Assembly: GCA_004195045.1 (NCBI GenBank)
Contig: SGBC01000002.1
Location: forward strand, 310,001-374,000
Reading direction: 5' to 3'
Length of the DNA stretch: 64,000 nt
DNA from: Candidatus Acididesulfobacter guangdongensis
GTDB lineage: Bacteria; SZUA-79; Acidulodesulfobacterales; Acidulodesulfobacteraceae
Part shown: positions 1-64,000 of the stretch, piece after piece
Position numbering within the stretch: the stretch's first letter is position 1
Layout: the number at the start of each line of letters is the position of its first letter
Made by a program: the position numbers and the translations under genes
Notes under the pieces: generated by a model
Databases searched by the model: none
What the model saw: the letters and a program-made list of their open reading frames with translations, nothing else
Told to the model about the DNA's origin: nothing

Positions 1-387
1 TATATGCGATTATCCTAAGTTAAATTAAGTTAATTATACTTAATAACTATTAATAATAATTTATAATATAAAAAAATATGCGCTATATGCGCTGCATAAA
101 AAAACGCTAATAAAAAAATGCTATTAATATAACTACATTAATATATGTACATGCTATATCTCTATTTTTTTAAATTATCCTATTATTAAAAATTTATGTC
201 AAGCAAAAATTTTATAAATTTTTATAGCAATAAAATAGCAATAGAATAGTACTAAAATAATAAAATAAAATAAAAAGTTGCTATTGATATTTATTCAAAC
301 ATATACTATTATTATTCATAAAATAAAATAAAATAAAATAAAATAAAATAAAATAAAATAAAATAAAATAATAATGTCAATTTCACT
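1..387. other. AT-rich non-coding leader of window
   Basis: No open frame or RNA gene is recognisable here. The stretch is almost pure A/T with poly-A and TA-rich blocks and ends in a tandem pentanucleotide repeat just before the antiporter gene. The upstream gene lies outside the window. Confidence 0.6.
321..370. repeat. (AAATA)n simple-sequence repeat
   Basis: Ten perfect tandem copies of AAATA, flanked by partial copies, end 17 bases before the antiporter start codon. Slippage here would change the spacing between any promoter and the start codon. Confidence 0.9.
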
Positions 388-1641
388 ATGAGTCCGTCAA
401 TAGCTATAGGAATTATCGGAATAGTTATCCTTCTCGGTTTTGCAGGGGAAATGTTTTTCTCTTTTACTAAAGTTCCGTCCATTTTATTTTTAATGCTGGC
501 AGGTCTTATTTTAGGTCCTATTTACCATATTTTTAATCAGCAGCTTTTTATAGATTTTGCGCCGTATTTAAGCACTTTGGTTCTTATTCTCATAATGTTT
601 TCCGGCGGACTTGAGCTTAATTTTATTACTGTTTTTAAAAGTTCTATATATTCAATGATTCTAATTCTAATCGGTCTGTTCCTTTCAATAGTGCTTGTAG
701 GCAGTTTTTTTTACATTATGGGAGGCGGAGACGTGATGCAGTCGTTGATGTTAGGCACTATTGTCTCATGCTCCAGCTCTACCGTTATAATGCCTCTTCT
801 GTCTAATATAAACGCAAGCGCTAAAAATAAAACGGTGATAGCAATTGAATCTACGTTTAATGACGCATTTGCAATAATAATCTTAATAGTTTTGATAAAT
901 TTCGCAAAAAATTCATCGGCAGCCGTTAACTATTTGTCCACGGCGGGAAATCTTCTTTATTCTTTCGGAATTTCATCAGTCATAGCAATTGCATTTGGAA
1001 TTATATGGTTTATTTTATTAAAATATATTTCAAAAACAAAATATGCTTATTCCATCACATTCGGAGGCATGCTTATACTCTATCTGATAATCCATTTTGT
1101 TAAAGGCAACGGAGCAATAGCTATATTAGTTTTCGGAATAGTAATGGGAAATGAAGAACTGCTGACTAAATTGAAAATTAATTTTTACAAAATGAGTTTA
1201 AAAGATTCTTCCATAAAACAGTTTAATTATGAGTTCTCGTTTTTAATAAGGACGCTTTTTTTCGTATTTTTGGGCGTTGTAGTAGAATTATCGCACATAG
1301 GCTGGGAATTTGCCGATAGACTTTTTATTATTATAATCATGATAGTGCTGGGCAGGTACATAAGCGCTTCTTTAACATTTTACTTAGAAAATTTAAAAAA
1401 GAAGAAAGAAGATGTGCTTCCGAAAAGAGAAAAATACTTTTTATGGTCAATGATCGGGCGTGCCCTTGCTACGGCAATAATGGCTTATATGCCTCTAAAT
1501 GCCGGAATCGCAGGAACTCAAGATTTTCCAGAGTATGCTTTTTTGGTCATTATAATTACGAATATACTCCTGACGGGCGGAGTTTATACTTATAGCAGAT
1601 ACGTAAAAAATGAAAATAAAATGGCAGGAATAGACGCATAA
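388..1641 (+). CDS. Cation:proton antiporter (CPA family)
   Basis: This 417-residue, very hydrophobic protein has roughly 11-12 predicted membrane segments. It resembles the sodium (or potassium)/proton exchanger domain of the CPA superfamily. The stretch around residues 154-159 (E154, then N158-D159) matches the conserved acidic ND pair that binds the transported cation and proton in NhaP/KefB-like carriers. The protein ends shortly after the last membrane segment, so the cytoplasmic RCK/TrkA regulatory domain of Kef-type systems is absent. It should sit in the inner membrane and exchange Na+ or K+ for H+. The ATG at 388 has no Shine-Dalgarno sequence and is preceded by an AAATA repeat tract. 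The family call is firm, but the ion is not determined. Confidence 0.85.
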   Translation: MSPSIAIGIIGIVILLGFAGEMFFSFTKVPSILFLMLAGLILGPIYHIFNQQLFIDFAPYLSTLVLILIMFSGGLELNFITVFKSSIYSMILILIGLFLSIVLVGSFFYIMGGGDVMQSLMLGTIVSCSSSTVIMPLLSNINASAKNKTVIAIESTFNDAFAIIILIVLINFAKNSSAAVNYLSTAGNLLYSFGISSVIAIAFGIIWFILLKYISKTKYAYSITFGGMLILYLIIHFVKGNGAIAILVFGIVMGNEELLTKLKINFYKMSLKDSSIKQFNYEFSFLIRTLFFVFLGVVVELSHIGWEFADRLFIIIIMIVLGRYISASLTFYLENLKKKKEDVLPKREKYFLWSMIGRALATAIMAYMPLNAGIAGTQDFPEYAFLVIIITNILLTGGVYTYSRYVKNENKMAGIDA

Positions 1642-1826
1642 CGGAAAATTAAGAAAATTCGGGAAATTAGGGGGTGCTATTTGAAAATTAAGGATAGCCG
1701 CCATTTTAATATGTATATCGTCAATATCTAAAATGATTAATAATAAATTGAATAAATCGGTAAAATAGTGTCTGCTCCCAATCAATCTTTATAAATAATT
1801 AAAACTGTTCCTGATTGTGCGAGCTG

Positions 1827-2312
1827 TTAATTGCGGTTTTCCTTATTTCTTTTTGCTTGAAAAAATTTTTTCAATAAAGCAGATGATTCTTCCTTCAAAA
1901 TACCGCTAATAATTTCAGGATTATGATTTAATCTTTTGTCGGACAAAGTGTTGTATAAAGAATTGACTGCTCCGGTTTTAGGGTCGTCGGCAGCATAAAT
2001 TACTTTATCCATTCTGGACAATATTATTGCCCCGCAGCACATTAAACAAGGTTCTAATGTTACATACAGAGTACAACCGCTTAGCCTCCATGAATTTAAT
2101 ATTTTTTGCGCTGACATAATTGCTTTGATTTCGGCATGCATAACAGACGATAAATCCTTTTCCACGCTGTTTGAAGAAGCTGAAATTATTTTATTGTTTT
2201 TTACTATAACGGCTCCGACCGGAACTTCTCCCGTTCTGTATGAGTCAGATGCTTCTTCTATTGCGGCTTTCATAAAATATTTATCAAGTTCGCGTATCTC
2301 GTTTTCATTCAT
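1827..2312 (-). CDS. tadA: tRNA adenosine(34) deaminase TadA
   Basis: This 161-residue zinc deaminase converts A34 to inosine in the anticodon of tRNA-Arg(ACG). The two zinc/catalytic motifs are intact: H59-A60-E61 (E61 the proton shuttle) and P88-C89-x-x-C92. The C-terminal part contains the GAVNSLYN segment typical of TadA rather than of cytosine or guanine deaminases. Length matches the family. It is transcribed on the minus strand, convergent with the antiporter and divergent from lipA. No Shine-Dalgarno sequence precedes the start. Confidence 0.93.
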   Translation of the reverse strand: MNENEIRELDKYFMKAAIEEASDSYRTGEVPVGAVIVKNNKIISASSNSVEKDLSSVMHAEIKAIMSAQKILNSWRLSGCTLYVTLEPCLMCCGAIILSRMDKVIYAADDPKTGAVNSLYNTLSDKRLNHNPEIISGILKEESSALLKKFFQAKRNKENRN

Positions 2313-2838
2313 TTTTATTTTTTATTTTAGTTTACAAAAAAATAAGTATATCTGTCCTCACTTAATACCAATCAGCCTCATTAATAAAAAGTATTGAAAT
2401 TAATCAATATATTATGATATATATCATAATATGAATCAAGTTTATATAAAAATACACTATACTATATACAAGTATGCTTGAGATAAAATTTTAGGGCAAC
2501 AAAAATTTGATTTTATTTTTTTGTTATAATGTTATACAATTGAAATTTAAGTTTATATTTTTATATATTAAACAATTAAATTATAATTATGCAAATTTAA
2601 ATTTTTTTTATTAGTTGTTTTTTTATTGATATATTATTCTTATTAATTCAATTTTTTATTAATTATATTTTACTTATTAATTTTTTTTATTAAGCATGTT
2701 ATTTTATTATACTGCACGTCATTATATATAATTATATTACTATATTATATTGATATTGCGCGGAAGTCGTATTAATCGCAATTATATTTCATTGATATTT
2801 ATATTACATTATATTACATTAAAATTTATAATCTTTTC
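2313..2838. other. Divergent intergenic region tadA/lipA
   Basis: About 525 bases of very AT-rich DNA with no credible gene. It must hold the promoters of both divergent genes. The only clear structure is the perfect palindrome at 2409-2432. Confidence 0.5.
2409..2432. promoter_or_regulatory. Perfect 24-bp palindrome, possible operator
   Basis: The half-site ATATTATGATAT is followed directly by its exact reverse complement. It lies about 100 bases upstream of tadA on its strand, between divergent genes. Because it is composed almost wholly of A/T it could be chance; no regulator is assigned. Confidence 0.35.
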
Positions 2839-3714
2839 ATGAATCAGAGAATCCCTTCTCATATTAGAAATGAGATATTAAAAATAAAATCAAGAAAAGA
2901 TATTTATTCTACCTCTAAAATAATCAAAGAAAAAGGTTTAAATACAGTATGCTCGTCTTCAAGGTGTCCTAATTTAAATCTTTGTTTTTCTAATAAAACT
3001 GCCACATTTCTTATGCTCGGCGATAAATGTACAAGGCAGTGTCCTTTCTGCAACATTGAATATGATGAAAAATCTTATGTTGATATATCTGAACCGGAAA
3101 ATATAGCATATGCAGTTAAGGCTTTAAAATTGAATCACGCAGTTATAACAATGGTTACACGGGATGACATATATGACGGCGGGGCATCGATAATTGCTGC
3201 GGCAGTTAAAGCTATAAAATCCGGAACTTCTTGTAAAATTGTCGAAGTTCTAACTTCTGATTTTATGGGAAATAAAAATTCAATTAACGTTGTTTTTGAC
3301 TCTGGTGTAGATATCTTTGGACATAACATTGAAACCGTCGAAAAACTTTACGATACCGTAAGACCGCAAAGCTCTTATGTGCGTTCTTTAGATATACTTG
3401 ATTTTGTTAAAAAAGAACGTCCGCATATACAGACAAAATCCGGCATAATGGTGGGTCTCGGGGAAAGCAAAGATGACGTTTTTAAAACAATTGACGATAT
3501 AGCGTCGGTAAATGTTGACTTTATGACTATAGGACAGTATATGAGGCCTTCAGTGAAAAATATAGAGGTTAAGGAATATGTTTCTCTTAAAATGTTTATT
3601 GAATATAGGGAATATGCGAAAAATAAAGGGATAAAAAATGTCTTTTCCGCCCCATTAGTAAGAAGTTCCTTCGGAGCTGAAAAATTTTATAACAACAGCA
3701 TTAAGCTTCAATAA
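2839..3714 (+). CDS. lipA: Lipoyl synthase LipA
   Basis: Radical SAM enzyme of 291 residues that inserts two sulfurs into protein-bound octanoate to make the lipoyl cofactor. Both iron-sulfur motifs are complete: the auxiliary cluster C38-x4-C43-x5-C49 and the radical SAM cluster C64-x3-C68-x2-C71. The C-terminal RSSFGAEKF carries the conserved RSS that contacts the auxiliary cluster. Length is normal. There is no lipB next to it in the window, so the lipoyl source (LipB or LplA route) is not visible. The start has no Shine-Dalgarno sequence. The 3' end is echoed by two diverged copies downstream. Confidence 0.95.
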   Translation: MNQRIPSHIRNEILKIKSRKDIYSTSKIIKEKGLNTVCSSSRCPNLNLCFSNKTATFLMLGDKCTRQCPFCNIEYDEKSYVDISEPENIAYAVKALKLNHAVITMVTRDDIYDGGASIIAAAVKAIKSGTSCKIVEVLTSDFMGNKNSINVVFDSGVDIFGHNIETVEKLYDTVRPQSSYVRSLDILDFVKKERPHIQTKSGIMVGLGESKDDVFKTIDDIASVNVDFMTIGQYMRPSVKNIEVKEYVSLKMFIEYREYAKNKGIKNVFSAPLVRSSFGAEKFYNNSIKLQ

Positions 3715-3874
3715 TTGCTAAAATTAAAAATAACGACAGTATTACGCTTCAATACGCATTAATATTATAATAATATATTATAATAAGCTTTAAAACGACG
3801 ACGGTTTTAAGATTTAATCGACATTAAATTAACATTAAACTTTAAAACCGCAACGGCACTGAATTTCAATAATT
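3691..3874. repeat. Diverged copies of the lipA 3' end
   Basis: The last lipA codons plus stop (3691-3718) reappear in altered form at 3732-3758 and again at about 3852-3874. All three share the core AAC.(A/G)CA.T.A..(C/T)TTCAATA. This looks like old tandem duplication of the gene end into the spacer. Confidence 0.5.
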
Positions 3875-3952
3875 AATGAATATTAAACTTACTAAAATTA
3901 AAAACGTATTAAATTTAAAAAAAATAATAAATTAAACCGGGTGATATAAATC

Positions 3953-5161
3953 ATGACCGAAGATTTTGAGACGATTAAAAGATTGCCGCCTTATGTTTTT
4001 GCGGAAGTTAATAAGATTAAGGCTGAAGCGAGAAAGAAAGGGGAAGACATAATAGACCTCGGTATGGGAAACCCAGATTCTCCGACTCCGGACTATATTA
4101 TAGAAAAATTAGTTGAAGCATCCAGAAATTCTAAAAACCACAGATATTCTGTGTCTAAAGGTATATACAAACTGCGTGTTGCCATATGCAATATGTATAA
4201 AAGAAATTATGATGTAGATTTAGACCCTGACAGCGAAGCGATAGTTACAATGGGTATCAAAGAAGGGCTGAGCCATTTAATGCTGGCTACCATTAACAAA
4301 GGAGATGTTGCGTTTGTTCCGAATCCGTCTTATCCGATTCATGCCTATTCCGTTATTATTGCAGGCGGCGATGTTAGGAGTATTCCGTTAGTGCCAGGGG
4401 AAGATTTTTTTGAAAATCTTATGACCGCTCTGAAACAAACATGGCCTAAACCTAAGATGATTATATTAAGTTTTCCGCATAATCCGACGACCATAACGGT
4501 AGATATAGATTTTTTTGAAAAACTAGTGGATTTTGCAAAAGAAAACGGTATATATATTATTCATGACCATGCATACGCAGACCTTACTTTTGACGGATAT
4601 AAATCTCCCAGTTTTTTGCAGGCAAAGGGAGCTAAAGACGTAGGAGTTGAATTTTTTACAATGTCTAAAAGCTATAGCATGGCAGGATTCAGAGTCGGCT
4701 ACGCGCTCGGCAATCAAACATTGATAAATGCGCTGTCAAGAATAAAGAGCTATCTTGACTATGGTATGTTTCAGCCTATACAAATAGCTTCCATTATTGC
4801 TTTGAATGAAGAATATAAGCACGATGCAATAAGCAAGATGGTTGAACATTACAAGAAAAGGAGAGATGTTTTGATTGAAAGTTTCAATAATGCAGGATGG
4901 CATATTGAAAAACCTAAGGCTACAATGTTTGTATGGGCTAAAATACCGGAGCATTATTTGAGTGCAGGCATAGGTTCGCTGGAATTTTCCAAAATGCTTT
5001 TAGAAAAAGGAAAGGTGGCAGTATCTCCGGGGATAGGGTTTGGCGAATACGGCGACCAGTACGTCAGGTTTGCTCTTGTGGAAAATGAAATGCGCATAAG
5101 ACAGGCGGCTAAAGGGGTTAAACATTTTTTGAACAGCCAGTCGGATTTGCATCATGCGTGA
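3953..5161 (+). CDS. PLP-dependent aminotransferase class I/II (AlaC-like)
   Basis: A 402-residue fold-type I aminotransferase. K239 in the [13 protein letters not shown] stretch is the expected Schiff-base lysine, and FPHNPT is the conserved asparagine loop. The N-terminal [18 protein letters not shown] and the IDLGMGNPD segment are typical of the AlaC/YfdZ branch (glutamate-pyruvate transaminase), which is close to LL-diaminopimelate aminotransferase. It precedes hom and thrC, as in Geobacter-type genomes, so it probably makes alanine or another amino acid from a keto acid and glutamate. Substrate cannot be fixed from sequence alone. The start ATG follows GGGTGATATAAATC, a weak ribosome site. 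Confidence 0.85.
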
Positions 5162-5224
5162 TTTTTAGCGGCTATTATATATAGTTAAAATTCGCTGCAA
5201 GAGTACATAATATCAAGAATGCAT

Positions 5225-5325
5225 AATCGGTAATAATAAATAAGATTAAAATAAAAAAATAAACAAATAAAAATAAACAAATAAAAATAAACAAATAAAA
5301 TAAACAAATAAAAATAAACTAAATG
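5225..5325. repeat. AATAAACA-type simple-sequence repeat
   Basis: The spacer before hom is made of about five imperfect copies of an AATAAACAAATAAA-like unit. It is non-coding. Confidence 0.7.
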
Positions 5326-5359
5326 TAATTATTTTATTAAAGTAATTGCCAAAGTAATT

Positions 5360-6703
5360 ATGGAAATTAAAAATATGGAAAATAAAGACATTGACAAAGT
5401 TGTCGGCAATAAAATTAATATAGGGCTTTTTGGCTTCGGAACCGTGGGCGGAAGTTTTTACAGGATATTGGATATTCGTAAAAAAGAAATAGAAGCGATG
5501 CTTTCCGCCGATGTGACGATAAAAAAGATATTTACACGGGGCAATAGAAATCCGTCAATTGATAACATCGGCAATTTAATGGTCAATAATGCAGATGATA
5601 TTTTAAACGATAAAAGTATAAATGTAATAGTTGAACTCATGGGCGGAATTAACCCTGCTAAAGAGTATATCGAAAAAGCCATAAAAAACGGCAAAAGCGT
5701 TATAACTGCCAATAAAGCTCTTTTAGCTGAGCATGGAGAAGAGATATTTAAATTATGCAAAAAACATAATGTCCATATCGGATTTGAGGCTGCAGTCGGA
5801 GGCGGCATTCCTATTTTAAGGTCAATAAAAAACGGTCTTGCAGGAGATTCAATAACGTCAGTGTTTTCTATAATAAACGGCACATCAAACTATATTTTAT
5901 CAAAGATGACGAATGAGGGCGGAAAGTTTGACGATATACTGAAAAAAGCTCAGGAGAAAGGCTATGCCGAAGCAGACCCTTCTTTTGACATAAACGGAAT
6001 CGACAGCGCACATAAATTAGTTATATTAGGCAGGCTTGCATTTGCGGCGAGCATATCGTTAAAAGACGTTATGATAGAAGGAATTAAAGGAGTCAGCGAT
6101 ATAGATATTTGTTTTGCTCGTGACCTTGGATATAAAATTAAACTTTTAGGTATTCTTAAAAATGATGATTCAAAAATAGAGATAAGAGTGCATCCTACCC
6201 TTATTCCTTCAGGCAGTCTATTATCAAACGTAGATGGGGTGTTTAACGCATTTTTTCTGAACGCAAAATTTGCAGGTCCCATAAGCCTGACCGGTTACGG
6301 TGCAGGCGGTATGGCAACTGCAAGCGCAGTTATGGGAGATTTTATCGAAATAGCCGGAAAAATTATAAACAGTGAAAAACATCATGATATTTTTCTCAAT
6401 GAAAGTTCAAATAAAGTTCAGATAAAAAGAAAAAAAGATATAATATCGCGATATTATTTAAGATTTTCAGCAATGGACAGACCGGGCGTACTCGCCAAAA
6501 TTTCTAAGATTCTCGGAGACAATTCAATCAGTATAAGTTCGATGATTCAGCAGGGCAGGAAGATAGACGGTTCTGTTCCTATAGTTATAACTACTCACGA
6601 AGCAAATGAAGAAGAATTATTAAAAAGCATAGAATTATGCGACAAATTAGACATTATTCTTGCGAAAACTATGATTTTGAGAATTGAAGATAACGTAAAC
6701 TGA
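5360..6703 (+). CDS. hom: Homoserine dehydrogenase
   Basis: NAD(P)H-dependent reduction of aspartate semialdehyde to homoserine, the branch point to threonine and methionine. Order of domains in 447 residues: Rossmann fold with GFGTVG at 25-30; catalytic/substrate domain with the AAVGGGIPILRS and INGTSNYILS signatures; C-terminal ACT domain from about residue 365 (RFSAMDRPGVLAKIS), which in related enzymes binds threonine for feedback inhibition. The first 18 residues precede the usual family start, so an internal ATG at 5375 is an alternative. It is followed by thrC, which uses its product after phosphorylation. No homoserine kinase is seen here. Confidence 0.93.
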   Translation: MEIKNMENKDIDKVVGNKINIGLFGFGTVGGSFYRILDIRKKEIEAMLSADVTIKKIFTRGNRNPSIDNIGNLMVNNADDILNDKSINVIVELMGGINPAKEYIEKAIKNGKSVITANKALLAEHGEEIFKLCKKHNVHIGFEAAVGGGIPILRSIKNGLAGDSITSVFSIINGTSNYILSKMTNEGGKFDDILKKAQEKGYAEADPSFDINGIDSAHKLVILGRLAFAASISLKDVMIEGIKGVSDIDICFARDLGYKIKLLGILKNDDSKIEIRVHPTLIPSGSLLSNVDGVFNAFFLNAKFAGPISLTGYGAGGMATASAVMGDFIEIAGKIINSEKHHDIFLNESSNKVQIKRKKDIISRYYLRFSAMDRPGVLAKISKILGDNSISISSMIQQGRKIDGSVPIVITTHEANEEELLKSIELCDKLDIILAKTMILRIEDNVN

Positions 6704-6741
6704 AATAAAGCTTTGTACTATATAATATTAATAAATATTAA

Positions 6742-6771
6742 TATGCTGCAGAATTAGTATTTCGCAGCATA
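6742..6771. terminator. Hairpin between hom and thrC
   Basis: Perfect 8-bp arms TATGCTGC / GCAGCATA, extended by a further 4 pairs around a 4-base loop. No uridine run follows, so it may be a processing or attenuating stem rather than a full terminator. Confidence 0.4.
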
Positions 6772-6981
6772 ACTATATTAGAATTAGAGTATTAATATCT
6801 TAATATTATTTATGTCTGCTATTTAATTAATTGATTAATCGCATGTAGTTTTATCGATTAGCTTAGTATTTAAGTTATCAGTTAGTTTGATTTGATTTTT
6901 TAATTCAATTTAATTCAAGTTAATTCAATTTTAGTGTTGTTTAATCTTGTGATATCTTGAATCAGCTGTCTAATTAATAAT

Positions 6982-8073
6982 ATGAATCGTATATGGGGGT
7001 TAATTTTGCATCCGCAGAAATATGAAGGCGTTATCAAAAAATATCGTGAATTTTTACCGGAGATAGACGATGAGTTTATTGTAAGCATTAATGAGGGCAA
7101 TACGCCGCTTATTAAATCAAGAAATGTTTATAAAACTATAAACCCTGACATTGAAATCTATTTTAAATATGAAGGGTTAAATCCGACCGGTTCCTTTAAG
7201 GATAGAGGAATGACTATGGCTGTGTCAAAAGCCGTAGCAGACGGTTCAAAAGCGATAATATGCGCCTCTACCGGCAATACTTCCGCTGCTGCCGCCGCTT
7301 ATGCCGCCAGAGCCGGTATAAAATCATTCGTGCTTATTCCTGAAGGTAAAATTGCGATGGGTAAACTTTCTCAGGCTCTGATGCACGGTTCGGTTGTAAT
7401 GCAGATACAGGGAAATTTTGACGACGCGCTTATTATTGCCAAAGAAATATCGGAAGAATTTGAAGTGACCCTGGTAAATTCGGTTAATCCATACCGCATA
7501 GAAGGACAGAAAACAGCTAGTTTTGAAATAGCGGACGAACTTGGGAAAGCCCCCGACTATCATATACTTCCGGTAGGCAATGCAGGCAATATTACCGCAT
7601 ACTGGAACGGTTATAAAGAATATAAACAAGCCGGAAAAATTCAAAACTTGCCTAAAATGCTCGGCTTTCAAGCTGCTGGAGCTGCGCCCATAGTACTCAA
7701 CCATATAGTTAAAGAACCGCATACTATTGCCACCGCTATAAGAATAGGAAATCCCGCAAGTTGGCAAAAGGCGGTTAAGGCAAAAGAAGAATCTGGAGGA
7801 TTAATCGAAGCAGTGACGGATGAGGATCTGCTTTCCGCTTATGCTATGCTGGCGAGAACAGAAGGAATATTTTGCGAACCAGCTTCGGCTATAACATTAG
7901 CAGGCTTAATCCAACTAAATAAACGCGGATTTTTCAAAAAAGGCGATGTCTGCGTTTTGACTTTAACAGGGCACGGACTTAAAGACCCGCAAAATGCAAT
8001 AAAAGTTTCAAGCGAGCCGATAGTTGTTCCATGTGATAAAAAATCAGTTTTAAAGGCAATGGAGCTAATTTAG
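6982..8073 (+). CDS. thrC: Threonine synthase
   Basis: PLP enzyme of 363 residues converting O-phosphohomoserine to threonine. The PLP lysine is K73 in PTGSFKDRGM, and the phosphate-binding glycine loop PVGNAGN lies further on. Length fits the shorter (plant/archaeal-like, class II-independent) threonine synthases. The start context NRIWGLILHPQKYEGVIKKYREFLP matches the family's N-terminus. It forms the third member of the aminotransferase-hom-thrC-apgM run, separated by about 280 bases from hom. The ATG lacks a good Shine-Dalgarno sequence. Confidence 0.93.
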   Translation: MNRIWGLILHPQKYEGVIKKYREFLPEIDDEFIVSINEGNTPLIKSRNVYKTINPDIEIYFKYEGLNPTGSFKDRGMTMAVSKAVADGSKAIICASTGNTSAAAAAYAARAGIKSFVLIPEGKIAMGKLSQALMHGSVVMQIQGNFDDALIIAKEISEEFEVTLVNSVNPYRIEGQKTASFEIADELGKAPDYHILPVGNAGNITAYWNGYKEYKQAGKIQNLPKMLGFQAAGAAPIVLNHIVKEPHTIATAIRIGNPASWQKAVKAKEESGGLIEAVTDEDLLSAYAMLARTEGIFCEPASAITLAGLIQLNKRGFFKKGDVCVLTLTGHGLKDPQNAIKVSSEPIVVPCDKKSVLKAMELI

Positions 8074-8112
8074 CAATAGTTCAAAAAATAATAAATAGAA
8101 TAAATAAATAGC

Positions 8113-8203
8113 AATAAACACAGTAAATATAATAAAGATAATACATAAAATAAATAAATAATAATAAATACAATAAGTAAAATAAAGATAATTATAATTA
8201 ATG
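8113..8203. repeat. Direct repeat in thrC-apgM spacer
   Basis: Two roughly 33-base copies (8113-8146 and 8170-8203) share the pattern AATAAA.ACA.TAA.TA.AATAAAGATAA. The rest of the spacer is A/T-only. Confidence 0.5.
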
Positions 8204-8254
8204 AATAATTAATGGATAATAAATAAAATAAATAAACATGGAGAGATTGAAAAT

Positions 8255-9499
8255 ATGGAAAAAGAAAAAAAATATATTATTCTGTGTCCTGACGGTATGG
8301 CTGATTTTCCTTTAACAGAACTGAATAATAAATCTCCGCTTGATTTCGCGTCAACACCCAACATGGATTATATTGCTTCTAACGGCATTACAGGACTTGT
8401 CAAGACAATTCCCGACGACTGCCTTCCGGGAAGCGATATCGGTTCTATGAGTATTTTAGGGTATGACCCGGTTAAATATTATACAGGAAGGTCTCCTTTA
8501 GAAGCTATGAGCATGGGCATTGAGCTTATGGACAGCGATGTAGCTTTCAGACTTAATCTTGTCAATATACTTGATGAAAACGGAAAAAGAATTATGCATG
8601 ATTATTCCGGCGGGCATATTACCACAGAAGAAGCAAAGAGCATATTGGAGACATTGCAGAAAGAATTAGGCGGCGCTGATTTTCAATTTTATCCGGGCGT
8701 CAGCTATAGACATCTTATGGTTGCTAAAAATGCTCTTGACATAAAAGGGCTGCAGACCGTAGCTCCTCATGATATACCGGATTTACAAATAGACGAATAT
8801 CTGCCTCACGGAAATTCATCAAGCGGTATTTTACTGGAAATAATGAAAAAAGCAGAGGATATACTTAAAAATCACGATGTTAATAAAGCAAGGATAGCTT
8901 CCGGCAAGCTTCCGGCAAATTCTATATGGCTATGGGGGCAGGGACACAGGCCCAGTATGCCCACTATGAAGGAAGAGTACGGAATAGAAGGTTCCGTCAT
9001 ATCTGCGGTTGACCTTGTGAAAGGAATAGGGAAATACGCAGGACTAAATTCTATTGACGTTCCGGGTGCTACGGGATATCTTGACACAAATTATCAGGGC
9101 AAAGTCGAATACGGCTTAAATTCACTAAATTCCGGCGATTTTGTATATATCCATGTAGAAGCTCCGGACGAGGCGTCCCACGAAGGCAGCATTGAAAAAA
9201 AAATACAGGCTATACAGGATTTTGATAAATACATAGTCGGCGGCGTCCTCAAAGGAGTTAAAAAATATCAGGATTTTATTATTATGATTTTACCAGACCA
9301 TTACAATCCGGTAAAATTGAAAAAACATACCGCAGGACCTGTCCCTTTTTGCGCTTTTTCGCCGTCAATGAAAGATACGCATTTTAAATATCATGCGTCT
9401 AATTTTTCTGAAAAAAATTCTCAAAACACTGGTTTATTTTTTGATTCCGGTGCTAAACTATTTAAAAATTTTTTAAATTCTTTTAATGAATTCTTATAA
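8255..9499 (+). CDS. apgM: Cofactor-independent phosphoglycerate mutase (archaeal type)
   Basis: Interconverts 3- and 2-phosphoglycerate without 2,3-bisphosphoglycerate. The 414-residue length and overall sequence are those of the ApgM branch of the alkaline-phosphatase superfamily. The N-terminal metal site (CPDGMAD, D13), the serine-containing loop PGSDIGSMSILGY and the C-terminal metal site (LPDHYNP, HTAGPVPF) are all present. HVEAPDEASHEG is also characteristic. Next to the carbon-fixation block it would serve gluconeogenesis from pyruvate/PEP. A good ribosome site (GGAGAG) precedes the start. Confidence 0.93.
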   Translation: MEKEKKYIILCPDGMADFPLTELNNKSPLDFASTPNMDYIASNGITGLVKTIPDDCLPGSDIGSMSILGYDPVKYYTGRSPLEAMSMGIELMDSDVAFRLNLVNILDENGKRIMHDYSGGHITTEEAKSILETLQKELGGADFQFYPGVSYRHLMVAKNALDIKGLQTVAPHDIPDLQIDEYLPHGNSSSGILLEIMKKAEDILKNHDVNKARIASGKLPANSIWLWGQGHRPSMPTMKEEYGIEGSVISAVDLVKGIGKYAGLNSIDVPGATGYLDTNYQGKVEYGLNSLNSGDFVYIHVEAPDEASHEGSIEKKIQAIQDFDKYIVGGVLKGVKKYQDFIIMILPDHYNPVKLKKHTAGPVPFCAFSPSMKDTHFKYHASNFSEKNSQNTGLFFDSGAKLFKNFLNSFNEFL

Positions 9500-9594
9500 A
9501 TAAATACATTGCTTAATCATATTATTTTAGCATTTCTATAAGCTAATGAATTTTTACAAATAAATATATAGCCAAATCGGGCTATTTTAAAATT
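9484..9594. repeat. Diverged duplication of the apgM 3' end
   Basis: The last four apgM codons plus about 40 bases of spacer (9484-9536) recur at 9542-9594 at roughly 75 percent identity by eye. Both copies start TAATGAATT.TTA and continue AAATAAATA. Confidence 0.5.
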
Positions 9595-9623
9595 TTTAAG
9601 GCAAATTGTATTTTTTAGTTGCT

Positions 9624-9652
9624 TTTAAAAAAATGTTTTATTAAAATATAAT
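9624..9652 (+). promoter_or_regulatory. Candidate promoter for the carbon-fixation operon
   Basis: A perfect -10 TATAAT (9647-9652) lies 17 bases after a weak -35 (TTTAAA, 9624-9629). It would give a leader of about 135 bases before icd. The -35 is poor, so confidence is modest. Confidence 0.4.
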
Positions 9653-9711
9653 CTCTGTAACAATGTAACTCCGTTTTATCTATATCAGTCTTATCTATAT
9701 TATATTATATT

Positions 9712-9742
9712 ATTTTATTTATTTATTTATTTATTTATTTAT
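9712..9742. repeat. (TTTA)n tract in icd leader
   Basis: About seven tandem TTTA copies lie between the candidate promoter and the icd ribosome-binding site. Confidence 0.85.
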
Positions 9743-9793
9743 TATTATATATTTTATATTTTTGTTTATGTTATTAAATTAGGAGAACACGGA

Positions 9794-11050
9794 ATGAACG
9801 AAAATGTGTTTAAATGGGATAGTAAAGTGTGTATTCCAACAGGGGGAAGTTTTATTAAGCTAAAAGATGATAAAACATTAGAAATACCAGATAACCCTAT
9901 AATTCCTTATATTGAAGGAGACGGAATAGGTCCTGAAATTGTTCCGGTAATGCATAAAGTTTTAAACAGCGCCGTAAAAAAAGCATATAATGGCTCAAAA
10001 GTTATTTATTGGGTAGAAGCGCTTGCCGGAGACAAAGCTGAAAAGAACGGATTAGAAAGAATGCCCGAAGCAACTTTGGAGATTTTAAAACAGAGCGTTG
10101 TTTCTATAAAAGGACCTCTCGGTACCCCTGTCGGCAAACCGGGAAAGTCTCTTAATTCTATTCTAAGGCAGTCTATGGATTTTTACTCGGCAATAAGACC
10201 GGTCTACTATCTTGGACAGCCGTCGCCGATACCCGACGCGGGACGGGTAAATGTAACGGTTTTCAGGGAAAATTCAGACGATGTTTATATGTCTATAGAA
10301 TATATGCCGAAATCAGACGGAGCAAAAAAAGTGCGGGAGTTTTTTATTAATGAAATGGGCGTGAAACCGGACGCTATTCCCGAAGATGCAGGTATTACCG
10401 TTAAACCTATGAGTGAATTTAAAACAAAAAGGCATGTAAGAAAAGCTTTCAGATATGCCATAGAGAATAATAAAAAATCGATTGCGGTAGCCGGAAAAGG
10501 CAATATCATGAAAGCTACCGAAGGCGCTTTTATGAATTGGGCTTTTGAAGTAGCGAAAGAGGATGAATTTAAGGATAAAATATCGGCAGGACCTGTTGCC
10601 GGCAATCAGATAAAACTTTCCAAAGTCATAACCGACCAGATGCTTATGCAGTTAGTTTTAAAGCCTGATGCTTATGATGTTATCATTACCCAGAATTTGA
10701 ACGGTGATTATATATCAGACCTTGCTTCTGCTCTCGTAGGAGGACCTGGTTTTGTTCCAAGCGGAAATATCGGAGACGGTTATGCTCTTTTTGAAAGTAC
10801 CCACGGAGTCGGCATGGACATTGCCGGAAAAGGTATGGCAAATCCTTTATCTATTACTTTATCAGGCGCTATGATGCTCGAATACATCGGCTTCAAAGAA
10901 GCTGCAGACCTTATTTATAAAGCCGTAAAAAGCGTTATAGAACAGCGTAAAGGTACAAGCGATATGTTTTACGGATTCAAAAAAATGGGTAAAGATGCAA
11001 CGGAGCTTAAGACTGCCGAGTTTGGCGAGGCTATTCTAACAGCAATATAA
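9794..11050 (+). CDS. icd: Isocitrate dehydrogenase, predicted NAD-dependent
   Basis: A 418-residue dimeric-type isocitrate dehydrogenase. The substrate loop KSLNSILRQ, the FRENSDDVYMSIE segment and the nucleotide loop are all present. At the coenzyme site the E. coli NADP-specific residues K344, Y345 and V351 are replaced by D342, I343 and A349, the set known from work on this family to favour NAD. It opens a run with biotin-dependent carboxylase and citryl-CoA synthetase genes, so it probably works in the reductive direction (oxalosuccinate or 2-oxoglutarate to isocitrate). The ribosome site AGGAGAA lies 8 bases upstream. Non-decarboxylating oxalosuccinate reductase activity, as in Hydrogenobacter, is plausible but cannot be read from sequence. 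Confidence 0.92.
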   Translation: MNENVFKWDSKVCIPTGGSFIKLKDDKTLEIPDNPIIPYIEGDGIGPEIVPVMHKVLNSAVKKAYNGSKVIYWVEALAGDKAEKNGLERMPEATLEILKQSVVSIKGPLGTPVGKPGKSLNSILRQSMDFYSAIRPVYYLGQPSPIPDAGRVNVTVFRENSDDVYMSIEYMPKSDGAKKVREFFINEMGVKPDAIPEDAGITVKPMSEFKTKRHVRKAFRYAIENNKKSIAVAGKGNIMKATEGAFMNWAFEVAKEDEFKDKISAGPVAGNQIKLSKVITDQMLMQLVLKPDAYDVIITQNLNGDYISDLASALVGGPGFVPSGNIGDGYALFESTHGVGMDIAGKGMANPLSITLSGAMMLEYIGFKEAADLIYKAVKSVIEQRKGTSDMFYGFKKMGKDATELKTAEFGEAILTAI

Positions 11051-11079
11051 CCAATGCAACAAAATTTTGGGGGTGAATT

Positions 11080-11490
11080 ATGAAATTATCGGTTAGACAG
11101 AAAGAAGATTTTCATTTTATCGGCTCAGGCGACTCAGGCGAAATAAACATTGACGCGGCAGGATACGTCGGCGGAAAAAACAGAGGGGTAAGACCGCCTG
11201 AACTTTTTCTTTATTCTATTGCAGGATGTATGGGTATTCATGTTTACGAAGCCCTTCATAAAAGCGGTAAGCACATAGAAGATATTATAGTGGATACCGA
11301 CAGCGAACGAAAAGAAACTTCCCCTAAAGTTTTCACAAAGATTTCTTTATCTTTTACCATAAAAGCTAAAGAACTTACCGACGAAGATGTTACGAAAGCT
11401 ATCGAGGAAGCTCTTAACAAAACATGCAGCATTGCTTATCTGATAAATCAAGTAGCTCCTATTTCATATTCCTTTAAGATAGTGCAGTAA
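11080..11490 (+). CDS. OsmC/Ohr-family protein
   Basis: A 136-residue OsmC-fold protein. The two family cysteines are present, in GCMGIHV (about residue 48) and in NKTCSIAYLI (about residue 109). OsmC/Ohr proteins reduce organic hydroperoxides, while several YhfA-like relatives have unknown substrates; this one resembles the YhfA-like branch more than classical Ohr. It is 29 bases after icd and 45 before cfiB, with its own GGGGGTG ribosome site, so it is embedded in the carbon-fixation operon. A role protecting the pathway from peroxide is only inference. Confidence 0.8.
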   Translation: MKLSVRQKEDFHFIGSGDSGEINIDAAGYVGGKNRGVRPPELFLYSIAGCMGIHVYEALHKSGKHIEDIIVDTDSERKETSPKVFTKISLSFTIKAKELTDEDVTKAIEEALNKTCSIAYLINQVAPISYSFKIVQ

Positions 11491-11535
11491 GCAATACTCT
11501 GGATAATAAACAATTATGGAGGGCAATATATAATT

Positions 11536-12954
11536 ATGTTCAAGAAAATTCTTATAGCAAATCGGGGAGAAATAGCCTGCAGAATTATCAGGGCGGCTAA
11601 AGAACTGGATATTCCGACGGCTGCAATTTTTTCCGAAGTCGAGCCGACGGCAAGACACGTAAAAATGGCAGATGAAGCATATATGCTGGGAGTTAATCCC
11701 TTAGATGCTTATTTAAACATCGAGCTTATTATTGACCTAGCAAAGTCTATAGGAGCGGATGCGGTTCATCCAGGGTACGGTTTTCTGGCGGAAAATGCAG
11801 AATTCGCGAAGGCCGCCGAGGATAACAATGTTAATTTTATAGGTCCGTCTTCGAAAGTTATTGCTTTAATGGGTGATAAGGCGCGCTCAAAAGAGGTTAT
11901 GAAAAGATTCGGGGTTGCCACTGTTCCGGGAAGCGACGGTATATTAAAATCTTTAGAGGAAGCTATTGAAATTGCTAAAGAAATTACTTATCCTATTCTC
12001 CTTAAGGCTACGGCAGGCGGCGGCGGACGCGGTATCAGGCTGTGCAAAAACGAAGAAGAATTGAAAAAGAATTATGAAAGCGCTTATTCGGAAGCCAAGA
12101 AGGCATTTGGAAACGGCGACCTGCTTTTAGAAAAATTTATTGAGAACCCGAAGCATACCGAGTTTCAAATTCTTGGAGATAAATACGGTAATGTGATTCA
12201 TCTTGGAGAAAGAGACTGTTCAATTCAGAGAAAAAATCAAAAGATGATTGAAATAGCGCCTTCTACAATACTTACCGAAGAAAAACGTAAGTTTTACGGC
12301 GATGCTATGGTGAATGCATGTAAGCAGATAGGCTATTACAGCGCAGGTACTATTGAGAATGTTTCTGATTTGCAGGGTAATACATATTTTATTGAAATGA
12401 ACACAAGGGTGCAGGTAGAGCATCCTGTTACCGAAATGATTACCGGAGTTGATATAGTAAAAGAGCAAATCAAGATAGCCGCCGGTCAAAAACTTGAGAT
12501 AAAACAGGAAGACGTAAAATTAAACGGTTTTGCGATAGAGTGCAGAATAAATGCAGAGGATTCTAAACATGATTTTCGTCCGAGTATCGGCACGGTAGAG
12601 AGATATTATGTACCGGGAGGCAATAACATCAGGGTTGAAAGCGCGGTTTCAGTCGGCTTTGAAGTTACGCCGTATTATGATTCTCTGATTGCTAAGTTAA
12701 TATGCTGGGGAAAAACATTTGAAGAAGCGATACAAAAAACAAAAATAGCTCTGGATTCTTATGAAATAAGCGGCATAAAAACTACTATACCGATTCTTAA
12801 ACAGATAATTCAGCAGGAAGATTTTAAAACAGGTTTATTTACTACAAAATATTTAGAAGAACATCCGGAAGTTTTTAAATATGACGAAGTTAAAGACAAA
12901 GAAGACTATGTTGCATTTATAAGCGCTGCGCTTGCAGCCTATCACGGTTTATAG
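11536..12954 (+). CDS. cfiB: Biotin carboxylase subunit (2-oxoglutarate or pyruvate carboxylase)
   Basis: An ATP-grasp biotin carboxylase of 472 residues that carboxylates the biotin of its partner with bicarbonate and ATP. The N-terminal FKKILIANRGEIACRII, the glycine-rich ATP loop GGGGRGIRL, the ERDCSIQRKNQK segment and the catalytic EMNTRVQVEHPVTE are intact. It pairs with the adjacent carboxyltransferase/biotin subunit. Length is the same as I recall for CfiB of Hydrogenobacter thermophilus (2-oxoglutarate carboxylase small subunit), and the icd and citryl-CoA synthetase neighbours favour that role. The close paralogue PycA of two-subunit pyruvate carboxylase is the alternative. Ribosome site GGAGGG. 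Confidence 0.9.
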   Translation: MFKKILIANRGEIACRIIRAAKELDIPTAAIFSEVEPTARHVKMADEAYMLGVNPLDAYLNIELIIDLAKSIGADAVHPGYGFLAENAEFAKAAEDNNVNFIGPSSKVIALMGDKARSKEVMKRFGVATVPGSDGILKSLEEAIEIAKEITYPILLKATAGGGGRGIRLCKNEEELKKNYESAYSEAKKAFGNGDLLLEKFIENPKHTEFQILGDKYGNVIHLGERDCSIQRKNQKMIEIAPSTILTEEKRKFYGDAMVNACKQIGYYSAGTIENVSDLQGNTYFIEMNTRVQVEHPVTEMITGVDIVKEQIKIAAGQKLEIKQEDVKLNGFAIECRINAEDSKHDFRPSIGTVERYYVPGGNNIRVESAVSVGFEVTPYYDSLIAKLICWGKTFEEAIQKTKIALDSYEISGIKTTIPILKQIIQQEDFKTGLFTTKYLEEHPEVFKYDEVKDKEDYVAFISAALAAYHGL

Positions 12955-12964
12955 GAGGATATCA

Positions 12965-14890
12965 ATGAGTACTATCGAAACTATTGAAGAAATGTTGAAA
13001 AAAGGTAAGATTGAGGCGGCAAAGCCAAAGAAAATATTAATAACCGATTTAACGGCAAGAGACGGGATTCAATGTAAGTTAGCGACAAGGGTTAAGACTG
13101 ATGATTTAATTCCGTTATGCGAAAAAATGGACAAAGCTGGTTTGTATGCTTTTGAGATGTGGGGAGGAGCTACATACGATGTTTGCCTCAGATACTTAAA
13201 AGAAGACCCGTGGGAAAGACTGAGACGTATAAAAGAAGTAATGCCCAAAACAAAACTTCAGATGCTGTTCCGCGGTCAGAGCATCGTCGGCTATAGACCC
13301 AGAGCGGATAAAGTAGTGTATAAGTTTGTGGAAAAAGCGCTCAAAAACGGAATAACAGTTTTTAGAGTTTTCGATTCACTGAACGATAACAGAAATATTG
13401 AAGTTGCCTGTAAGGCGGTAAAAGAACTGGGCGGCGAGTGCCATGCCGAAATAAGCTACACGAAAAGCCCTGTTCACACTTACGAAAAATGGATGCAATA
13501 CGCCGATGAGCTTATCGAGATTGCTCCAGACTGGATATCATTCAAAGATGCAACAGGTATTATGATGCCTTTAGATACGTATAATATTATAAAAAGCATA
13601 AAAGATAAAGTCGGCGATAACATAAAGGTTTTACTTCATAATCACGATATGAGCGGAACGGCAATAATGAACCATATGATGGCGATATATGCAGGCGTGG
13701 ATATGCTGGATACGGTTTTATCGCCTTTGGCTTTCGGGTCTTCTCATCCCGCAACCGAAAGCGTTGTTGCAGCTCTGCAGGGTACGCCTTATGATACAGG
13801 CATAGATATTAAAATTTTAGAAGAAGCGGCTGCTATAATGTCGGGGATAAGGAAGGATTATAAAAAATACGAAACAGAATACGGCGGGGTAAACGCTAAG
13901 GTTTTAATTCATAAAATCCCCGGCGGCATGATTTCAAATATGGTGGCGCAGTTAAAAGAAGCTAATGCTTCAGATAGAATAGAAGAAGTTTTAAAGGAAA
14001 CCCCTATAGTAGAGAAGGACCTTGGCTATCCGCCTCTTCTTACCCCTTCTTCTCAGATAGTCGGCGTTCAGGCTGTTTTGAACGTTATTTCAGGAGAAAG
14101 ATATAAGATTATTACAAAAGAAGTCAGAGACTATGTAGCTGGAAAATATGGAATGCCTCCTGGAACTGTGTCTAAGGAACTTGTTACTAAAATTTTGGGA
14201 CCTGACAAAAAACCTGATTACAGCAAAAAGCCCAGCGAAAGCGCGGATGCAAACGAATGGGATAATGCCGTTAAGGAAGTCGGAATATTAGCAAAATCAG
14301 ATGAAGATATACTTTTATATGTACTTTTCCCAATGCAGGGGATGGAATTTTTAAAGGCCAGAGAGAGCGGAGGTCTTGTGTCCGATGTTATTGCCGGAGC
14401 CGAGGAAATGATAGAAACGCAGCCGGGTGTTATGGAAAACGCAGCCCCTGTAGAGTTTGACATTACATATCACGGCGATAAATTCAGCGTTAAGGTAGAA
14501 GGCGTTTCCCCAAGCCAGGAACAGGGAAAACCAAGGAAATATTACGTGAGAGTACAAGGTAAACTTGAAGAAGTTCAACTTTATTCAAAAGTTGAAGCTG
14601 CAGTAGGCGGCGGCAATTATTCCCAGTGCAGAACAACAGAAACCAAATCAACGGCGCAGAGTAATGTTCTTCAGGAAGGGGATGCAACTGCTCCGATATC
14701 AGGAAGAGTTGCAAAAATTCTTGTAAAAGAAGCCGATAAAGTTGAAAAAGGTCAAACAATAGCAATTGTGGAAGCAATGAAAATGGAAAATGAAATTCAT
14801 GCTCCGATAGCAGGGAAGGTAAAAGCTATTTATGTTAAAGCCGGTGACAATATAACCCCTGCAGACGCGCTTCTTAGAATAGAACCCTGA
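12965..14890 (+). CDS. cfiA: Carboxyltransferase/biotin carrier subunit (CfiA- or PycB-like)
   Basis: A 641-residue partner of the preceding biotin carboxylase. The start at 12965 is chosen because AGGAGG ends just upstream; a longer frame from 12932 would overlap cfiB. Order: DRE-TIM carboxyltransferase barrel (about 25-300) with the metal-binding HNHD, the KDATG lysine and FRGQS arginine; a conserved PYC/OadA C-terminal region; then a biotinyl domain with the AMKM target lysine K606. It transfers the carboxyl group to a 2-oxo acid. The substrate motif reads RDGIQ (32-36) where pyruvate carboxylases and oxaloacetate decarboxylases usually have RDAHQ. With icd and citryl-CoA genes beside it, 2-oxoglutarate to oxalosuccinate is the favoured reaction; pyruvate to oxaloacetate remains possible. 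Confidence 0.88.
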   Translation: MSTIETIEEMLKKGKIEAAKPKKILITDLTARDGIQCKLATRVKTDDLIPLCEKMDKAGLYAFEMWGGATYDVCLRYLKEDPWERLRRIKEVMPKTKLQMLFRGQSIVGYRPRADKVVYKFVEKALKNGITVFRVFDSLNDNRNIEVACKAVKELGGECHAEISYTKSPVHTYEKWMQYADELIEIAPDWISFKDATGIMMPLDTYNIIKSIKDKVGDNIKVLLHNHDMSGTAIMNHMMAIYAGVDMLDTVLSPLAFGSSHPATESVVAALQGTPYDTGIDIKILEEAAAIMSGIRKDYKKYETEYGGVNAKVLIHKIPGGMISNMVAQLKEANASDRIEEVLKETPIVEKDLGYPPLLTPSSQIVGVQAVLNVISGERYKIITKEVRDYVAGKYGMPPGTVSKELVTKILGPDKKPDYSKKPSESADANEWDNAVKEVGILAKSDEDILLYVLFPMQGMEFLKARESGGLVSDVIAGAEEMIETQPGVMENAAPVEFDITYHGDKFSVKVEGVSPSQEQGKPRKYYVRVQGKLEEVQLYSKVEAAVGGGNYSQCRTTETKSTAQSNVLQEGDATAPISGRVAKILVKEADKVEKGQTIAIVEAMKMENEIHAPIAGKVKAIYVKAGDNITPADALLRIEP

Positions 14891-14911
14891 TATTAATGGA
14901 GATATTTACTT

Positions 14912-16153
14912 ATGAAACTTTATGAATATGAAACATACGACGCGATATTTAAAAAATACGGTGTTCCCACTCCTAAATATTTAGTAGTTCAGCATCCCGG
15001 GCAAAATGTCGAGGATTTTGTTGACCAGTATGGCGATGTTGTTTTGAAATCTCAGGTTCTGGTCGGGAAAAGAGGTAAAGCGGGAGCCGTTAAATTTGCG
15101 TCGACCGGAGATGAAGCAAACGAACAAGTAAAGGCTTTAATGTCCAGCGACGTTTATGGAGAAATGCCTGTAAGCGTTATTTTGCAGGAAAAGGCGTCAA
15201 TATTGAAAGAACTTTATGTAAGTTTTACATATTCTTCAAAGCATAGAAAGCCTGTGCTTGTAATTTCCCTGCAAGGCGGTATGGAGATTGAAGAACAGGA
15301 ATCTGATAAAATTTTTACGTTTGATATTGACCCGCTGGAGGGTCTTTTTGCCTATAAAGTTAGAGAGATTCTTCTTGAAATCGGATTGAAGGATAAAGAA
15401 ATTCTAAGGCAGCTTTCTGAAGTTGTCGCAAATATGTATCACGGTTTCTGGAGTTCGGAAGCAAGATTAGTGGAAGTTAATCCTATAGCTATCGTTGAGG
15501 ATAAAAAAGTACCCGGAAAGCAGAAAATACTTGCTCTTGATGCCGTAACAATAATTGACGACGACGCACGAATCGCCCCGTCAAAGATATATTCGGCAAG
15601 AGGTTCGATGGGAAGACCGTTGACGGAAAGGGAATCGGCAGCGCATCTTATAGATAGGGACGACCATCGGGGAAAAGCTGGTTCTTATGTCGAACTTGAC
15701 GGAAATATTGCTCTTATGACTTTCGGCGGAGGCGGCTCCACAATTACGGCAGAAACGGTTATCGCGCTTGGATTAAAACCGGCAAATCTGACAGATATCG
15801 GCGGGAATCCGCCGGCGGAAAAAATGAATAAAATAACCAAAATAATTTTATCCAAACCGGGATTAAAAGCCGTCCTCGTCTGCGGAGGCACTGCAAGCAA
15901 TACCAGAATTGACGTGACGCTTGGAGAAGGTCTTGTTTCCGCCATTGAAGAAATGATAGAGGCAGGAACTTTTCCTCAAGGAATAATATGGGTTGTAAGA
16001 AGGAGCGGTCCTGAATACAAAAAAGGATTGCAGATGTTAAACGACTGTTTTATAAAAAATAATATAGAAGCGGTAATTTATGATTCAGAGCTTCCCTTAA
16101 CGGCCGCTCCTCAAAAACTTTATGATATATTAAAAGAAAGAAAAATTATTTAA
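14912..16153 (+). CDS. ccsA: Citryl-CoA synthetase large subunit (CcsA-like, ATP-grasp)
   Basis: A 413-residue homologue of the succinyl-CoA synthetase beta chain and of the N-terminal part of ATP-citrate lyase. The N-terminus MKLYEYETYDAIFKKYGVP.P and the ATP-grasp core (QVLVGKRGKAGAVK; EARLVEVNPIAI) are clear. The ligase domain has GGGGSTIT and DIGGNPP and ends near LGEGLVSAIE. Encoded with the small subunit and, separately, a citrate-synthase-like lyase, it fits the split citryl-CoA synthetase/lyase system of Aquificales better than a fused ATP-citrate lyase. It would form citryl-CoA from citrate, CoA and ATP. An ordinary succinyl-CoA synthetase is the alternative. Good ribosome site GGAGA. 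Confidence 0.85.
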   Translation: MKLYEYETYDAIFKKYGVPTPKYLVVQHPGQNVEDFVDQYGDVVLKSQVLVGKRGKAGAVKFASTGDEANEQVKALMSSDVYGEMPVSVILQEKASILKELYVSFTYSSKHRKPVLVISLQGGMEIEEQESDKIFTFDIDPLEGLFAYKVREILLEIGLKDKEILRQLSEVVANMYHGFWSSEARLVEVNPIAIVEDKKVPGKQKILALDAVTIIDDDARIAPSKIYSARGSMGRPLTERESAAHLIDRDDHRGKAGSYVELDGNIALMTFGGGGSTITAETVIALGLKPANLTDIGGNPPAEKMNKITKIILSKPGLKAVLVCGGTASNTRIDVTLGEGLVSAIEEMIEAGTFPQGIIWVVRRSGPEYKKGLQMLNDCFIKNNIEAVIYDSELPLTAAPQKLYDILKERKII

Positions 16154-16190
16154 ATATCAGATTATAAACAGACATGGAGATAATTAAATT

Positions 16191-17192
16191 ATGAAAGGCA
16201 CAAAATATTTAAATGACGAGACGGGCGTTATAGTTATCGGGATTACAGGAAGAGAAGCTTCGCAGGTTGTAATAGAATCTGAAAAACTTTATCCGGGTAT
16301 AGTAAAATGCGGAGTTACTCCGGGTAAAGGCGGAATTCCCAACGATGCCCTGAAAGTTCCTGTTTTTGATACAGTCAAAGAAGCGCTCGCAGTTCCGGAA
16401 TTTAAAAAAACGGTAAATACCGGACTTATATATGTGCCGCCTACTTCTGTTCTGGACGCGGTAATGGAATTGATTAATCACGGTATAAAACTTATGTATA
16501 TAATAACGGAGCATGTTCCTATCAGAGATTCTATTATTATTTATGAAATAGCTAAATCTAAAGGAGTGACTGTTATAGGAGGCACTTCGTTAGGGTGTTT
16601 CGTGCCGTCGGTGGGCAGAATCGGCGCAATCGGCGGAAAAGACCCGAGTATTGCTTTTAAAGAAGGCTCCGTAGTTGTTTTATCAAAAAGCGGGGGACTA
16701 ACGGTAACTACTTCCGAAATGATTAAAAGACGCGGATATGGCATATATATGGCTCTGGCTCTGGGAGGAGATATTATATCATGCACTACCTTTGCGGATG
16801 TGCTGCCGGAACTGGAAAAGGATACTAATGTTAATGCCTGCGTAATTCTTGGTGAACCGGGAGGAACATATGAAGAACAGGTTGCGGAATTAATATTAAA
16901 AGGCGGATATACTAAGCCTCTTGCAATATTTGTTTCAGGCGTATTTCAGGAAGATATGCCGGACGGTGTTGCATTCGGTCATGCCGGCGCTATTGTTGAA
17001 AGAGGTATGGGCAAGGCTACCGATAAGATAAATTTCCTTGAAGAAGTTGGAAAAAAAACAGGTACCGTCAAAGTAGCGAGATTCTATCATGATTTAGTCA
17101 ATTGTCTTATATCTCTCGGAGTAAAAAAAGACTTTGAAGACACTTCTTCCGATAATGTAAAACCTCTTTACAGCACTCTTAAGGCTTCTTAA
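16191..17192 (+). CDS. ccsB: Citryl-CoA synthetase small subunit (CcsB-like)
   Basis: A 333-residue homologue of the succinyl-CoA synthetase alpha chain. The CoA-binding Rossmann domain (VIVIGITGREASQVV, TPGKGG) is followed by the ligase domain with the phospho-histidine H264 in FGHAGAIVERGMGKAT. At 333 residues it is longer than bacterial SucD (about 290), as expected for CcsB or ATP-citrate-lyase-type subunits. It starts 37 bases after ccsA with a GGAGA ribosome site, so the two are co-transcribed and form one enzyme. A strong hairpin lies about 290 bases downstream, so the lyase gene appears to be in a separate unit. Confidence 0.85.
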   Translation: MKGTKYLNDETGVIVIGITGREASQVVIESEKLYPGIVKCGVTPGKGGIPNDALKVPVFDTVKEALAVPEFKKTVNTGLIYVPPTSVLDAVMELINHGIKLMYIITEHVPIRDSIIIYEIAKSKGVTVIGGTSLGCFVPSVGRIGAIGGKDPSIAFKEGSVVVLSKSGGLTVTTSEMIKRRGYGIYMALALGGDIISCTTFADVLPELEKDTNVNACVILGEPGGTYEEQVAELILKGGYTKPLAIFVSGVFQEDMPDGVAFGHAGAIVERGMGKATDKINFLEEVGKKTGTVKVARFYHDLVNCLISLGVKKDFEDTSSDNVKPLYSTLKAS

Positions 17193-17260
17193 CTTAATTA
17201 AATATTAAATATTTTTAGAAAAATATTGGTGGTAGTTGTCGGCGTACGTTGAAACAGGTC

Positions 17261-17412
17261 GTTTTTAAGCAGTATTTAAGCGTTATATAGTCTTTACTTT
17301 CAATAGTTCATGCATATTATATAATAGCAGAAATTGTTTTTTAAGTAGTATTTAAGCTTTACGCCGATGATTTTTATTGTTGTTTTTAATCTTTTTTAAG
17401 CAGCATTTAATT
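17261..17412. repeat. Three spaced copies of a TTTTTAAGCAGTATTTAAG-like unit
   Basis: Copies at 17261-17280, 17336-17356 and 17391-17412 share TTTTTAAG(C/T)AG(T/C)ATTTAA. The spacing (75 and 55 bases) is irregular. The function is unknown. Confidence 0.6.
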
Positions 17413-17485
17413 CTATTTCGTTCTATTAATTTATTGGTAGGCGCAGTTCTGCAGGAATAAATAATAATCGGTTATAATTAACTTT

Positions 17486-17526
17486 AATTAACATCTTGAT
17501 GTTTTCACGACATCAAGGTGTTAATT
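17486..17526 (+). terminator. Strong hairpin after ccsAB
   Basis: Arms of 17 bases (17486-17502 and 17510-17526) pair throughout with one G-U, around a 7-base loop, and are followed by TTTTATTA. This is the most stable hairpin seen in the carbon-fixation block and probably ends the icd-to-ccsB transcript. Confidence 0.7.
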
Positions 17527-17542
17527 TTTTATTATTTTATGT

Positions 17543-17571
17543 TTGCAAAATATAAGAAATAGTATTATATT
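17543..17571 (+). promoter_or_regulatory. Candidate promoter for citryl-CoA lyase gene
   Basis: TTGCAA (17543-17548), a 17-base spacer and TATATT (17566-17571) lie immediately after the hairpin and about 85 bases upstream of the lyase gene. Confidence 0.45.
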
Positions 17572-17655
17572 AGTAGAATTGAAAGAATTATATATCATTA
17601 TTAATTATTAAAATTAAAATTAAAAAATTATACAAAATCCCGGAGCAAATCTAAT

Positions 17656-18453
17656 ATGTCTGATGAAAAACCAAAAGAATGGCGTACTGCTATAACGTCA
17701 AATCAAGACGGTAAAATTCTAATTCGCGGGTATAATCTCGATAATTTAATTGGAAATAAGTCATATGCTGATGTCTGTTTTCTTCTTTTAAAAGGAGAAA
17801 TGCCGAACCAGGCTGAAGCAAAAATGCTTGATGCCATATTGGTTTCAAGCATTGATGCAGGCATTGCTCCGCCTTCTGCCGTTGCGGCGAGAACCATATT
17901 TTCAGGCGGAAATTCTCTCAATGCAGCTGTTGCCGGCGGCATACTTACACTTGGAGATGCGCACGGAGGCGCTATAGAGAAAGCCGCTAAATTGTTTCAA
18001 GATGAATTAAAAGACAAAGATGCTAAAAATATTAATATCGGCGAAACGGCTAAAAAAATAGTAGATGACGCACTTAAAAATAAAAAAAGATTGGCAGGTT
18101 ATGGTCATAAACTGCACTCAATTGACCCCAGAACTACTAGACTGCTTACAGTCGCAAAATCATTAAATTTTGGCGGTGTATATGTTGAGCTTGCCGTTGC
18201 AATTGCAGAGGAATTTAAAAATAAAAAGCCTGAACAAAAATTGCCTCTCAACGTTGACGGAGCAATAGGCGCAATAATGTCAGACATGGGTTTAGATTAT
18301 AGACTTGGAAAAGGATTGTTTATTATAGCAAGGTCTGCGGGATTAGTCGGACAGGTGTTTGAAGAATGGCTCAGAGAAAAACCATTTAGAAGGTTAAGGT
18401 CTGACCTGCATGAATACGATGGAGTTCCCGAGCGCCCTCTGCCGCAGGATTGA
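17656..18453 (+). CDS. ccl: Citryl-CoA lyase (Ccl-like, citrate synthase fold)
   Basis: A 265-residue protein of the citrate synthase superfamily, much shorter than citrate synthase (about 400) and equal in size to Aquificales citryl-CoA lyase or the C-terminal domain of ATP-citrate lyase. The three catalytic residues are in place: H103 (GDAHGGA), H151 (GYGHKLH) and D201 (NVDGAIG). It would cleave citryl-CoA to acetyl-CoA and oxaloacetate, finishing the step begun by CcsAB. It has its own candidate promoter after a strong hairpin and a GGAG ribosome site. The other family members this short, citrate lyase-like or CoA-thioester condensing enzymes, are less likely in this context. Confidence 0.88.
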   Translation: MSDEKPKEWRTAITSNQDGKILIRGYNLDNLIGNKSYADVCFLLLKGEMPNQAEAKMLDAILVSSIDAGIAPPSAVAARTIFSGGNSLNAAVAGGILTLGDAHGGAIEKAAKLFQDELKDKDAKNINIGETAKKIVDDALKNKKRLAGYGHKLHSIDPRTTRLLTVAKSLNFGGVYVELAVAIAEEFKNKKPEQKLPLNVDGAIGAIMSDMGLDYRLGKGLFIIARSAGLVGQVFEEWLREKPFRRLRSDLHEYDGVPERPLPQD

Positions 18454-18596
18454 AAGTATTAAAAGGATTAAAATTTGATAATTTTTTAAAAATTATACAT
18501 TATCATATTTATTATATTAACTAATGTAATATGTCGATTTATATATCAATTAATACACTGATTAATAATATATTAATTATATAAGGATGGGTAAAA

Positions 18597-19553
18597 ATGG
18601 ATGATAAGACCTTAACAATTGAGTTTGTACGTGTTACGGAACATGCCGCTATCGCATCTGCAAAGCATGTAGGAAGAGGCGATGAAAAAGCTGCCGATAA
18701 GGCTGCTGTGGATTCTATGAGAAGCTCGCTTGACTGGATAGATATTGACGGCACAATTGTTATTGGCGAAGGAGAAAGAGACGAGGCGCCTATGCTTTAT
18801 ATAGGCGAAAAAGTCGGAACAGGTAAAGGGCAGGCGGTAGATATAGCGGTTGACCCGTTGGAAGGAACGACTATTTGCGCTCAGGGCGGGCAGAACAGCA
18901 TCTCGGTTATGGCTATAGCTGACCATGGACATTTTTTACATGCGCCTGACACTTATATGGATAAAATAGCAGTCGGACCAAAAGCAAAGGGAGCTATAGA
19001 TTTAACCCTCAGTCCTTCTAAAAATCTTCAGAGAATTGCCGAAGCTCTCAACAGATATGTTGAAGACCTTACCGTCGTGATTCTCAATAGAGAACGTCAT
19101 CAAAATTTAATTAGCGAAGTAAGAAAGGCAGGTGCAAGGATAAAATTGATTCAAGACGGCGATATCTCAGGTGCCATAGCGGCAGCTAAAGAAGATACGG
19201 GCGTTGATGTGCTTATGGGGATAGGCGGTGCTCCAGAAGGGGTTATCAGCGCTGCCGCACTGCGATGCGTCGGCGGCGATATGCAGGGAAGACTTACATT
19301 CAGAAATGAAGAAGAAAAAGAACGCGCTAAGAAAATGGGCATTGAGGATTTTGACAAAATATACAGCATAGATGAGCTTGCTTCCGGCGATGTTATTTTT
19401 GCCGCAACAGGGGTTACAACCGGCGAATATCTGCCAGGCGTAGTTTTTTTCCCCGGCGGAGCAAAAACCAGTTCTGTCGTTATGAGGTCAAAAACAAGAA
19501 CTGCAAGATATATTGGAGCAATACATTATTTTGATTATAAGGATATATCTTAG
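18597..19553 (+). CDS. glpX: Class II fructose-1,6-bisphosphatase
   Basis: GlpX-type phosphatase of 318 residues; hydrolyses fructose-1,6-bisphosphate in gluconeogenesis. The metal and phosphate sites of the lithium-sensitive phosphatase fold are visible: GEGERDEAPM at 57-66 and DPLEGT at 86-91. GIGGAPEGVISAAALR and the C-terminal ATGVTTGEYLPGV are family-specific. It follows citryl-CoA lyase by about 140 bases and has a GGATGGG ribosome site. Together with apgM it links the fixed acetyl-CoA/pyruvate to hexose synthesis. Confidence 0.93.
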   Translation: MDDKTLTIEFVRVTEHAAIASAKHVGRGDEKAADKAAVDSMRSSLDWIDIDGTIVIGEGERDEAPMLYIGEKVGTGKGQAVDIAVDPLEGTTICAQGGQNSISVMAIADHGHFLHAPDTYMDKIAVGPKAKGAIDLTLSPSKNLQRIAEALNRYVEDLTVVILNRERHQNLISEVRKAGARIKLIQDGDISGAIAAAKEDTGVDVLMGIGGAPEGVISAAALRCVGGDMQGRLTFRNEEEKERAKKMGIEDFDKIYSIDELASGDVIFAATGVTTGEYLPGVVFFPGGAKTSSVVMRSKTRTARYIGAIHYFDYKDIS

Positions 19554-19718
19554 ATAAAAGATTTTAAATAAAGATTTAAGATATAAGGTTTAAGATTTGA
19601 TAAAAACTCGATGATATAACATTATCTATATTTATAATTAATATTTTTTACGCTTAAAACAAAAAGGATACTTCTTCTATTCAGCATGAATATGCTGATA
19701 TCGGAACTATAAAATTTT

Positions 19719-20633
19719 ATGAAAGTTTTTATTACAGGCGGAACAGGTTTTGTTGGTTCAATAATTAGCGGTGAAATAAAAAAGAGCGGAGCATCGGTTG
19801 TTTTACTTGAAAGAAACAGTAAAAAGGCTTCAGCGTTGAGACGGACCGGTTTCGAGGTTTTTGAAGGAAATTTGGAAGATATCAATCCTCTAGATGATTT
19901 TTTTGCCGAAAATAAATTTGACGCTATAATAAATCTTGTAGGTATTATAAAACAGCAGTCCGATTTTTCTTTTCAGAAAGTACATATTGAATATGTTGAA
20001 ATTTTGTTACAGCTGGCAAGGAATCATAATATAAAAAGGTTTGTCCACATGAGCGCTAACGGGGCGTCTGAGAAATCGGAATCCGTTTATTATACATCCA
20101 AGTACGAAGGACAGAAGTTAGTTGAAAACTCCGGATTAGCCTGGACAATTTTTAAACCTTCGCTGATATTTGGAGACGATGCGGCTTTTTTTGACGATTT
20201 GATTAAATTAGTTAAAGAACGATTTTTTGTTCCTATCATTGGAACCGGCGAAGACAAGTTTGCCCCGATAGATGTCTTGTCCGTTGCCAAATCGTATGCG
20301 GGTGCTTTATCGAACGAAGCGGCGTATCATAAAATATATACTTTGTGCGGACCTGATATTTATTCTTTTGAAGGCATTATAGATTTAATAATGGAAATAA
20401 TGCCTCCTAAAAAAATAAAAATTCATGCGCCGTCGTTTATAGTTGAAAATGGGATTGAATTTATAGAAAAATTTTTTAGAGCAAAAGGTCTGCCTGTAAC
20501 GTCAGATCAGATTAAGATGCTTAAATACGATAATATCTGTGAAAACGATATGAAAGAAATTGACGATTTATTCGGACTTAACAGACTGCATTTAAAAGAC
20601 TGGCTCACCGATTATTTAAAGGTAGAAAATTAA
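19719..20633 (+). CDS. NAD(P)-dependent epimerase / NDUFA9-like short-chain dehydrogenase
   Basis: A 304-residue extended-SDR-like protein. The Rossmann motif GGTGFVG is at residues 7-13, and a YxxxK-like YTSKYEGQK follows at about 127. Sequence style (NLVGIIKQ, SKYEGQKLVENSGLAWTIFKPSLIFG) matches the complex-I NDUFA9-like/atypical SDR group, whose bacterial members have unknown substrates. It stands alone between fructose-bisphosphatase and a small hypothetical gene. A substrate cannot be assigned. Confidence 0.75.
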   Translation: MKVFITGGTGFVGSIISGEIKKSGASVVLLERNSKKASALRRTGFEVFEGNLEDINPLDDFFAENKFDAIINLVGIIKQQSDFSFQKVHIEYVEILLQLARNHNIKRFVHMSANGASEKSESVYYTSKYEGQKLVENSGLAWTIFKPSLIFGDDAAFFDDLIKLVKERFFVPIIGTGEDKFAPIDVLSVAKSYAGALSNEAAYHKIYTLCGPDIYSFEGIIDLIMEIMPPKKIKIHAPSFIVENGIEFIEKFFRAKGLPVTSDQIKMLKYDNICENDMKEIDDLFGLNRLHLKDWLTDYLKVEN

Positions 20634-20668
20634 GGACGAACATTTTTTAATTTTGTTTTTCCCAATTT

Positions 20669-20773
20669 ATAATTTCTTTCTATTTTTAATATTTGAAAAA
20701 TGAAAATTTGCGAAACAATAGTGTTCATTTCTAATTTATAATTCTATTGATTCATGCAAATATTTGAAAAATG
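20669..20773. repeat. Diverged direct repeat in spacer
   Basis: Two copies of about 40 bases (near 20669-20703 and 20729-20773) share AATTTATAATT..CTATT and end AATATTTGAAAAATG. Confidence 0.45.
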
Positions 20774-20821
20774 GTATCCGTATTCTAACTTAAATCAACT
20801 TAAATGTAATTATTAAATTTT

Positions 20822-21217
20822 ATGGAAGAAGAAAATTCTAATATTCTTATTGTTCAGCTCTCTGATCCTGAAAAAGAACCTGAAAAATGTATTGCCAGTT
20901 TAATATTTGCCAGAACGCTGGCGGTTATGGAGCAGAATATTTTTATTTTCAGTATGGCAAGGTCACCTCTTCTTTATACCAAAGACTTGAATAAAAGCGA
21001 TAAAATAGAAACAAGATATGTGCAGCTTATAGATGAGAATATTTCTTATCTGACAAAAGACGACGAATATGTTAATATTTATGTCTGCTCAAAAAGCAAA
21101 GAACTTCTTCATCTTGAAGAAGATATGCTTGTGAATTCTGCAAAACCTATCCAGATAGCCGGAATGCTGACACTGCATTCGCTTAAAACATCGAGCGCCC
21201 ATACATATTTTTTTTAA
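20822..21217 (+). CDS. Small DsrE-like protein of unknown function
   Basis: A 131-residue soluble protein. Its pattern (ILIVQLSDPEKEPEKCIASLIFARTLAVMEQNIFIFSM, later YVCSKSKELL and PIQIAGMLTLHSL) resembles DsrE/F-family alpha-beta proteins, which handle sulfur or act as small partners. No conserved cysteine typical of the sulfur-carrying DsrE is evident in the right place: the cysteines at about residues 25 and 96 differ from that pattern. No function is proposed. It ends before the 600-base spacer that leads to the cell-division cluster. Confidence 0.5.
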   Translation: MEEENSNILIVQLSDPEKEPEKCIASLIFARTLAVMEQNIFIFSMARSPLLYTKDLNKSDKIETRYVQLIDENISYLTKDDEYVNIYVCSKSKELLHLEEDMLVNSAKPIQIAGMLTLHSLKTSSAHTYFF

Positions 21218-21402
21218 TTTTTAAGAAGCTTATCAATTTATTGATAGGTAGTTCACATATAGTCAACTTCTATTTTACAGTTGCGCTGCAAATTTATTAC
21301 TCCTGCGATCATTTTAACCTATTAACCTATCTTTTATTTTCACATATCTCTGCGTTTTAAATCTGTTCTTATTCAGAAAACGGCGTTCATCTCTGTTCAA
21401 TC

Positions 21403-21547
21403 CAACTTCACCATAATTGCCAGCAACATATTGATATTGCTATATTTATGGTGGCAATAAAAATGTCTATAAGGACTATAAAATTAAAAATAAGATGTAA
21501 TAATATCAACTGGTTATAATTTTAGAATAACAAAATCTGTGAAGTTG
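21403..21547. mobile_element. MITE-like element, copy 1
   Basis: A 145-base non-coding element bounded by perfect terminal inverted repeats CAACTTCAC / GTGAAGTTG. A homologous copy starts at 63859 and runs off the window end, so this is a dispersed family. No open frame and no clear target-site duplication were found. A transposase of matching ends must lie elsewhere in the genome, if still present. Confidence 0.7.
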
Positions 21548-21577
21548 AGTTAATAAGTACTTTTACAATAAAACAAT

Positions 21578-21602
21578 AAAAGGCGTCAGCCGCTTTTTTT
21601 TT
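21578..21602 (+). terminator. Rho-independent terminator upstream of dcw cluster
   Basis: The stem AAAAG(G)CG / CGCTTTT with one bulged G and a 5-base loop is followed by nine T. It would stop read-through from upstream into the mraZ promoter. Confidence 0.6.
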
Positions 21603-21650
21603 ACCGGTCTCCATTTTCACCGCATTTTAAAAAATTTATTTTTTAAGTAC

Positions 21651-21679
21651 TTGACTTTTATTCAAATTACTAATATTAT
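21651..21679 (+). promoter_or_regulatory. Sigma70-type promoter of the dcw cluster
   Basis: TTGACT (21651-21656), a 17-base spacer and TATTAT (21674-21679) give a near-consensus promoter. Transcription should begin near 21686, inside the MraZ boxes, leaving a leader of about 135 bases before mraZ. Confidence 0.75.
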
Positions 21680-21682
21680 TTA

Positions 21683-21709
21683 ATTGTGGTAAAAAGTGGT
21701 AGAAAGTGG
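21683..21709 (+). promoter_or_regulatory. Three MraZ boxes
   Basis: ATTGTGG, AAAGTGG and AAAGTGG occur as direct repeats with a 10-base period (3-base spacers TAA and TAG). The AAAGTG(T/G)-N3 pattern is the one described for MraZ in mycoplasmas. The boxes sit at the predicted transcription start of the cluster that begins with mraZ, which implies autoregulation. Confidence 0.8.
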
Positions 21710-21819
21710 TAGAGAACTATTATGTAACTTGTTAAAACGAAAGATAATTAATTCATTAAATCGCAATAATTTTTTTTATAATTTTAATTTTATATATAAA
21801 TATATTTAATATTTTTAAA

Positions 21820-22263
21820 ATGTTAAGCGGAAGATACGTTCATTCGATAGATGATAAGGGCAGAATAAAGCTCCCGTTGAAAATAAAGGAAGCGCTCTTG
21901 TCTAATTACAATGATACCAATCTTGTAATTACTAATTTAGACAAATGTCTAGTAGTGTATCCCGTTGAAGAGTGGAGAAAGCTTGAGGAAAAGGCGCTTA
22001 AACTACCGTCAATGCAAAAGGATGTATTAGAATTTTTAAGATATTTTTTTTCAGGAGGGTTAGAATTAGAACTTGATTCTCAAGACAGGTTCTTAATACC
22101 GTCTTCGCTGAGGAGCAGCGGAGGATTGAATAAAGAGGCGATGATTGTAGGAATTATTAATAAATTTGAAATTTGGGATAAAGGGTTATGGGATAATAAT
22201 TTTGAAAACGCAAAAGCAAACTTTGAAACTATATCCGCAACTATGTCGCAAATTGGTTTTTAA
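21820..22263 (+). CDS. mraZ: Transcriptional regulator MraZ
   Basis: DNA-binding AbrB-like protein of 147 residues that heads the division and cell wall cluster. Both SpoVT/AbrB half-domains are visible: MLSGRYVHSIDDKGRIKLPLKIKE at the N-terminus, and SGGLELELDSQDRFLIPSSLR around residues 69-89. MraZ forms ring-shaped oligomers and binds direct repeats upstream of its own gene; three such boxes lie about 110-135 bases before the start. No Shine-Dalgarno sequence is evident. Confidence 0.95.
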   Translation: MLSGRYVHSIDDKGRIKLPLKIKEALLSNYNDTNLVITNLDKCLVVYPVEEWRKLEEKALKLPSMQKDVLEFLRYFFSGGLELELDSQDRFLIPSSLRSSGGLNKEAMIVGIINKFEIWDKGLWDNNFENAKANFETISATMSQIGF

Positions 22264-22363
22264 TTTAATTTGATATAATTAAATCAAATTATTATGGTTG
22301 TGTTCTAAAATTATTTTAATAATACAAATATATGTTAGATAAAGTCATATTTTTTGAAAATAG

Positions 22364-23269
22364 ATGTTTATGGACAACATAGAACATATTCCTGTTATGC
22401 TGAATGAGTCGATTGAGCTGCTGAATATAAAACAGAGTAGTATCTATGTTGACGGCACTGCGGGGGCGGGCGGATTTTCTGAAGAAATTTTAAAGTTATC
22501 TGCGCCTGACGGGGTTTTAGTAGCTTTAGACAGCGACGAAAATGCCGTTAATTATGTAAAGTTAAAATTAGAAAAAAAGTTTGATAAAAAAAGATTTAAT
22601 GTTTTCCATTCTAATTTTAGCGATATTGATTTAGTTATCCGCGATGCAGGTTTTGAAAAAGTCGACGGTATCGTGCTGGATTTAGGTATAAGTTCTATTC
22701 AGCTTGAAAGCGGCAGGGGTTTCAGCTTTAAAGATGAAGGGTATTTAGATATGAGAATAAATACCGACGGCAAAACTACCGCTTTTGATATTGTAAATTA
22801 TTATCGTGAGGAAGAAATTTCAGATATCCTATGGAATTACGGAGATGAAAGGTTTTCAAGAAAAATTGCAAAGAAAATTATCGAATATAGAAAAAAAAAA
22901 TTAATAGAAACTCCGCTGGAGTTATCAAAATTGATTAAAAATAGCATAGGTTACAGGCAAAACGGAAGAAATAAAATAGATCCGGCTACAAGGTCGTTTT
23001 TGGCTTTAAGAATTGCCGTGAATAACGAATATGAATATTTAATGCAATTTTTAAATAAATTAAAGAATATTTTAAATCATGGAGCGGTTGTCTGTATTAT
23101 AGCCTTCCATTCAGGTGAAGACAGATTAGTAAAAAATTTCTTCAAAAATAATAAAGATTTTTACATAATGACAAAAAAGCCTTTAGTCCCGTCATTTGAA
23201 GAAATTAAGGCAAATCCGAGATCTAGAAGCGCAAAATTAAGAGCGGCGAGTTTCATATGTCAAAAATAA
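22364..23269 (+). CDS. rsmH: 16S rRNA m4C1402 methyltransferase RsmH
   Basis: SAM-dependent methyltransferase (MraW) of 301 residues acting on C1402 of 16S rRNA. The SAM motif VDGTAGAGGFSEEIL is at about 29-43. LDLGISSIQLE, GRGFSFKDEGYLDMR and the C-terminal NPRSRSAKLRA are family signatures. The start may be the ATG at 22364 or the in-frame ATG at 22370. It overlaps ftsL by 13 bases, indicating translational coupling. Confidence 0.95.
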   Translation: MFMDNIEHIPVMLNESIELLNIKQSSIYVDGTAGAGGFSEEILKLSAPDGVLVALDSDENAVNYVKLKLEKKFDKKRFNVFHSNFSDIDLVIRDAGFEKVDGIVLDLGISSIQLESGRGFSFKDEGYLDMRINTDGKTTAFDIVNYYREEEISDILWNYGDERFSRKIAKKIIEYRKKKLIETPLELSKLIKNSIGYRQNGRNKIDPATRSFLALRIAVNNEYEYLMQFLNKLKNILNHGAVVCIIAFHSGEDRLVKNFFKNNKDFYIMTKKPLVPSFEEIKANPRSRSAKLRAASFICQK

Positions 23270-23523
23270 AACCTTATTTAATTATTATGATTTTTATTAT
23301 TTCATTGACAGGAATATTTTATGTCTGGACAAATATGGAAAGTATGAAATTAGGCTATGAAATTAACAAACTTGAGACAATTAAGGCGGGATTGGTACAT
23401 AAAAATAAAAGATTATTAATAGTCAAAGCTTCGCTGGCTTCTCCAGCGCGTATTTACAAGATAGCTAAAAAATTAGGCTTTGTTTATCCGAAAGAAGGCC
23501 AAGTTATAATGATTCATGAATAA
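23257..23523 (+). CDS. ftsL: Cell division protein FtsL
   Basis: An 88-residue single-pass membrane protein. A short cytoplasmic start is followed by one membrane segment (about 7-24) and a periplasmic coiled coil (about 30-65). It is identified by size, topology and position between rsmH and ftsI; sequence identity in this family is always low. It bridges FtsB and FtsI in the divisome. It overlaps both neighbours by 8-13 bases. Confidence 0.85.
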   Translation: MSKIKPYLIIMIFIISLTGIFYVWTNMESMKLGYEINKLETIKAGLVHKNKRLLIVKASLASPARIYKIAKKLGFVYPKEGQVIMIHE

Positions 23524-25501
23524 GATATGGAAAACCACAATGAAAGTCCGAATATTAATAGTATTTTCTCTAATTTTTGTTTTTGGAGGATTATTATTAA
23601 TTAAAGCTTTCTATTTACAGGTGATAGATGCAGCTCCGCTTCGGAAAATGGCTGATGCGCAGTTTCATACAAAAATTTATTTTACGCCAAAAAGAGGCAA
23701 TATTTATTCTGCTAACGGCGGATTGCTGGCTACGAGCATTGACGTGGACGGTATAGCATTAGACCCTCTAATGATAAAGCATAAATATAAAGTAGGCAAG
23801 GAACTGTCGCAATTATTAGATATCAAACTTAAAAAAGTTATAAGAGAATTAAATTTAAATTTACAATTTACCTGGTTAAAAAAAAAAGTGTCTAACAGAA
23901 CTGCAGATAAAATTGAAAGTTTAGGCGTCGGCGGCATAAGTATAATTAAGCAGCCTGTCAGATATTATCCAGACGGCGATCTTCTTGCTCATGTCTTAGG
24001 ATTTGTAGGAATAAACGATAACGGATTATCCGGCATAGAATATAAATATAATAAAATCCTTAAAGGAAATAAAAAAGCTCTGAAAATTATGCACGACGGT
24101 CTTGGACAGGATATTTTTATAAGAGGTTTCGGGCTTGAAAAAGAAACGCACGGCGATAATATATATTTGACAATAAATAAAAAATTGCAGTATATAACGG
24201 AGCATTATTTAGATAAAGAAGCTAAAGCTGCTGATTCGCGCGGCGCTTTTGCCATTATTATGGATCCAAATACGGGAGCTATTCTTGCCATGGCGGATTA
24301 TCCGGCTTTTAATCCGAATTATTACTGGAGATATAAACCGCGCTACTGGAGAAACAGAGCTGTTACGGATGATTTTGAACCAGGTTCTACGATGAAGCCT
24401 TTTATAATATCAGGGGCAATGCAGGACGGAATAATAAAACCGGATACCATAATAAACGGACATCACGGAGCTTATTATATAGACGGGATAACCGTTCACG
24501 ATGTCGAAGACTGGTTTGGCAAGCTTACTATAAATCAACTGATAGAATATTCCTGTAACGTATGCGCCTGTCAGGTAGGTATGAAAATGGGCAAGCAAAG
24601 ACTATGGTACTGGCTCAAAAGATGGGGGTTTTTAGCTCAGCCTCATGCCGGACTGCTCGGAGAATCGTCTGGTATAGACAGACCGGTAAGCAAATGGTCG
24701 CAGGTAGGACCATGCGAAGAGGCATTCGGACAGGGAGCGGCTATAACGGGACTTCAAGAAATAACTGCGCTATCCGCAATTGCAAACGGCGGATTTTTAA
24801 TGAAACCGTATATAATTAAAAAAATTGTCAATCCGTACGGAAAAGTACTTTTCATGGCAAAACCAAAAGTAATAAGGCGTGTAATTAATTCAAAAACAGA
24901 CAGAGAAATAAAATATATGATGCGCCTTGTTGTAAAAGGCGGAACAGGGCAGTACTGCAAGCTGATAGACTATAAAGTTTCGGGTAAGACCGGAACAGGT
25001 CAAATTGCAAATCCTAAAACAGGGACATATTATAAGAATTTATATACTGCTTCATTTATGGCTTTTGTTCCTTATAAACACCCTAAGCTTGCTATGCTGG
25101 TAGTTCAGGAAAAGCCGTTAAAAATAAGCTACTACGGAGGGGCTGTCAGCGCGCCTGTCGTAAGGGAGGTTTTTAAACGGGCTTTAAATATTTTAAATAT
25201 TTCTCCTGGCAATAAGGCATATGAAAAGCAGGTTCATGCAATGGCGCTGAATAATGTACAGGTTGTTTCAAGTACTGCTAAAAACAGCATCAACAAAAAA
25301 AATCTTATTGGTAAAAACAATCATAACATCGGTATAATGCCAAATTTGCAGGGTGATACAATACTCTCTGCTATAAAAAATATCAATGGATACGATGAAA
25401 ACATAACAGTAAAAGGAAGCGGCTTTTTATACTATCAGAATATAAAACCTGGAACTAAAATCAAAAAAAATCAGATTATTGTATTAAAATTTAAACCTTA
25501 A
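23516..25501 (+). CDS. ftsI: Septal peptidoglycan transpeptidase FtsI (PBP3/2B type)
   Basis: Class B penicillin-binding protein of 661 residues. Order: N-terminal membrane anchor (about 12-32); PBP dimerisation domain; transpeptidase domain with S291-x-x-K294 (GSTMKP), the YSCN motif and K491-T492-G493; C-terminal PASTA-like domain (from about residue 605, PNLQGDTILSAIKNI). It cross-links septal peptidoglycan. The PASTA domain resembles Gram-positive and deltaproteobacterial FtsI/SpoVD rather than E. coli FtsI. Confidence 0.95.
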   Translation: MNKIWKTTMKVRILIVFSLIFVFGGLLLIKAFYLQVIDAAPLRKMADAQFHTKIYFTPKRGNIYSANGGLLATSIDVDGIALDPLMIKHKYKVGKELSQLLDIKLKKVIRELNLNLQFTWLKKKVSNRTADKIESLGVGGISIIKQPVRYYPDGDLLAHVLGFVGINDNGLSGIEYKYNKILKGNKKALKIMHDGLGQDIFIRGFGLEKETHGDNIYLTINKKLQYITEHYLDKEAKAADSRGAFAIIMDPNTGAILAMADYPAFNPNYYWRYKPRYWRNRAVTDDFEPGSTMKPFIISGAMQDGIIKPDTIINGHHGAYYIDGITVHDVEDWFGKLTINQLIEYSCNVCACQVGMKMGKQRLWYWLKRWGFLAQPHAGLLGESSGIDRPVSKWSQVGPCEEAFGQGAAITGLQEITALSAIANGGFLMKPYIIKKIVNPYGKVLFMAKPKVIRRVINSKTDREIKYMMRLVVKGGTGQYCKLIDYKVSGKTGTGQIANPKTGTYYKNLYTASFMAFVPYKHPKLAMLVVQEKPLKISYYGGAVSAPVVREVFKRALNILNISPGNKAYEKQVHAMALNNVQVVSSTAKNSINKKNLIGKNNHNIGIMPNLQGDTILSAIKNINGYDENITVKGSGFLYYQNIKPGTKIKKNQIIVLKFKP

Positions 25502-25637
25502 AGTCCAAATCGATAAAAAATAAGATAATTAATAAAACAATAAATTAATAAAACACTAAAAAATAACTAAGTAATAAATAAAATAAATAAGTAAAGAATT
25601 TTAATGAATAAATTTAATAAAGAATTAAATTGCTATC

Positions 25638-27668
25638 ATGAAGCTTAATAAATTGATGCAGAATACAGATGATTTCAAAATTATATCTTTTATTGGAAAC
25701 AATTCTGATAAAAATATATGTCTGGACGCAGGGAATGCAAATGTAAATATAGATGCGTATAAAGATTTAGATATAGATATAAAAGGAATATCTAACGATT
25801 CGCGAAATATTTCGGAGGGGTACCTTTTTGCCGCAAGAAAAGGAAACAATATAGACTCGAATAAATACATAAGGGATGCGGCAGAAAAGGGAGCGTATTG
25901 TATTCTTACCGATGAGCAGATAGGCGGCGCTTTAGAATCTTACATAAACGAATATAATAAAAATGCTATGAATCGCGGAAAAAGCGGCATATCTGTAATT
26001 ATAGTCGATGATGCGTTAAAGGCGTATGCGGTTATATCAAGGAATTTTTTTAACAGACCTGCAATGAAATTGAAAATGGCGGGTATCACCGGAACAAACG
26101 GAAAAACTACGACTTCCTACCTGCTTAATTCAATTTTAAACACTGCAGGTTTTTTTTCAGGTTTAATAGGTACTATAGATTATAAAATAGCATTTAACGA
26201 TAAAGATAACGGAATTGATATTCCTTCAGTAAACACGACGCCGGATTCTTATATGCTTAATGATATGTTAAACAGTATGATTTTAAATAACCTTAAATCA
26301 TGCGTTATGGAGGTATCTTCTCATAGTATTATTCAGAGGCGGACATACGAAATTGATTTTGATATAGCGATATTTACAAATTTGACCCGCGACCATTTGG
26401 ACTATCATAAAGATATGGAATCATACTATCAGGCAAAAAAACTTTTATTCACCGAAGTACTGTCTGAGAGTTTAAAAAATAAAAAATATGCAGTAATAAA
26501 TAACGATGACGAATATGGAGTGCGGTTAATTAGTGAGCTAAGTGAACAGAAGAGTGTAAATAATTTTAACGTCATAACTTACGGCTTAACCGAAAAAGCC
26601 GATGTTTTTGCAAAAGATATAAAATCCACTACAAAGGGGCTTGAATTTAAATTATATTATAATAATTTAATTAATAAAATAAATTATAATTTTAAAACGC
26701 CGGCCGGTGTTCAATTTTTTATTGTAAAATCAAGTTTAATGGGGAGTTTTAATGTATATAATATGTTAGCTGCCGCTACCTCCGCTTTTGCGCTATCGGT
26801 TGATAACGAAAATATTTCTAAGGGCATTTCAGCTTTAACGAGCGTACCCGGCAGAGTAGAAAAAATTAGAATAAATATTAATAGCAATAACGGCAATAGT
26901 AATAGCGATAGTAATAACGGCGACGGCAATAAGAGCAATGGCAGTTCCGTTAACAGCCATAAAAACGGCAATTGCAATATAGATAATAACGAGGCGATTC
27001 CCTTAGTTTGCGTTGACTACGCCCATACCGACGATGCATTAAACAGAGTGCTGTCCGCTCTGAGAGATATTACCTCCAATAACTTAATATGTGTTTTCGG
27101 ATGCGGCGGCGACAGAGATAAAGGTAAACGTCCGATGATGGGCAGGCATGCCGGAAGATTAGCCGATATTACCGTTATTACGTCAGACAATCCAAGAAGC
27201 GAAAACCCGATGTCAATTATTAAAGAAATAGAAAACGGAATAAAAGAGGAAAATGTTTTTTTTATATCTTGCGATGGCAGCATAGGAGACATAAACAGAT
27301 TGAAAAATGAAATAAGAAAATTCAATACAGGTAAAGATAATAACAATAGCAAATATAATAGCAAAGATACTATCAATAGCAAATATGATAATAAACATAA
27401 TACCGATAAAGATAAAGATAATAGAAGCATTCAAGGCACAGAATACGCCGGAGACGATATTAATATTATAGGCAACGATAGGCACGCGCATATATATACA
27501 ATAGTACCTGATAGAGAAAAAGCTATAAAAACTGCCCTATCTGTAGCATGTTCAGAAAAAGACACCGTGCTTATATCCGGCAAAGGACATGAAGACTATA
27601 TGATAATAGGCGCAGATAAAATCCATTTCAGCGACAAAGAAGAAGTCTTAAAGTTTTATAATTTATAA
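25638..27668 (+). CDS. murE: UDP-MurNAc-tripeptide synthetase MurE with two Asn-rich inserts
   Basis: Adds the third amino acid to UDP-MurNAc-L-Ala-D-Glu. At 676 residues it is about 170 longer than usual. The ATP motif GTNGKTTTSYL is near 153-163. DNPR at 517-520 identifies the meso-diaminopimelate-specific form. The C-terminal GKGHEDYM is normal. Extra length comes partly from two Asn/Ser/Lys/Asp-rich, low-complexity insertions: about residues 412-453, just before the ligase-domain VCVDYAHT segment, and about 562-605. Both keep the frame, and the conserved motifs on either side are intact, so the gene looks functional. Confidence 0.93.
   Translation: MKLNKLMQNTDDFKIISFIGNNSDKNICLDAGNANVNIDAYKDLDIDIKGISNDSRNISEGYLFAARKGNNIDSNKYIRDAAEKGAYCILTDEQIGGALESYINEYNKNAMNRGKSGISVIIVDDALKAYAVISRNFFNRPAMKLKMAGITGTNGKTTTSYLLNSILNTAGFFSGLIGTIDYKIAFNDKDNGIDIPSVNTTPDSYMLNDMLNSMILNNLKSCVMEVSSHSIIQRRTYEIDFDIAIFTNLTRDHLDYHKDMESYYQAKKLLFTEVLSESLKNKKYAVINNDDEYGVRLISELSEQKSVNNFNVITYGLTEKADVFAKDIKSTTKGLEFKLYYNNLINKINYNFKTPAGVQFFIVKSSLMGSFNVYNMLAAATSAFALSVDNENISKGISALTSVPGRVEKIRININSNNGNSNSDSNNGDGNKSNGSSVNSHKNGNCNIDNNEAIPLVCVDYAHTDDALNRVLSALRDITSNNLICVFGCGGDRDKGKRPMMGRHAGRLADITVITSDNPRSENPMSIIKEIENGIKEENVFFISCDGSIGDINRLKNEIRKFNTGKDNNNSKYNSKDTINSKYDNKHNTDKDKDNRSIQGTEYAGDDINIIGNDRHAHIYTIVPDREKAIKTALSVACSEKDTVLISGKGHEDYMIIGADKIHFSDKEEVLKFYNL
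26870..26998. repeat. In-frame low-complexity insert in murE (first)
   Basis: About 43 codons dominated by AAT/AAC and AGC/AGT, reading Asn, Ser, Gly and Asp, lie between two conserved MurE segments. The pattern is a cryptic trinucleotide repeat. Confidence 0.8.
27322..27450. repeat. In-frame low-complexity insert in murE (second)
   Basis: Iterated AAA GAT AAT, AGC AAA TAT AAT codon groups give a Lys/Asp/Asn/Tyr-rich segment of about 43 residues in the C-terminal domain. Confidence 0.75.
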
Positions 27669-27723
27669 AATTTCAAAGTAATTTATAGATAATAATAAAA
27701 GTAATCAAATAATATAAAATATT

Positions 27724-29139
27724 ATGAAATTAGAATTTAACTTAAATTTAGATGATATCTTAAATGCAACAGGCGGCAAAGCTGTTAAGCTCGGTACGCA
27801 TCTGGTTTTTAACGAAGTATTTATTGATTCGAGATCTCTTTTTTCAGAGAATTCTATTTTTTTTGCTTTAAAAGGTAAAAATTTTAGCGGTGAAGATTTT
27901 GTTGATAAGATATTTAAAACCGGATGTCCATGTGCTGTAGTTTCATGGAATTTTCTGGAAAAAAATAATATTTCAGAATATGCGGAAAAAACAATAATAG
28001 CTGTTGAAGATACGCTTTATGCTTATGGTTTATTAGCTAAAAAATATTTGAGTCTATTTAATTTGCAGCACAAAATTGCTATAACAGGTTCATCCGGAAA
28101 GACTACCGTAAAAGAAATGCTTTATACAATATTAAGCAAATATTTTGGAGAGAATTATATACTGAAAAATAAATATAATTATAATAATCAGGTAGGCATT
28201 CCAAATACTATTTTTGAATTAAACAGCGGTCATAAATTATTAATTCTTGAAATAGGCACGAATAAAAAAGGGGAAATAGAAAAACTTTCTAATATAATTA
28301 ATCCTGACATAGGGGCAATCATTAATATAGGCAAATCGCATTTAGAAGAGTTTGTAAATCTTGAAGGAGTCTTGAAAGAAAAATATTCAATGGTTTCAGC
28401 TATGCCTGCAGGTTCGTATTTTATAATCAACGCCGATGATGCACTTCTTGCAGGCAGATATAAAACAGACGCCGGAATAAATTTTATTTCGTTCGGGGCA
28501 AAAAATGCCGATTTGACATATACAAATATTGAATTCAATGCAGACTCTGAAGGGTTTATGTATTTTGAGCTTGTTTATAGCGGAGAAACTTATAAAGCAA
28601 AATTGAAACCAAACGGACTGCATTTTGTATATGATTTTATGTGCGCTATTTTAGCCGCCCATATATGCGGTGTCGATTTTCGCTCAGGAATAGAAGCTAT
28701 AGAATCTTTTGAATTGCCGAAAGGCAGAATGGAAATAATATCTAAAAATTTGGATAATTCTATAATAATAAATGATTCTTATAATTCAAACCCTACTTCT
28801 TTAAAGGCGGCATTCAATGCAATAAGAGATACATATCCGGGCAAGAAAAAGATTTTTGTCCTCGGCGATATGCTGGAGCTTGGAGAATCGGCAGAAACAG
28901 AACATTTTAAAGCCGGAGAAGAAGCCGCAAAAATTGCAGATTATGTTTTTTATACCGGCAATTATAGTAAATTTTTAATTGACGGTTTAATCAGCAGCGG
29001 TTTTAATCCAGATAGAATAATTTTATTTGATGATAAAAAAGATTTTCAGGAAAAATTAGCTGCAGCAGATAAAGCCGGCAGCGTAATTTTATTTAAAGGT
29101 TCAAGAGGAATGCAGCTTGAAAATTTTATTGATTTATAG
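27724..29139 (+). CDS. murF: UDP-MurNAc-tripeptide:D-Ala-D-Ala ligase MurF
   Basis: ATP-dependent ligase of 471 residues that adds D-Ala-D-Ala to complete the pentapeptide. The ATP motif TGSSGKTTVKEM begins near residue 120. EIGTNKKGEIEKL, the NDSYNSNPTS motif and LGDMLELG are all typical MurF signatures. Normal length, with no low-complexity insert, unlike MurE and MurD. 55 bases after murE. Confidence 0.95.
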   Translation: MKLEFNLNLDDILNATGGKAVKLGTHLVFNEVFIDSRSLFSENSIFFALKGKNFSGEDFVDKIFKTGCPCAVVSWNFLEKNNISEYAEKTIIAVEDTLYAYGLLAKKYLSLFNLQHKIAITGSSGKTTVKEMLYTILSKYFGENYILKNKYNYNNQVGIPNTIFELNSGHKLLILEIGTNKKGEIEKLSNIINPDIGAIINIGKSHLEEFVNLEGVLKEKYSMVSAMPAGSYFIINADDALLAGRYKTDAGINFISFGAKNADLTYTNIEFNADSEGFMYFELVYSGETYKAKLKPNGLHFVYDFMCAILAAHICGVDFRSGIEAIESFELPKGRMEIISKNLDNSIIINDSYNSNPTSLKAAFNAIRDTYPGKKKIFVLGDMLELGESAETEHFKAGEEAAKIADYVFYTGNYSKFLIDGLISSGFNPDRIILFDDKKDFQEKLAAADKAGSVILFKGSRGMQLENFIDL

Positions 29140-29227
29140 AATATAATTTTTGAAAAATATTTATGAAAATAGGTGTTTGTCCCAAATTAAAATTAAATAA
29201 TAATAAAATCAATATAAGGCGTGATAT

Positions 29228-30286
29228 ATGATTTTTATATTTAACCAGATTTTTTTCAGGTTTATAACATTCAGAGCTTCCTATGCTTTAATCATTGCCT
29301 TACTTTTAAGTATAATTTTTGGAAAAACATTTATAAAATTGCTTAAAAAATTTCATGTTTCTCAGACAATTAGAGAAGATGGTCCAAAATCTCATATATC
29401 TGACAAAAAAAATGTTCCAACGATGGGAGGGCTTTTAATATTATTTTCTATATTAATTCCGGTAATTTTATTCACTAATTTATTTAATTTTTATATATAC
29501 ATGGCGATTATTACAATCGTATCTTTTGCGTTTATCGGATTTTTAGACGATTATCTAAAGGTAAAAAGGCAAAATTCTAAAGGATTAAGGGGAAAATACA
29601 AGATTTTAATGCAGGGCATATTTGCCCTGATAATTTCAGTAATTTTATATATCAAGGTTCCGTCGTTAAGTTTTATAGTTATTCCGTTTGTTAAAAATTA
29701 TTATTTTAATCTTGGACCTTTTTTTATAATTTTATCAATGTTTGTGATAGTAGGCTCGTCTAACGCGGTAAATCTTACCGACGGACTTGACGGGCTTGCA
29801 ATAGGAATATTTGCTACTGCTATTGCCGGCTATCTTATATTTTCGTATGCAAGTTCAAATTTTAAATTTGCAGATTATTTATCTATACCGTTCATTTACA
29901 ATATAGGAGAAATAGTTGTATTCTGCGCCGCTTTATTAGGAGCTTCTATCGGCTTTTTGTGGTTTAATGCCTATCCTGCTTCTGTTTTTATGGGCGATAC
30001 CGGTTCAATATCGCTTGGGGCTATCCTAGGCTATATATCAATTGTAACAAGGGAAGAGATATTGCTTGCAGTTATAGGATTTGTTTTTGTGATTGAGGCT
30101 TTAAGCGTTATTTTTCAAGTAGGTTCTTATAAACTGAGAAAAAAAAGAATATTTAAAATGGCGCCTATACATCATCATTTTGAGATGGGGGGTGTGCCGG
30201 AACCAAAAATAATAATAAGATTATGGATAGTAAGTCTGATTTTAACTATATTTGCTCTATCAACATTAAAACTTAGGTTTTTTTAA
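29228..30286 (+). CDS. mraY: Phospho-MurNAc-pentapeptide translocase MraY
   Basis: Polytopic membrane enzyme of 352 residues making lipid I from UDP-MurNAc-pentapeptide and undecaprenyl phosphate. About ten membrane segments. Key motifs: REDGPKSHISDKKNVPTMGG near 45-64, FLDDYLKVKR, NLTDGLDGLA, and the HHHFEMGG motif near the end. It has a normal length and lies in the standard position between murF and murD. Confidence 0.95.
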   Translation: MIFIFNQIFFRFITFRASYALIIALLLSIIFGKTFIKLLKKFHVSQTIREDGPKSHISDKKNVPTMGGLLILFSILIPVILFTNLFNFYIYMAIITIVSFAFIGFLDDYLKVKRQNSKGLRGKYKILMQGIFALIISVILYIKVPSLSFIVIPFVKNYYFNLGPFFIILSMFVIVGSSNAVNLTDGLDGLAIGIFATAIAGYLIFSYASSNFKFADYLSIPFIYNIGEIVVFCAALLGASIGFLWFNAYPASVFMGDTGSISLGAILGYISIVTREEILLAVIGFVFVIEALSVIFQVGSYKLRKKRIFKMAPIHHHFEMGGVPEPKIIIRLWIVSLILTIFALSTLKLRFF

Positions 30287-30458
30287 TGTTTTTTAATAAA
30301 ATTTACAATATTGACAATGCGGCGCAATAAAATATATAGCGATTAGAAAATAGATATAATTAACAGAGTTGATATATAGTAATAAGAAAATTATTTATAT
30401 AATGAGATAGATTATATATAATATTAATTAAAAAATATTTTTATAATAAAATTTATTA

Positions 30459-30500
30459 AAAATATATAAAAATATATAAAAATATATAAAAAAATATAAA
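30459..30500. repeat. AAAAATATAT tandem repeat
   Basis: Three to four copies of a 10-base A/T unit lie in the mraY-murD spacer. Confidence 0.6.
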
Positions 30501-30562
30501 AAATTTGTATTTATGTATTATATAATATAGTAGGAAAAATTATAGCAAAATTAATAAAAATT

Positions 30563-32191
30563 ATGGAAAATTTAAATACTCTAATTATAGGTTACGGCAG
30601 AACAGGCAGAGCGGTATTGGATTTCTTGAAGAAAAATAACGCTAAAAATAGTACTGCTATTTATGATGAATTTTTAAATGACGGTGATATAAATAAATTA
30701 AATCAAAACGATGACGGCGTATTGTTTTTTAACAATAATAGTGCGCATGATTTTTTAAAAAATAAAATTGACGACATTGGCACTACTGTGATAAGTCCGG
30801 GGATTCATAGAAATAATCATATCGTTTTGCAGCTTAGACGGCACAGGAAATATATATGCAGCGAGATAGAATTCGCTTATAAAAATTTAATGCAGGATTA
30901 TAATCATTGTTATAATTATAAATATGATTATAGCATCAACAATTACAACAATAATAACAACAACAACAATTACAACAACAACAATAATAATAACAATAAT
31001 AATAACAATAATAATTGCAACAATAATAACGACAGCGGCAATGAAACTGCCGGCGACTGCGGCATGAAGCTTTTTAAACCGCAGAAGCCAAGAATATTGG
31101 CTATCACCGGCACGAATGGGAAAACTACCGCGACATCTATGTGCTCTGCAGCGGCAAGCGTTTCCGGCATCAAAGCTTTTACGGGAGGTAATTTTGGAAT
31201 TCCTTTTATTGACGGCGTCAGAGAAAAAGATTGCAGTAATTTTATTTTAGAAATATCCAGTTTTCAGTTAGAGTGGGTTTATGAATTTAATTCCGATGCT
31301 GCCGTATTATTAAATGTTCAAGATGACCATCTCGACAGATATGAAAATTTTGACGAATACAGGCTGACTAAATATAAAATATTTAAAAATCATACTATTA
31401 ATGATACGGCAATATTAAATTATGAGGATTATAACGCTGCTATAGTGAAGGATATAATAGGTTCTTTGCCTATTTTGTTCGGTTTTGATGAAAATAAATG
31501 TAATATTTACTATAAAGATGAAACTATTTATTTTAAATTAAAAGAATTTTACGGTATCGACGATAAAATATCCTTAAAAGATTTTAAAGATAAAAGAAAA
31601 TTCGTGATAGAAGATATGATGGCTGCTTCAGGCGCTCTGCTTGCTTTTGGGATACCGTTAGATGCTATAGAAAAATCATTCAAAGATTATAAATTACTAA
31701 AACATAGAGTGGAATTTATCGGAAATATTGATAATATTAATTTTTATGACGATTCAAAAGCGACAAATCCGGCAGCTGTAATAAGCGCCCTTGAATCAGT
31801 CAAAAGTCCGGTAGTTCTGATTTTGGGCGGTAAAGATAAAGGTTTTAATTATGATATTTTAATTGAACCGGTAAAAAAGCATGTAAGAGCATGTATTTTA
31901 ATTGGCGAGACGGCAGATATGATATATAAAACTTTAAACGGTACCGTTGATATGATTCGGGCTTCCGATATGAACGATGCTGTTAAAAAAGCTTATAATG
32001 CAGCATTGTCAGAGTTTGAATCGCATGCATATTCGAGAGCGGCGGGCAGCCCCGTGGACTTTCAATGTTCGGTTCTGCTTTCTCCTGCGTCGTCAAGTTT
32101 TGATATGTTTAAAGATTATAATGAAAGAGGGGAAGTGTTTAAAAAATGTTTTAATAAATTAAGAGAGACAGAGAGACTAATAAAAGCATAA
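30563..32191 (+). CDS. murD: UDP-MurNAc-L-Ala:D-Glu ligase MurD with poly-Asn insert
   Basis: Adds D-glutamate to UDP-MurNAc-L-Ala. At 542 residues it is about 90 longer than most MurD. The N-terminal UDP-binding domain starts IIGYGRTGRAVLDFL; the ATP motif ITGTNGKTTATSM is near 181-193; ligase signatures (FYDDSKATNPAAVISAL, LILGGKDKGFNY) are intact. The extra length includes residues 126-156, where 28 of 31 residues are Asn (runs of 8 and 14), placed between the N-terminal and ATPase domains. The frame is open through the tract. This domain hinge could tolerate a flexible linker. Confidence 0.92.
   Translation: MENLNTLIIGYGRTGRAVLDFLKKNNAKNSTAIYDEFLNDGDINKLNQNDDGVLFFNNNSAHDFLKNKIDDIGTTVISPGIHRNNHIVLQLRRHRKYICSEIEFAYKNLMQDYNHCYNYKYDYSINNYNNNNNNNNYNNNNNNNNNNNNNNCNNNNDSGNETAGDCGMKLFKPQKPRILAITGTNGKTTATSMCSAAASVSGIKAFTGGNFGIPFIDGVREKDCSNFILEISSFQLEWVYEFNSDAAVLLNVQDDHLDRYENFDEYRLTKYKIFKNHTINDTAILNYEDYNAAIVKDIIGSLPILFGFDENKCNIYYKDETIYFKLKEFYGIDDKISLKDFKDKRKFVIEDMMAASGALLAFGIPLDAIEKSFKDYKLLKHRVEFIGNIDNINFYDDSKATNPAAVISALESVKSPVVLILGGKDKGFNYDILIEPVKKHVRACILIGETADMIYKTLNGTVDMIRASDMNDAVKKAYNAALSEFESHAYSRAAGSPVDFQCSVLLSPASSSFDMFKDYNERGEVFKKCFNKLRETERLIKA
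30938..31030. repeat. AAC/AAT codon tract in murD
   Basis: 31 codons, of which 28 are AAC or AAT, interrupted by two TAC and one TGC. The mixed codons suggest age or selection for Asn rather than a fresh pure-repeat expansion. Confidence 0.9.
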
Positions 32192-32221
32192 CTCTATAAA
32201 TGATTGATAAGCATAACTTTG
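32183..32221. repeat. Short duplication of the murD 3' end
   Basis: AAGCATAACT at the murD stop recurs 26 bases later (near 32209) with the same downstream T(T/C)..TATA context. Confidence 0.4.
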
Positions 32222-32246
32222 TATATCATATATATATAGAGGAAAA

Positions 32247-32325
32247 AGCGGCAGATTAATTTTTTTGCAAATATTTTCTTTGTTAATTGAACTATTTCAT
32301 ATGCAAAAAAAATAAAATCTGACAC
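32247..32325. mobile_element. REP-like inverted-repeat element, copy A
   Basis: A 79-base non-coding element in the murD-ftsW spacer. Its right end reads AATCTGACAC and its left end a degenerate GCGGCAGATT. The interior is nearly identical to the copy at 46345-46427. It is followed by an end fragment of the TTAATCCT family (32350-32363). It is probably a non-autonomous element mobilised in trans. Confidence 0.65.
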
Positions 32326-32345
32326 TTTTTTTCGAGTAGATAACT

Positions 32346-32363
32346 TTCTATTGCAGGATTAAA
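32346..32363. repeat. End fragment of TTAATCCT inverted-repeat family
   Basis: TTTCTATTGCAGGATTAA matches the right end of the complete element at 57610-57685, preceded by the same AGATAAC. Only this end is present here. Confidence 0.6.
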
Positions 32364-32385
32364 GATAATTAAATAAGTGAAAAAT

Positions 32386-33537
32386 ATGAATGTAAAAAAT
32401 AATCAAATGATAAATTACGGCAGAGCGTTTATACGCAAATATGATACTGCCATGTTTTTATCTGTGTGTGTGCTGACGGCGCTTGGGCTTGTAATGGTCT
32501 ATTCCACCAGCGCTATGACATCTATTATAGATTATGGGAATAGCTATCATTTCCTTTTAAGGCAGGGAATTTATGTAATAATTTCAGCTGTAGCCCTGGG
32601 TTTTTTTATGAAAAATGATTATCATATCCTAAAATCGTTTTATGTAATACTTTTAGTCGCGATAACTGTATTAATGTTATTAGTTTTTGTGCCGCATATA
32701 GGTTTAACCGCCGGAGGTTCAAGAAGATGGATTGATTTAAGATTATTAAATATTGAGCCTTCAGAATTTTTAAAAGTTATATTTATAATTTTTCTCGCGG
32801 TATTTCTGGAAAAGAAAAAAGAATTGCTTAACCAAAACAGGTATTCTATTATATTTCTTGCCCCTATGCTTATTATGGGATTTTTTGATATTTTTCTTTT
32901 GAAAGAACCTGATTTCGGAACAGTCGCAGTTTTATTTGCTATAACGATAATAATGCTGTTTGCCGGCGGAGTGTCTTTAGTATATATTGTATCTATCCTT
33001 TTATTCGGTTCTGTTGCTGCATATTTTTTGATTTTTAGCGTTACATACAGAAGAGATAGGATACTTGCTTTTCTTCATCCGTTTAAGGATAAAACAGGTA
33101 TAGGTTTTCAGATTATACAGTCAATGTTTGCATTCGCCAGAGGCGGAGTTTTTGGGGTAGGTCTCGGCAACGGAAAAGAAAAGCTTTTTTTTCTTCCGAC
33201 GCCTTATTCTGATTTTATATTTTCAACGGTAGGCGAAGAACTTGGTCTGATTGGAGTGACCGTGTTTATTGCTCTTTATTTAATTTTAGCATATAGAGGT
33301 CTAAAAATAGCTCTGTATGCGCCTGACCTGTTCGGTACATATTTAGCCTTAGGTCTTACAAGTCTTTTAGTTGTGAGTGCTTTTATAAATATAGGTGTGG
33401 TGACCGATTTTCTGCCTACAAAAGGACTTGCTTTGCCTTTTATAAGCTACGGAGGGAGTTCGCTCCTTGCTTCAGCGATAGCTGTGGGAATAATATTAAA
33501 TATTTCATCCCAATCTTTAAGAAAAAAGGATGATTGA
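32386..33537 (+). CDS. ftsW: Lipid II polymerase / divisome protein FtsW
   Basis: SEDS-family membrane protein of 383 residues from the ATG at 32386; a GTG at 32377 would add three residues. About ten membrane segments. Signatures include the loop GGSRRWIDLRLLNIEPSEFLK, the LKEPDFGTVAV segment and the C-terminal SYGGSSLLAS. It polymerises septal glycan strands together with FtsI. It sits between murD and murG as usual. The upstream spacer is interrupted by repeat elements, so a local promoter may be needed. Confidence 0.93.
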   Translation: MNVKNNQMINYGRAFIRKYDTAMFLSVCVLTALGLVMVYSTSAMTSIIDYGNSYHFLLRQGIYVIISAVALGFFMKNDYHILKSFYVILLVAITVLMLLVFVPHIGLTAGGSRRWIDLRLLNIEPSEFLKVIFIIFLAVFLEKKKELLNQNRYSIIFLAPMLIMGFFDIFLLKEPDFGTVAVLFAITIIMLFAGGVSLVYIVSILLFGSVAAYFLIFSVTYRRDRILAFLHPFKDKTGIGFQIIQSMFAFARGGVFGVGLGNGKEKLFFLPTPYSDFIFSTVGEELGLIGVTVFIALYLILAYRGLKIALYAPDLFGTYLALGLTSLLVVSAFINIGVVTDFLPTKGLALPFISYGGSSLLASAIAVGIILNISSQSLRKKDD

Positions 33538-33617
33538 ATTAAAATCAGCGATAATTAAAAAAATTTATTAAAACTAAATAAAATTAACAAAATTGAAATA
33601 AAAATAAATAGATTAAT

Positions 33618-34703
33618 ATGAATTTTGTGATTGCGGGAGGCGGTACCGGAGGACATTTATTTCCTGGTCTTGCGGTAGCGGAAAAAATAAAAGAAATTGA
33701 CCCTTCTGCCAATATTTATTTTATAGGGACGTCAAAAGGTATTGAAAATAAACTTAAAGACGAATGTGGGTTGCAATTATATATAATCAGCGCTACCGGG
33801 TTTTCAGGTAAAAAAATTATGAATAAAATTAAATCTTTTGCAGATACTGTTGCCGTGTTTAAGGAAGTGAAAGATATATTTAAAAAGATAAAGCCCGACT
33901 TTGTTTTAGGCTTAGGAGGATATTCATCTTTTGTTCCTGTATTTTATGCTAAAATAACTGGTGTATCTTCTGGCATTATGGAGCAAAATTTAGAACCCGG
34001 TCTTTCAAATAAAATACTTGGATATTTTAAGATAACAGTTTTTGCATCGTTTAAAGAAACAAAAAAATATTTTCCGTTTTCTAAATTTATTTTTTCAGGG
34101 AATCCGGTAAGAAAAAATATCTTAAATATCGTTCCTAAACCGCCGGATGTCAATAAAAAGGAATTGACGATATTTATTTTTGGCGGTTCGCAGGGAGCAT
34201 CGTCTATAAATAGAGCAGTTATGAATTTAATTTCATCGTTAGATGCAGATATTAAGCAGGAAATAACGATATTCCATCAGACGGGTGAAAAAGATTATAA
34301 TGATATAAATTATTTTTATTCTAATTGCGGCATTAAACGTTATGAGGTTTTTAAATTTACCAATAATATAGAAAAATATTATGAATTATCTGATATAATA
34401 GTTGCGCGCTCCGGCGCAGGGACGGTATCTGAAATTATAGCCGTTAAAAAACCGGCAATTTTAATACCTTATCCCTATGCGGCTAAAAATCATCAATTTA
34501 AAAATGCCGATTATCTTTTAAATATCAATGGAGCTTATCTTATAAAAGACAACGAGAATCTTTCAAAAGAATTACTCCAAACCGTAGAAAAAATATTTTA
34601 TAATAGATACTTATTAAATAATATCTATAGCAGTTTGAATAAAATAAATATTCAGGATTCCGCTTTGAATATTGCCGATATAATTTTAGGAAACAGTAAA
34701 TAA
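33618..34703 (+). CDS. murG: Lipid II synthase MurG
   Basis: Glycosyltransferase of 361 residues that adds GlcNAc to lipid I at the inner face of the membrane. The N-terminal GGGTGGHLFPGLAVAE loop, the FGGSQGASSINRAV motif and the C-terminal ARSGAGTVSEI and AKNHQFKNA motifs are all present. Normal length; no obvious ribosome site. Confidence 0.95.
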   Translation: MNFVIAGGGTGGHLFPGLAVAEKIKEIDPSANIYFIGTSKGIENKLKDECGLQLYIISATGFSGKKIMNKIKSFADTVAVFKEVKDIFKKIKPDFVLGLGGYSSFVPVFYAKITGVSSGIMEQNLEPGLSNKILGYFKITVFASFKETKKYFPFSKFIFSGNPVRKNILNIVPKPPDVNKKELTIFIFGGSQGASSINRAVMNLISSLDADIKQEITIFHQTGEKDYNDINYFYSNCGIKRYEVFKFTNNIEKYYELSDIIVARSGAGTVSEIIAVKKPAILIPYPYAAKNHQFKNADYLLNINGAYLIKDNENLSKELLQTVEKIFYNRYLLNNIYSSLNKINIQDSALNIADIILGNSK

Positions 34704-34747
34704 TAAAAAATTAAAATTAATTCTATATAATATTTTTGGAGCAATAA

Positions 34748-36151
34748 ATGGAAAATATCAATAAAAAAATTCATCTTATAGGGATAGGCGGCTCAGGAAT
34801 GAGCGGTATAGCGGAAGTTTTGATTAATTCAGGATACACCGTTACAGGTTCTGATATAGAATATAGCAATACAATCAAAAAAATTGAATCCTTAGGCGGC
34901 AAAGTTTATATAGGACATAATTCGTCCAATATTAACGAAGCCGAAATAGTTGTATATTCTTCGGCTATCAAAGATGACAATATAGAATTAGTTGAAGCTA
35001 AAAACAGGAAACTTACCGTTTTAAGAAGAGCAGAAATGCTTGCAGAATTATTATCGCTGAAAAAAGGCATAGCTATAGCCGGTTCGCATGGAAAGACGAC
35101 CACAACATCGATGATTTCAAATATTTTAGGTTATGCGGGACTTGACCCTACATTTGTCGTAGGAGGAAAGGTTTTCGGAATAGATATGCATTCAAAAGTA
35201 GGAAAAGGTGATTTTATGGTGGTTGAAGCTGATGAAAGCGACGGGTCTTTCTTGAAGCTTAAACCTGATTATTGCGTTGTTACAAATATTGATTATGAAC
35301 ATTTAAATTTTTACGGAGGCATAGAAAATATAAAATCTGCATTCAAAGATTTTATAAATAATATTTCTTTTTTAGGTTTTGCTTCTTTATGCGCAGACAA
35401 TAATATATTGAGGTCTTTATTTCCGGATTTATCAAGGAAATATTTCACTTACGGAATAGAACAGGAAGCAGATTATTACGCTTTAAATATTGAACTTGAA
35501 AAAGAATTTTCAAGATTTGACGTATATTGCAAAAATAAATTTATAAAGAAATTTAAACTTTCAGTTCCGGGTATGCATAATATCTATAATGCCTTGGGCG
35601 CTATAACTTTAACAATGGAACTCGGCATAGAAACCGATTCTATTTTTGAAGCCTTAAAAGATTTTCATGGGGTAGAAAGAAGATTTCAGATAAAAAAAGA
35701 AGATGAAAGGATTATAATAGTTGATGATTATGCGCATCATCCTGTTGAAATAACGGCAACGCTTAAAGCGGCTAAAAATTGGGACAGGAAGATAATAGTA
35801 GTTTTTCAGCCGCATAGATATTCAAGAATGCAGGGATTATTAGATGATTTTTGCAAATCATTAAAAATTGCCGACAGCGTGATAATAACAGATGTTTATT
35901 CCGCCGGAGAGATTGCTATAGAGTCGGCTTCGTCTTTAATATTGAGCGATAAAATGAGGCATACTGGTTATAAAAATGTTTATTATGTTCCGGATAAAAA
36001 AGACATATCATTAAATTTAAATAATCTGCTCAAAGGCGGAGAAATGGTAATTTTTCTGGGAGCAGGCGACATAACAAAATATTGCGATGATTTTGTAGAT
36101 TCTAAAAATGTTAAAACAACTAATGCGGGCAGCGCAAGGATAAATCAATAA
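34748..36151 (+). CDS. murC: UDP-MurNAc:L-alanine ligase MurC
   Basis: First of the Mur peptide ligases, 467 residues. The N-terminal IGIGGSGMSGIAEVL Rossmann motif, ATP loop GSHGKTTTTSM (about 113-123), EADESDGSFL and DDYAHHPVEI are all typical. One of the few dcw genes with a clear ribosome site (GGAG, 8 bases from ATG). Normal length and order before murB. Confidence 0.95.
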   Translation: MENINKKIHLIGIGGSGMSGIAEVLINSGYTVTGSDIEYSNTIKKIESLGGKVYIGHNSSNINEAEIVVYSSAIKDDNIELVEAKNRKLTVLRRAEMLAELLSLKKGIAIAGSHGKTTTTSMISNILGYAGLDPTFVVGGKVFGIDMHSKVGKGDFMVVEADESDGSFLKLKPDYCVVTNIDYEHLNFYGGIENIKSAFKDFINNISFLGFASLCADNNILRSLFPDLSRKYFTYGIEQEADYYALNIELEKEFSRFDVYCKNKFIKKFKLSVPGMHNIYNALGAITLTMELGIETDSIFEALKDFHGVERRFQIKKEDERIIIVDDYAHHPVEITATLKAAKNWDRKIIVVFQPHRYSRMQGLLDDFCKSLKIADSVIITDVYSAGEIAIESASSLILSDKMRHTGYKNVYYVPDKKDISLNLNNLLKGGEMVIFLGAGDITKYCDDFVDSKNVKTTNAGSARINQ

Positions 36152-36304
36152 GAATAATAAAAGAGAATTGAGAATTAATAAAAATAGCATAATAAAATTA
36201 AACAAATAAGTAAAAGTAAACAAAAATAGAAGAAACAAATTAATCAAAACAGATCGATAAAATTAAATAAATTAATATAAGTAAACAAATAAAAATAGAT
36301 TAAA

Positions 36305-37228
36305 ATGATTGAAAATATAGCAGCCATAAGAGAAATACTTAATAAAAACGGTGTATTTTATATTGAAAATGCAGATATGTCTTTGTATAGTACTATGAGA
36401 ACCGGAGGTTCCGCTGTTTTAATGATTTTTCCGGAAAATGAAGCAGGACTTTATGCCGTCTGCAAAATTATTAAAAATTACTGTAGGGATTTTTATATAA
36501 CAGGAAGCGCTTCAAATACGCTGTTTAAAGATGGCATAATAGAGATACCGATTATTTCGTTTAAAAATGGATTTAAGTATATAGATTTCGATGTTAACAA
36601 TAATTATTATACCGTAAAAGCAGGGGCAGGAGTTTTGCTTTCAAAAATGCTTAATTTTTCATTAAAAAAAAGTCTTGAAGGATTCGAATTTGCCTACGGA
36701 ATTCCCGGAACAGTCGGCGGGGCAGTTAAAATGAACGCCGGCTCTAAAGAATCAAATATTGAAAATATAATCAGTAGTTTAGATGTTATTACTAAATACG
36801 GTGAAAAATTTAATTTTAAGAAAGAACAGTTAAAATTTTCATACAGAAATCTTAAAATAACTGATTTTAATGAGGATAATTATTTTATTACAGGTGTTGA
36901 ATTTTTATTAAAAAGTTCTACTAAAAACAGTATAGCTGAAAAAATGAATTTATTTAAATCAAGAAAAATGACTCAACCATTAGGCAAAAGATCATTGGGG
37001 TGTATATTTAAAAATCCGGAAGGGCATTTTGCAGGAAAAATTATAGACGATATAGGTTTAAAAGGTTCAGCTAAGGGAGATGCCGCTGTTTCAGAAAAGC
37101 ACGCCAATTTTATAATAAATAAAGGCAACGCAAAATCTTCCGATATTTTAGATTTAATTAAAGAAATTAGCGAAACTGCATTGAGGGAAAAAAATATACG
37201 ATTGGATACTGAAATTAAAATAATTTAA
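36305..37228 (+). CDS. murB: UDP-N-acetylenolpyruvoylglucosamine reductase MurB
   Basis: FAD-dependent reductase of 307 residues that makes UDP-MurNAc. FAD-binding segments STMRTGGSAVLMIFP and AGAGVLLSKML, and the FAYGIPGTVGGAVKMNAG motif are clear. Near the C-terminus, SEKHANFIINKGNA contains the conserved substrate segment. The type is the shorter Gram-positive/deltaproteobacterial form (type II). 18 bases before ddl. Confidence 0.95.
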   Translation: MIENIAAIREILNKNGVFYIENADMSLYSTMRTGGSAVLMIFPENEAGLYAVCKIIKNYCRDFYITGSASNTLFKDGIIEIPIISFKNGFKYIDFDVNNNYYTVKAGAGVLLSKMLNFSLKKSLEGFEFAYGIPGTVGGAVKMNAGSKESNIENIISSLDVITKYGEKFNFKKEQLKFSYRNLKITDFNEDNYFITGVEFLLKSSTKNSIAEKMNLFKSRKMTQPLGKRSLGCIFKNPEGHFAGKIIDDIGLKGSAKGDAAVSEKHANFIINKGNAKSSDILDLIKEISETALREKNIRLDTEIKII

Positions 37229-37246
37229 TGTTTTTAAAATTTTAAT

Positions 37247-38167
37247 ATGAGAGAAAAAATAAAAAATTTGAAAATAGGCGTGTTGGCGGGAGGCAGCTCC
37301 GCAGAGAGGGAGATATCCCTTAAAACCGGGAAAGCCGTTGAGGATTCTCTTGCGGGCATGGGTTATAATGTCATAAAGTTTGATTTAGATGAAAATTTTT
37401 TTGACGAACTAAAAAAAATTGATATTTGTTTTAACGCTCTTCATGGGACATTTGGAGAGGACGGTAAAGTTCAGGGAGTTTTAGAGCTTTTAAAGATTCC
37501 GTATACGGGTTCAGATGTTGAAGCCAGCGCAATTGCCATGGATAAAATAAAATCAAAAATAATTTTTAAATATTATGGATTAGATGTTCCCGATTTTTTT
37601 TCGGTTAAAAAAGGAGAGACTAAAGAACAGATAAAAAATAAAATGCAGAATCTGCCCTTTCCGTATTTCATAAAGCCTAACGCTCAAGGTTCAAGTGTCG
37701 GCGCGTCAATTGCTTACTCTGTAAGCGAATTATATTCAGCGCTGGAAGATGCTTTCCAATATGATGATGAAGTTATTGTAGAAGAATATATTGCTGGCAG
37801 AGAAATACAATTTGCGGTTTTTTCGGGAAAACCGGTGGGCTGCGTTGAAATAAAACCTAATGACAGTTTTTATTCATACTCTGCAAAATATACAAAAGGG
37901 AAAACGCAGTATATTTTAGAGCCTGATTTAACTGAAGAAGAATATCAAGCATGCGAATATGCATCCGTGTCAGCACATGCCTCTTTAGGCTGCAGAGGCG
38001 TAACAAGGACCGATATAATACTCAGTGATTCAGGAAAGGCAAATGTTCTAGAAATTAATACATTGCCGGGATTAACTGAATTTAGCTTAGTTCCCATGAT
38101 TGCGCAGAAAAAAGGCATCAAGTTCGGTGCACTCATAGAAGATATTATTGAAGATGCCTTGACTTGA
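37247..38167 (+). CDS. ddl: D-alanine-D-alanine ligase
   Basis: ATP-grasp ligase of 306 residues making the D-Ala-D-Ala dipeptide used by MurF. The N-terminal GGSSAEREISLKTG, the HGTFGEDGKVQG loop, the KPNAQGSSVGAS ATP-binding loop and EINTLPGLTEFSLVP are family signatures. The tyrosine in the KYTKG omega-loop segment suggests normal D-Ala (not D-lactate) specificity, though this is only weak evidence. Confidence 0.94.
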   Translation: MREKIKNLKIGVLAGGSSAEREISLKTGKAVEDSLAGMGYNVIKFDLDENFFDELKKIDICFNALHGTFGEDGKVQGVLELLKIPYTGSDVEASAIAMDKIKSKIIFKYYGLDVPDFFSVKKGETKEQIKNKMQNLPFPYFIKPNAQGSSVGASIAYSVSELYSALEDAFQYDDEVIVEEYIAGREIQFAVFSGKPVGCVEIKPNDSFYSYSAKYTKGKTQYILEPDLTEEEYQACEYASVSAHASLGCRGVTRTDIILSDSGKANVLEINTLPGLTEFSLVPMIAQKKGIKFGALIEDIIEDALT

Positions 38168-38218
38168 AAATAACTAAATAACTAAATAACTAAACAACTA
38201 AATAACTTAATAACTGAA
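38168..38218. repeat. 8-bp tandem repeat after ddl
   Basis: Six copies of AAATAACT or close variants (AAACAACT, TAATAACT) lie directly after the ddl stop codon. Confidence 0.8.
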
Positions 38219-38343
38219 TAAAATAAAATAAATAAATCGTTAAATATCTATCTATTTAACTAACTAACTAAATAAATAAATAAAAAATTATCAACCGTTC
38301 ATATGACTGTTATATAACTGTATGAATTTATATTTGTTATCTT

Positions 38344-39408
38344 ATGTTTAATAAAAATAATAATAAAAAAAAGGGAGATATAAAAAATTACGGCGCAGGT
38401 AACTTTCATATACAAAATGAAAATATAAAAAAAAAGAAAGAGAATAAAAAAAATAAAAAAATTAATGAGGTTGAAAAACTTGTAAACAATAACAGCAATA
38501 ATAATAAGAGCAGAAATAAAAATAATAATATTAATAATAATTTTGCAAATAGAAACAGCGATAGCAATCTTAATAATAATAGAAAGAAGAATAAAAATAA
38601 TGATTTTAATTTTATTAAAACGATATATGTGATTGGATTTATCGTAGCAAGCGCGGTTATTATTTATTTTGCATACAATAAAATAAATTATTATTTTTTT
38701 AATAAGAAAATATTTAAATTAAAAAAAATTATTATTAAGGGCATTAAGATTAATAAAAAAGAAAAGCTGAAAATATTAAAATTATCCAGTCTTTATTATG
38801 GTGAAAATTTAATTAATATAAATTTAAAACGTATTACCCGGCTTGTTGCATCGGACAGATGGTATAAAGATATCACAGTGTATCGTAAATATCCCGATGA
38901 GATTTTTATATTACTAAAAAGAAGAAAGATAGGAGCAATTTTGAACGACGGCAGATTATATTATTTAAGCAGAGCAGGGTTTGTCATCGGGAAGATTAAC
39001 GGGGAAGCGGGATATGATTATCCGGTTATCACCGGAATTACAGGTAGCATTACATCAAAGAATGTCGGTTATTATTTGTCCGGTATACATAAAGCGTTAA
39101 GTTTTTTAAGGACTATAAAGCATTCTTATTTAAAAGATGAACTGAGCGAAATACATATTCAGAAAGATAAAGGGGTCGTAGTTTATACAAATAGCGGCGA
39201 AGAAATAAAATTTGGAAACGGAAATATTAAAAATAAATTAAAAACGTTAAAAATGCTGCAGTATGAAATAAAAAAAATTAATCTTAAATATGATGGGTAT
39301 ATAAATCTTGAATATAAAAATGAAGCGGTAGTAAAAGTTAATAGCGGTTCTAGGGTTTTGCCGGCTAATTATAAAAAGATTATAATACCGCCGGATATAT
39401 GGAAGTAA
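38344..39408 (+). CDS. ftsQ: Cell division protein FtsQ with Asn/Lys-rich N-terminus
   Basis: Single-pass divisome protein of 354 residues. Roughly the first 90 residues are a Lys/Asn-rich, low-complexity cytoplasmic tail. A membrane segment follows (about 97-115: YVIGFIVASAVIIYFAY). Then come the POTRA domain (FKLKKIIIKGIKINKKEKLKILKLSSLYYGENLININL) and FtsQ/DivIB-type beta domain. Identity rests on topology, POTRA-like sequence and position before ftsA. It links early and late divisome proteins. Confidence 0.85.
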   Translation: MFNKNNNKKKGDIKNYGAGNFHIQNENIKKKKENKKNKKINEVEKLVNNNSNNNKSRNKNNNINNNFANRNSDSNLNNNRKKNKNNDFNFIKTIYVIGFIVASAVIIYFAYNKINYYFFNKKIFKLKKIIIKGIKINKKEKLKILKLSSLYYGENLININLKRITRLVASDRWYKDITVYRKYPDEIFILLKRRKIGAILNDGRLYYLSRAGFVIGKINGEAGYDYPVITGITGSITSKNVGYYLSGIHKALSFLRTIKHSYLKDELSEIHIQKDKGVVVYTNSGEEIKFGNGNIKNKLKTLKMLQYEIKKINLKYDGYINLEYKNEAVVKVNSGSRVLPANYKKIIIPPDIWK

Positions 39409-39645
39409 ACAATAGCAATATGTTTACAGTTTAATATGAGCTTTAGTTAAGAAAGGGCTGCCAAATAATAAAGGAATTGAAGAATAAAAAATAATGTATT
39501 AAAGAATTGATAAGCTAAAGAATTTATAAATTATAGAATCATTATAGAATCAAAGAGTTAATTGAATCAATAAAATAATAAATTAAATAAATATAAATTA
39601 TATTAATATATTATAAGAAGCGGTTTAAATTTAAAAGAGGTTAAA

Positions 39646-40878
39646 TTGGAAACCAGTAATAATATTATAGTAGGATTAGATATCGGGACAACGAAAGTCT
39701 GTGCTATTGTCGGTGAATTCAAAAACGGCAATCTGGATATCATAGGTTTAGGCTCCAGCGTTTCCACAGGTTTGAGAAACGGGGTCGTAAATAACATTGA
39801 AAATACCGTGGATGCTATTGCAAAAGCGGTAGAGAATGCCGAACTGATGGCAGGTTACCAAATTAATGAAGTTATTGTCGGAATTGCCGGTTCTCATGTC
39901 AGAGGGTTTAATTCGCGCGGTATAGTTGCCGTCAAAAGCAGAGAAGTAACGCAGCAGGATGTGGACAGGGTTCTTGAGGGGGCTAAATCTATAGCTATAC
40001 CTTTAGATAATGAAGTTATTCATACAATTCCGCAGGAGTATATAGTAGATGAACAGGATGATATAAAACAGCCGATAGGTATGAGCGGATTAAGGCTTGA
40101 AGCAAGAGTACACATAGTTACCGTTTCAAGCATTGCCGCTCAGAATATAGTCAAATGCGCAAATAAAGCCAATCTGGATGTGTCAGATATTGTGCTTGAG
40201 CAGATAGCCTCAAGCGAGGCTGTTCTTACCGATGATGAAAAAGAATTAGGCGTAGTACTGATAGATATGGGAGGCGGAACTACCGATATAGCGGTGTTTT
40301 CAGGCGGAACGATTATACATACTTTCGTTATTCCCAAAGGCGGGCAGAGCGTGACAAGCGATGTATCTCTGGGTACTAAAACAATTCCGCAGGAGGCTGA
40401 GAAAATCAAAGTTCAGTTTGGAATAGCCAAAGAATCTCTTGCCAGAAAAGATGAAATAATTGAAATTCCCGGTATAGGCGGCAGACCGCCGAGGACCATT
40501 GCAAGGCAGGTTCTCGGTAATATTATTGAACAAAGAATGGGGGAAATTTTTACGTGGGTGAGAAAAAATATTGAAAAAAACGGTTTAGAGAATAAAATAC
40601 TGTCAGGCTATGTTATAACCGGAGGCGGAGCATTAATAGACGGATGTGCAGACCTTGCGGAAGACATTTTCGGAGCGCCGGTCAGGATAGGCACACCGCG
40701 CGGAATAGGAGGTTTAACCGACGTAATTAATTCTCCGATATATTCTACCGGAGTCGGTTTAGTTAAATATGCTTTTAAAAATAATTTAGACAAAGAGCCG
40801 ATATTTAAAAAAAGCAGCAAGAATATATTTGAAAGTATAAAAGCAAGACTTTTAAAATTACTCGAAGATTTTTTTTAA
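39646..40878 (+). CDS. ftsA: Cell division protein FtsA (TTG start)
   Basis: Actin-like ATPase of 410 residues that tethers FtsZ to the membrane. The N-terminal phosphate loop VGLDIGTTKVCAIVGE, the LIDMGGGTTDIAVF motif and the C-terminal VITGGGALIDG are intact. The C-terminal amphipathic helix (SIKARLLKLLEDFF) is the membrane anchor. The start is TTG at 39646, supported by AAGAGG about 7 bases upstream and by alignment of the N-terminus; no suitable ATG exists. Confidence 0.94.
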   Translation: METSNNIIVGLDIGTTKVCAIVGEFKNGNLDIIGLGSSVSTGLRNGVVNNIENTVDAIAKAVENAELMAGYQINEVIVGIAGSHVRGFNSRGIVAVKSREVTQQDVDRVLEGAKSIAIPLDNEVIHTIPQEYIVDEQDDIKQPIGMSGLRLEARVHIVTVSSIAAQNIVKCANKANLDVSDIVLEQIASSEAVLTDDEKELGVVLIDMGGGTTDIAVFSGGTIIHTFVIPKGGQSVTSDVSLGTKTIPQEAEKIKVQFGIAKESLARKDEIIEIPGIGGRPPRTIARQVLGNIIEQRMGEIFTWVRKNIEKNGLENKILSGYVITGGGALIDGCADLAEDIFGAPVRIGTPRGIGGLTDVINSPIYSTGVGLVKYAFKNNLDKEPIFKKSSKNIFESIKARLLKLLEDFF

Positions 40879-40967
40879 AATATTTTTAAATTAGAAAGAT
40901 TATTTAAATTTATTATTTGAATGTAAAATATATTATACTATATCTATTATATCGGGAGGAGAATATT

Positions 40968-42275
40968 ATGTTGGAATTTATTGAAGATGCGGAATTATCT
41001 GCAAATATAAAGGTGGTTGGCGTTGGAGGCGGCGGCAGCAATGCCGTAAATACGATGATTCAGTCAGGTTTAACGGGAACTGATTTTATAGTAGCCAACA
41101 CAGATGCGCAGGCTTTGAAAACTAACAGCGCAAGCATTAAAATTCAGCTTGGCGAAAAAATAACAAAAGGTTTAGGCGCAGGTGCTAATCCTGATGTAGG
41201 TAAACGTTCGGCGTTAGAAGATAGAGATAAAATCTTTGAGACCTTAAATGGCGCGGATATGATATTTATTACCGCCGGACTCGGCGGAGGTACAGGAACG
41301 GGCGCTGCCCCTATTATTGCGCAGGTTGCCAAAGAAATCGGCGCTCTTACGGTTGCGGTAGTTACTAAACCATTCTCTTTTGAAGGAAAAAAAAGAATGA
41401 TGCAGGCGGAAGAAGGTCTAAGAGAGTTAAAAGCTATAGTTGATACTGTTATCACTATACCTAATCAGAGATTGCTTGCAGTTGCCGGAAAATCTACAAC
41501 TATGGTAGATGCATTCAGGAAAGTAGATGAAGTATTGCTTCAGGCAGTTAAAGGCATATCCGACCTTATAAATATTCATGGAATGGTAAATGTTGATTTT
41601 GCCGATGTTAAAGCTATTATGTCGGAGATGGGTATGGCTCTTATGGGCACCGGCATTGCCGAGGGGGACAATAAAGCTTTGGAAGCGGCGCAAAAAGCCA
41701 TCGCGAGCCCTCTTCTTGAAGATATAAGTATTGAAGGGGCGAGAGGATTATTGATAAATGTTACAGGGGGTACGGATTTATCTTTATTTGAAGTTAATGA
41801 GGCTATTGAGATGATAAGCTCAGAAGCTCATCCGGATGCGACTATAATTTACGGACAGGTTATAGATGAAAGCATGAACGGAAAAATAATGATAACTGTA
41901 ATAGCAACCGGATTTGGCAAAGAAAGTAATGCAGCCGCGGGAAACGCTTCAAATATTACCAATATTGTCAATTTAAAAAGACAGAACAGCGATTCTAATG
42001 TTTCCGATATGAATAATTTTAATGAAATTAAAACTAAAATCAAAGAACAGCCCATTGCCTCAGATTCTTCAGATTCAGATTTTGAGATTCCTGAAGCATT
42101 AGACATACGCCAGAATCAAAATGGCAGAAGAAATGATGTTGTCAAAAATATTGCCGCTAATAAAAATGAAAGAAATGAGTATATTTCAAAATTTAGCGAA
42201 AAAGATGAAGAAGATGATGATTATGAAGACCAAAAATATGATATACCGACTTTTCTGAGAAAACAGGCTGATTGA
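40968..42275 (+). CDS. ftsZ: Cell division GTPase FtsZ
   Basis: Tubulin homologue of 435 residues forming the Z ring. The start at 40968 is set by GGGAGGAG just upstream, the strongest ribosome site in the cluster; a TTG at 40917 is disregarded. GTP-binding motifs include [11 protein letters not shown] and the tubulin signature [10 protein letters not shown] (near residue 108). A variable linker of about 80 residues leads to the C-terminal conserved peptide [12 protein letters not shown], which binds FtsA. It is the last gene of the dcw cluster here. Confidence 0.97.
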
Positions 42276-42375
42276 TTGCTATTATTTGCTGCATTTTTAG
42301 ATTAGCGCTGTTTCATTGCATATTGTCTTCTTTAATTAAGAAAACAGGCTGATTGCTATTAAGTTAAGGCTGATT
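42258..42375. repeat. Repeats of the ftsZ 3' end
   Basis: AGAAAACAGGCTGATTG, which encodes the FtsZ C-terminus and stop at 42258-42274, recurs exactly at 42339-42355 and shorter AGGCTGAT copies follow. It is non-coding after the ftsZ stop. Confidence 0.65.
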
Positions 42376-42554
42376 ATTATATTATTATTGTTGTTATTTT
42401 ATTTGTTTTGTTTTTATATTAATATCATCTATGTCTTTTATCATTATGATAAGATAGGCTGACTTATATTAATATCGATAGCATGCAGATTGCTGTTATA
42501 GCCTCGGTTATTTTATAGCGCATGTTAATTTATAAATTAGTTATATAATGTTAT

Positions 42555-44327
42555 ATGATGAAGCCCATTAATAGACTTTATGATATTTATCTTAATTCCG
42601 AAAAGTCGGCTATAAGTAAAAATAGGCATTCTGATGTAAACGCATTATTAATTTTTCCGAATTATTATAATGTGGCGATGTCCAATCTGGGATTTTTAAG
42701 GGTTTATGAATTACTTAACGCCCCTGATTTTATGTCATGCGACAGGGCTTTTTTACAAGATTTTGATAAGGATGAACGCATTGTTAATAATAGAGGAATA
42801 ATTTCTATTGAGAGAAGGAAAAATATATTAGATTATGATTTAATTTTCTTTTCTTTAAGTTATGAAAATGACTTTATCAATATTTTAAAAATATTTCATG
42901 CGGAAAATATTCCGTTTTTATCTAAAGACAGACGCAAGCCTGATATAAACGGCAGCAATTATTATCCGCTAATTATGGCGGGCGGAGTAATTGCATTCCT
43001 TAATCCAGAACCTGTAGCCCCTCTTTTTGATATTATGTTTGTCGGAGAAGCCGAAGCTATTTTTCCTGATTTTCTGCAAATTGTTCAAAAACATTTTCAA
43101 TCCTTAAAAAAAAATAAACAGACCGTAAAACAGGACATAATTGAAGAATCATCAAAGTTAGAAGGCATTTATGTTCCGTCGGCATACGATTTTATTTTTA
43201 GTAAAAGAGGTGCATTAGAAATACCTGTAATAGAGAATGTAATTGTTAAAGCATCTTATCCTGAGAAAATAAAAAGGAAATGGCTGGATTACGGATTTAC
43301 TCCTTCTATCAGTTCTATAACAAGCGAATATGCAGAATTCAGCTCGATGAAACTTATTGAAATAGCTAGAGGCTGCAAAAGAGGATGCAGATTTTGTTCG
43401 GCTGCTTTTATATATCTGCCTGCAAGAAAATCATCGATAAAAGATGTTATATCAGGAATTGCGAAGACGGAGGAATTTGAGAAAATAGGTTTTGTAGGGC
43501 TTGATACAATGGATAATGAATATATAAAAACATATATGCAATTTTCTTTAGAAGAAAAAAAAACCTTTTCGCTGTCATCCGTGAGATTTGACTGTTTAGA
43601 CGAATCTAATATAGACATAATGAACAGAGCTGGGCTGAAGACTGTTACTTTAGCAGTTGAAACCGGTTCTGAACGTCTTAAAAAAATTATAAATAAAGAT
43701 ATAAAAAATGAAACAATTTTAGCCACAATAAAGAAAATAATAGAAAGCGGGATATTGAATATTAAGGCTTATTTTATGATTGGATTGCCTACAGAAGATA
43801 TATCCGACATAAAAGAGACCGTCGCTTTAATAAAATTAATGAGAATTCAGTTTGTTGAATCATCGAGAAAAAATAAACGGATAGGAAAATTAACTATAGG
43901 TTTAAGTCCGTTTGTTCCAAAAGCATGGACGCCGCTCCAATGGGAAAATTTTGAAAATGAAAAAATACTGTCCAAGAAGATAAATTTCATTTATAAAGAA
44001 TTGAATAATTTGCCGAATATCAGTTTGAATATTAATTCCGTTAAGAGCGCTTTTACCGAAGCTTTTTTTGCTAGAGGCTCAAGACTATCACTGAATATTT
44101 TAATTAATTCTTTTAATAATAATTTGACTATAAAAAAAGCTATTATTGACTCAGGATATAAAATAGAAGATTTTATGAGAAAATATTCAACTGAAGAGAT
44201 ACTGCCGTGGGATATTTTAGACCAGGGTATAACAAAAAAATATTTAAAAGAAGAATACGGCAGAGCGCTGGAATACAAAACAACGCCCGGATGTTTTGAA
44301 GGCTGCCGAAGGTGCGGAATATGCTAG
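42555..44327 (+). CDS. Radical SAM protein, TIGR03960-like, with C-terminal Cys cluster
   Basis: A 590-residue protein with an N-terminal B12-binding-like region (about 1-190) and a radical SAM domain holding C274-x3-C278-x2-C281. It resembles the uncharacterised TIGR03960 family, whose members in other genomes are often fused to or followed by a DUF2344 (TIGR03936) protein; none follows here. The C-terminus ends in four cysteines (C580, C584, C587, C590), which could bind a second iron-sulfur cluster. The role is unknown; a link to tRNA or ribosome modification has been suggested for relatives only by context. The first of two adjacent ATG codons is used. Confidence 0.75.
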   Translation: MMKPINRLYDIYLNSEKSAISKNRHSDVNALLIFPNYYNVAMSNLGFLRVYELLNAPDFMSCDRAFLQDFDKDERIVNNRGIISIERRKNILDYDLIFFSLSYENDFINILKIFHAENIPFLSKDRRKPDINGSNYYPLIMAGGVIAFLNPEPVAPLFDIMFVGEAEAIFPDFLQIVQKHFQSLKKNKQTVKQDIIEESSKLEGIYVPSAYDFIFSKRGALEIPVIENVIVKASYPEKIKRKWLDYGFTPSISSITSEYAEFSSMKLIEIARGCKRGCRFCSAAFIYLPARKSSIKDVISGIAKTEEFEKIGFVGLDTMDNEYIKTYMQFSLEEKKTFSLSSVRFDCLDESNIDIMNRAGLKTVTLAVETGSERLKKIINKDIKNETILATIKKIIESGILNIKAYFMIGLPTEDISDIKETVALIKLMRIQFVESSRKNKRIGKLTIGLSPFVPKAWTPLQWENFENEKILSKKINFIYKELNNLPNISLNINSVKSAFTEAFFARGSRLSLNILINSFNNNLTIKKAIIDSGYKIEDFMRKYSTEEILPWDILDQGITKKYLKEEYGRALEYKTTPGCFEGCRRCGIC

Positions 44328-44438
44328 CGCCATTTTATATTGTCGGTATAGCATTAAAATTATGTTCCAATATAACAAAATATTATCTTAACGCATAAGG
44401 CTGATACAAAAGATAAAAGATTATACACTCTTTAATTA

Positions 44439-44792
44439 TCAAATTAATTTTCCGCCTAATTGCCTGATGAATGCATTTTCTTCATTCAGTACCATTTTAT
44501 AATCTGCCATTAGTCTTTTGGCATCTTCCGTCAAAACAGAACCGCCGCCGTTTTTGCCGCCTATTTTTTTATTGACTAGCTGATAACCGAATCTTTCCTC
44601 CATAAGGTTAATATAGCTCCATGCTTTTTTATATGAGAAGCCAAGGTCTTTAGCGGCTTTATTGATAGATCCGGTAGATTCAATTTTTTGTAATAAAAGC
44701 AGCCTGCCAGCGCCAAAAACAGGCTCGCCGTTTTTTTCAAACCATATTTTTGTCTTAATATCAAATGGCGGTTTGACATCATTATTCATCAT
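44439..44792 (-). CDS. ModE-type winged-helix regulator, DNA-binding domain only
   Basis: A 117-residue protein that equals the N-terminal domain of ModE (GAGRLLLLQKIESTGSINKAAKDLGFSYKKAWSYINLME, LysR-like helix-turn-helix). It lacks the two C-terminal molybdate-binding TOBE domains of full ModE. Stand-alone ModE N-domains regulate molybdate uptake or molybdoenzyme genes in some bacteria, but no such genes are in this window. It lies downstream of cbiX on the same strand, 96 bases away, and both may be one transcript. Confidence 0.75.
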   Translation of the reverse strand: MMNNDVKPPFDIKTKIWFEKNGEPVFGAGRLLLLQKIESTGSINKAAKDLGFSYKKAWSYINLMEERFGYQLVNKKIGGKNGGGSVLTEDAKRLMADYKMVLNEENAFIRQLGGKLI

Positions 44793-44887
44793 GACTCCAT
44801 TAAAATAAATTTCCTTTTACAAGGGGAAATCTGCCTTTTTTTATAAAATAACTATAAAGAAAATATAAAGAAAATATTCTTTTTTAT

Positions 44888-45265
44888 TTACGCCGATTTC
44901 AGAGTTTCAATTTTTTCCGTTACAAGTTCTGCCAATCTTTCGTCAATTCCAAGATATTCTCCGTATTTAATATTTATATCCGGATATTTAATAGAAAATT
45001 CTTTTATAATATCAGGAATATCTCGGGATACATGATTTCCTGAGTATAAAAAATAAGGCATTACATAAATCTTTTTTGAATTATTTTCATTAATGCATTT
45101 TTCTATAACATCTTTAATATTAGGTTCAGCCAATTCCAGGAATGCAAATTCTATTTTTTCTTCAGGAAATTTAGGCTGAATTATTTTTGTCATAGTTTTC
45201 AGTATCTCGTTAGCTTCATTTCTTCTAGAACCGTGACCTAATAATATTATACTTTCCTTATTCAT
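44888..45265 (-). CDS. cbiX: Sirohydrochlorin cobaltochelatase CbiX (short form)
   Basis: A 125-residue single-domain chelatase, the CbiXS/SirB-like form that works as a dimer. Metal ligands H11 (LLGHGSRR) and H78 (PYFLYSGNH) are in place. It inserts cobalt into sirohydrochlorin early in anaerobic cobalamin synthesis (nickel or iron are alternatives). The start at 45265 gives the family N-terminus MNKESIILLGHGS; a longer frame from 45337 would add an atypical 24-residue hydrophobic extension. It fits the cobalamin block found 12 kb away. Confidence 0.85.
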   Translation of the reverse strand: MNKESIILLGHGSRRNEANEILKTMTKIIQPKFPEEKIEFAFLELAEPNIKDVIEKCINENNSKKIYVMPYFLYSGNHVSRDIPDIIKEFSIKYPDINIKYGEYLGIDERLAELVTEKIETLKSA

Positions 45266-45390
45266 ATTTTTTAATTTATTTAAGTGAGTTAAATGTGATA
45301 AAATCGTAAACAGTATAATTTTATCATAAATTAACAATAAAAAAATATAAAAATTTAATTTTATCCTTAAGAAATTATGCTGCTAATATT

Positions 45391-45408
45391 AAAGGAGATA
45401 CTGTTATA
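45391..45408 (+). promoter_or_regulatory. Ribosome-binding site with non-canonical AUA start
   Basis: AAAGGAG (45391-45397) is followed after 8 bases by ATA at 45406, in frame with the ABC ATPase. The frame contains no ATG, GTG, TTG or CTG between the last stop (45316) and a GTG at 45490, which lies inside the conserved domain. Confidence 0.5.
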
Positions 45409-46239
45409 AAAGACGATATTATAATTACCAAAGACAACACTGCTATTAAAGTAGAAAAGATTATTAAAAATTATAAAGATATCATTGCTGTGAACGATAT
45501 ATCTTTTGAAGTCAAAAGGGGCGAATTTTTTGCCTTTTTAGGTCCTAACGGAGCCGGTAAAACAACAACTATAAAAATTCTCTGTACATTAATCAGGCAA
45601 AGTTCAGGAAATGCTTTTATAAACGGATACGACAATATTAAAGAAAAGCAGAATGTAAGAAAATCCATTGGGCTTGTATTTCAAGACCCCACATTAGATA
45701 ATGATTTGACCGTTTACGAAAATTTAATGTTTCATGCGGAACTGTATGGTATGGAAAAAAATTTGGCAAAAGAAAGAATCGACTATCTTCTTAATTTTAT
45801 AGAATTGTACAATTTTAAAAATAAGCTTGTAAAATTTTTGTCCGGCGGTATGAAGCGGAGATTGGAAGTCGGCAGAGGACTTCTTCATTCGCCTGCCGTA
45901 TTATTTTTAGACGAACCGACCGTAGGGCTTGATATTCAAACAAGAATAAATATGTGGAATTTTATTGATAAATTAAGGGATAAAGAAAAAATTACAGTAT
46001 TTTTGACTACGCATTATATAGAAGAAGCTGAGAATTGCGACCGCATTGCAATAATAAATGAAGGTAAAATAGTAGCAATAGATTCGCCGTCAAATCTAAA
46101 AAATTTAATCAAGCATGAAGACGGAGGAATTCCCACGCTTTCAGATGTATTTATATATATGGTAGGTAAGGAAATAAGAAACGAAGCAGGTACATCTACG
46201 GACCGCATGAGAGAATTCAGCAAGATAATAAAAAAATAA
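45406..46239 (+). CDS. ABC transporter ATP-binding protein (DrrA/NodI-like), unusual start
   Basis: ATPase of an ABC-2-type exporter, 277 residues if read from ATA 45406. Walker A GPNGAGKTT, Q-loop VFQDPTLDNDLT, signature LSGGMKRRLEVGRGL, Walker B VLFLDEPTVGLD and the H-loop TTHYIEEAE are all intact. The usual N-terminal strand (IKVEKIIKNYKDIIAVNDISFEV) is encoded upstream of the first canonical start codon, GTG 45490, so either a rare start codon is used or a start codon was lost. No permease gene follows; the next gene is on the opposite strand. The ATPase is therefore an orphan here. Confidence 0.8.
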   Translation: MKDDIIITKDNTAIKVEKIIKNYKDIIAVNDISFEVKRGEFFAFLGPNGAGKTTTIKILCTLIRQSSGNAFINGYDNIKEKQNVRKSIGLVFQDPTLDNDLTVYENLMFHAELYGMEKNLAKERIDYLLNFIELYNFKNKLVKFLSGGMKRRLEVGRGLLHSPAVLFLDEPTVGLDIQTRINMWNFIDKLRDKEKITVFLTTHYIEEAENCDRIAIINEGKIVAIDSPSNLKNLIKHEDGGIPTLSDVFIYMVGKEIRNEAGTSTDRMREFSKIIKK

Positions 46240-46344
46240 TTATTTTTTATTATCTTATTATATTTGTGATTTATGGAGCCGGCGCAAAAATGATTTAATA
46301 ACATAATTTATATAACGCAGTACGATTAACGGAAAAGTATGGAG

Positions 46345-46427
46345 AAGGTGTCAGATTAATTTTTTTGCAGATATTTTCTTTGTTAATTGAACTATTTCGT
46401 ATACAAAAAAATAAAATCTGACACCTT
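46345..46427. mobile_element. REP-like inverted-repeat element, copy B
   Basis: An 83-base element with perfect 13-base terminal inverted repeats AAGGTGTCAGATT / AATCTGACACCTT. Most of the interior is shared with copy A at 32247-32325. The GTGTCAGATT ends recall repeats mobilised by REP-associated (RAYT) tyrosine transposases, but no such gene is in the window. Confidence 0.75.
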
Positions 46428-46435
46428 TTCCTCTT

Positions 46436-46488
46436 ATTTGCTTTAACCGAGCAAAGAAATGCATAAATATTTTCTATTGCAGGACTAA
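46436..46488. repeat. Partial TTAATCCT-family element, reverse orientation
   Basis: The reverse complement matches the left two-thirds of the element at 57610-57685 and, more closely, the copy at 52691-52755. It directly adjoins REP-like copy B. Confidence 0.7.
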
Positions 46489-46557
46489 GGAAATAATATA
46501 ATATTATTTATATATATGACAATAAATATATGAAATTGAAATAACATTTTGTCTGAT

Positions 46558-47340
46558 TTATAAAGTATTAAGCATATATAATATCTTTGACGATGATTCA
46601 AGCATCATCGTCCATCTAAGAGCGTCCAAAGCAGTTTTTCCCCACGCAAAGCAGCCGTGATACTTTATTATGAATATTCCGTTATCTGTAAATATATCGC
46701 TTATTTTGAAATTAATATTATTTTTATTGTTTAATTTTATATCATCAATAAAATTTAACGGAAAAATATAAATCAGAGGAAAAAAATATGACGCTTCAAA
46801 ATCGGCAGGTTTTAAAATTTTTAATTCCGGGTATTTTTCAAATAGATTATGTATGGTATCAATATTTAAATTTTTTGTATCTGAATTTTTTTTGTCTAAC
46901 GCCAGCAGGGCGTCTTTATTTTTATTAAAATCCTCAAAATTATACATATATTTATTTTCACTGTATCTGTAATTGTCGTTAATGCCCAGCGCTATTGCAG
47001 TTTCTGGATGGGTATGAAGAATGCATGAATCAGGATAGCTCTGTGCAATAAATCTGTGTACCGCTATCTCGGAAGACGGAGAACTTTCTTTCAAAGTATC
47101 GGATGGATAATAGCCGTTATTTGCAATATCGGCTATTTCCAAAGGCGCAATAGTAAAATCATTAACTTCAAGGTTTATCAGGCTTGCTCCTGTTTTTGTA
47201 ATAATAATCTCATTATTAAGAGAGTTGCCGCAGCTTATATTGCCGCTATGCGTATCTATAAGATTTTTGCTAAATGCGATGCTGCAGGCTTTCTGCATTT
47301 CTTTAATTTTTTTTAAATATACATCCGATATAGATTTCAT
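46558..47340 (-). CDS. Class II aldolase/adducin-domain protein
   Basis: A 260-residue class II aldolase-fold protein. The substrate loop SGNIS (near 34), SSEIAVHRFI, the zinc motif HTHPETA (near 109-115) and the third zinc ligand in YHGCFAWGKTALDAL are present. The family includes L-fuculose-phosphate and ribulose-phosphate aldolases/epimerases and methylthioribulose-phosphate dehydratase (MtnB). A lineage-specific insert of about 60 residues sits after the zinc motif (Asn/Lys-rich). The substrate is undetermined. It is transcribed alone on the minus strand. Confidence 0.8.
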   Translation of the reverse strand: MKSISDVYLKKIKEMQKACSIAFSKNLIDTHSGNISCGNSLNNEIIITKTGASLINLEVNDFTIAPLEIADIANNGYYPSDTLKESSPSSEIAVHRFIAQSYPDSCILHTHPETAIALGINDNYRYSENKYMYNFEDFNKNKDALLALDKKNSDTKNLNIDTIHNLFEKYPELKILKPADFEASYFFPLIYIFPLNFIDDIKLNNKNNINFKISDIFTDNGIFIIKYHGCFAWGKTALDALRWTMMLESSSKILYMLNTL

Positions 47341-47660
47341 TTTATTTGCTTTATTGTATAGTAGAAGATTATTAAATTTTATTTATTAAATTTTATCGTG
47401 TAATAGATTATTAAATTTTATTGTGTTTCCGATAAAATATTTGATATATTTATATGATATAATATAATATAATATATTTTAGTACAACTTAATGTAATGC
47501 AATGTAATTGATAAAATGATTAATGTATTTTATAATATCTTATAATATAAAATAATCGGCTGTATGTAAACATTTTTACATAATTATATATTATTTTGGT
47601 ATTGTAATTTATAATTATAAAAAATAAATATAAAGATTTAAATTAATACAATAACATATT
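47341..47660. other. Spacer upstream of tmRNA
   Basis: 320 bases of nearly pure A/T. It must hold the tmRNA promoter and the aldolase promoter on the other strand, but no box of good quality could be fixed. No gene seen. Confidence 0.5.
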
Positions 47661-48019
47661 GGGGGCGCAAAGGTTTCGACGGAGAGACCAAGACTTTTGG
47701 CTGCATGTCGAGGATGTCTTGTAGGCTCGTTAAATATTCAAGGCATAAATATAATCGCAGAAAACTACGATTACGCATTAGCCGCTTAATCCCGGTTAAC
47801 GTTCTTAAAGCTGAAACCTGTAGGTTTTAAGAACGACATTTACAGGTCAGGACGTTTAAATATCCTTTGTTTAAATGTCTTAAACTTTAGAGGACTGCTG
47901 AAAAAAGGTCTTGTTTATTCTTTGCTTTTTTAAGCGGGTGCTCAAAAGAATAAAATAAACATGTAGATGTCTGAGTTAAAGATCTTCGGACGCGGGTTCG
48001 ATTCCCGCCGCCTCCACCA
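47661..48019 (+). ncRNA. ssrA: Transfer-messenger RNA (tmRNA)
   Basis: The 5' end GGGGGCGCAAAGGTTTCGAC and the 3' end GGTTCGATTCCCGCCGCCTCCACCA-like T arm and acceptor pair as in tRNA-Ala. The CCA end is encoded. The open frame for the tag starts at GCA 47757 and ends at TAA 47787, encoding AENYDYALAA. The terminal ALAA is the standard degradation signal. It works with SmpB, encoded 36 bases downstream, to rescue stalled ribosomes. Confidence 0.97.
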
Positions 48020-48055
48020 AGATAATTCTTGATTTTAAATTTTTATTTATAACAT

Positions 48056-48541
48056 ATGAGTCAGTCTGCGAAAGCGATAAAAATAGTTTCAGATAATAGA
48101 AAAGCTTCATTTCTTTACGAGATTTTAGAGAAATATGAGGCTGGTATTGCATTGTACGGTCCTGAAATAAAGTCTGTAAAAACCGGTAAGGTAAATATTT
48201 CCGATGGGTATGTTATTATCAAAAATGAAGAGGCATTACTCCTTAATGTCCATATCAGCCCTTACACCCAGGCAAACAGAGAAAATAAAGACCCAGTGAG
48301 AACACGCTCTCTTTTATTGCATAAACATGAAATACTACGACTTTTAGGAAAAGTAAAAGAAAAAAATTTAACTATAATTCCGTTAAAAATGTATTTAACG
48401 CATGGAAAGGCGAAAATTGAAATAGGGCTCGCTAAAGGAAAAAAACTTTATGACAAAAGAGAGGATTTAAAAAAGAAAGACCAGACTAGAGAAATTGAAA
48501 GGGCGCTCAAAAGTCATCATAAAAAGCCGATGGTTGTTTAA
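48056..48541 (+). CDS. smpB: SsrA-binding protein SmpB
   Basis: A 161-residue RNA-binding protein that escorts tmRNA to stalled ribosomes. The N-terminal oligonucleotide-binding barrel (IVSDNRKASFLYEILEKYEAGIALYGPEIKSVK, GKVNISDGYV) and the basic C-terminal tail (KGKKLYDKREDLKKKDQ) are typical. It lies directly downstream of its RNA partner, a common but not universal arrangement. Confidence 0.96.
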   Translation: MSQSAKAIKIVSDNRKASFLYEILEKYEAGIALYGPEIKSVKTGKVNISDGYVIIKNEEALLLNVHISPYTQANRENKDPVRTRSLLLHKHEILRLLGKVKEKNLTIIPLKMYLTHGKAKIEIGLAKGKKLYDKREDLKKKDQTREIERALKSHHKKPMVV

Positions 48542-48679
48542 TGAGCTTTATCCTCCTATGATGATTAGTCAGCCGTCCGGATTGCAGGATAACTTTTTAA
48601 TTAATAGCTTAATTTAAATAAGTTGAGGAAAATAAATCTAACAAACGCCAAGAATTACTTTCAGGAGATATTATTGCAT

Positions 48680-49228
48680 ATGAAATTTTCATTAAAATCA
48701 AAAAAATCAAAATATTTGTATAAATTTATTTTCTTATCATTTTTAATTTTTATTGTATTTATAAATCTTAATTTGCCTGAAGCGAACGCATCATCTATTG
48801 TAAATGCGCCCGATTTTAGTTTAAAGGTGTTAAATAGAAATGCATCCGGTTACAACGTTTTTTCTCTCAAAAATTATAGAGGACATATTGTAATACTAAA
48901 TTTCTGGGCAACATGGTGTCCTCCTTGCAGAGCAGAAATGCCTATGCTTGTAAAGTTTTATAATTTGTATAGGAAAAAAGGCGTTGTAGTCGTAGGAATA
49001 AATGTTAATAAGAATGTAGGCGGAGTGTCTGCGTTTGCAAAATTGTACGGGATATCTTACCCTGTAGTTTATGCAAATTCAGATATATTAAGCGAATATG
49101 GAGGCATTGATGAAATTCCTCAAACATTTTTTATTTCAAAAGACGGAAAAATAATGTTTCATTGGGTCGGACAGATATCCCATAGCGCTTTATATGGTAT
49201 AACTGATAAATTATTAAAAATGAATTAA
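48680..49228 (+). CDS. TlpA/ResA-like thioredoxin-fold protein
   Basis: A 182-residue exported or membrane-anchored thioredoxin-like protein. It has a signal/anchor segment (about 13-38, ending near LPEANA) followed by a TlpA-type AhpC/TSA-Redoxin domain with the redox motif W-C-P-P-C. NFWATWCPPCRAEMP and the cis-proline segment EIPQTFFI are typical. Such proteins reduce disulfides in the periplasm, often for cytochrome c assembly; no cytochrome genes are adjacent. The ATG at 48680 (AGGAG upstream) is preferred to a TTG at 48623. Confidence 0.88.
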   Translation: MKFSLKSKKSKYLYKFIFLSFLIFIVFINLNLPEANASSIVNAPDFSLKVLNRNASGYNVFSLKNYRGHIVILNFWATWCPPCRAEMPMLVKFYNLYRKKGVVVVGINVNKNVGGVSAFAKLYGISYPVVYANSDILSEYGGIDEIPQTFFISKDGKIMFHWVGQISHSALYGITDKLLKMN

Positions 49229-49282
49229 AAAGAATTAAATGAATTAAAAAGGAATTAAAATAACAAAAAGAGGAGAATTTTG

Positions 49283-49849
49283 ATGGGCATTGAAGATATG
49301 ATATCAGAATTAAAAGATTTAGCTAAAAACGTGGATGAAGCGACTCAAAAAATATCCGATTTTAAAAAACCCGTCAAAGAAAGTTCGGATACTATTCCTC
49401 TTGCTCAGGAAGGTATCAGCGACATTATAAAAGAAACGGAAAAAGCTGCCAATAATATAATGAATTTACTAGATGAAATTAACGACAATTCAGCTGTAAT
49501 GGATAAGAGCCTTGCCGATTTAATTGAATTCAATCCGATTAAAAAAATTAAGGACAGCCTTGTAAATCTTAAAGAACTTAATAAAAAAAATATTTCTATG
49601 ATAATGGATGTCTTGTCATTGCTTTCTTTCCAAGATTTAACAGGACAGAAATTATATAAAATCCAGAATACATTAAACGATACAAAAATTAAGCTGTTGA
49701 AGGTGCTTGTTAATTCCGAGGTTAGCTCTAAAGGATTGCCGGATGAGAAAAAAAGAGAAATATACGGAAAACTTAATGATATTGTTCTAAACGACGACAC
49801 AGTTGCGCAGAATGATGTAAATTCAATATTAAGCGAGTTAGGTTTATAG
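49283..49849 (+). CDS. cheZ: CheZ-like chemotaxis phosphatase
   Basis: A mostly helical 188-residue protein. The CheZ signature SFQDLTGQKLYKI places the two catalytic residues D118 and Q122, which correspond to D143 and Q147 of E. coli CheZ. The C-terminus AQNDVNSILSELGL matches the CheY-binding tail helix. It would dephosphorylate CheY-like response regulators. No chemotaxis or flagellar gene is nearby. The ATG at 49283 follows GAGGAG. Confidence 0.82.
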   Translation: MGIEDMISELKDLAKNVDEATQKISDFKKPVKESSDTIPLAQEGISDIIKETEKAANNIMNLLDEINDNSAVMDKSLADLIEFNPIKKIKDSLVNLKELNKKNISMIMDVLSLLSFQDLTGQKLYKIQNTLNDTKIKLLKVLVNSEVSSKGLPDEKKREIYGKLNDIVLNDDTVAQNDVNSILSELGL

Positions 49850-49982
49850 TAAAATAAGTTAAGTATCTTTAAGTATGCGAATTTACGATATCAAGTTGAT
49901 TAAGATAGTTAGGATTGTGATTACAAGCAAGTAAATTCTGTTAAAATATTTTTAAGTATTATAAATATTGTTAAATATTTTC

Positions 49983-50011
49983 TTGCAATTTAAATAAAAG
50001 TTTTATATAAT
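49983..50011 (+). promoter_or_regulatory. Promoter of tRNA-Glu
   Basis: TTGCAA (49983-49988), 17-base spacer, perfect TATAAT (50006-50011), 25 bases before the tRNA 5' end. Confidence 0.75.
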
Positions 50012-50035
50012 TTATTCTCTTGTATGTTGTTTTAT

Positions 50036-50112
50036 GTCCCTATCGTCTAGACGGCCCAGGACATCGCCCTTTCACGGCGGCAACGCGGGTTCGAATCCCG
50101 CTGGGGACGCCA
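50036..50112 (+). tRNA. tRNA-Glu (UUC)
   Basis: The complete cloverleaf can be drawn. The acceptor GTCCCTA pairs with TGGGGAC, the anticodon loop CTTTCAC holds TTC, the T arm is GCGGGTTCGAATCCCGC, and CCA is encoded. Confidence 0.96.
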
Positions 50113-50517
50113 TAAAACATTTTATAGTTATTTTTCAAACAAAAACAAATAATAAGGTAAAAAGATAACGCAGAAATATATCATGAAATATTTGCGTTTT
50201 TTCGCGAATTAATGACGATATTTAATATTTAATGATATTTAATCCTTTAAAATACAACAATGTTGTCGCGCTGGTTTATTATTGCTATAGTTTAAACAAT
50301 CCCGCTTAACGGACTTTAGGAACTTTGCTTTTTTTATGCTTTGAGAATATGGTTCGGTCTTATAGAAACAACCTTTAAAAAACAACTTTCGCACTTTTAT
50401 CTTGCAAAATATAATTTAATAGTAATATAATAAAAATTGCTTTAAAACAAAGCTCATTTAATTTATAATTATAAGTTAAATAAATAAATAATTTTACATT
50501 TATAGGCTTATTATATA
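50113..50517. other. Spacer after tRNA-Glu
   Basis: Apart from the terminator at 50167-50202, no gene or conserved RNA is recognised in these 405 bases. Confidence 0.5.
50167..50202 (+). terminator. Rho-independent terminator of tRNA-Glu
   Basis: The stem AACGC..AAATAT / ATATTTGCGTT with a 2-base bulge and an 8-base loop is followed by six T. Confidence 0.65.
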
Positions 50518-51228
50518 ATGATACTTGAAGATATTAGATATCAGCTGGACCAGTTTTCCAGCTTTGACGATGTCAGGCTTTCAATTAAAATAAATAATAA
50601 AACGGGTATTATTTATTATAACGCAGGCATGATTGTCGGTGCTATTTTTGATGATAAAAAAAATATTGATGTTTTTAAAGAACTGAAAGATTTGGAAGGT
50701 CAGGCTGAAATTGGCGTAAGCATTGGAGAGCCAATGCCTAATAGTTTTGACGAAGAAGATAAAATAAATAAATCTTTAGATGAAATTATAGAAATAATTA
50801 ATCAACCTGAAAGAGCTGAATCTATCAGCGACGATGACGATAATAATTCGCATGCAACTTTAACTGACGACGCAATTTTTAACAGTGAAATTTCTAACGA
50901 GGCTGTTGCGGCTATAGGAGAGAATCTATCACAAATAGCAGGCGTTGAAGGCGTTCTTGTCTTAAAAGCTTCGGGAGAAGTTCTCTATTCTAAAAGCGTA
51001 GACGATCCTGATTTTGAATCTGCAGATACATTGTTTTTGTTCAATCAAAGTAAAGAATTGGGAGATATGTTTAATTTTAAGAATCTAAAAAGCATTATAT
51101 GTGAAGCCAATAATAATTATAGAAAAATAATTATAAATAACAAAAATATAACTTATAGTCTTATCGTTTCTTCTTCCGTGCAAGCTCTTAAAACGCAAAC
51201 TGAAGCGGTAAAACTTTTAGAAGGTTGA
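50518..51228 (+). CDS. DUF4388-like plus Roadblock/LC7-domain protein
   Basis: A 236-residue soluble protein. Its N-terminal part (about 5-75; LSIKINNKTGIIYYNAGMIVGAIFDD) resembles the DUF4388/PATAN domain found in deltaproteobacterial signalling proteins. An acidic linker (about 90-125) leads to a Roadblock/LC7-like domain (about 130-236; LSQIAGVEGVLVLKASGEVLYSK). Roadblock proteins usually bind small GTPases such as MglA. No GTPase gene is present here, but a second Roadblock-like gene follows. The assignment is by pattern recognition only. Confidence 0.6.
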   Translation: MILEDIRYQLDQFSSFDDVRLSIKINNKTGIIYYNAGMIVGAIFDDKKNIDVFKELKDLEGQAEIGVSIGEPMPNSFDEEDKINKSLDEIIEIINQPERAESISDDDDNNSHATLTDDAIFNSEISNEAVAAIGENLSQIAGVEGVLVLKASGEVLYSKSVDDPDFESADTLFLFNQSKELGDMFNFKNLKSIICEANNNYRKIIINNKNITYSLIVSSSVQALKTQTEAVKLLEG

Positions 51229-51447
51229 AAGAAAGCGCGTATAGGCTGATATTAACCCGATATTCCGTCTTTACAAATATTTATCATATATTATTTACAT
51301 TTTTTTATATATAATGTAAAAAAAACGACAAGTTATTAAATTATTATTGTATTGCAATACAATAATGTGCTAATATTTCATACGTCAGCAGTTTTATAAA
51401 AAAGTAGTTTTATAAAATTATAAAAATATCTGTCTGCCTATCCAATT

Positions 51448-52269
51448 ATGGACAATAAAGATAAGAGTATCATTGAAAAACTATTATCTATTGCAGGGGT
51501 TGAGGCTTGCGCAATATCATCGTTAGACGGCGATGTTCTGCAGTTTAGCTCCAATAATGAAGATTTAAATGAACTCAGTATTAAAAAAGTTTCGGCAGAA
51601 ATAAGCAAACTTTTTTCGTCATATTCAATATCCTCAATTGAAGTTTCTTCCTTATTCTTAAGTTTTGAATCTCATAATATTATTGTTAATGGTTTTGGCA
51701 GCGGATTTATTTTTATAGCAAGTAAAAAGAATTCCAACGTAAATTTAGTAAAAATGGAAAGTTCTTATCTTGAGAGCGAGTTTATAAAAATAGTTTCTAA
51801 TTCTTTGGAAAATTTATCATCCAAACCTTCATTGTTTAATAATAACAATATACAGACCGCACAGAATCCGCAGAATGCAGGCGTTAATAATATAAATGAT
51901 ATTTATCCGCCTTTAGGCGACAATCAATTTGAATCTAATACTGCACAGCATGCGGCAATTTCACATTCTTCAGGTAGTGCAACAGACGGCTCGCATCAAA
52001 ACAATAGCAGCAGTACGAACGGTGAAATAGCCAATGTAGTTCCTATAAATGTTATAATAGCCATTAAAGATTTATTTGCAAATAGCCTTGGACCTATATC
52101 GTCCATGATATTTGATTCAAAAATAAAAGAATTAAATCAGACAATGGATAATTTTAACCGTAAGAAAATAGAAGAATTTGTCAAGTTATTATCTAAAGAA
52201 ATTGAAGACGAAAATGATAGAGTATTATTTTTCAAAAATGTAAATAATATTCTAAAAACTATCAAATAG
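51448..52269 (+). CDS. Roadblock/LC7-like protein with Asn-rich linker
   Basis: A 273-residue protein. The N-terminus (about 5-105; IIEKLLSIAGVEACAISSLDGDVLQ) resembles the Roadblock/LC7 domain and parallels the one in the preceding gene. A long Asn/Ser/Gln-rich linker (about 125-190) joins a helical C-terminal domain (about 195-273). Similar architectures in other bacteria lie near MglA-type GTPases or chemosensory genes. Function unknown; the pair may form one complex. Confidence 0.55.
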   Translation: MDNKDKSIIEKLLSIAGVEACAISSLDGDVLQFSSNNEDLNELSIKKVSAEISKLFSSYSISSIEVSSLFLSFESHNIIVNGFGSGFIFIASKKNSNVNLVKMESSYLESEFIKIVSNSLENLSSKPSLFNNNNIQTAQNPQNAGVNNINDIYPPLGDNQFESNTAQHAAISHSSGSATDGSHQNNSSSTNGEIANVVPINVIIAIKDLFANSLGPISSMIFDSKIKELNQTMDNFNRKKIEEFVKLLSKEIEDENDRVLFFKNVNNILKTIK

Positions 52270-52485
52270 ATAATAACAATACCGAATATATAGGGGCATG
52301 GCAGTAAAGCGGTATTTTTATATATTAATATTAAATGCATGGCAATAATGGAATAGATAATTTTATTTATTTTATTTTATTTTTGTTCAGTTTTATTGTA
52401 TTATATTTATATATTAAATTATTGTGTTGTATGTATTAATGCTTTTAAGAAAAGTTTAAAAGGATAGTTTAATAAGTTTGAAAAA

Positions 52486-52491
52486 TATAAT
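52486..52491 (+). promoter_or_regulatory. -10 box of tRNA-Thr
   Basis: Perfect TATAAT 25 bases upstream of the tRNA, the same spacing as for tRNA-Glu. No convincing -35. Confidence 0.45.
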
Positions 52492-52515
52492 AGTTTCTTC
52501 TTTGCAATAAATAAC

Positions 52516-52590
52516 GCCGGCGTGGCTCAGGGGTAGAGCAGCTGATTCGTAATCAGTTGATCGTAGGTTCGATTCCTATCGCCGGCTCCA
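52516..52590 (+). tRNA. tRNA-Thr (CGU)
   Basis: The acceptor GCCGGCG pairs with CGCCGGC, the anticodon loop TTCGTAA gives CGT, the T arm is TAGGTTCGATTCCTA, and CCA is encoded. Confidence 0.95.
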
Positions 52591-52690
52591 CTCAAAACCG
52601 CAGTAAATAAACACTTTTTAGACAATTTCATATCACATTACCCATAAATTAATACCGTTTTTAAAATTAAACTTAATTATATTAATTAGC

Positions 52691-52755
52691 TTTAGTCCTG
52701 TAATAGAAAATTTTTATGAATTTTTTTGCTCGGTTAAGCAAAATATGAGGAAGAG
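52691..52755. repeat. Partial TTAATCCT-family element
   Basis: TTTAGTCCTGTAATAGAAAA begins a 65-base stretch that matches the reverse complement of 46428-46488, including the inner TTTGCTCGGTTAAGCAAA hairpin. The far end is missing. Confidence 0.65.
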
Positions 52756-52777
52756 ATGTATCATTTCTCATTATCAC

Positions 52778-53290
52778 TTAAAGCGCATTACTTTGTTCAA
52801 GTTCTATCAAGTATTTCTTTACAGTTAATCCGCCTCCATAACCTCCTAATGCGCCAGTACTCTCAATAATTCTGTGGCAAGGTATTGCAAGAGCAATGGC
52901 GTTTGCTCCATTTGCACCGGCTACTGCACGGACAGCTTTTGCATTGTTTATATTTTTTGCTAATTGCAAATAGGTTGAAGTTGTGCCATATGGTATTTTT
53001 ATCAGCGCATTCCAAACACTCTTTTGAAAATCAGTTCCAATCATTAATAATGGAATGTCAAATTCCTTTCTGTTTCCTGTCAAATATTCATCAAGTTGTT
53101 CTTTTGCTTTTGTTAGTGTTGCATTATTTTGTTCTAAAAAGTCAGCTATAAGCCCAATTTTGATCCTATTATCAACAGTTGTTCTCATTTTTCTGTATCT
53201 GAAATCAAGCAAGCATAGACGATTATCAAAAGAACCCAATATTAGTTCTCCGATTTTTGTTTTGTGATATTGGATATTGATTATGTTCAC
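52778..53290 (-). CDS. ogt: Methylated-DNA-protein cysteine methyltransferase
   Basis: Suicide repair enzyme of 170 residues that takes alkyl groups from O6-alkylguanine. The acceptor cysteine is C138 in AIPCHRI, with the conserved following Glu in the IIESTG segment; the helix-turn-helix GTTSTYLQLAKNINNAKAVRAVAGANGAN precedes it. Length fits Ogt rather than the Ada C-domain. It lies just downstream, on the same strand, of a broken integrase start beside tRNA-Pro, so it may have arrived on a now-decayed island; this is inference. Confidence 0.93.
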   Translation of the reverse strand: MNIINIQYHKTKIGELILGSFDNRLCLLDFRYRKMRTTVDNRIKIGLIADFLEQNNATLTKAKEQLDEYLTGNRKEFDIPLLMIGTDFQKSVWNALIKIPYGTTSTYLQLAKNINNAKAVRAVAGANGANAIALAIPCHRIIESTGALGGYGGGLTVKKYLIELEQSNAL

Positions 53291-53514
53291 TTACAATACC
53301 CATCCTCTTTCTATTGAGCAATATTTTATTTTCTTACTTCCTTTTTTTTAATTCTTTTTTATTATCATTTTAATTATAGTTAAATTTATTATTTTTAATT
53401 TGCTAATTTTAATCTTTTTTTATTATTTTTTTTATTAGCTAATAATAATAAATTTTAACATATTTTTATAATTATTGTAATGCGGAAGTTCAATTTTAAA
53501 AAAGCTGTCTTAAT
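53291..53514. other. AT-rich spacer between ogt and integrase remnant
   Basis: T-rich stretches with no open frame. No further integrase-like sequence could be read in any frame. Confidence 0.5.
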
Positions 53515-53598
53515 TTATGGGTTCATTATACTTTTATCGTTAAATGAAATATTGTAATACCAGACGTTGCCGTCTTTCTTTTTATACACGCTTGCCAT
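53515..53598 (-). pseudogene. N-terminal remnant of a tyrosine recombinase (integrase)
   Basis: The minus strand from ATG 53598 reads MASVYKKKDGNVWYY and continues NISFNDK before stopping at 53515, 27 codons in all. MAS(I/V)YKK..G..WYY.. is the start typical of phage/island integrases with an AP2-like arm-binding domain. The remainder of the gene (normally over 300 codons) is gone. A G-rich ribosome site precedes the ATG. It lies about 140 bases beyond the 3' end of tRNA-Pro, the classical integration site position. Confidence 0.6.
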
Positions 53599-53741
53599 AA
53601 TACCCCCCCGAATTTATATAATGACTCAAGGTGACAAATAGATGACGAAACTACGTTAAAAATTATATAGAATTGACTAAAATTTATGCAAGTTATTGTT
53701 TTACGGTTTGCTGTGAAGTGCTTATTTACTGAGGTTTTGAA

Positions 53742-53817
53742 TGGTCGGGATGACACGATTTGAACGTGCGACCCCCTGCACCCCATGCAGGTGCGCTACC
53801 AGCTGCGCCACATCCCG
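53742..53817 (-). tRNA. tRNA-Pro (GGG)
   Basis: On the minus strand the acceptor CGGGATG pairs with CATCCCG, the anticodon loop ATGGGGT gives GGG, the T arm is GCACGTTCAAATCGTGT, and CCA is encoded. The C1-G72 pair is typical of proline tRNAs. Confidence 0.95.
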
Positions 53818-54023
53818 ATTTTGAACCGATTATACTTATAACTTATCACTTTATTATTTTATTGTCAATAATCGATAAATAATATATCATATTTCTATAC
53901 TCTTTACATAAGGAATTAACATATATGCTTTCCAGTATGCGAATTTATCTTGTTTTTATTTTTATCAGTATATAATTTGTATTTATTGAAAGCAGATGAT
54001 AATCATCATAATGTAACAATATT

Positions 54024-54052
54024 ATTGTTATTATAATAATTATAATAACAAT
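54024..54052. promoter_or_regulatory. Perfect 13-bp inverted repeat with 3-base loop
   Basis: The arms ATTGTTATTATAA / TTATAATAACAAT surround TAA, about 175 bases upstream of mscS. It could be an operator or a hairpin; no regulator is identified. Confidence 0.4.
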
Positions 54053-54090
54053 GTAATAAGCAGTTATAAAATAATATGGGCCATGAGCCA

Positions 54091-54177
54091 TAGAACAGTA
54101 ATTTGTTAAATATCAGCATTGCAGCGTGCAACTTGCTTGTATGAATACAATTATGTAGAACAGTAATTTGTTAAATA
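54091..54177. repeat. 22-bp direct repeat upstream of mscS
   Basis: TAGAACAGTAATTTGTTAAATA occurs at 54091-54112 (ending TAT) and 54156-54177 (ending TAC), 65 bases apart, in the putative mscS promoter region. Confidence 0.75.
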
Positions 54178-54225
54178 CTTTCAGCAGAAGGCATGTTAAA
54201 ATATAAAAAAATTAACCGATAAACT

Positions 54226-55230
54226 ATGAATAAGTTATTTCACTTTTTACATGATAAAATTATTACATTAGGCGGTTCTAAATTATCTATTTTATCCATT
54301 GCCGTTGCAATTTTAGTTCTTGTATTTTCCTATCTCTTATCCCGTTATTCAATAAAATTTTTAAAAAAAGAATATTTAGATAAAACTTCAATAAGCAAAG
54401 GCACTAAACTGATAATCGTCAGACTTATTAAAATATTTATTTTAATAATAGGCGCTTTTGTAAGTTTTCAAATTCTAGGCATAAATCTTAGTTCGCTTGC
54501 AATATTTGCGGGTATTATAAGTTTGGGCATAGGTTTTGGTATCCAAAATATTTTAAGTAATTTTATTTCAGGAATAATAATATTATTTGAACAGCCCATA
54601 ACAGTCGGCGATTATGTTTCTATAGGTGAATTAGACGGCGTAGTCACTGAAATAAGAACAAGAAGCACCACCGTAACAACAAGGGATAATATAAGTGTTA
54701 TTGTACCTAATTCTAATTTTATATCTCAGGAGGTAATAAATTGGTCTCACGAAGACCCTAAAATTAGAATTCACATTCCGGTCGGCATTGAAGAAACTGC
54801 TTCTAAACTTGATTTGGCAAGAGATATTTTATTGCAGATAGCTTCGGAGCATCCTAAGGTTTTAAAAGACCCAAAACCAAGCGTCTGGTTTGAAACGTTC
54901 GGAAATTCTACTTTTAATCTTACGCTTCTAATATGGATTGAATCTGCTGTTTTCAGACATTATGTTGTAAGCGATATTAATTTTGAAATAGCTAAAAGGT
55001 ATGCTGCAAATAACATTGATATAACTTATCCTTATACTAATTTACTATTTAAGAATGATTTAAGTATCAATAGCAACAATACAAATAACATAAATAAAAT
55101 ACTAAATCCAGGCGGCAGCAGCAATATGCAGGGGCGCGGACATTATGAAGATGACGGAAATCATACGGATAGCATTGGGCAAAATACAGATCCTGCTGTC
55201 AACAATAAAGGTAAACAAGGTAAGCAATGA
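54226..55230 (+). CDS. mscS: Small-conductance mechanosensitive channel MscS
   Basis: A 334-residue MscS-type channel. Three membrane segments precede the pore helix TM3 (SLAIFAGIISLGIGFGIQNILSNFISGIIILFE), then the beta domain (TVGDYVSIGELDGVVTEIRTRSTTVTT) and the cytoplasmic vestibule. It releases solutes on osmotic downshock. The C-terminal 50 residues are an Asn/Gly-rich, low-complexity tail not found in typical MscS. Confidence 0.93.
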   Translation: MNKLFHFLHDKIITLGGSKLSILSIAVAILVLVFSYLLSRYSIKFLKKEYLDKTSISKGTKLIIVRLIKIFILIIGAFVSFQILGINLSSLAIFAGIISLGIGFGIQNILSNFISGIIILFEQPITVGDYVSIGELDGVVTEIRTRSTTVTTRDNISVIVPNSNFISQEVINWSHEDPKIRIHIPVGIEETASKLDLARDILLQIASEHPKVLKDPKPSVWFETFGNSTFNLTLLIWIESAVFRHYVVSDINFEIAKRYAANNIDITYPYTNLLFKNDLSINSNNTNNINKILNPGGSSNMQGRGHYEDDGNHTDSIGQNTDPAVNNKGKQGKQ

Positions 55231-55355
55231 GTGGTATCAGGATAGTTTAGAATGGTTTATCATATAGTTAATATTAGATTATATACATATGTGTTATACG
55301 TAATTATGTATAATATATATAATAAATCCACTATAAAACTTAAACAGTATTTAAA

Positions 55356-55518
55356 CGATATCGAATATAAATATAATACCGGATTGATATAAACATAATT
55401 AATTAATTGGAACAACATCATAGCATCAAGGATATATAAATGATAAATATGATTAAATTAATATATTGTCGCGGTATCAAATATAAATATAATACAAGAT
55501 TAATATAAACATAATTAA
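55356..55518. repeat. 46-bp imperfect direct repeat
   Basis: Copies at about 55356-55401 and 55472-55518 share CG(A/G)TATC.AATATAAATATAATAC and ATATAAACATAATTA. They lie in the mscS-PLD spacer, which has no gene. Confidence 0.7.
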
Positions 55519-55547
55519 ACTAATATATTATCATAGAAAGACGCGCT

Positions 55548-56468
55548 ATGCTTTACATCATGCCTAATGCCGGCGTTAAGCCGATTGTTAGATTTATAAA
55601 TCATGCTAAAAGAGATTTAGACGTTAATGTTTATTATTTAAATGATGAACCCATATTTAACGCCATCAGATATGCGGTAAAAAGAGGTGTTGACGTTAAA
55701 ATAATGATAGACGGAAAGCCTTACAAAATGTCAATTAGAAAAGAAGAGCAAAAAATAAAACAAACGAAAGCCCATTTTGAAATAGATGAGAAGTTTGATA
55801 GAAAATATGTTTTTGACCATGCTAAATATATGTTAGATAATCATGAGGCTTTAATAGGAACGGCTAATTTTGATTGGTCGGCATTCCATAAAAACAGAGA
55901 ATATGAATATACTACATATAATAAGAATACAATAAGCTCGCTTAGAAATATTTTTAATTCTGATTACAGAGATATAGTATTTGAAGGTTATATGAATCGC
56001 AATCTTGTTGTATCGCCAAAAGCAACGCAAAAACTGCTGTCGGTTATAAATCAGCCCGGAAAAATAGATATAGAAACGGAAGAATTGGGATATGACAGGT
56101 CTGTCTTGTCGGCGTTGGCAAGAAAAGGTTCTGCCGTTAGAATAATAGTTCCGTCGGCCATTTCTTATTATGATAAAAAAAATCTAAGATTTTTGGAAAG
56201 ATACGGAGTGAAAGTAAGATTAATGCCTGTAAAAAATATTTATATTCACGCTAAAATGATTGTGGGAGCGCAAGAGGCTTTTATCGGCAGTGAAAATTTT
56301 ACCTATACTTCACTGAATAAGAATAGGGAGGTCGGCATTATTATTTATAACGACAATAGAAAAAACAATAATAATTATAATAGTGTCGAAAGCGGCAATG
56401 ACAGCAGCGCTGATACATTAAAGAGACTTAGAAGCAGATTTAACAAAGACTGGAGTATGGCTGATTAA
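55548..56468 (+). CDS. Phospholipase D-like domain protein
   Basis: A 306-residue protein with two PLD/HKD half-domains: HAKYMLD...IGTANFD near residues 88-105 and HAKMIVG...IGSENFT near 229-246. In both, the spacing after HxK is one residue shorter than the classical HxKxxxxD, and the second lacks the Asp. The H and K catalytic pair is retained in each. There is no signal or membrane segment, so it is unlike full cardiolipin synthases. It may be a cytoplasmic phosphodiesterase or nuclease-like protein. A short Asn-rich insert precedes the C-terminus. Confidence 0.75.
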   Translation: MLYIMPNAGVKPIVRFINHAKRDLDVNVYYLNDEPIFNAIRYAVKRGVDVKIMIDGKPYKMSIRKEEQKIKQTKAHFEIDEKFDRKYVFDHAKYMLDNHEALIGTANFDWSAFHKNREYEYTTYNKNTISSLRNIFNSDYRDIVFEGYMNRNLVVSPKATQKLLSVINQPGKIDIETEELGYDRSVLSALARKGSAVRIIVPSAISYYDKKNLRFLERYGVKVRLMPVKNIYIHAKMIVGAQEAFIGSENFTYTSLNKNREVGIIIYNDNRKNNNNYNSVESGNDSSADTLKRLRSRFNKDWSMAD

Positions 56469-56612
56469 GCCGCAACTGATACAATAATCAAAAATAGCAA
56501 GATTGTCAATATTGCAAAGACTGCTAAATACAGCATTATAATATAGATAATGAAAAATATATAGCAAATTACGTGGTTCTATTCAATAAAAATTGGATTG
56601 TATTTAATTAAA

Positions 56613-57443
56613 ATGACCGAATTTAAAAATATTAAAAATAGAAATCTAAATAAAGATTATAACGAAGGCGAAATAAAAAACAGAATAAAAATTGAAAGCA
56701 GAGACATTGAAAGCAGAGACGAAGATAAAAGCAGAACCGAAAATAACGCCAATAGCAATAACAACAAATTAATGACCGAAACCCACGCAGCCAAACCAGT
56801 TAAAATATTTTTTACAGGAGGCATTTCTTCCGGTAAATCAAAATACGCTGAGAAAACGGCGCTATCCATTTTAAACAATAATTTGTATTTAGAGAAAAAT
56901 GCTGATAAAAGTTTAGATGAATTGTTAGATGAAAGTTTCTATAGCAATTCAAATGAAAAATATATAGAAAATTCAAAAAGATTACACTTTATTGCCACCG
57001 CAAATTCTTTATCGTCTGACAATGAAATGAAAATAAAAATTGCTGAGCATAAAGCAAAACGCCCAGATTGTTTTACAATCCATGAAAATTTTGATGATTT
57101 AAAAACAGAAATTAATAATACATACAATTCAATTTCAGTTTCATCCCATAATGATTATATAATAATACTAATTGATTCTATGACCTTATGGCTTTCCGGA
57201 ATTTTTACCGATTTGGCAACATACAATGAAGCATTATTAGCAATAGACGACCTTTTTGATTTTATCAGCAAGCTGGATTGTTTTTTTATATTTGTGAGCG
57301 ATAATTTAAGTTTCAATATTGTACCTCAAGATGCATATGTTAGAAAATTTATAAGCTTAAATGGATTAATGGAGCAAAAAATTTCTGCGTTATGCGATTT
57401 TGTCTATTTGACTGTTGCAGGAAATATTTTAAGATTAAAATAA
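56613..57443 (+). CDS. cobU: Adenosylcobinamide kinase/guanylyltransferase CobU
   Basis: Bifunctional kinase and GMP transferase of the cobalamin nucleotide loop pathway, producing adenosylcobinamide-GDP. The P-loop FFTGGISSGKSKYAE, the HFIATA segment, and the IILIDSMTLWLSG motif are characteristic. From ATG 56613 it has 276 residues against about 180 for most CobU; the excess is a charged, Asn-rich N-terminal extension of some 53 residues and an insert after the P-loop helix. An internal ATG at 56772 would remove the extension. First of the cob run. Confidence 0.88.
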   Translation: MTEFKNIKNRNLNKDYNEGEIKNRIKIESRDIESRDEDKSRTENNANSNNNKLMTETHAAKPVKIFFTGGISSGKSKYAEKTALSILNNNLYLEKNADKSLDELLDESFYSNSNEKYIENSKRLHFIATANSLSSDNEMKIKIAEHKAKRPDCFTIHENFDDLKTEINNTYNSISVSSHNDYIIILIDSMTLWLSGIFTDLATYNEALLAIDDLFDFISKLDCFFIFVSDNLSFNIVPQDAYVRKFISLNGLMEQKISALCDFVYLTVAGNILRLK

Positions 57444-57609
57444 TAGAATATAAAAATAAATAAAAATATAATACAATATGTTAATGTGATGCAGCGAAAC
57501 TACGACTGTATAACAAATTAAAAAAATAAATACGATGAGTTCAATACGGTAAGTTATATACAATAAATATAAATTAAATTAAATAAATTAAATACTATAA
57601 ATATAATCC

Positions 57610-57685
57610 TTAATCCTAAAATAGAAAATATTTATGCATTTCTTTGCTCGATTAAGCAAAAGATAACTTTCTATTGCAGGATTAA
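57610..57685. mobile_element. Complete TTAATCCT-family inverted-repeat element
   Basis: A 76-base non-coding element with 18-base ends (TTAATCCTAAAATAGAAA; other end reads TTAATCCTGCAATAGAAA in reverse), 16 of 18 matching. It has an inner hairpin TTTGCTCGATTAAGCAAA. Partial copies occur at 32346, 46436 and 52691. It lies between cobU and cobT. Confidence 0.7.
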
Positions 57686-57727
57686 AAATAATAAAATAAA
57701 TAAAATAATAGAAGAGTTTAGCAGAGT

Positions 57728-58873
57728 ATGACAGAACACGGCAAAAATATTTACTGTGATTTCAATAAGTTAAATAAAGAAAAATTGTTGTTATTAATCA
57801 AATCTATCCCTGCGATAGATAAAAAAAAATATTATAAGATTGCCGAAAGTCGTTTGAATAGGCTTATTAAGCCGAAAGGAAGTCTCGGCAGACTTGAAAA
57901 ATTTGTCTGCGATATTGTTGCTATTACGGAAAATGAACGACCGGTTGTAAACAGCAAATATGTTTGTGTTTTTGCAGGAGACCATGGAGTTGCCTTTGAA
58001 AATGTCAGCGCCTTTAAACAGGAAGTTACAGCTCAAATGGTTGCCAATTTTCTGACAGGCGGCGCTGCTATCAATACTATCGCAAATTCTGTCGGAGCCA
58101 GAGTCGTAGTTGCCGATGTAGGAGTGAATACCGATTTTGGCGATGATTTTTTAACTAACGAAAATTTTATCAATGCAAAAATAAATAAAGGAACCGGCAA
58201 CATTTTTAAAGAACCTGCAATGTCCTACGATGATGCGCTTAAATCAGTGCATACCGGTATAATTATAGCCGAAAAATTAATTGACGGGGGAGCAAATATT
58301 TGTTCCACGGGGGATATGGGCATCGCAAATACCACGCCGTCTTCAGCCATTGTCAGCTTTTACTCTGGAATTGAGCCAAAGACAGTTTGCGGATACGGAA
58401 CTGGCGTTGACAAAAAAGTTATTTTTAAAAAAGCAGTGATTATTGAAAAAGCGATTGTTAATAATATAACGGATAGAGATGACCCGATTAGCGTCCTTGC
58501 GGGCATAGGCGGTTTTGAAATAGGAGCTATAGCAGGTTTTATTATAGGCTGCGCATTAAAAAAAACGCCTGTTGTTGTAGATGGTTTTATATCGACGGCA
58601 GGAGCTATCATAGCCCTTAACTTAAATAATAATTGCGCAGATTATATATTTTTAGGTCATCTTTCAAAAGAGAAAGGTCATAGCGCTGCAGTTTCATTAA
58701 TCAAAAAAGAATCCAACTCCGACAAAAAACCAGTCTTAAATTTAGGTATGCATCTTGGAGAAGGAACAGGAGCGGTTTTGGCAATGAAAATAATAGAAGC
58801 GTCTGTCGATATGTATAATAATATGCTGACATTTGACGAAGCTAATGTTATTGCTTCGAAGAAAAATCAATAA
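57728..58873 (+). CDS. cobT: Nicotinate-nucleotide:benzimidazole phosphoribosyltransferase CobT
   Basis: Activates the lower-ligand base to its alpha-ribotide. It has 381 residues, slightly longer than usual because of about 25 extra N-terminal residues. PKGSLGRLE at 49-57, FAGDHGVA, DMGIANTT and the C-terminal LGMHLGEGTGAVLA (with the catalytic Glu) are all diagnostic. It links BzaF-type benzimidazole synthesis with CobS. Confidence 0.96.
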   Translation: MTEHGKNIYCDFNKLNKEKLLLLIKSIPAIDKKKYYKIAESRLNRLIKPKGSLGRLEKFVCDIVAITENERPVVNSKYVCVFAGDHGVAFENVSAFKQEVTAQMVANFLTGGAAINTIANSVGARVVVADVGVNTDFGDDFLTNENFINAKINKGTGNIFKEPAMSYDDALKSVHTGIIIAEKLIDGGANICSTGDMGIANTTPSSAIVSFYSGIEPKTVCGYGTGVDKKVIFKKAVIIEKAIVNNITDRDDPISVLAGIGGFEIGAIAGFIIGCALKKTPVVVDGFISTAGAIIALNLNNNCADYIFLGHLSKEKGHSAAVSLIKKESNSDKKPVLNLGMHLGEGTGAVLAMKIIEASVDMYNNMLTFDEANVIASKKNQ

Positions 58874-58980
58874 AATAATTAGAAATAAAAGATAAATATA
58901 GAAATAAATAATATAGAAATAAATAAAGATAAATATAGATAACTTAATAAAATTATTTGATTTATTAGCCATAAATTTTT

Positions 58981-59937
58981 ATGAAAAAAATTTTAACTGC
59001 AATCAGTTTTCTGACTATTTTTAACTTTGATTCAATCTTTAAAAACGGTGCAGATAAAACATTAAAGTCTAACCGAAACACAGTTTATACGGTTTCCGAA
59101 GATAATAAAAATAAAACAGGAGCGGCATATATATCAGACGCCGATGTTCATACAAATGGAGCGTTGGACTCGAAGAACAATAATATGTACGGCACGGCGC
59201 AGAGAACTGATACCGGTGTGTATTCAGGACTGCATCTGGTAAAATCTATAAAATTTTTTCCTTTAGCAGGTCTGTTTATAGGTTTGAACATTGCGATTTT
59301 ATATATTGTTTTTAATAAAATTACATTTTCACCCGGTATTGCTTCAATAATTTCAATCGCCGGTCTTTTTATTATTACGGGCGGGCTGCATTTTGACGGT
59401 CTGTCTGACACTTCCGACGGTCTTATGGCATTTTTAAAAACAGGGGATAAAAACAAATTTTATAATGCGATGAAAGATGTAAATACTGGACTGGCAGGCA
59501 CAATAAGCGTCATATTCTATATTGTTTTATTATATAAAATTATATTGGACTTTAATTCTTTTCAAACATATAACAGACTTTACGGAATTTATGCATTAAT
59601 TTGTTTTCCCGTTGTCGGCAGATATACTATTGTTTTAATGTCTTATTTTACAGTTACTCCAGAGAACTTCAGGGGCATAGGTTCAATTTTTACCGAAGGA
59701 ACAGATATATTAACGTTTATTTCAGCTTCGGCGATTACATTAATTATCGTAGTGCTTTTTTTTGGATATAGCGGACTTTTTGCTTTGCTTGCTACTTCGC
59801 TTATAATGTTGATTGTTTGTTATTTTTTTATTAAAAAGTTTGGCGGAGTAAATGGAGATATGCTTGGTTTCGGCGTAAAAATATCTGAGATAATTTTCTT
59901 AATTTCCTTATTAGATTTTATAAAAACAGGATTTTAA
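58981..59937 (+). CDS. cobS: Cobalamin-5'-phosphate synthase CobS
   Basis: Membrane enzyme of 318 residues that joins adenosylcobinamide-GDP and the alpha-ribazole (or its phosphate). The magnesium-binding GGLHFDGLSDTSDGLMAF motif is intact. The usual length is about 250; here some 60 residues of hydrophilic low-complexity sequence (about 19-78) are inserted after the first short hydrophobic segment ILTAISFLTIFNF. The 3' end of the gene is duplicated downstream. Confidence 0.92.
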   Translation: MKKILTAISFLTIFNFDSIFKNGADKTLKSNRNTVYTVSEDNKNKTGAAYISDADVHTNGALDSKNNNMYGTAQRTDTGVYSGLHLVKSIKFFPLAGLFIGLNIAILYIVFNKITFSPGIASIISIAGLFIITGGLHFDGLSDTSDGLMAFLKTGDKNKFYNAMKDVNTGLAGTISVIFYIVLLYKIILDFNSFQTYNRLYGIYALICFPVVGRYTIVLMSYFTVTPENFRGIGSIFTEGTDILTFISASAITLIIVVLFFGYSGLFALLATSLIMLIVCYFFIKKFGGVNGDMLGFGVKISEIIFLISLLDFIKTGF

Positions 59938-60126
59938 AATTAATCCGTATCTGTATTGTCTGATTGTTTGCTATATTCTTTACTGATTGATATTTTATTT
60001 GCGAATTTATTTTTTTATTTGTTTATATATATTAGATTTTATAAAAACAGGATTTTAAAATTAATCCGTATCTGTATTGTCTGATTGTTTGCTATATTCT
60101 TTACTGATTGATATTTTATTTGCGAA
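59911..60126. repeat. 95-bp perfect direct repeat carrying the cobS 3' end
   Basis: 59911-60005 and 60032-60126 are identical. The first copy contains the last nine cobS codons and stop; the second is in non-coding DNA. Spacer of 26 A/T bases. Perfect identity means a recent event. Confidence 0.95.
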
Positions 60127-60195
60127 CTAATATTTATTTATCTATTTATCTATTTATCTGTAATATATAACATATATAATTATATAATATCTAAT

Positions 60196-61830
60196 ATGAC
60201 TTTATCGCTGTCATTTACATCATCGTCGTTTGCCGTTTTGTTTTCCTCTGACAGGTCATCTTCCGGAAAATCAACTTTTACGCTTGCTTTCTCCAGTTTT
60301 GTAAAAGAGCGCGGCATACCGGTCTCATTATTTAAAATAGGTCCCGATTTTATAGACCCGATTGTTCTCGGTACCGCATGCAATTGCAATGTTGCAAATT
60401 TAGACCCTTTTTTAATACCTAAAAATAGATTAAATGATTTGTTTCAGCATTCAAGCAGCTGCGACAACGGTGTTTACGGCGATAAAATCATTAACGTTGA
60501 TAACAGCGGCAATAACGGCGACAGTAGAGAAGATGGCGATAACAATAAAGCTTTTATTATCGAAGGCGCAATGGGACTGTATGACGGCAATTCCTATATT
60601 ATAGCTGAAAGATTTAAACTGCCGGTAGTGCTTGTAATGGATGCTTCAAGGATATCTTCAACGATGGCGTCTTTAGTATACGGATTGAAAAATTATAAAA
60701 AAGGCGTTATTATTTCAGGAGTAATTTTAAATAATATTTCGTCGGAAAGACATTATCAACTTATAGCTTCCGAAATTAAAAAAAATATTAAGGATGTAAA
60801 GGTTTTTGGATATATTGCTGCAGACGGAAAGAATATTGCAATAAAAGAACGGCATTTAGGGCTTGCTACGCCCGGCTACTTTTCTTCTGAAAAAGAATTT
60901 AAAGAAAAGATTAAGAAAATAAAGAATCTTGTAATGAAAAATATCGATGCAGATTTGTTAATAAAAACTTTAATGAAAGATTCAACGTCATTTTTGTCGA
61001 TATTAAAAACAAATAAAAACGATAATAAAAAAACAGCTGCCGAAGCCGGCAAATCTAAAATTAACAGGTCTAAAAAAGTCAAAATTGCCGTTGCGTACGA
61101 CAATGCTTTTTTGTTTTATTATAAGTTTAATTTCGAAATTTTTAAAAAATTTAATGCGGAAATTATTTTTTTTAGTCCTATAAAAGATAAATCAATACCT
61201 TCCGGAGTTAAAGCTCTGTATATCGGCGGCGGCTATCCTGAGCTGTACGCCAAAGAACTTTCATGTAATGTAAACATGAAACATGAAATTTATAAATTTT
61301 ATAAAAATAACGGATTGATTTTTGCCGAATGCGGCGGATTAATGTATCTATCCAAAAAATTAATTTATAAATCGATGCAGTATGATTTCTTAGATATTTT
61401 GCCGTTTGTTTCGACTATGGACGGAACTAAGTTGAAATTGGGATATCGTACGGTATATTTGTCTAAGGATTCATTTCTCGGGGAAGCAAATCTTAAAATA
61501 AACGGACATGAATTTCATTATTCGGAAATTTTAAATGACAATCAAAACATAATCAATTATAATATTAATTCTGATAATTATAATAACAAAATCGGCAATA
61601 CGGCTAACTGCGGAAAAAATAATTTTAGCTTTGAATATCTTCATAGCGGCATTCATGTAGAATCTGTATTTGCAGTAAAAAATGTTTCTTCAAATAGCTT
61701 AACGAGATGTAAAATCGATGAAGGATATAGAATTTTAAACGCTATTGGAACTTATGTTCATGTTTCTTTTTTCTCAAATCAAAAAATTGCAAGGAATTTT
61801 ATTGAAAGTGCAAAAAAATTATCTTTATGA
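60196..61830 (+). CDS. cobB: Cobyrinate a,c-diamide synthase CobB/CbiA
   Basis: ATP-dependent amidotransferase of 544 residues, amidating cobyrinic (or hydrogenobyrinic) acid. The N-terminal kinase-like domain has the P-loop DRSSSGKSTFTLA (19-31) and FKIGPDFIDP. The C-terminal class I glutaminase domain has the nucleophile elbow FAECGGLMYLS and C-terminal His in SGIHVESVF. Two Asn/Asp-rich inserts lie near residues 95-118 and 450-475. In an anaerobic cobalt-early pathway with cbiX, CbiA would be the equivalent name. Confidence 0.92.
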   Translation: MTLSLSFTSSSFAVLFSSDRSSSGKSTFTLAFSSFVKERGIPVSLFKIGPDFIDPIVLGTACNCNVANLDPFLIPKNRLNDLFQHSSSCDNGVYGDKIINVDNSGNNGDSREDGDNNKAFIIEGAMGLYDGNSYIIAERFKLPVVLVMDASRISSTMASLVYGLKNYKKGVIISGVILNNISSERHYQLIASEIKKNIKDVKVFGYIAADGKNIAIKERHLGLATPGYFSSEKEFKEKIKKIKNLVMKNIDADLLIKTLMKDSTSFLSILKTNKNDNKKTAAEAGKSKINRSKKVKIAVAYDNAFLFYYKFNFEIFKKFNAEIIFFSPIKDKSIPSGVKALYIGGGYPELYAKELSCNVNMKHEIYKFYKNNGLIFAECGGLMYLSKKLIYKSMQYDFLDILPFVSTMDGTKLKLGYRTVYLSKDSFLGEANLKINGHEFHYSEILNDNQNIINYNINSDNYNNKIGNTANCGKNNFSFEYLHSGIHVESVFAVKNVSSNSLTRCKIDEGYRILNAIGTYVHVSFFSNQKIARNFIESAKKLSL

Positions 61831-61835
61831 TTTTA

Positions 61836-62050
61836 ACCCTAAATTAATAAGAAAAAGAAAAACAGAATAATGATTTTGCGAAAATAGAGCTGATAAAAAC
61901 TAAATAACAAACTTAAATGGCAAACATAAACAATAAACATAAACAATAAACAACAAATATAAACAATAAATATAAATGACAGATATAAATAACCGGCATT
62001 ATACATTAAAAGACTATATGCAAATAGCAAAAATATAAATAACAAAATTA
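61836..62050. repeat. ATAAACAATAAA-type repeats
   Basis: The spacer before the ThiC-like gene contains several imperfect AAACAATAAACATA copies near 61924-61975. No thiamine (TPP) or cobalamin riboswitch signature was found. Confidence 0.6.
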
Positions 62051-62074
62051 TAAACTAAAAGGAGCCATTACTAA

Positions 62075-63448
62075 ATGCCAGATATAAATAATACAAATAA
62101 TACAACAAATACAAATGATTTAAAAAATACCGCATGTATCTCTGCATTGTTGACGCAAAAAGAATCGGCGGAGAAGAATCAATTCACCAAAGCTATGGAA
62201 TATGTGTGCAATAAAGAAAATATCGATAAGTCTTATCTTTTAAACAATGTGGCTTCAGGTAAAATAGTAATCCTGCATAATAAAAATCAAGATAATTTTG
62301 TGGGAATAGGAAAAGGGCTGACTACTAAAGTAAACGCAAGCATAGGTACATCTACTAATCATATAAACATTGACGAAGAAGTTAGAAAAACAAAATTAGC
62401 CGAAAAAAACGGAGCTGATACCCTTATGGAACTTAGTGTCGGCGGTGATTTAGATTTAATACGCAGAACGGTTCTGAACAGCACTTCGCTTCCAGTAGGC
62501 ACTGTTCCTTTATATCAGGCGTTCAGAGAAGCAATAAATAAATATAAAAATCCTGCAAAAATGCCTGAGGACTTAATTTTTGAAGTAATTGAAAAACAGT
62601 GTGCGGACGGTATTTCTTTTATGGCTATTCATTCTGGTCTAAATCTTATCTCTCTTGAAAGACTGAGAAAACAGTCATACAGATATGCAGGGCTTGTTTC
62701 AAAAGGAGGTTCTTATCTTATTGCATGGATGATTGAGAATAATAAGGAAAATCCGCTGTATGAAAGATTTGAAGATGTTTTGAAGATTTTAAAAAAATAT
62801 GATACCGTTCTGAGTCTTGGAAATGGACTAAGGGCAGGTTCTACTGCAGATTCTTTTGATAGAGCATATATGCAGGAATTGATTATAAATTGCGAATTAA
62901 GCGAGATTGCAAGAGATTACGGAGTTCAAGCGATAGTTGAAGGACCCGGACATATTCCGTTAGATGAAATTGAAGCTAATGTTAAGATTCAGAAAAGAAT
63001 GTCCGATGAGGCTCCTTTTTATGTGTTAGGACCATTAGTAACCGATGTTGCAGCCGGATTTGACCATATTTCAAGCGCAATAGGAGCGGCAATGTCTTCA
63101 GCGTACGGGGCAGATTTTTTATGCTATGTAACGCCGTCGGAGCATCTGGGTATTCCTTCCGAGGCAGATGTTGTTATGGGGCTTCAGGCGGCGAAAATTG
63201 CAGCTCATGCTGGAGATATGATAAAACTTAAAAAAAATGCATCAGATATTAATATATCTAAAGCAAGGCGTGATGTTGATTGGGAAAAACAATTCTATTA
63301 TTCTATAGACCCGGAATATGCACGAAGCGTATATGAAGAAAAAAACGATGATAACACGGCAGGATGCAGTATGTGCGGAGACTTCTGCGCCCCTCTTAAA
63401 GTTAGGAAATATTTTAAACATGAAATCTCAAAAGGGAAAAAAGCTTAA
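62075..63448 (+). CDS. bzaF: ThiC-family radical SAM enzyme, probably BzaF (5-hydroxybenzimidazole synthase)
   Basis: A 457-residue ThiC-family protein. The EGPGHIPLDEIE metal motif, the VTPSEHLGIP segment and the C-terminal cluster cysteines C431, C434 and C438 (CSMCGDFC) are present. ThiC makes the thiamine pyrimidine from aminoimidazole ribotide; its paralogue BzaF turns the same substrate into 5-hydroxybenzimidazole, an oxygen-independent cobalamin lower ligand. Position directly after cobU-cobT-cobS-cobB and lack of a TPP riboswitch or other thi genes favour BzaF. The N-terminal 20 residues are Asn/Thr-rich. Good GGAG ribosome site. ThiC proper remains the alternative. Confidence 0.7.
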   Translation: MPDINNTNNTTNTNDLKNTACISALLTQKESAEKNQFTKAMEYVCNKENIDKSYLLNNVASGKIVILHNKNQDNFVGIGKGLTTKVNASIGTSTNHINIDEEVRKTKLAEKNGADTLMELSVGGDLDLIRRTVLNSTSLPVGTVPLYQAFREAINKYKNPAKMPEDLIFEVIEKQCADGISFMAIHSGLNLISLERLRKQSYRYAGLVSKGGSYLIAWMIENNKENPLYERFEDVLKILKKYDTVLSLGNGLRAGSTADSFDRAYMQELIINCELSEIARDYGVQAIVEGPGHIPLDEIEANVKIQKRMSDEAPFYVLGPLVTDVAAGFDHISSAIGAAMSSAYGADFLCYVTPSEHLGIPSEADVVMGLQAAKIAAHAGDMIKLKKNASDINISKARRDVDWEKQFYYSIDPEYARSVYEEKNDDNTAGCSMCGDFCAPLKVRKYFKHEISKGKKA

Positions 63449-63746
63449 ATTTTTTATACCGGCAGTGTTTGTTATTTTAATTTCATTGATTGTTATTTTT
63501 AGCATTGAAGGTATAGTCAAAGTTTATAAATTAAAGGCGGCAAAAATTAAACTTGCCGATAACTTAATATCTTTAAAAAAAGACAATACTAAAATTAGAC
63601 GGCAAATATATGATTTAAAGCATAATAAGCAGTATATTTCCGAATTAGCCAGACAAGAACTCGGCATGATTAAAAAAGGAGAAATAGTTTTTAAATTTTT
63701 TGGCGCTGATAAAAACAAAAACGTAAACAAAAAAAATAAAAGCTAA
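63420..63746 (+). CDS. ftsB: Septum formation initiator FtsB/DivIC-like
   Basis: A 108-residue single-pass membrane protein. A basic start is followed by a membrane segment (about 11-30) and a periplasmic coiled coil (about 35-65). The C-terminal part YISELARQELGMIKKGEIVFKF carries the ARQELGM-x-KPGE-like motif diagnostic of DivIC/FtsB. The ATG at 63420 lies inside the 3' end of the preceding gene (29-base overlap). Partner of FtsL and FtsQ, whose genes are in the dcw cluster. Confidence 0.88.
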   Translation: MKSQKGKKLKFFIPAVFVILISLIVIFSIEGIVKVYKLKAAKIKLADNLISLKKDNTKIRRQIYDLKHNKQYISELARQELGMIKKGEIVFKFFGADKNKNVNKKNKS

Positions 63747-63858
63747 CGCAAGCCGGTGAAACACTTCCGCCTCAATCAAGAGGTAAGGGAATTCTTGCTT
63801 AGTTCTGATAAAAGTTAAAAAATATTAATATGACTACCGTAAATGCAGGATATTAACC

Positions 63859-64000
63859 CAACTTCACCATAATTATCAGCAACATATTGATATTGATATT
63901 ACTATATTTATAGGGCAATAAGAATGCCTATAGGGACTATAAAATAAAAAATAAAATGCAATAATATTAATGGGTTATAATTTTAGAATAATAAAAGTGG
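63859..64000. mobile_element. MITE-like element, copy 2 (cut by window end)
   Basis: Starts with CAACTTCACCATAATT and follows the sequence of copy 1 (21403-21547) throughout with scattered differences. The last bases AAAGTGG should lead into the TGAAGTTG end beyond the window. Confidence 0.7.

Follow-up and report, generated by a model that had tools for sequence, protein, structure and literature searches.

Plasmodium and Dictyostelium provide the main known examples of proteomes rich in asparagine repeats, and whether such repeats do anything is debated. In Plasmodium falciparum, deletion of the single 28-Asn repeat of the essential protein Rpn6 had no detectable effect (PMC3749963; PMC5389722). 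For Dictyostelium discoideum, the title of a mutation study announces a high rate of slippage mutations (PMC7466956; PMC9234386). In prokaryotes, Asn is abundant in the simple-sequence proteins of low-GC species only, while low-complexity regions in general are reported to be highly conserved and to under-represent Asn (PMC6821194; PMC1524752).

We report that Asn-rich insertions in housekeeping proteins are a genus-wide trait of the acid-mine bacterium Candidatus Acididesulfobacter and a bacterial parallel to Plasmodium proteins. The locus discussed here lies in a window of 64,000 nucleotides (the whole stretch of DNA that was analyzed) from Ca. Acididesulfobacter guangdongensis, in an assembly of 5 contigs. 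The AP2 genome of this genus comprises 2,217,123 bp in 5 scaffolds (PMC6776010, Table 1), and the main text of the paper describing it does not refer to asparagine, repeats or mismatch repair (PMC6776010).

The Asn-Rich Linker of MurD

The tract lies in murD, encoding UDP-N-acetylmuramoyl-L-alanine--D-glutamate ligase (window positions 30563..32191, + strand; 542 aa). The product scored 330.2 bits against TIGR01087 (cut-off 211.95) and matched Pfam Mur_ligase_M and Mur_ligase_C. The best 33 PDB matches of its structural model in Foldseek were all MurD (E 4e-30 to 8e-23), consistent with the three-domain Mur ligase fold. TM-scores for the best structure match were moderate (0.57/0.68), as expected because Mur ligase domains are movable. 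The motifs GTNGKTT, GGN, ExSSFQLE, DDHLDRY and DDSKATN, which we take to have catalytic roles, are intact and occupy columns that are invariant or nearly so among 28 MurD sequences. The gene is part of a mur/fts cluster (murE, murF, mraY, murD, ftsW, murG and murC, with ftsQ further downstream), and the placement of the tract in an essential enzyme by the sequence-only reading is upheld. Elsewhere in the window, at 47661-48019, there is a tmRNA gene with the tag peptide AENYDYALAA.

Residues 126-156 of MurD (30938..31030, + strand) read NNYNNNNNNNNYNNNNNNNNNNNNNNCNNNN, with 28 of the 31 residues being Asn in runs of 2, 8, 14 and 4, and the DNA carries the 12-bp unit AACAATAATAAT in tandem. At the genome background Asn frequency of 6.45%, the chance of such a composition in one window of that size is about 2e-30. 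The tract, including the runs of 8 and 14 described earlier, is real. It sits in the linker joining the N-terminal and central domains. Its earlier description as lying just before the ATP-binding loop was loose: the tract is indeed on the N-terminal side of the P-loop GTNGKTT (residues 183-189; 31109..31129, + strand), the first motif of the central domain and invariant in the 28 sequences, but 26 residues separate the two. The tract belongs to a 58-residue genus-specific linker insert (residues 115-172; 30905..31078, + strand) that is absent from sister genera. AlphaFold assigned pLDDT values below 50 to residues 131-171, with folded domains on either side, and the insert is thus predicted to be a flexible, unstructured linker between intact domains.

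Gain, Loss and Length Turnover of the Linker

Counted from EIEFAY to GTNGKTT, the MurD linker has 76 residues in our genome (G000), 63 in G001, 86 in G003, 80 in G004, and 78 in both G006 and G002. It is Asn-rich in all six of these genomes (of seven in the genus), and the comparison with related genomes suggested by the sequence-only reading thus found Asn-rich linkers at the same site of MurD in five other, independently assembled genomes. The seventh genome, G005, has a linker of 18 residues, while the linkers of 21 sister-genus genomes have 13-20. Between G000 and G001, the DNA flanking the linker is 95-97% identical with at most one 3-base gap, whereas the linker itself is 39 bases, or 13 codons, longer in G000, in frame. 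All linker length differences preserve the frame, and the remaining two frames hold stops.

An error of sequencing or assembly in a low-complexity region, which the sequence-only reading had named as the outcome that would overturn the tract, is very improbable. Short-read assemblies are unreliable in repeats, and the short linker of G005 is on a contig of 3,967 bp with a coverage of 2.8, such that the deletion there could be an artefact. However, Asn-rich linkers of varying length, all in frame, recur at the same site in independent genomes from different samples, our genome comprises 5 contigs, and many genes show the pattern.

In the MurD tree, G005 branches within the genus, after G004 and G002/G006. 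Since G005 is nested in this way, loss of the insert is the simplest reading; the insert was probably lost in G005 and on these sequence comparisons appears dispensable. These data bear on whether selection made the linkers. Under an adaptive explanation, long, uncharged, Asn-rich disorder would be selected for hinge flexibility, solubility or slower interdomain translation, with DNA repeats as mere raw material. Six of the seven genomes of the genus have kept the linker at much the same length (63-86 aa), and its edges are conserved in part, which is in line with this idea. Conversely, G005 has a MurD without the insert, and the linker interior is barely conserved, its DNA being 50-52% identical to that of G002/G006 compared with 76-81% in the flanks. 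Together with the evidence from other proteins and from intergenic DNA given below, this makes an adaptive origin unlikely, though it is the strongest of the alternatives that we considered. Linkers of relatives differ by whole blocks as well as by substitutions, which speaks against a second alternative, namely that high AT content and relaxed selection produced Asn-rich linkers by point mutation with no special repeat process.

Asn-Rich Insertions Across the Proteome

The sequence-only reading had treated the tract as a peculiarity of MurD; it is instead one instance of a genus-wide trait. Asn-rich regions, defined as at least 9 Asn in 20 residues, numbered 35 in 441 gene calls of the genus and 2 in 413 gene calls of sister genera (p 9e-9). 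This comparison covered 580 kb from six genus genomes and 480 kb from sister genera, with stretches chosen for AAY hits excluded, and the gene calls were simple longest-ORF calls. At the DNA level, ten consecutive AAY codons were present in 6/7 genus genomes, 0/23 sister-genus genomes and 12/356 genomes of other families. The suggestion that such tracts are unusual for bacteria thus holds, with only 12/379 genomes outside the genus having one.

Within our own genome, where 7 of the 20 stretches listed for Asn-rich regions had been picked for AAY hits, such regions were found in MurD, MurE, FtsQ, a CobB/CobQ-like amidotransferase, GlmU, the B12-dependent ribonucleotide reductase NrdJ, HypF, FolE2, UvrC, LptA, a tRNA nucleotidyltransferase-like protein, a B12/radical-SAM protein and glycosyltransferases. 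The same stretches were kept in the synonymous-shuffle and repeat-period analyses below. Several of the regions fall where family matches are interrupted, which places them in loops or between domains. Their position between aligned domains or segments in MurD, MurE, a GT1-type glycosyltransferase and UvrC would fit adaptive linkers, while their occurrence in functionally unrelated proteins counts against such an origin. As side observations, a HypE-like protein with a 13-Asn run (L154, G006 contig C111) and a 1,490-aa TamB-like protein with a 16-Asn run (L153, G005 contig C229) were named by eye, and an ORF containing 103 Asn was seen in L149 (G004 contig C10). An AAY array of approximately 215 bp on G004 contig C66 has no ORF with an Asn run of at least 8 and was left out of the protein tracts.

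In the mur/fts cluster, inserts relative to sister orthologues amounted to 110-187 residues in MurE, 58-123 in MurD and 26-55 in FtsQ, and there were none in MraY, FtsW, MurG, Ddl or FtsA. MurE (window 25638-27668) has several genus-specific insertions totaling 148 residues in our genome. One, Asn-rich, is between the middle and C-terminal ligase domains (residues 413-449; 26874..26984, + strand), and another, rich in Asn, Lys and Asp and with a 30-bp tandem repeat in its DNA, is C-terminal of the Pfam Mur_ligase_C match (residues 566-614; 27333..27479, + strand). In FtsQ, an Asn-rich N-terminal region precedes the POTRA domain (residues 41-90; 38464..38613, + strand). The inserts of the cluster are 31% Asn and 10% Lys, compared with 7% Asn elsewhere. 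If composition alone were responsible, the Lys codons AAA and AAG should be favored equally with AAY, in contrast to what is seen.

Tandem Repeats in Genus DNA

In the genus, 8-42% of non-coding DNA consists of tandem repeats; the figure is 12% in G010 and 0-5% in other sister genera. An example from the genus is an intergenic 10-bp tandem repeat upstream of murD, with 5-6 copies of a AAAATATATA-like unit (30442..30504, + strand). Non-coding GC is 0.19-0.24 in the genus and approximately 0.25-0.35 in sister genera, a difference that an explanation by composition alone would use. Nonetheless, non-coding tandem repeats in the genus exceed a second-order Markov control 9-25-fold, and coding DNA of our genome is more repetitive than its synonymous shuffles (0.0085 vs. 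0.0051 ± 0.0002), making composition alone an improbable account. The presence of this repeat excess between genes, where protein selection does not reach, also weighs against adaptive linkers.

Repeat periods were multiples of three in 87/109 coding arrays and 97/310 non-coding arrays (p 8e-19), and the contrast persisted without our own genome (p 7e-10). G010, the nearest sister genus in the MurD tree, combines a short MurD linker with intergenic DNA rich in repeats (L125-L126), and the DNA repeat trait may therefore predate the protein insertions. A CRISPR-array-like set of approximately 37 copies of 70-72-bp units was also observed in our genome (L069:11774-14996; contig C1, approximately 601774-604996).

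Codon Order Within Asn Tracts

A clear signature of tandem duplication in the order of AAC and AAT codons was expected in the MurD tract but did not show in the shuffle and lag tests. The tract had a repeat score of 100 against a shuffle mean of 114.6, with 267 of 300 synonymous shuffles scoring at least as high, and its third-base lag tests did not reach significance (p 0.11 at lags of 12 and 15 bp). Inside it, the 12-bp unit forms a perfect repeat of 24 bp (permutation p 0.08). For 58 pooled Asn tracts, no excess of matching third bases was found at lags of 3-24 bp, and at the 3-bp lag there was a deficit (z -2.5). Although all coding DNA taken together is more repetitive than synonymous shuffles, neither the MurD tract nor the pooled Asn tracts are. 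Slippage thus left no clear signature within the Asn tracts themselves.

The AAC/AAT order in the MurD tract looks random, and for this reason a slippage origin of the tract is something that we infer. The tract is either old enough for synonymous mixing or was retained for its amino acids. The latter is what adaptive linkers would predict, with selection keeping the amino acid and not the underlying repeat; random order is also in keeping with composition alone, as is an AAC share of 26% in tracts, near the 23% in the remainder of genes. From its mixed codons the sequence-only reading had concluded that the tract is no pure product of recent slippage. The randomness of the order bears out the observation, but the conclusion was too strong given the 24-bp repeat, the 13-codon difference from G001 and the repetitiveness of coding DNA.

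Mismatch Repair

MutS1, MutS_V and MutL were above cut-off in none of 30 family genomes (19 of them with completeness of 90% or more and contamination of 5% or less), with controls as expected. MutS_V was found in 41/42 genomes of other families, including all 12 that bear a ten-codon AAY tract. Actinobacteria have NucS. In our searches NucS had no match in the genus and 3 partial matches in other genera, and the genus therefore presents as a mismatch-repair-deficient lineage lacking detectable MutS, MutL and NucS. DnaQ was uninformative as a genus-specific difference, as the genus and its sisters alike have only weak matches, none above cut-off.

Absence of MutS and MutL is at most permissive, because the sister genera are without them too, and as the entire cause of the repeats it is ruled out on the same ground. 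The loss is not sufficient, since it is family-wide and only this genus and, between genes, G010 are repeat-rich. It is also not necessary for isolated AAY tracts, since the 12 unrelated tract-bearing genomes all have MutS. The loss of mismatch repair, which characterizes the whole family, may allow repeats to grow but cannot by itself account for the difference between genera.

Proposed Origin of the Linkers

We consider it probable that the Asn-rich linkers, including that of MurD, arose through mutation of tandem repeats in AT-rich DNA, with reading frame and protein fold acting as filters. Replication slippage or tandem duplication would often create short A-rich tandem repeats in such DNA and alter their length. 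These repeats would be free to accumulate between genes; within genes, a change would survive only if it kept the frame and fell in a surface loop or domain linker. Among A/T-rich repeats, the AAY frame would encode soluble, stop-free Asn, such that Asn-rich insertions build up, with AAC and AAT later mixed by point mutation. The MurD tract would then be translated and form a flexible link from the N-terminal to the ATP-binding domain. This proposal draws on the excess of Asn and repeats in the genus, in-frame length turnover, predicted disorder, lineage-specific gain, one probable loss and the lack of detectable MutS and MutL. As applied to MurD, it would have slippage making the tract, missing mismatch repair permitting it, and the linker having no function of its own.

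More tentatively, we can picture a MutS/MutL-free lineage in which one genus took on eukaryote-like repeats, with AT-rich arrays between genes and a continual supply of Asn-rich loops in essential enzymes, tolerated and lost harmlessly; we regard this wider picture as possible, though somewhat doubtful. A genus with insert-free close relatives and an assayable MurD that occurs naturally with and without the insert offers a clean test of repeat neutrality. Similarly, the apparent family-wide lack of MutS and MutL offers a natural test of the effect of mismatch repair on repeat content.

Comparison With Known Systems

Mycobacteria share with the genus the lack of MutS and MutL and repeat variation in coding DNA, but there the repeats are GC-rich and concern an individual locus (PMC3176237). 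Biased tracts occur likewise in low-complexity and simple-sequence proteins of other prokaryotes (PMC6821194; PMC1524752); those of the genus differ in being Asn-dominated, fast-changing and spread throughout core enzymes. D. discoideum similarly has a repeat-rich genome, with microsatellites and Asn/Gln tracts (PMC7466956; PMC9234386). It is a eukaryote in which the mutation rate was measured, whereas the genus is known here from sequence comparison.

A close likeness is to P. falciparum. Its genome is AT-rich, its housekeeping proteins of unrelated kinds have Asn-rich low-complexity insertions, and its repeats also occur between genes, are filtered by frame in exons and are proposed to spread at the DNA level (PMC3749963; PMC5389722). 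The genus likewise has Asn-rich tracts in many unrelated proteins, an intergenic repeat excess and an in-frame filter in genes. It has approximately 8 Asn-rich regions per 100 genes, while approximately 24% of P. falciparum proteins have homorepeats, the two measures being different. Unlike P. falciparum, it is a bacterium, with random codon order in its tracts and no MutS or MutL detected. The MurD of G005, which is without the insert, parallels the Rpn6 deletion in P. falciparum.
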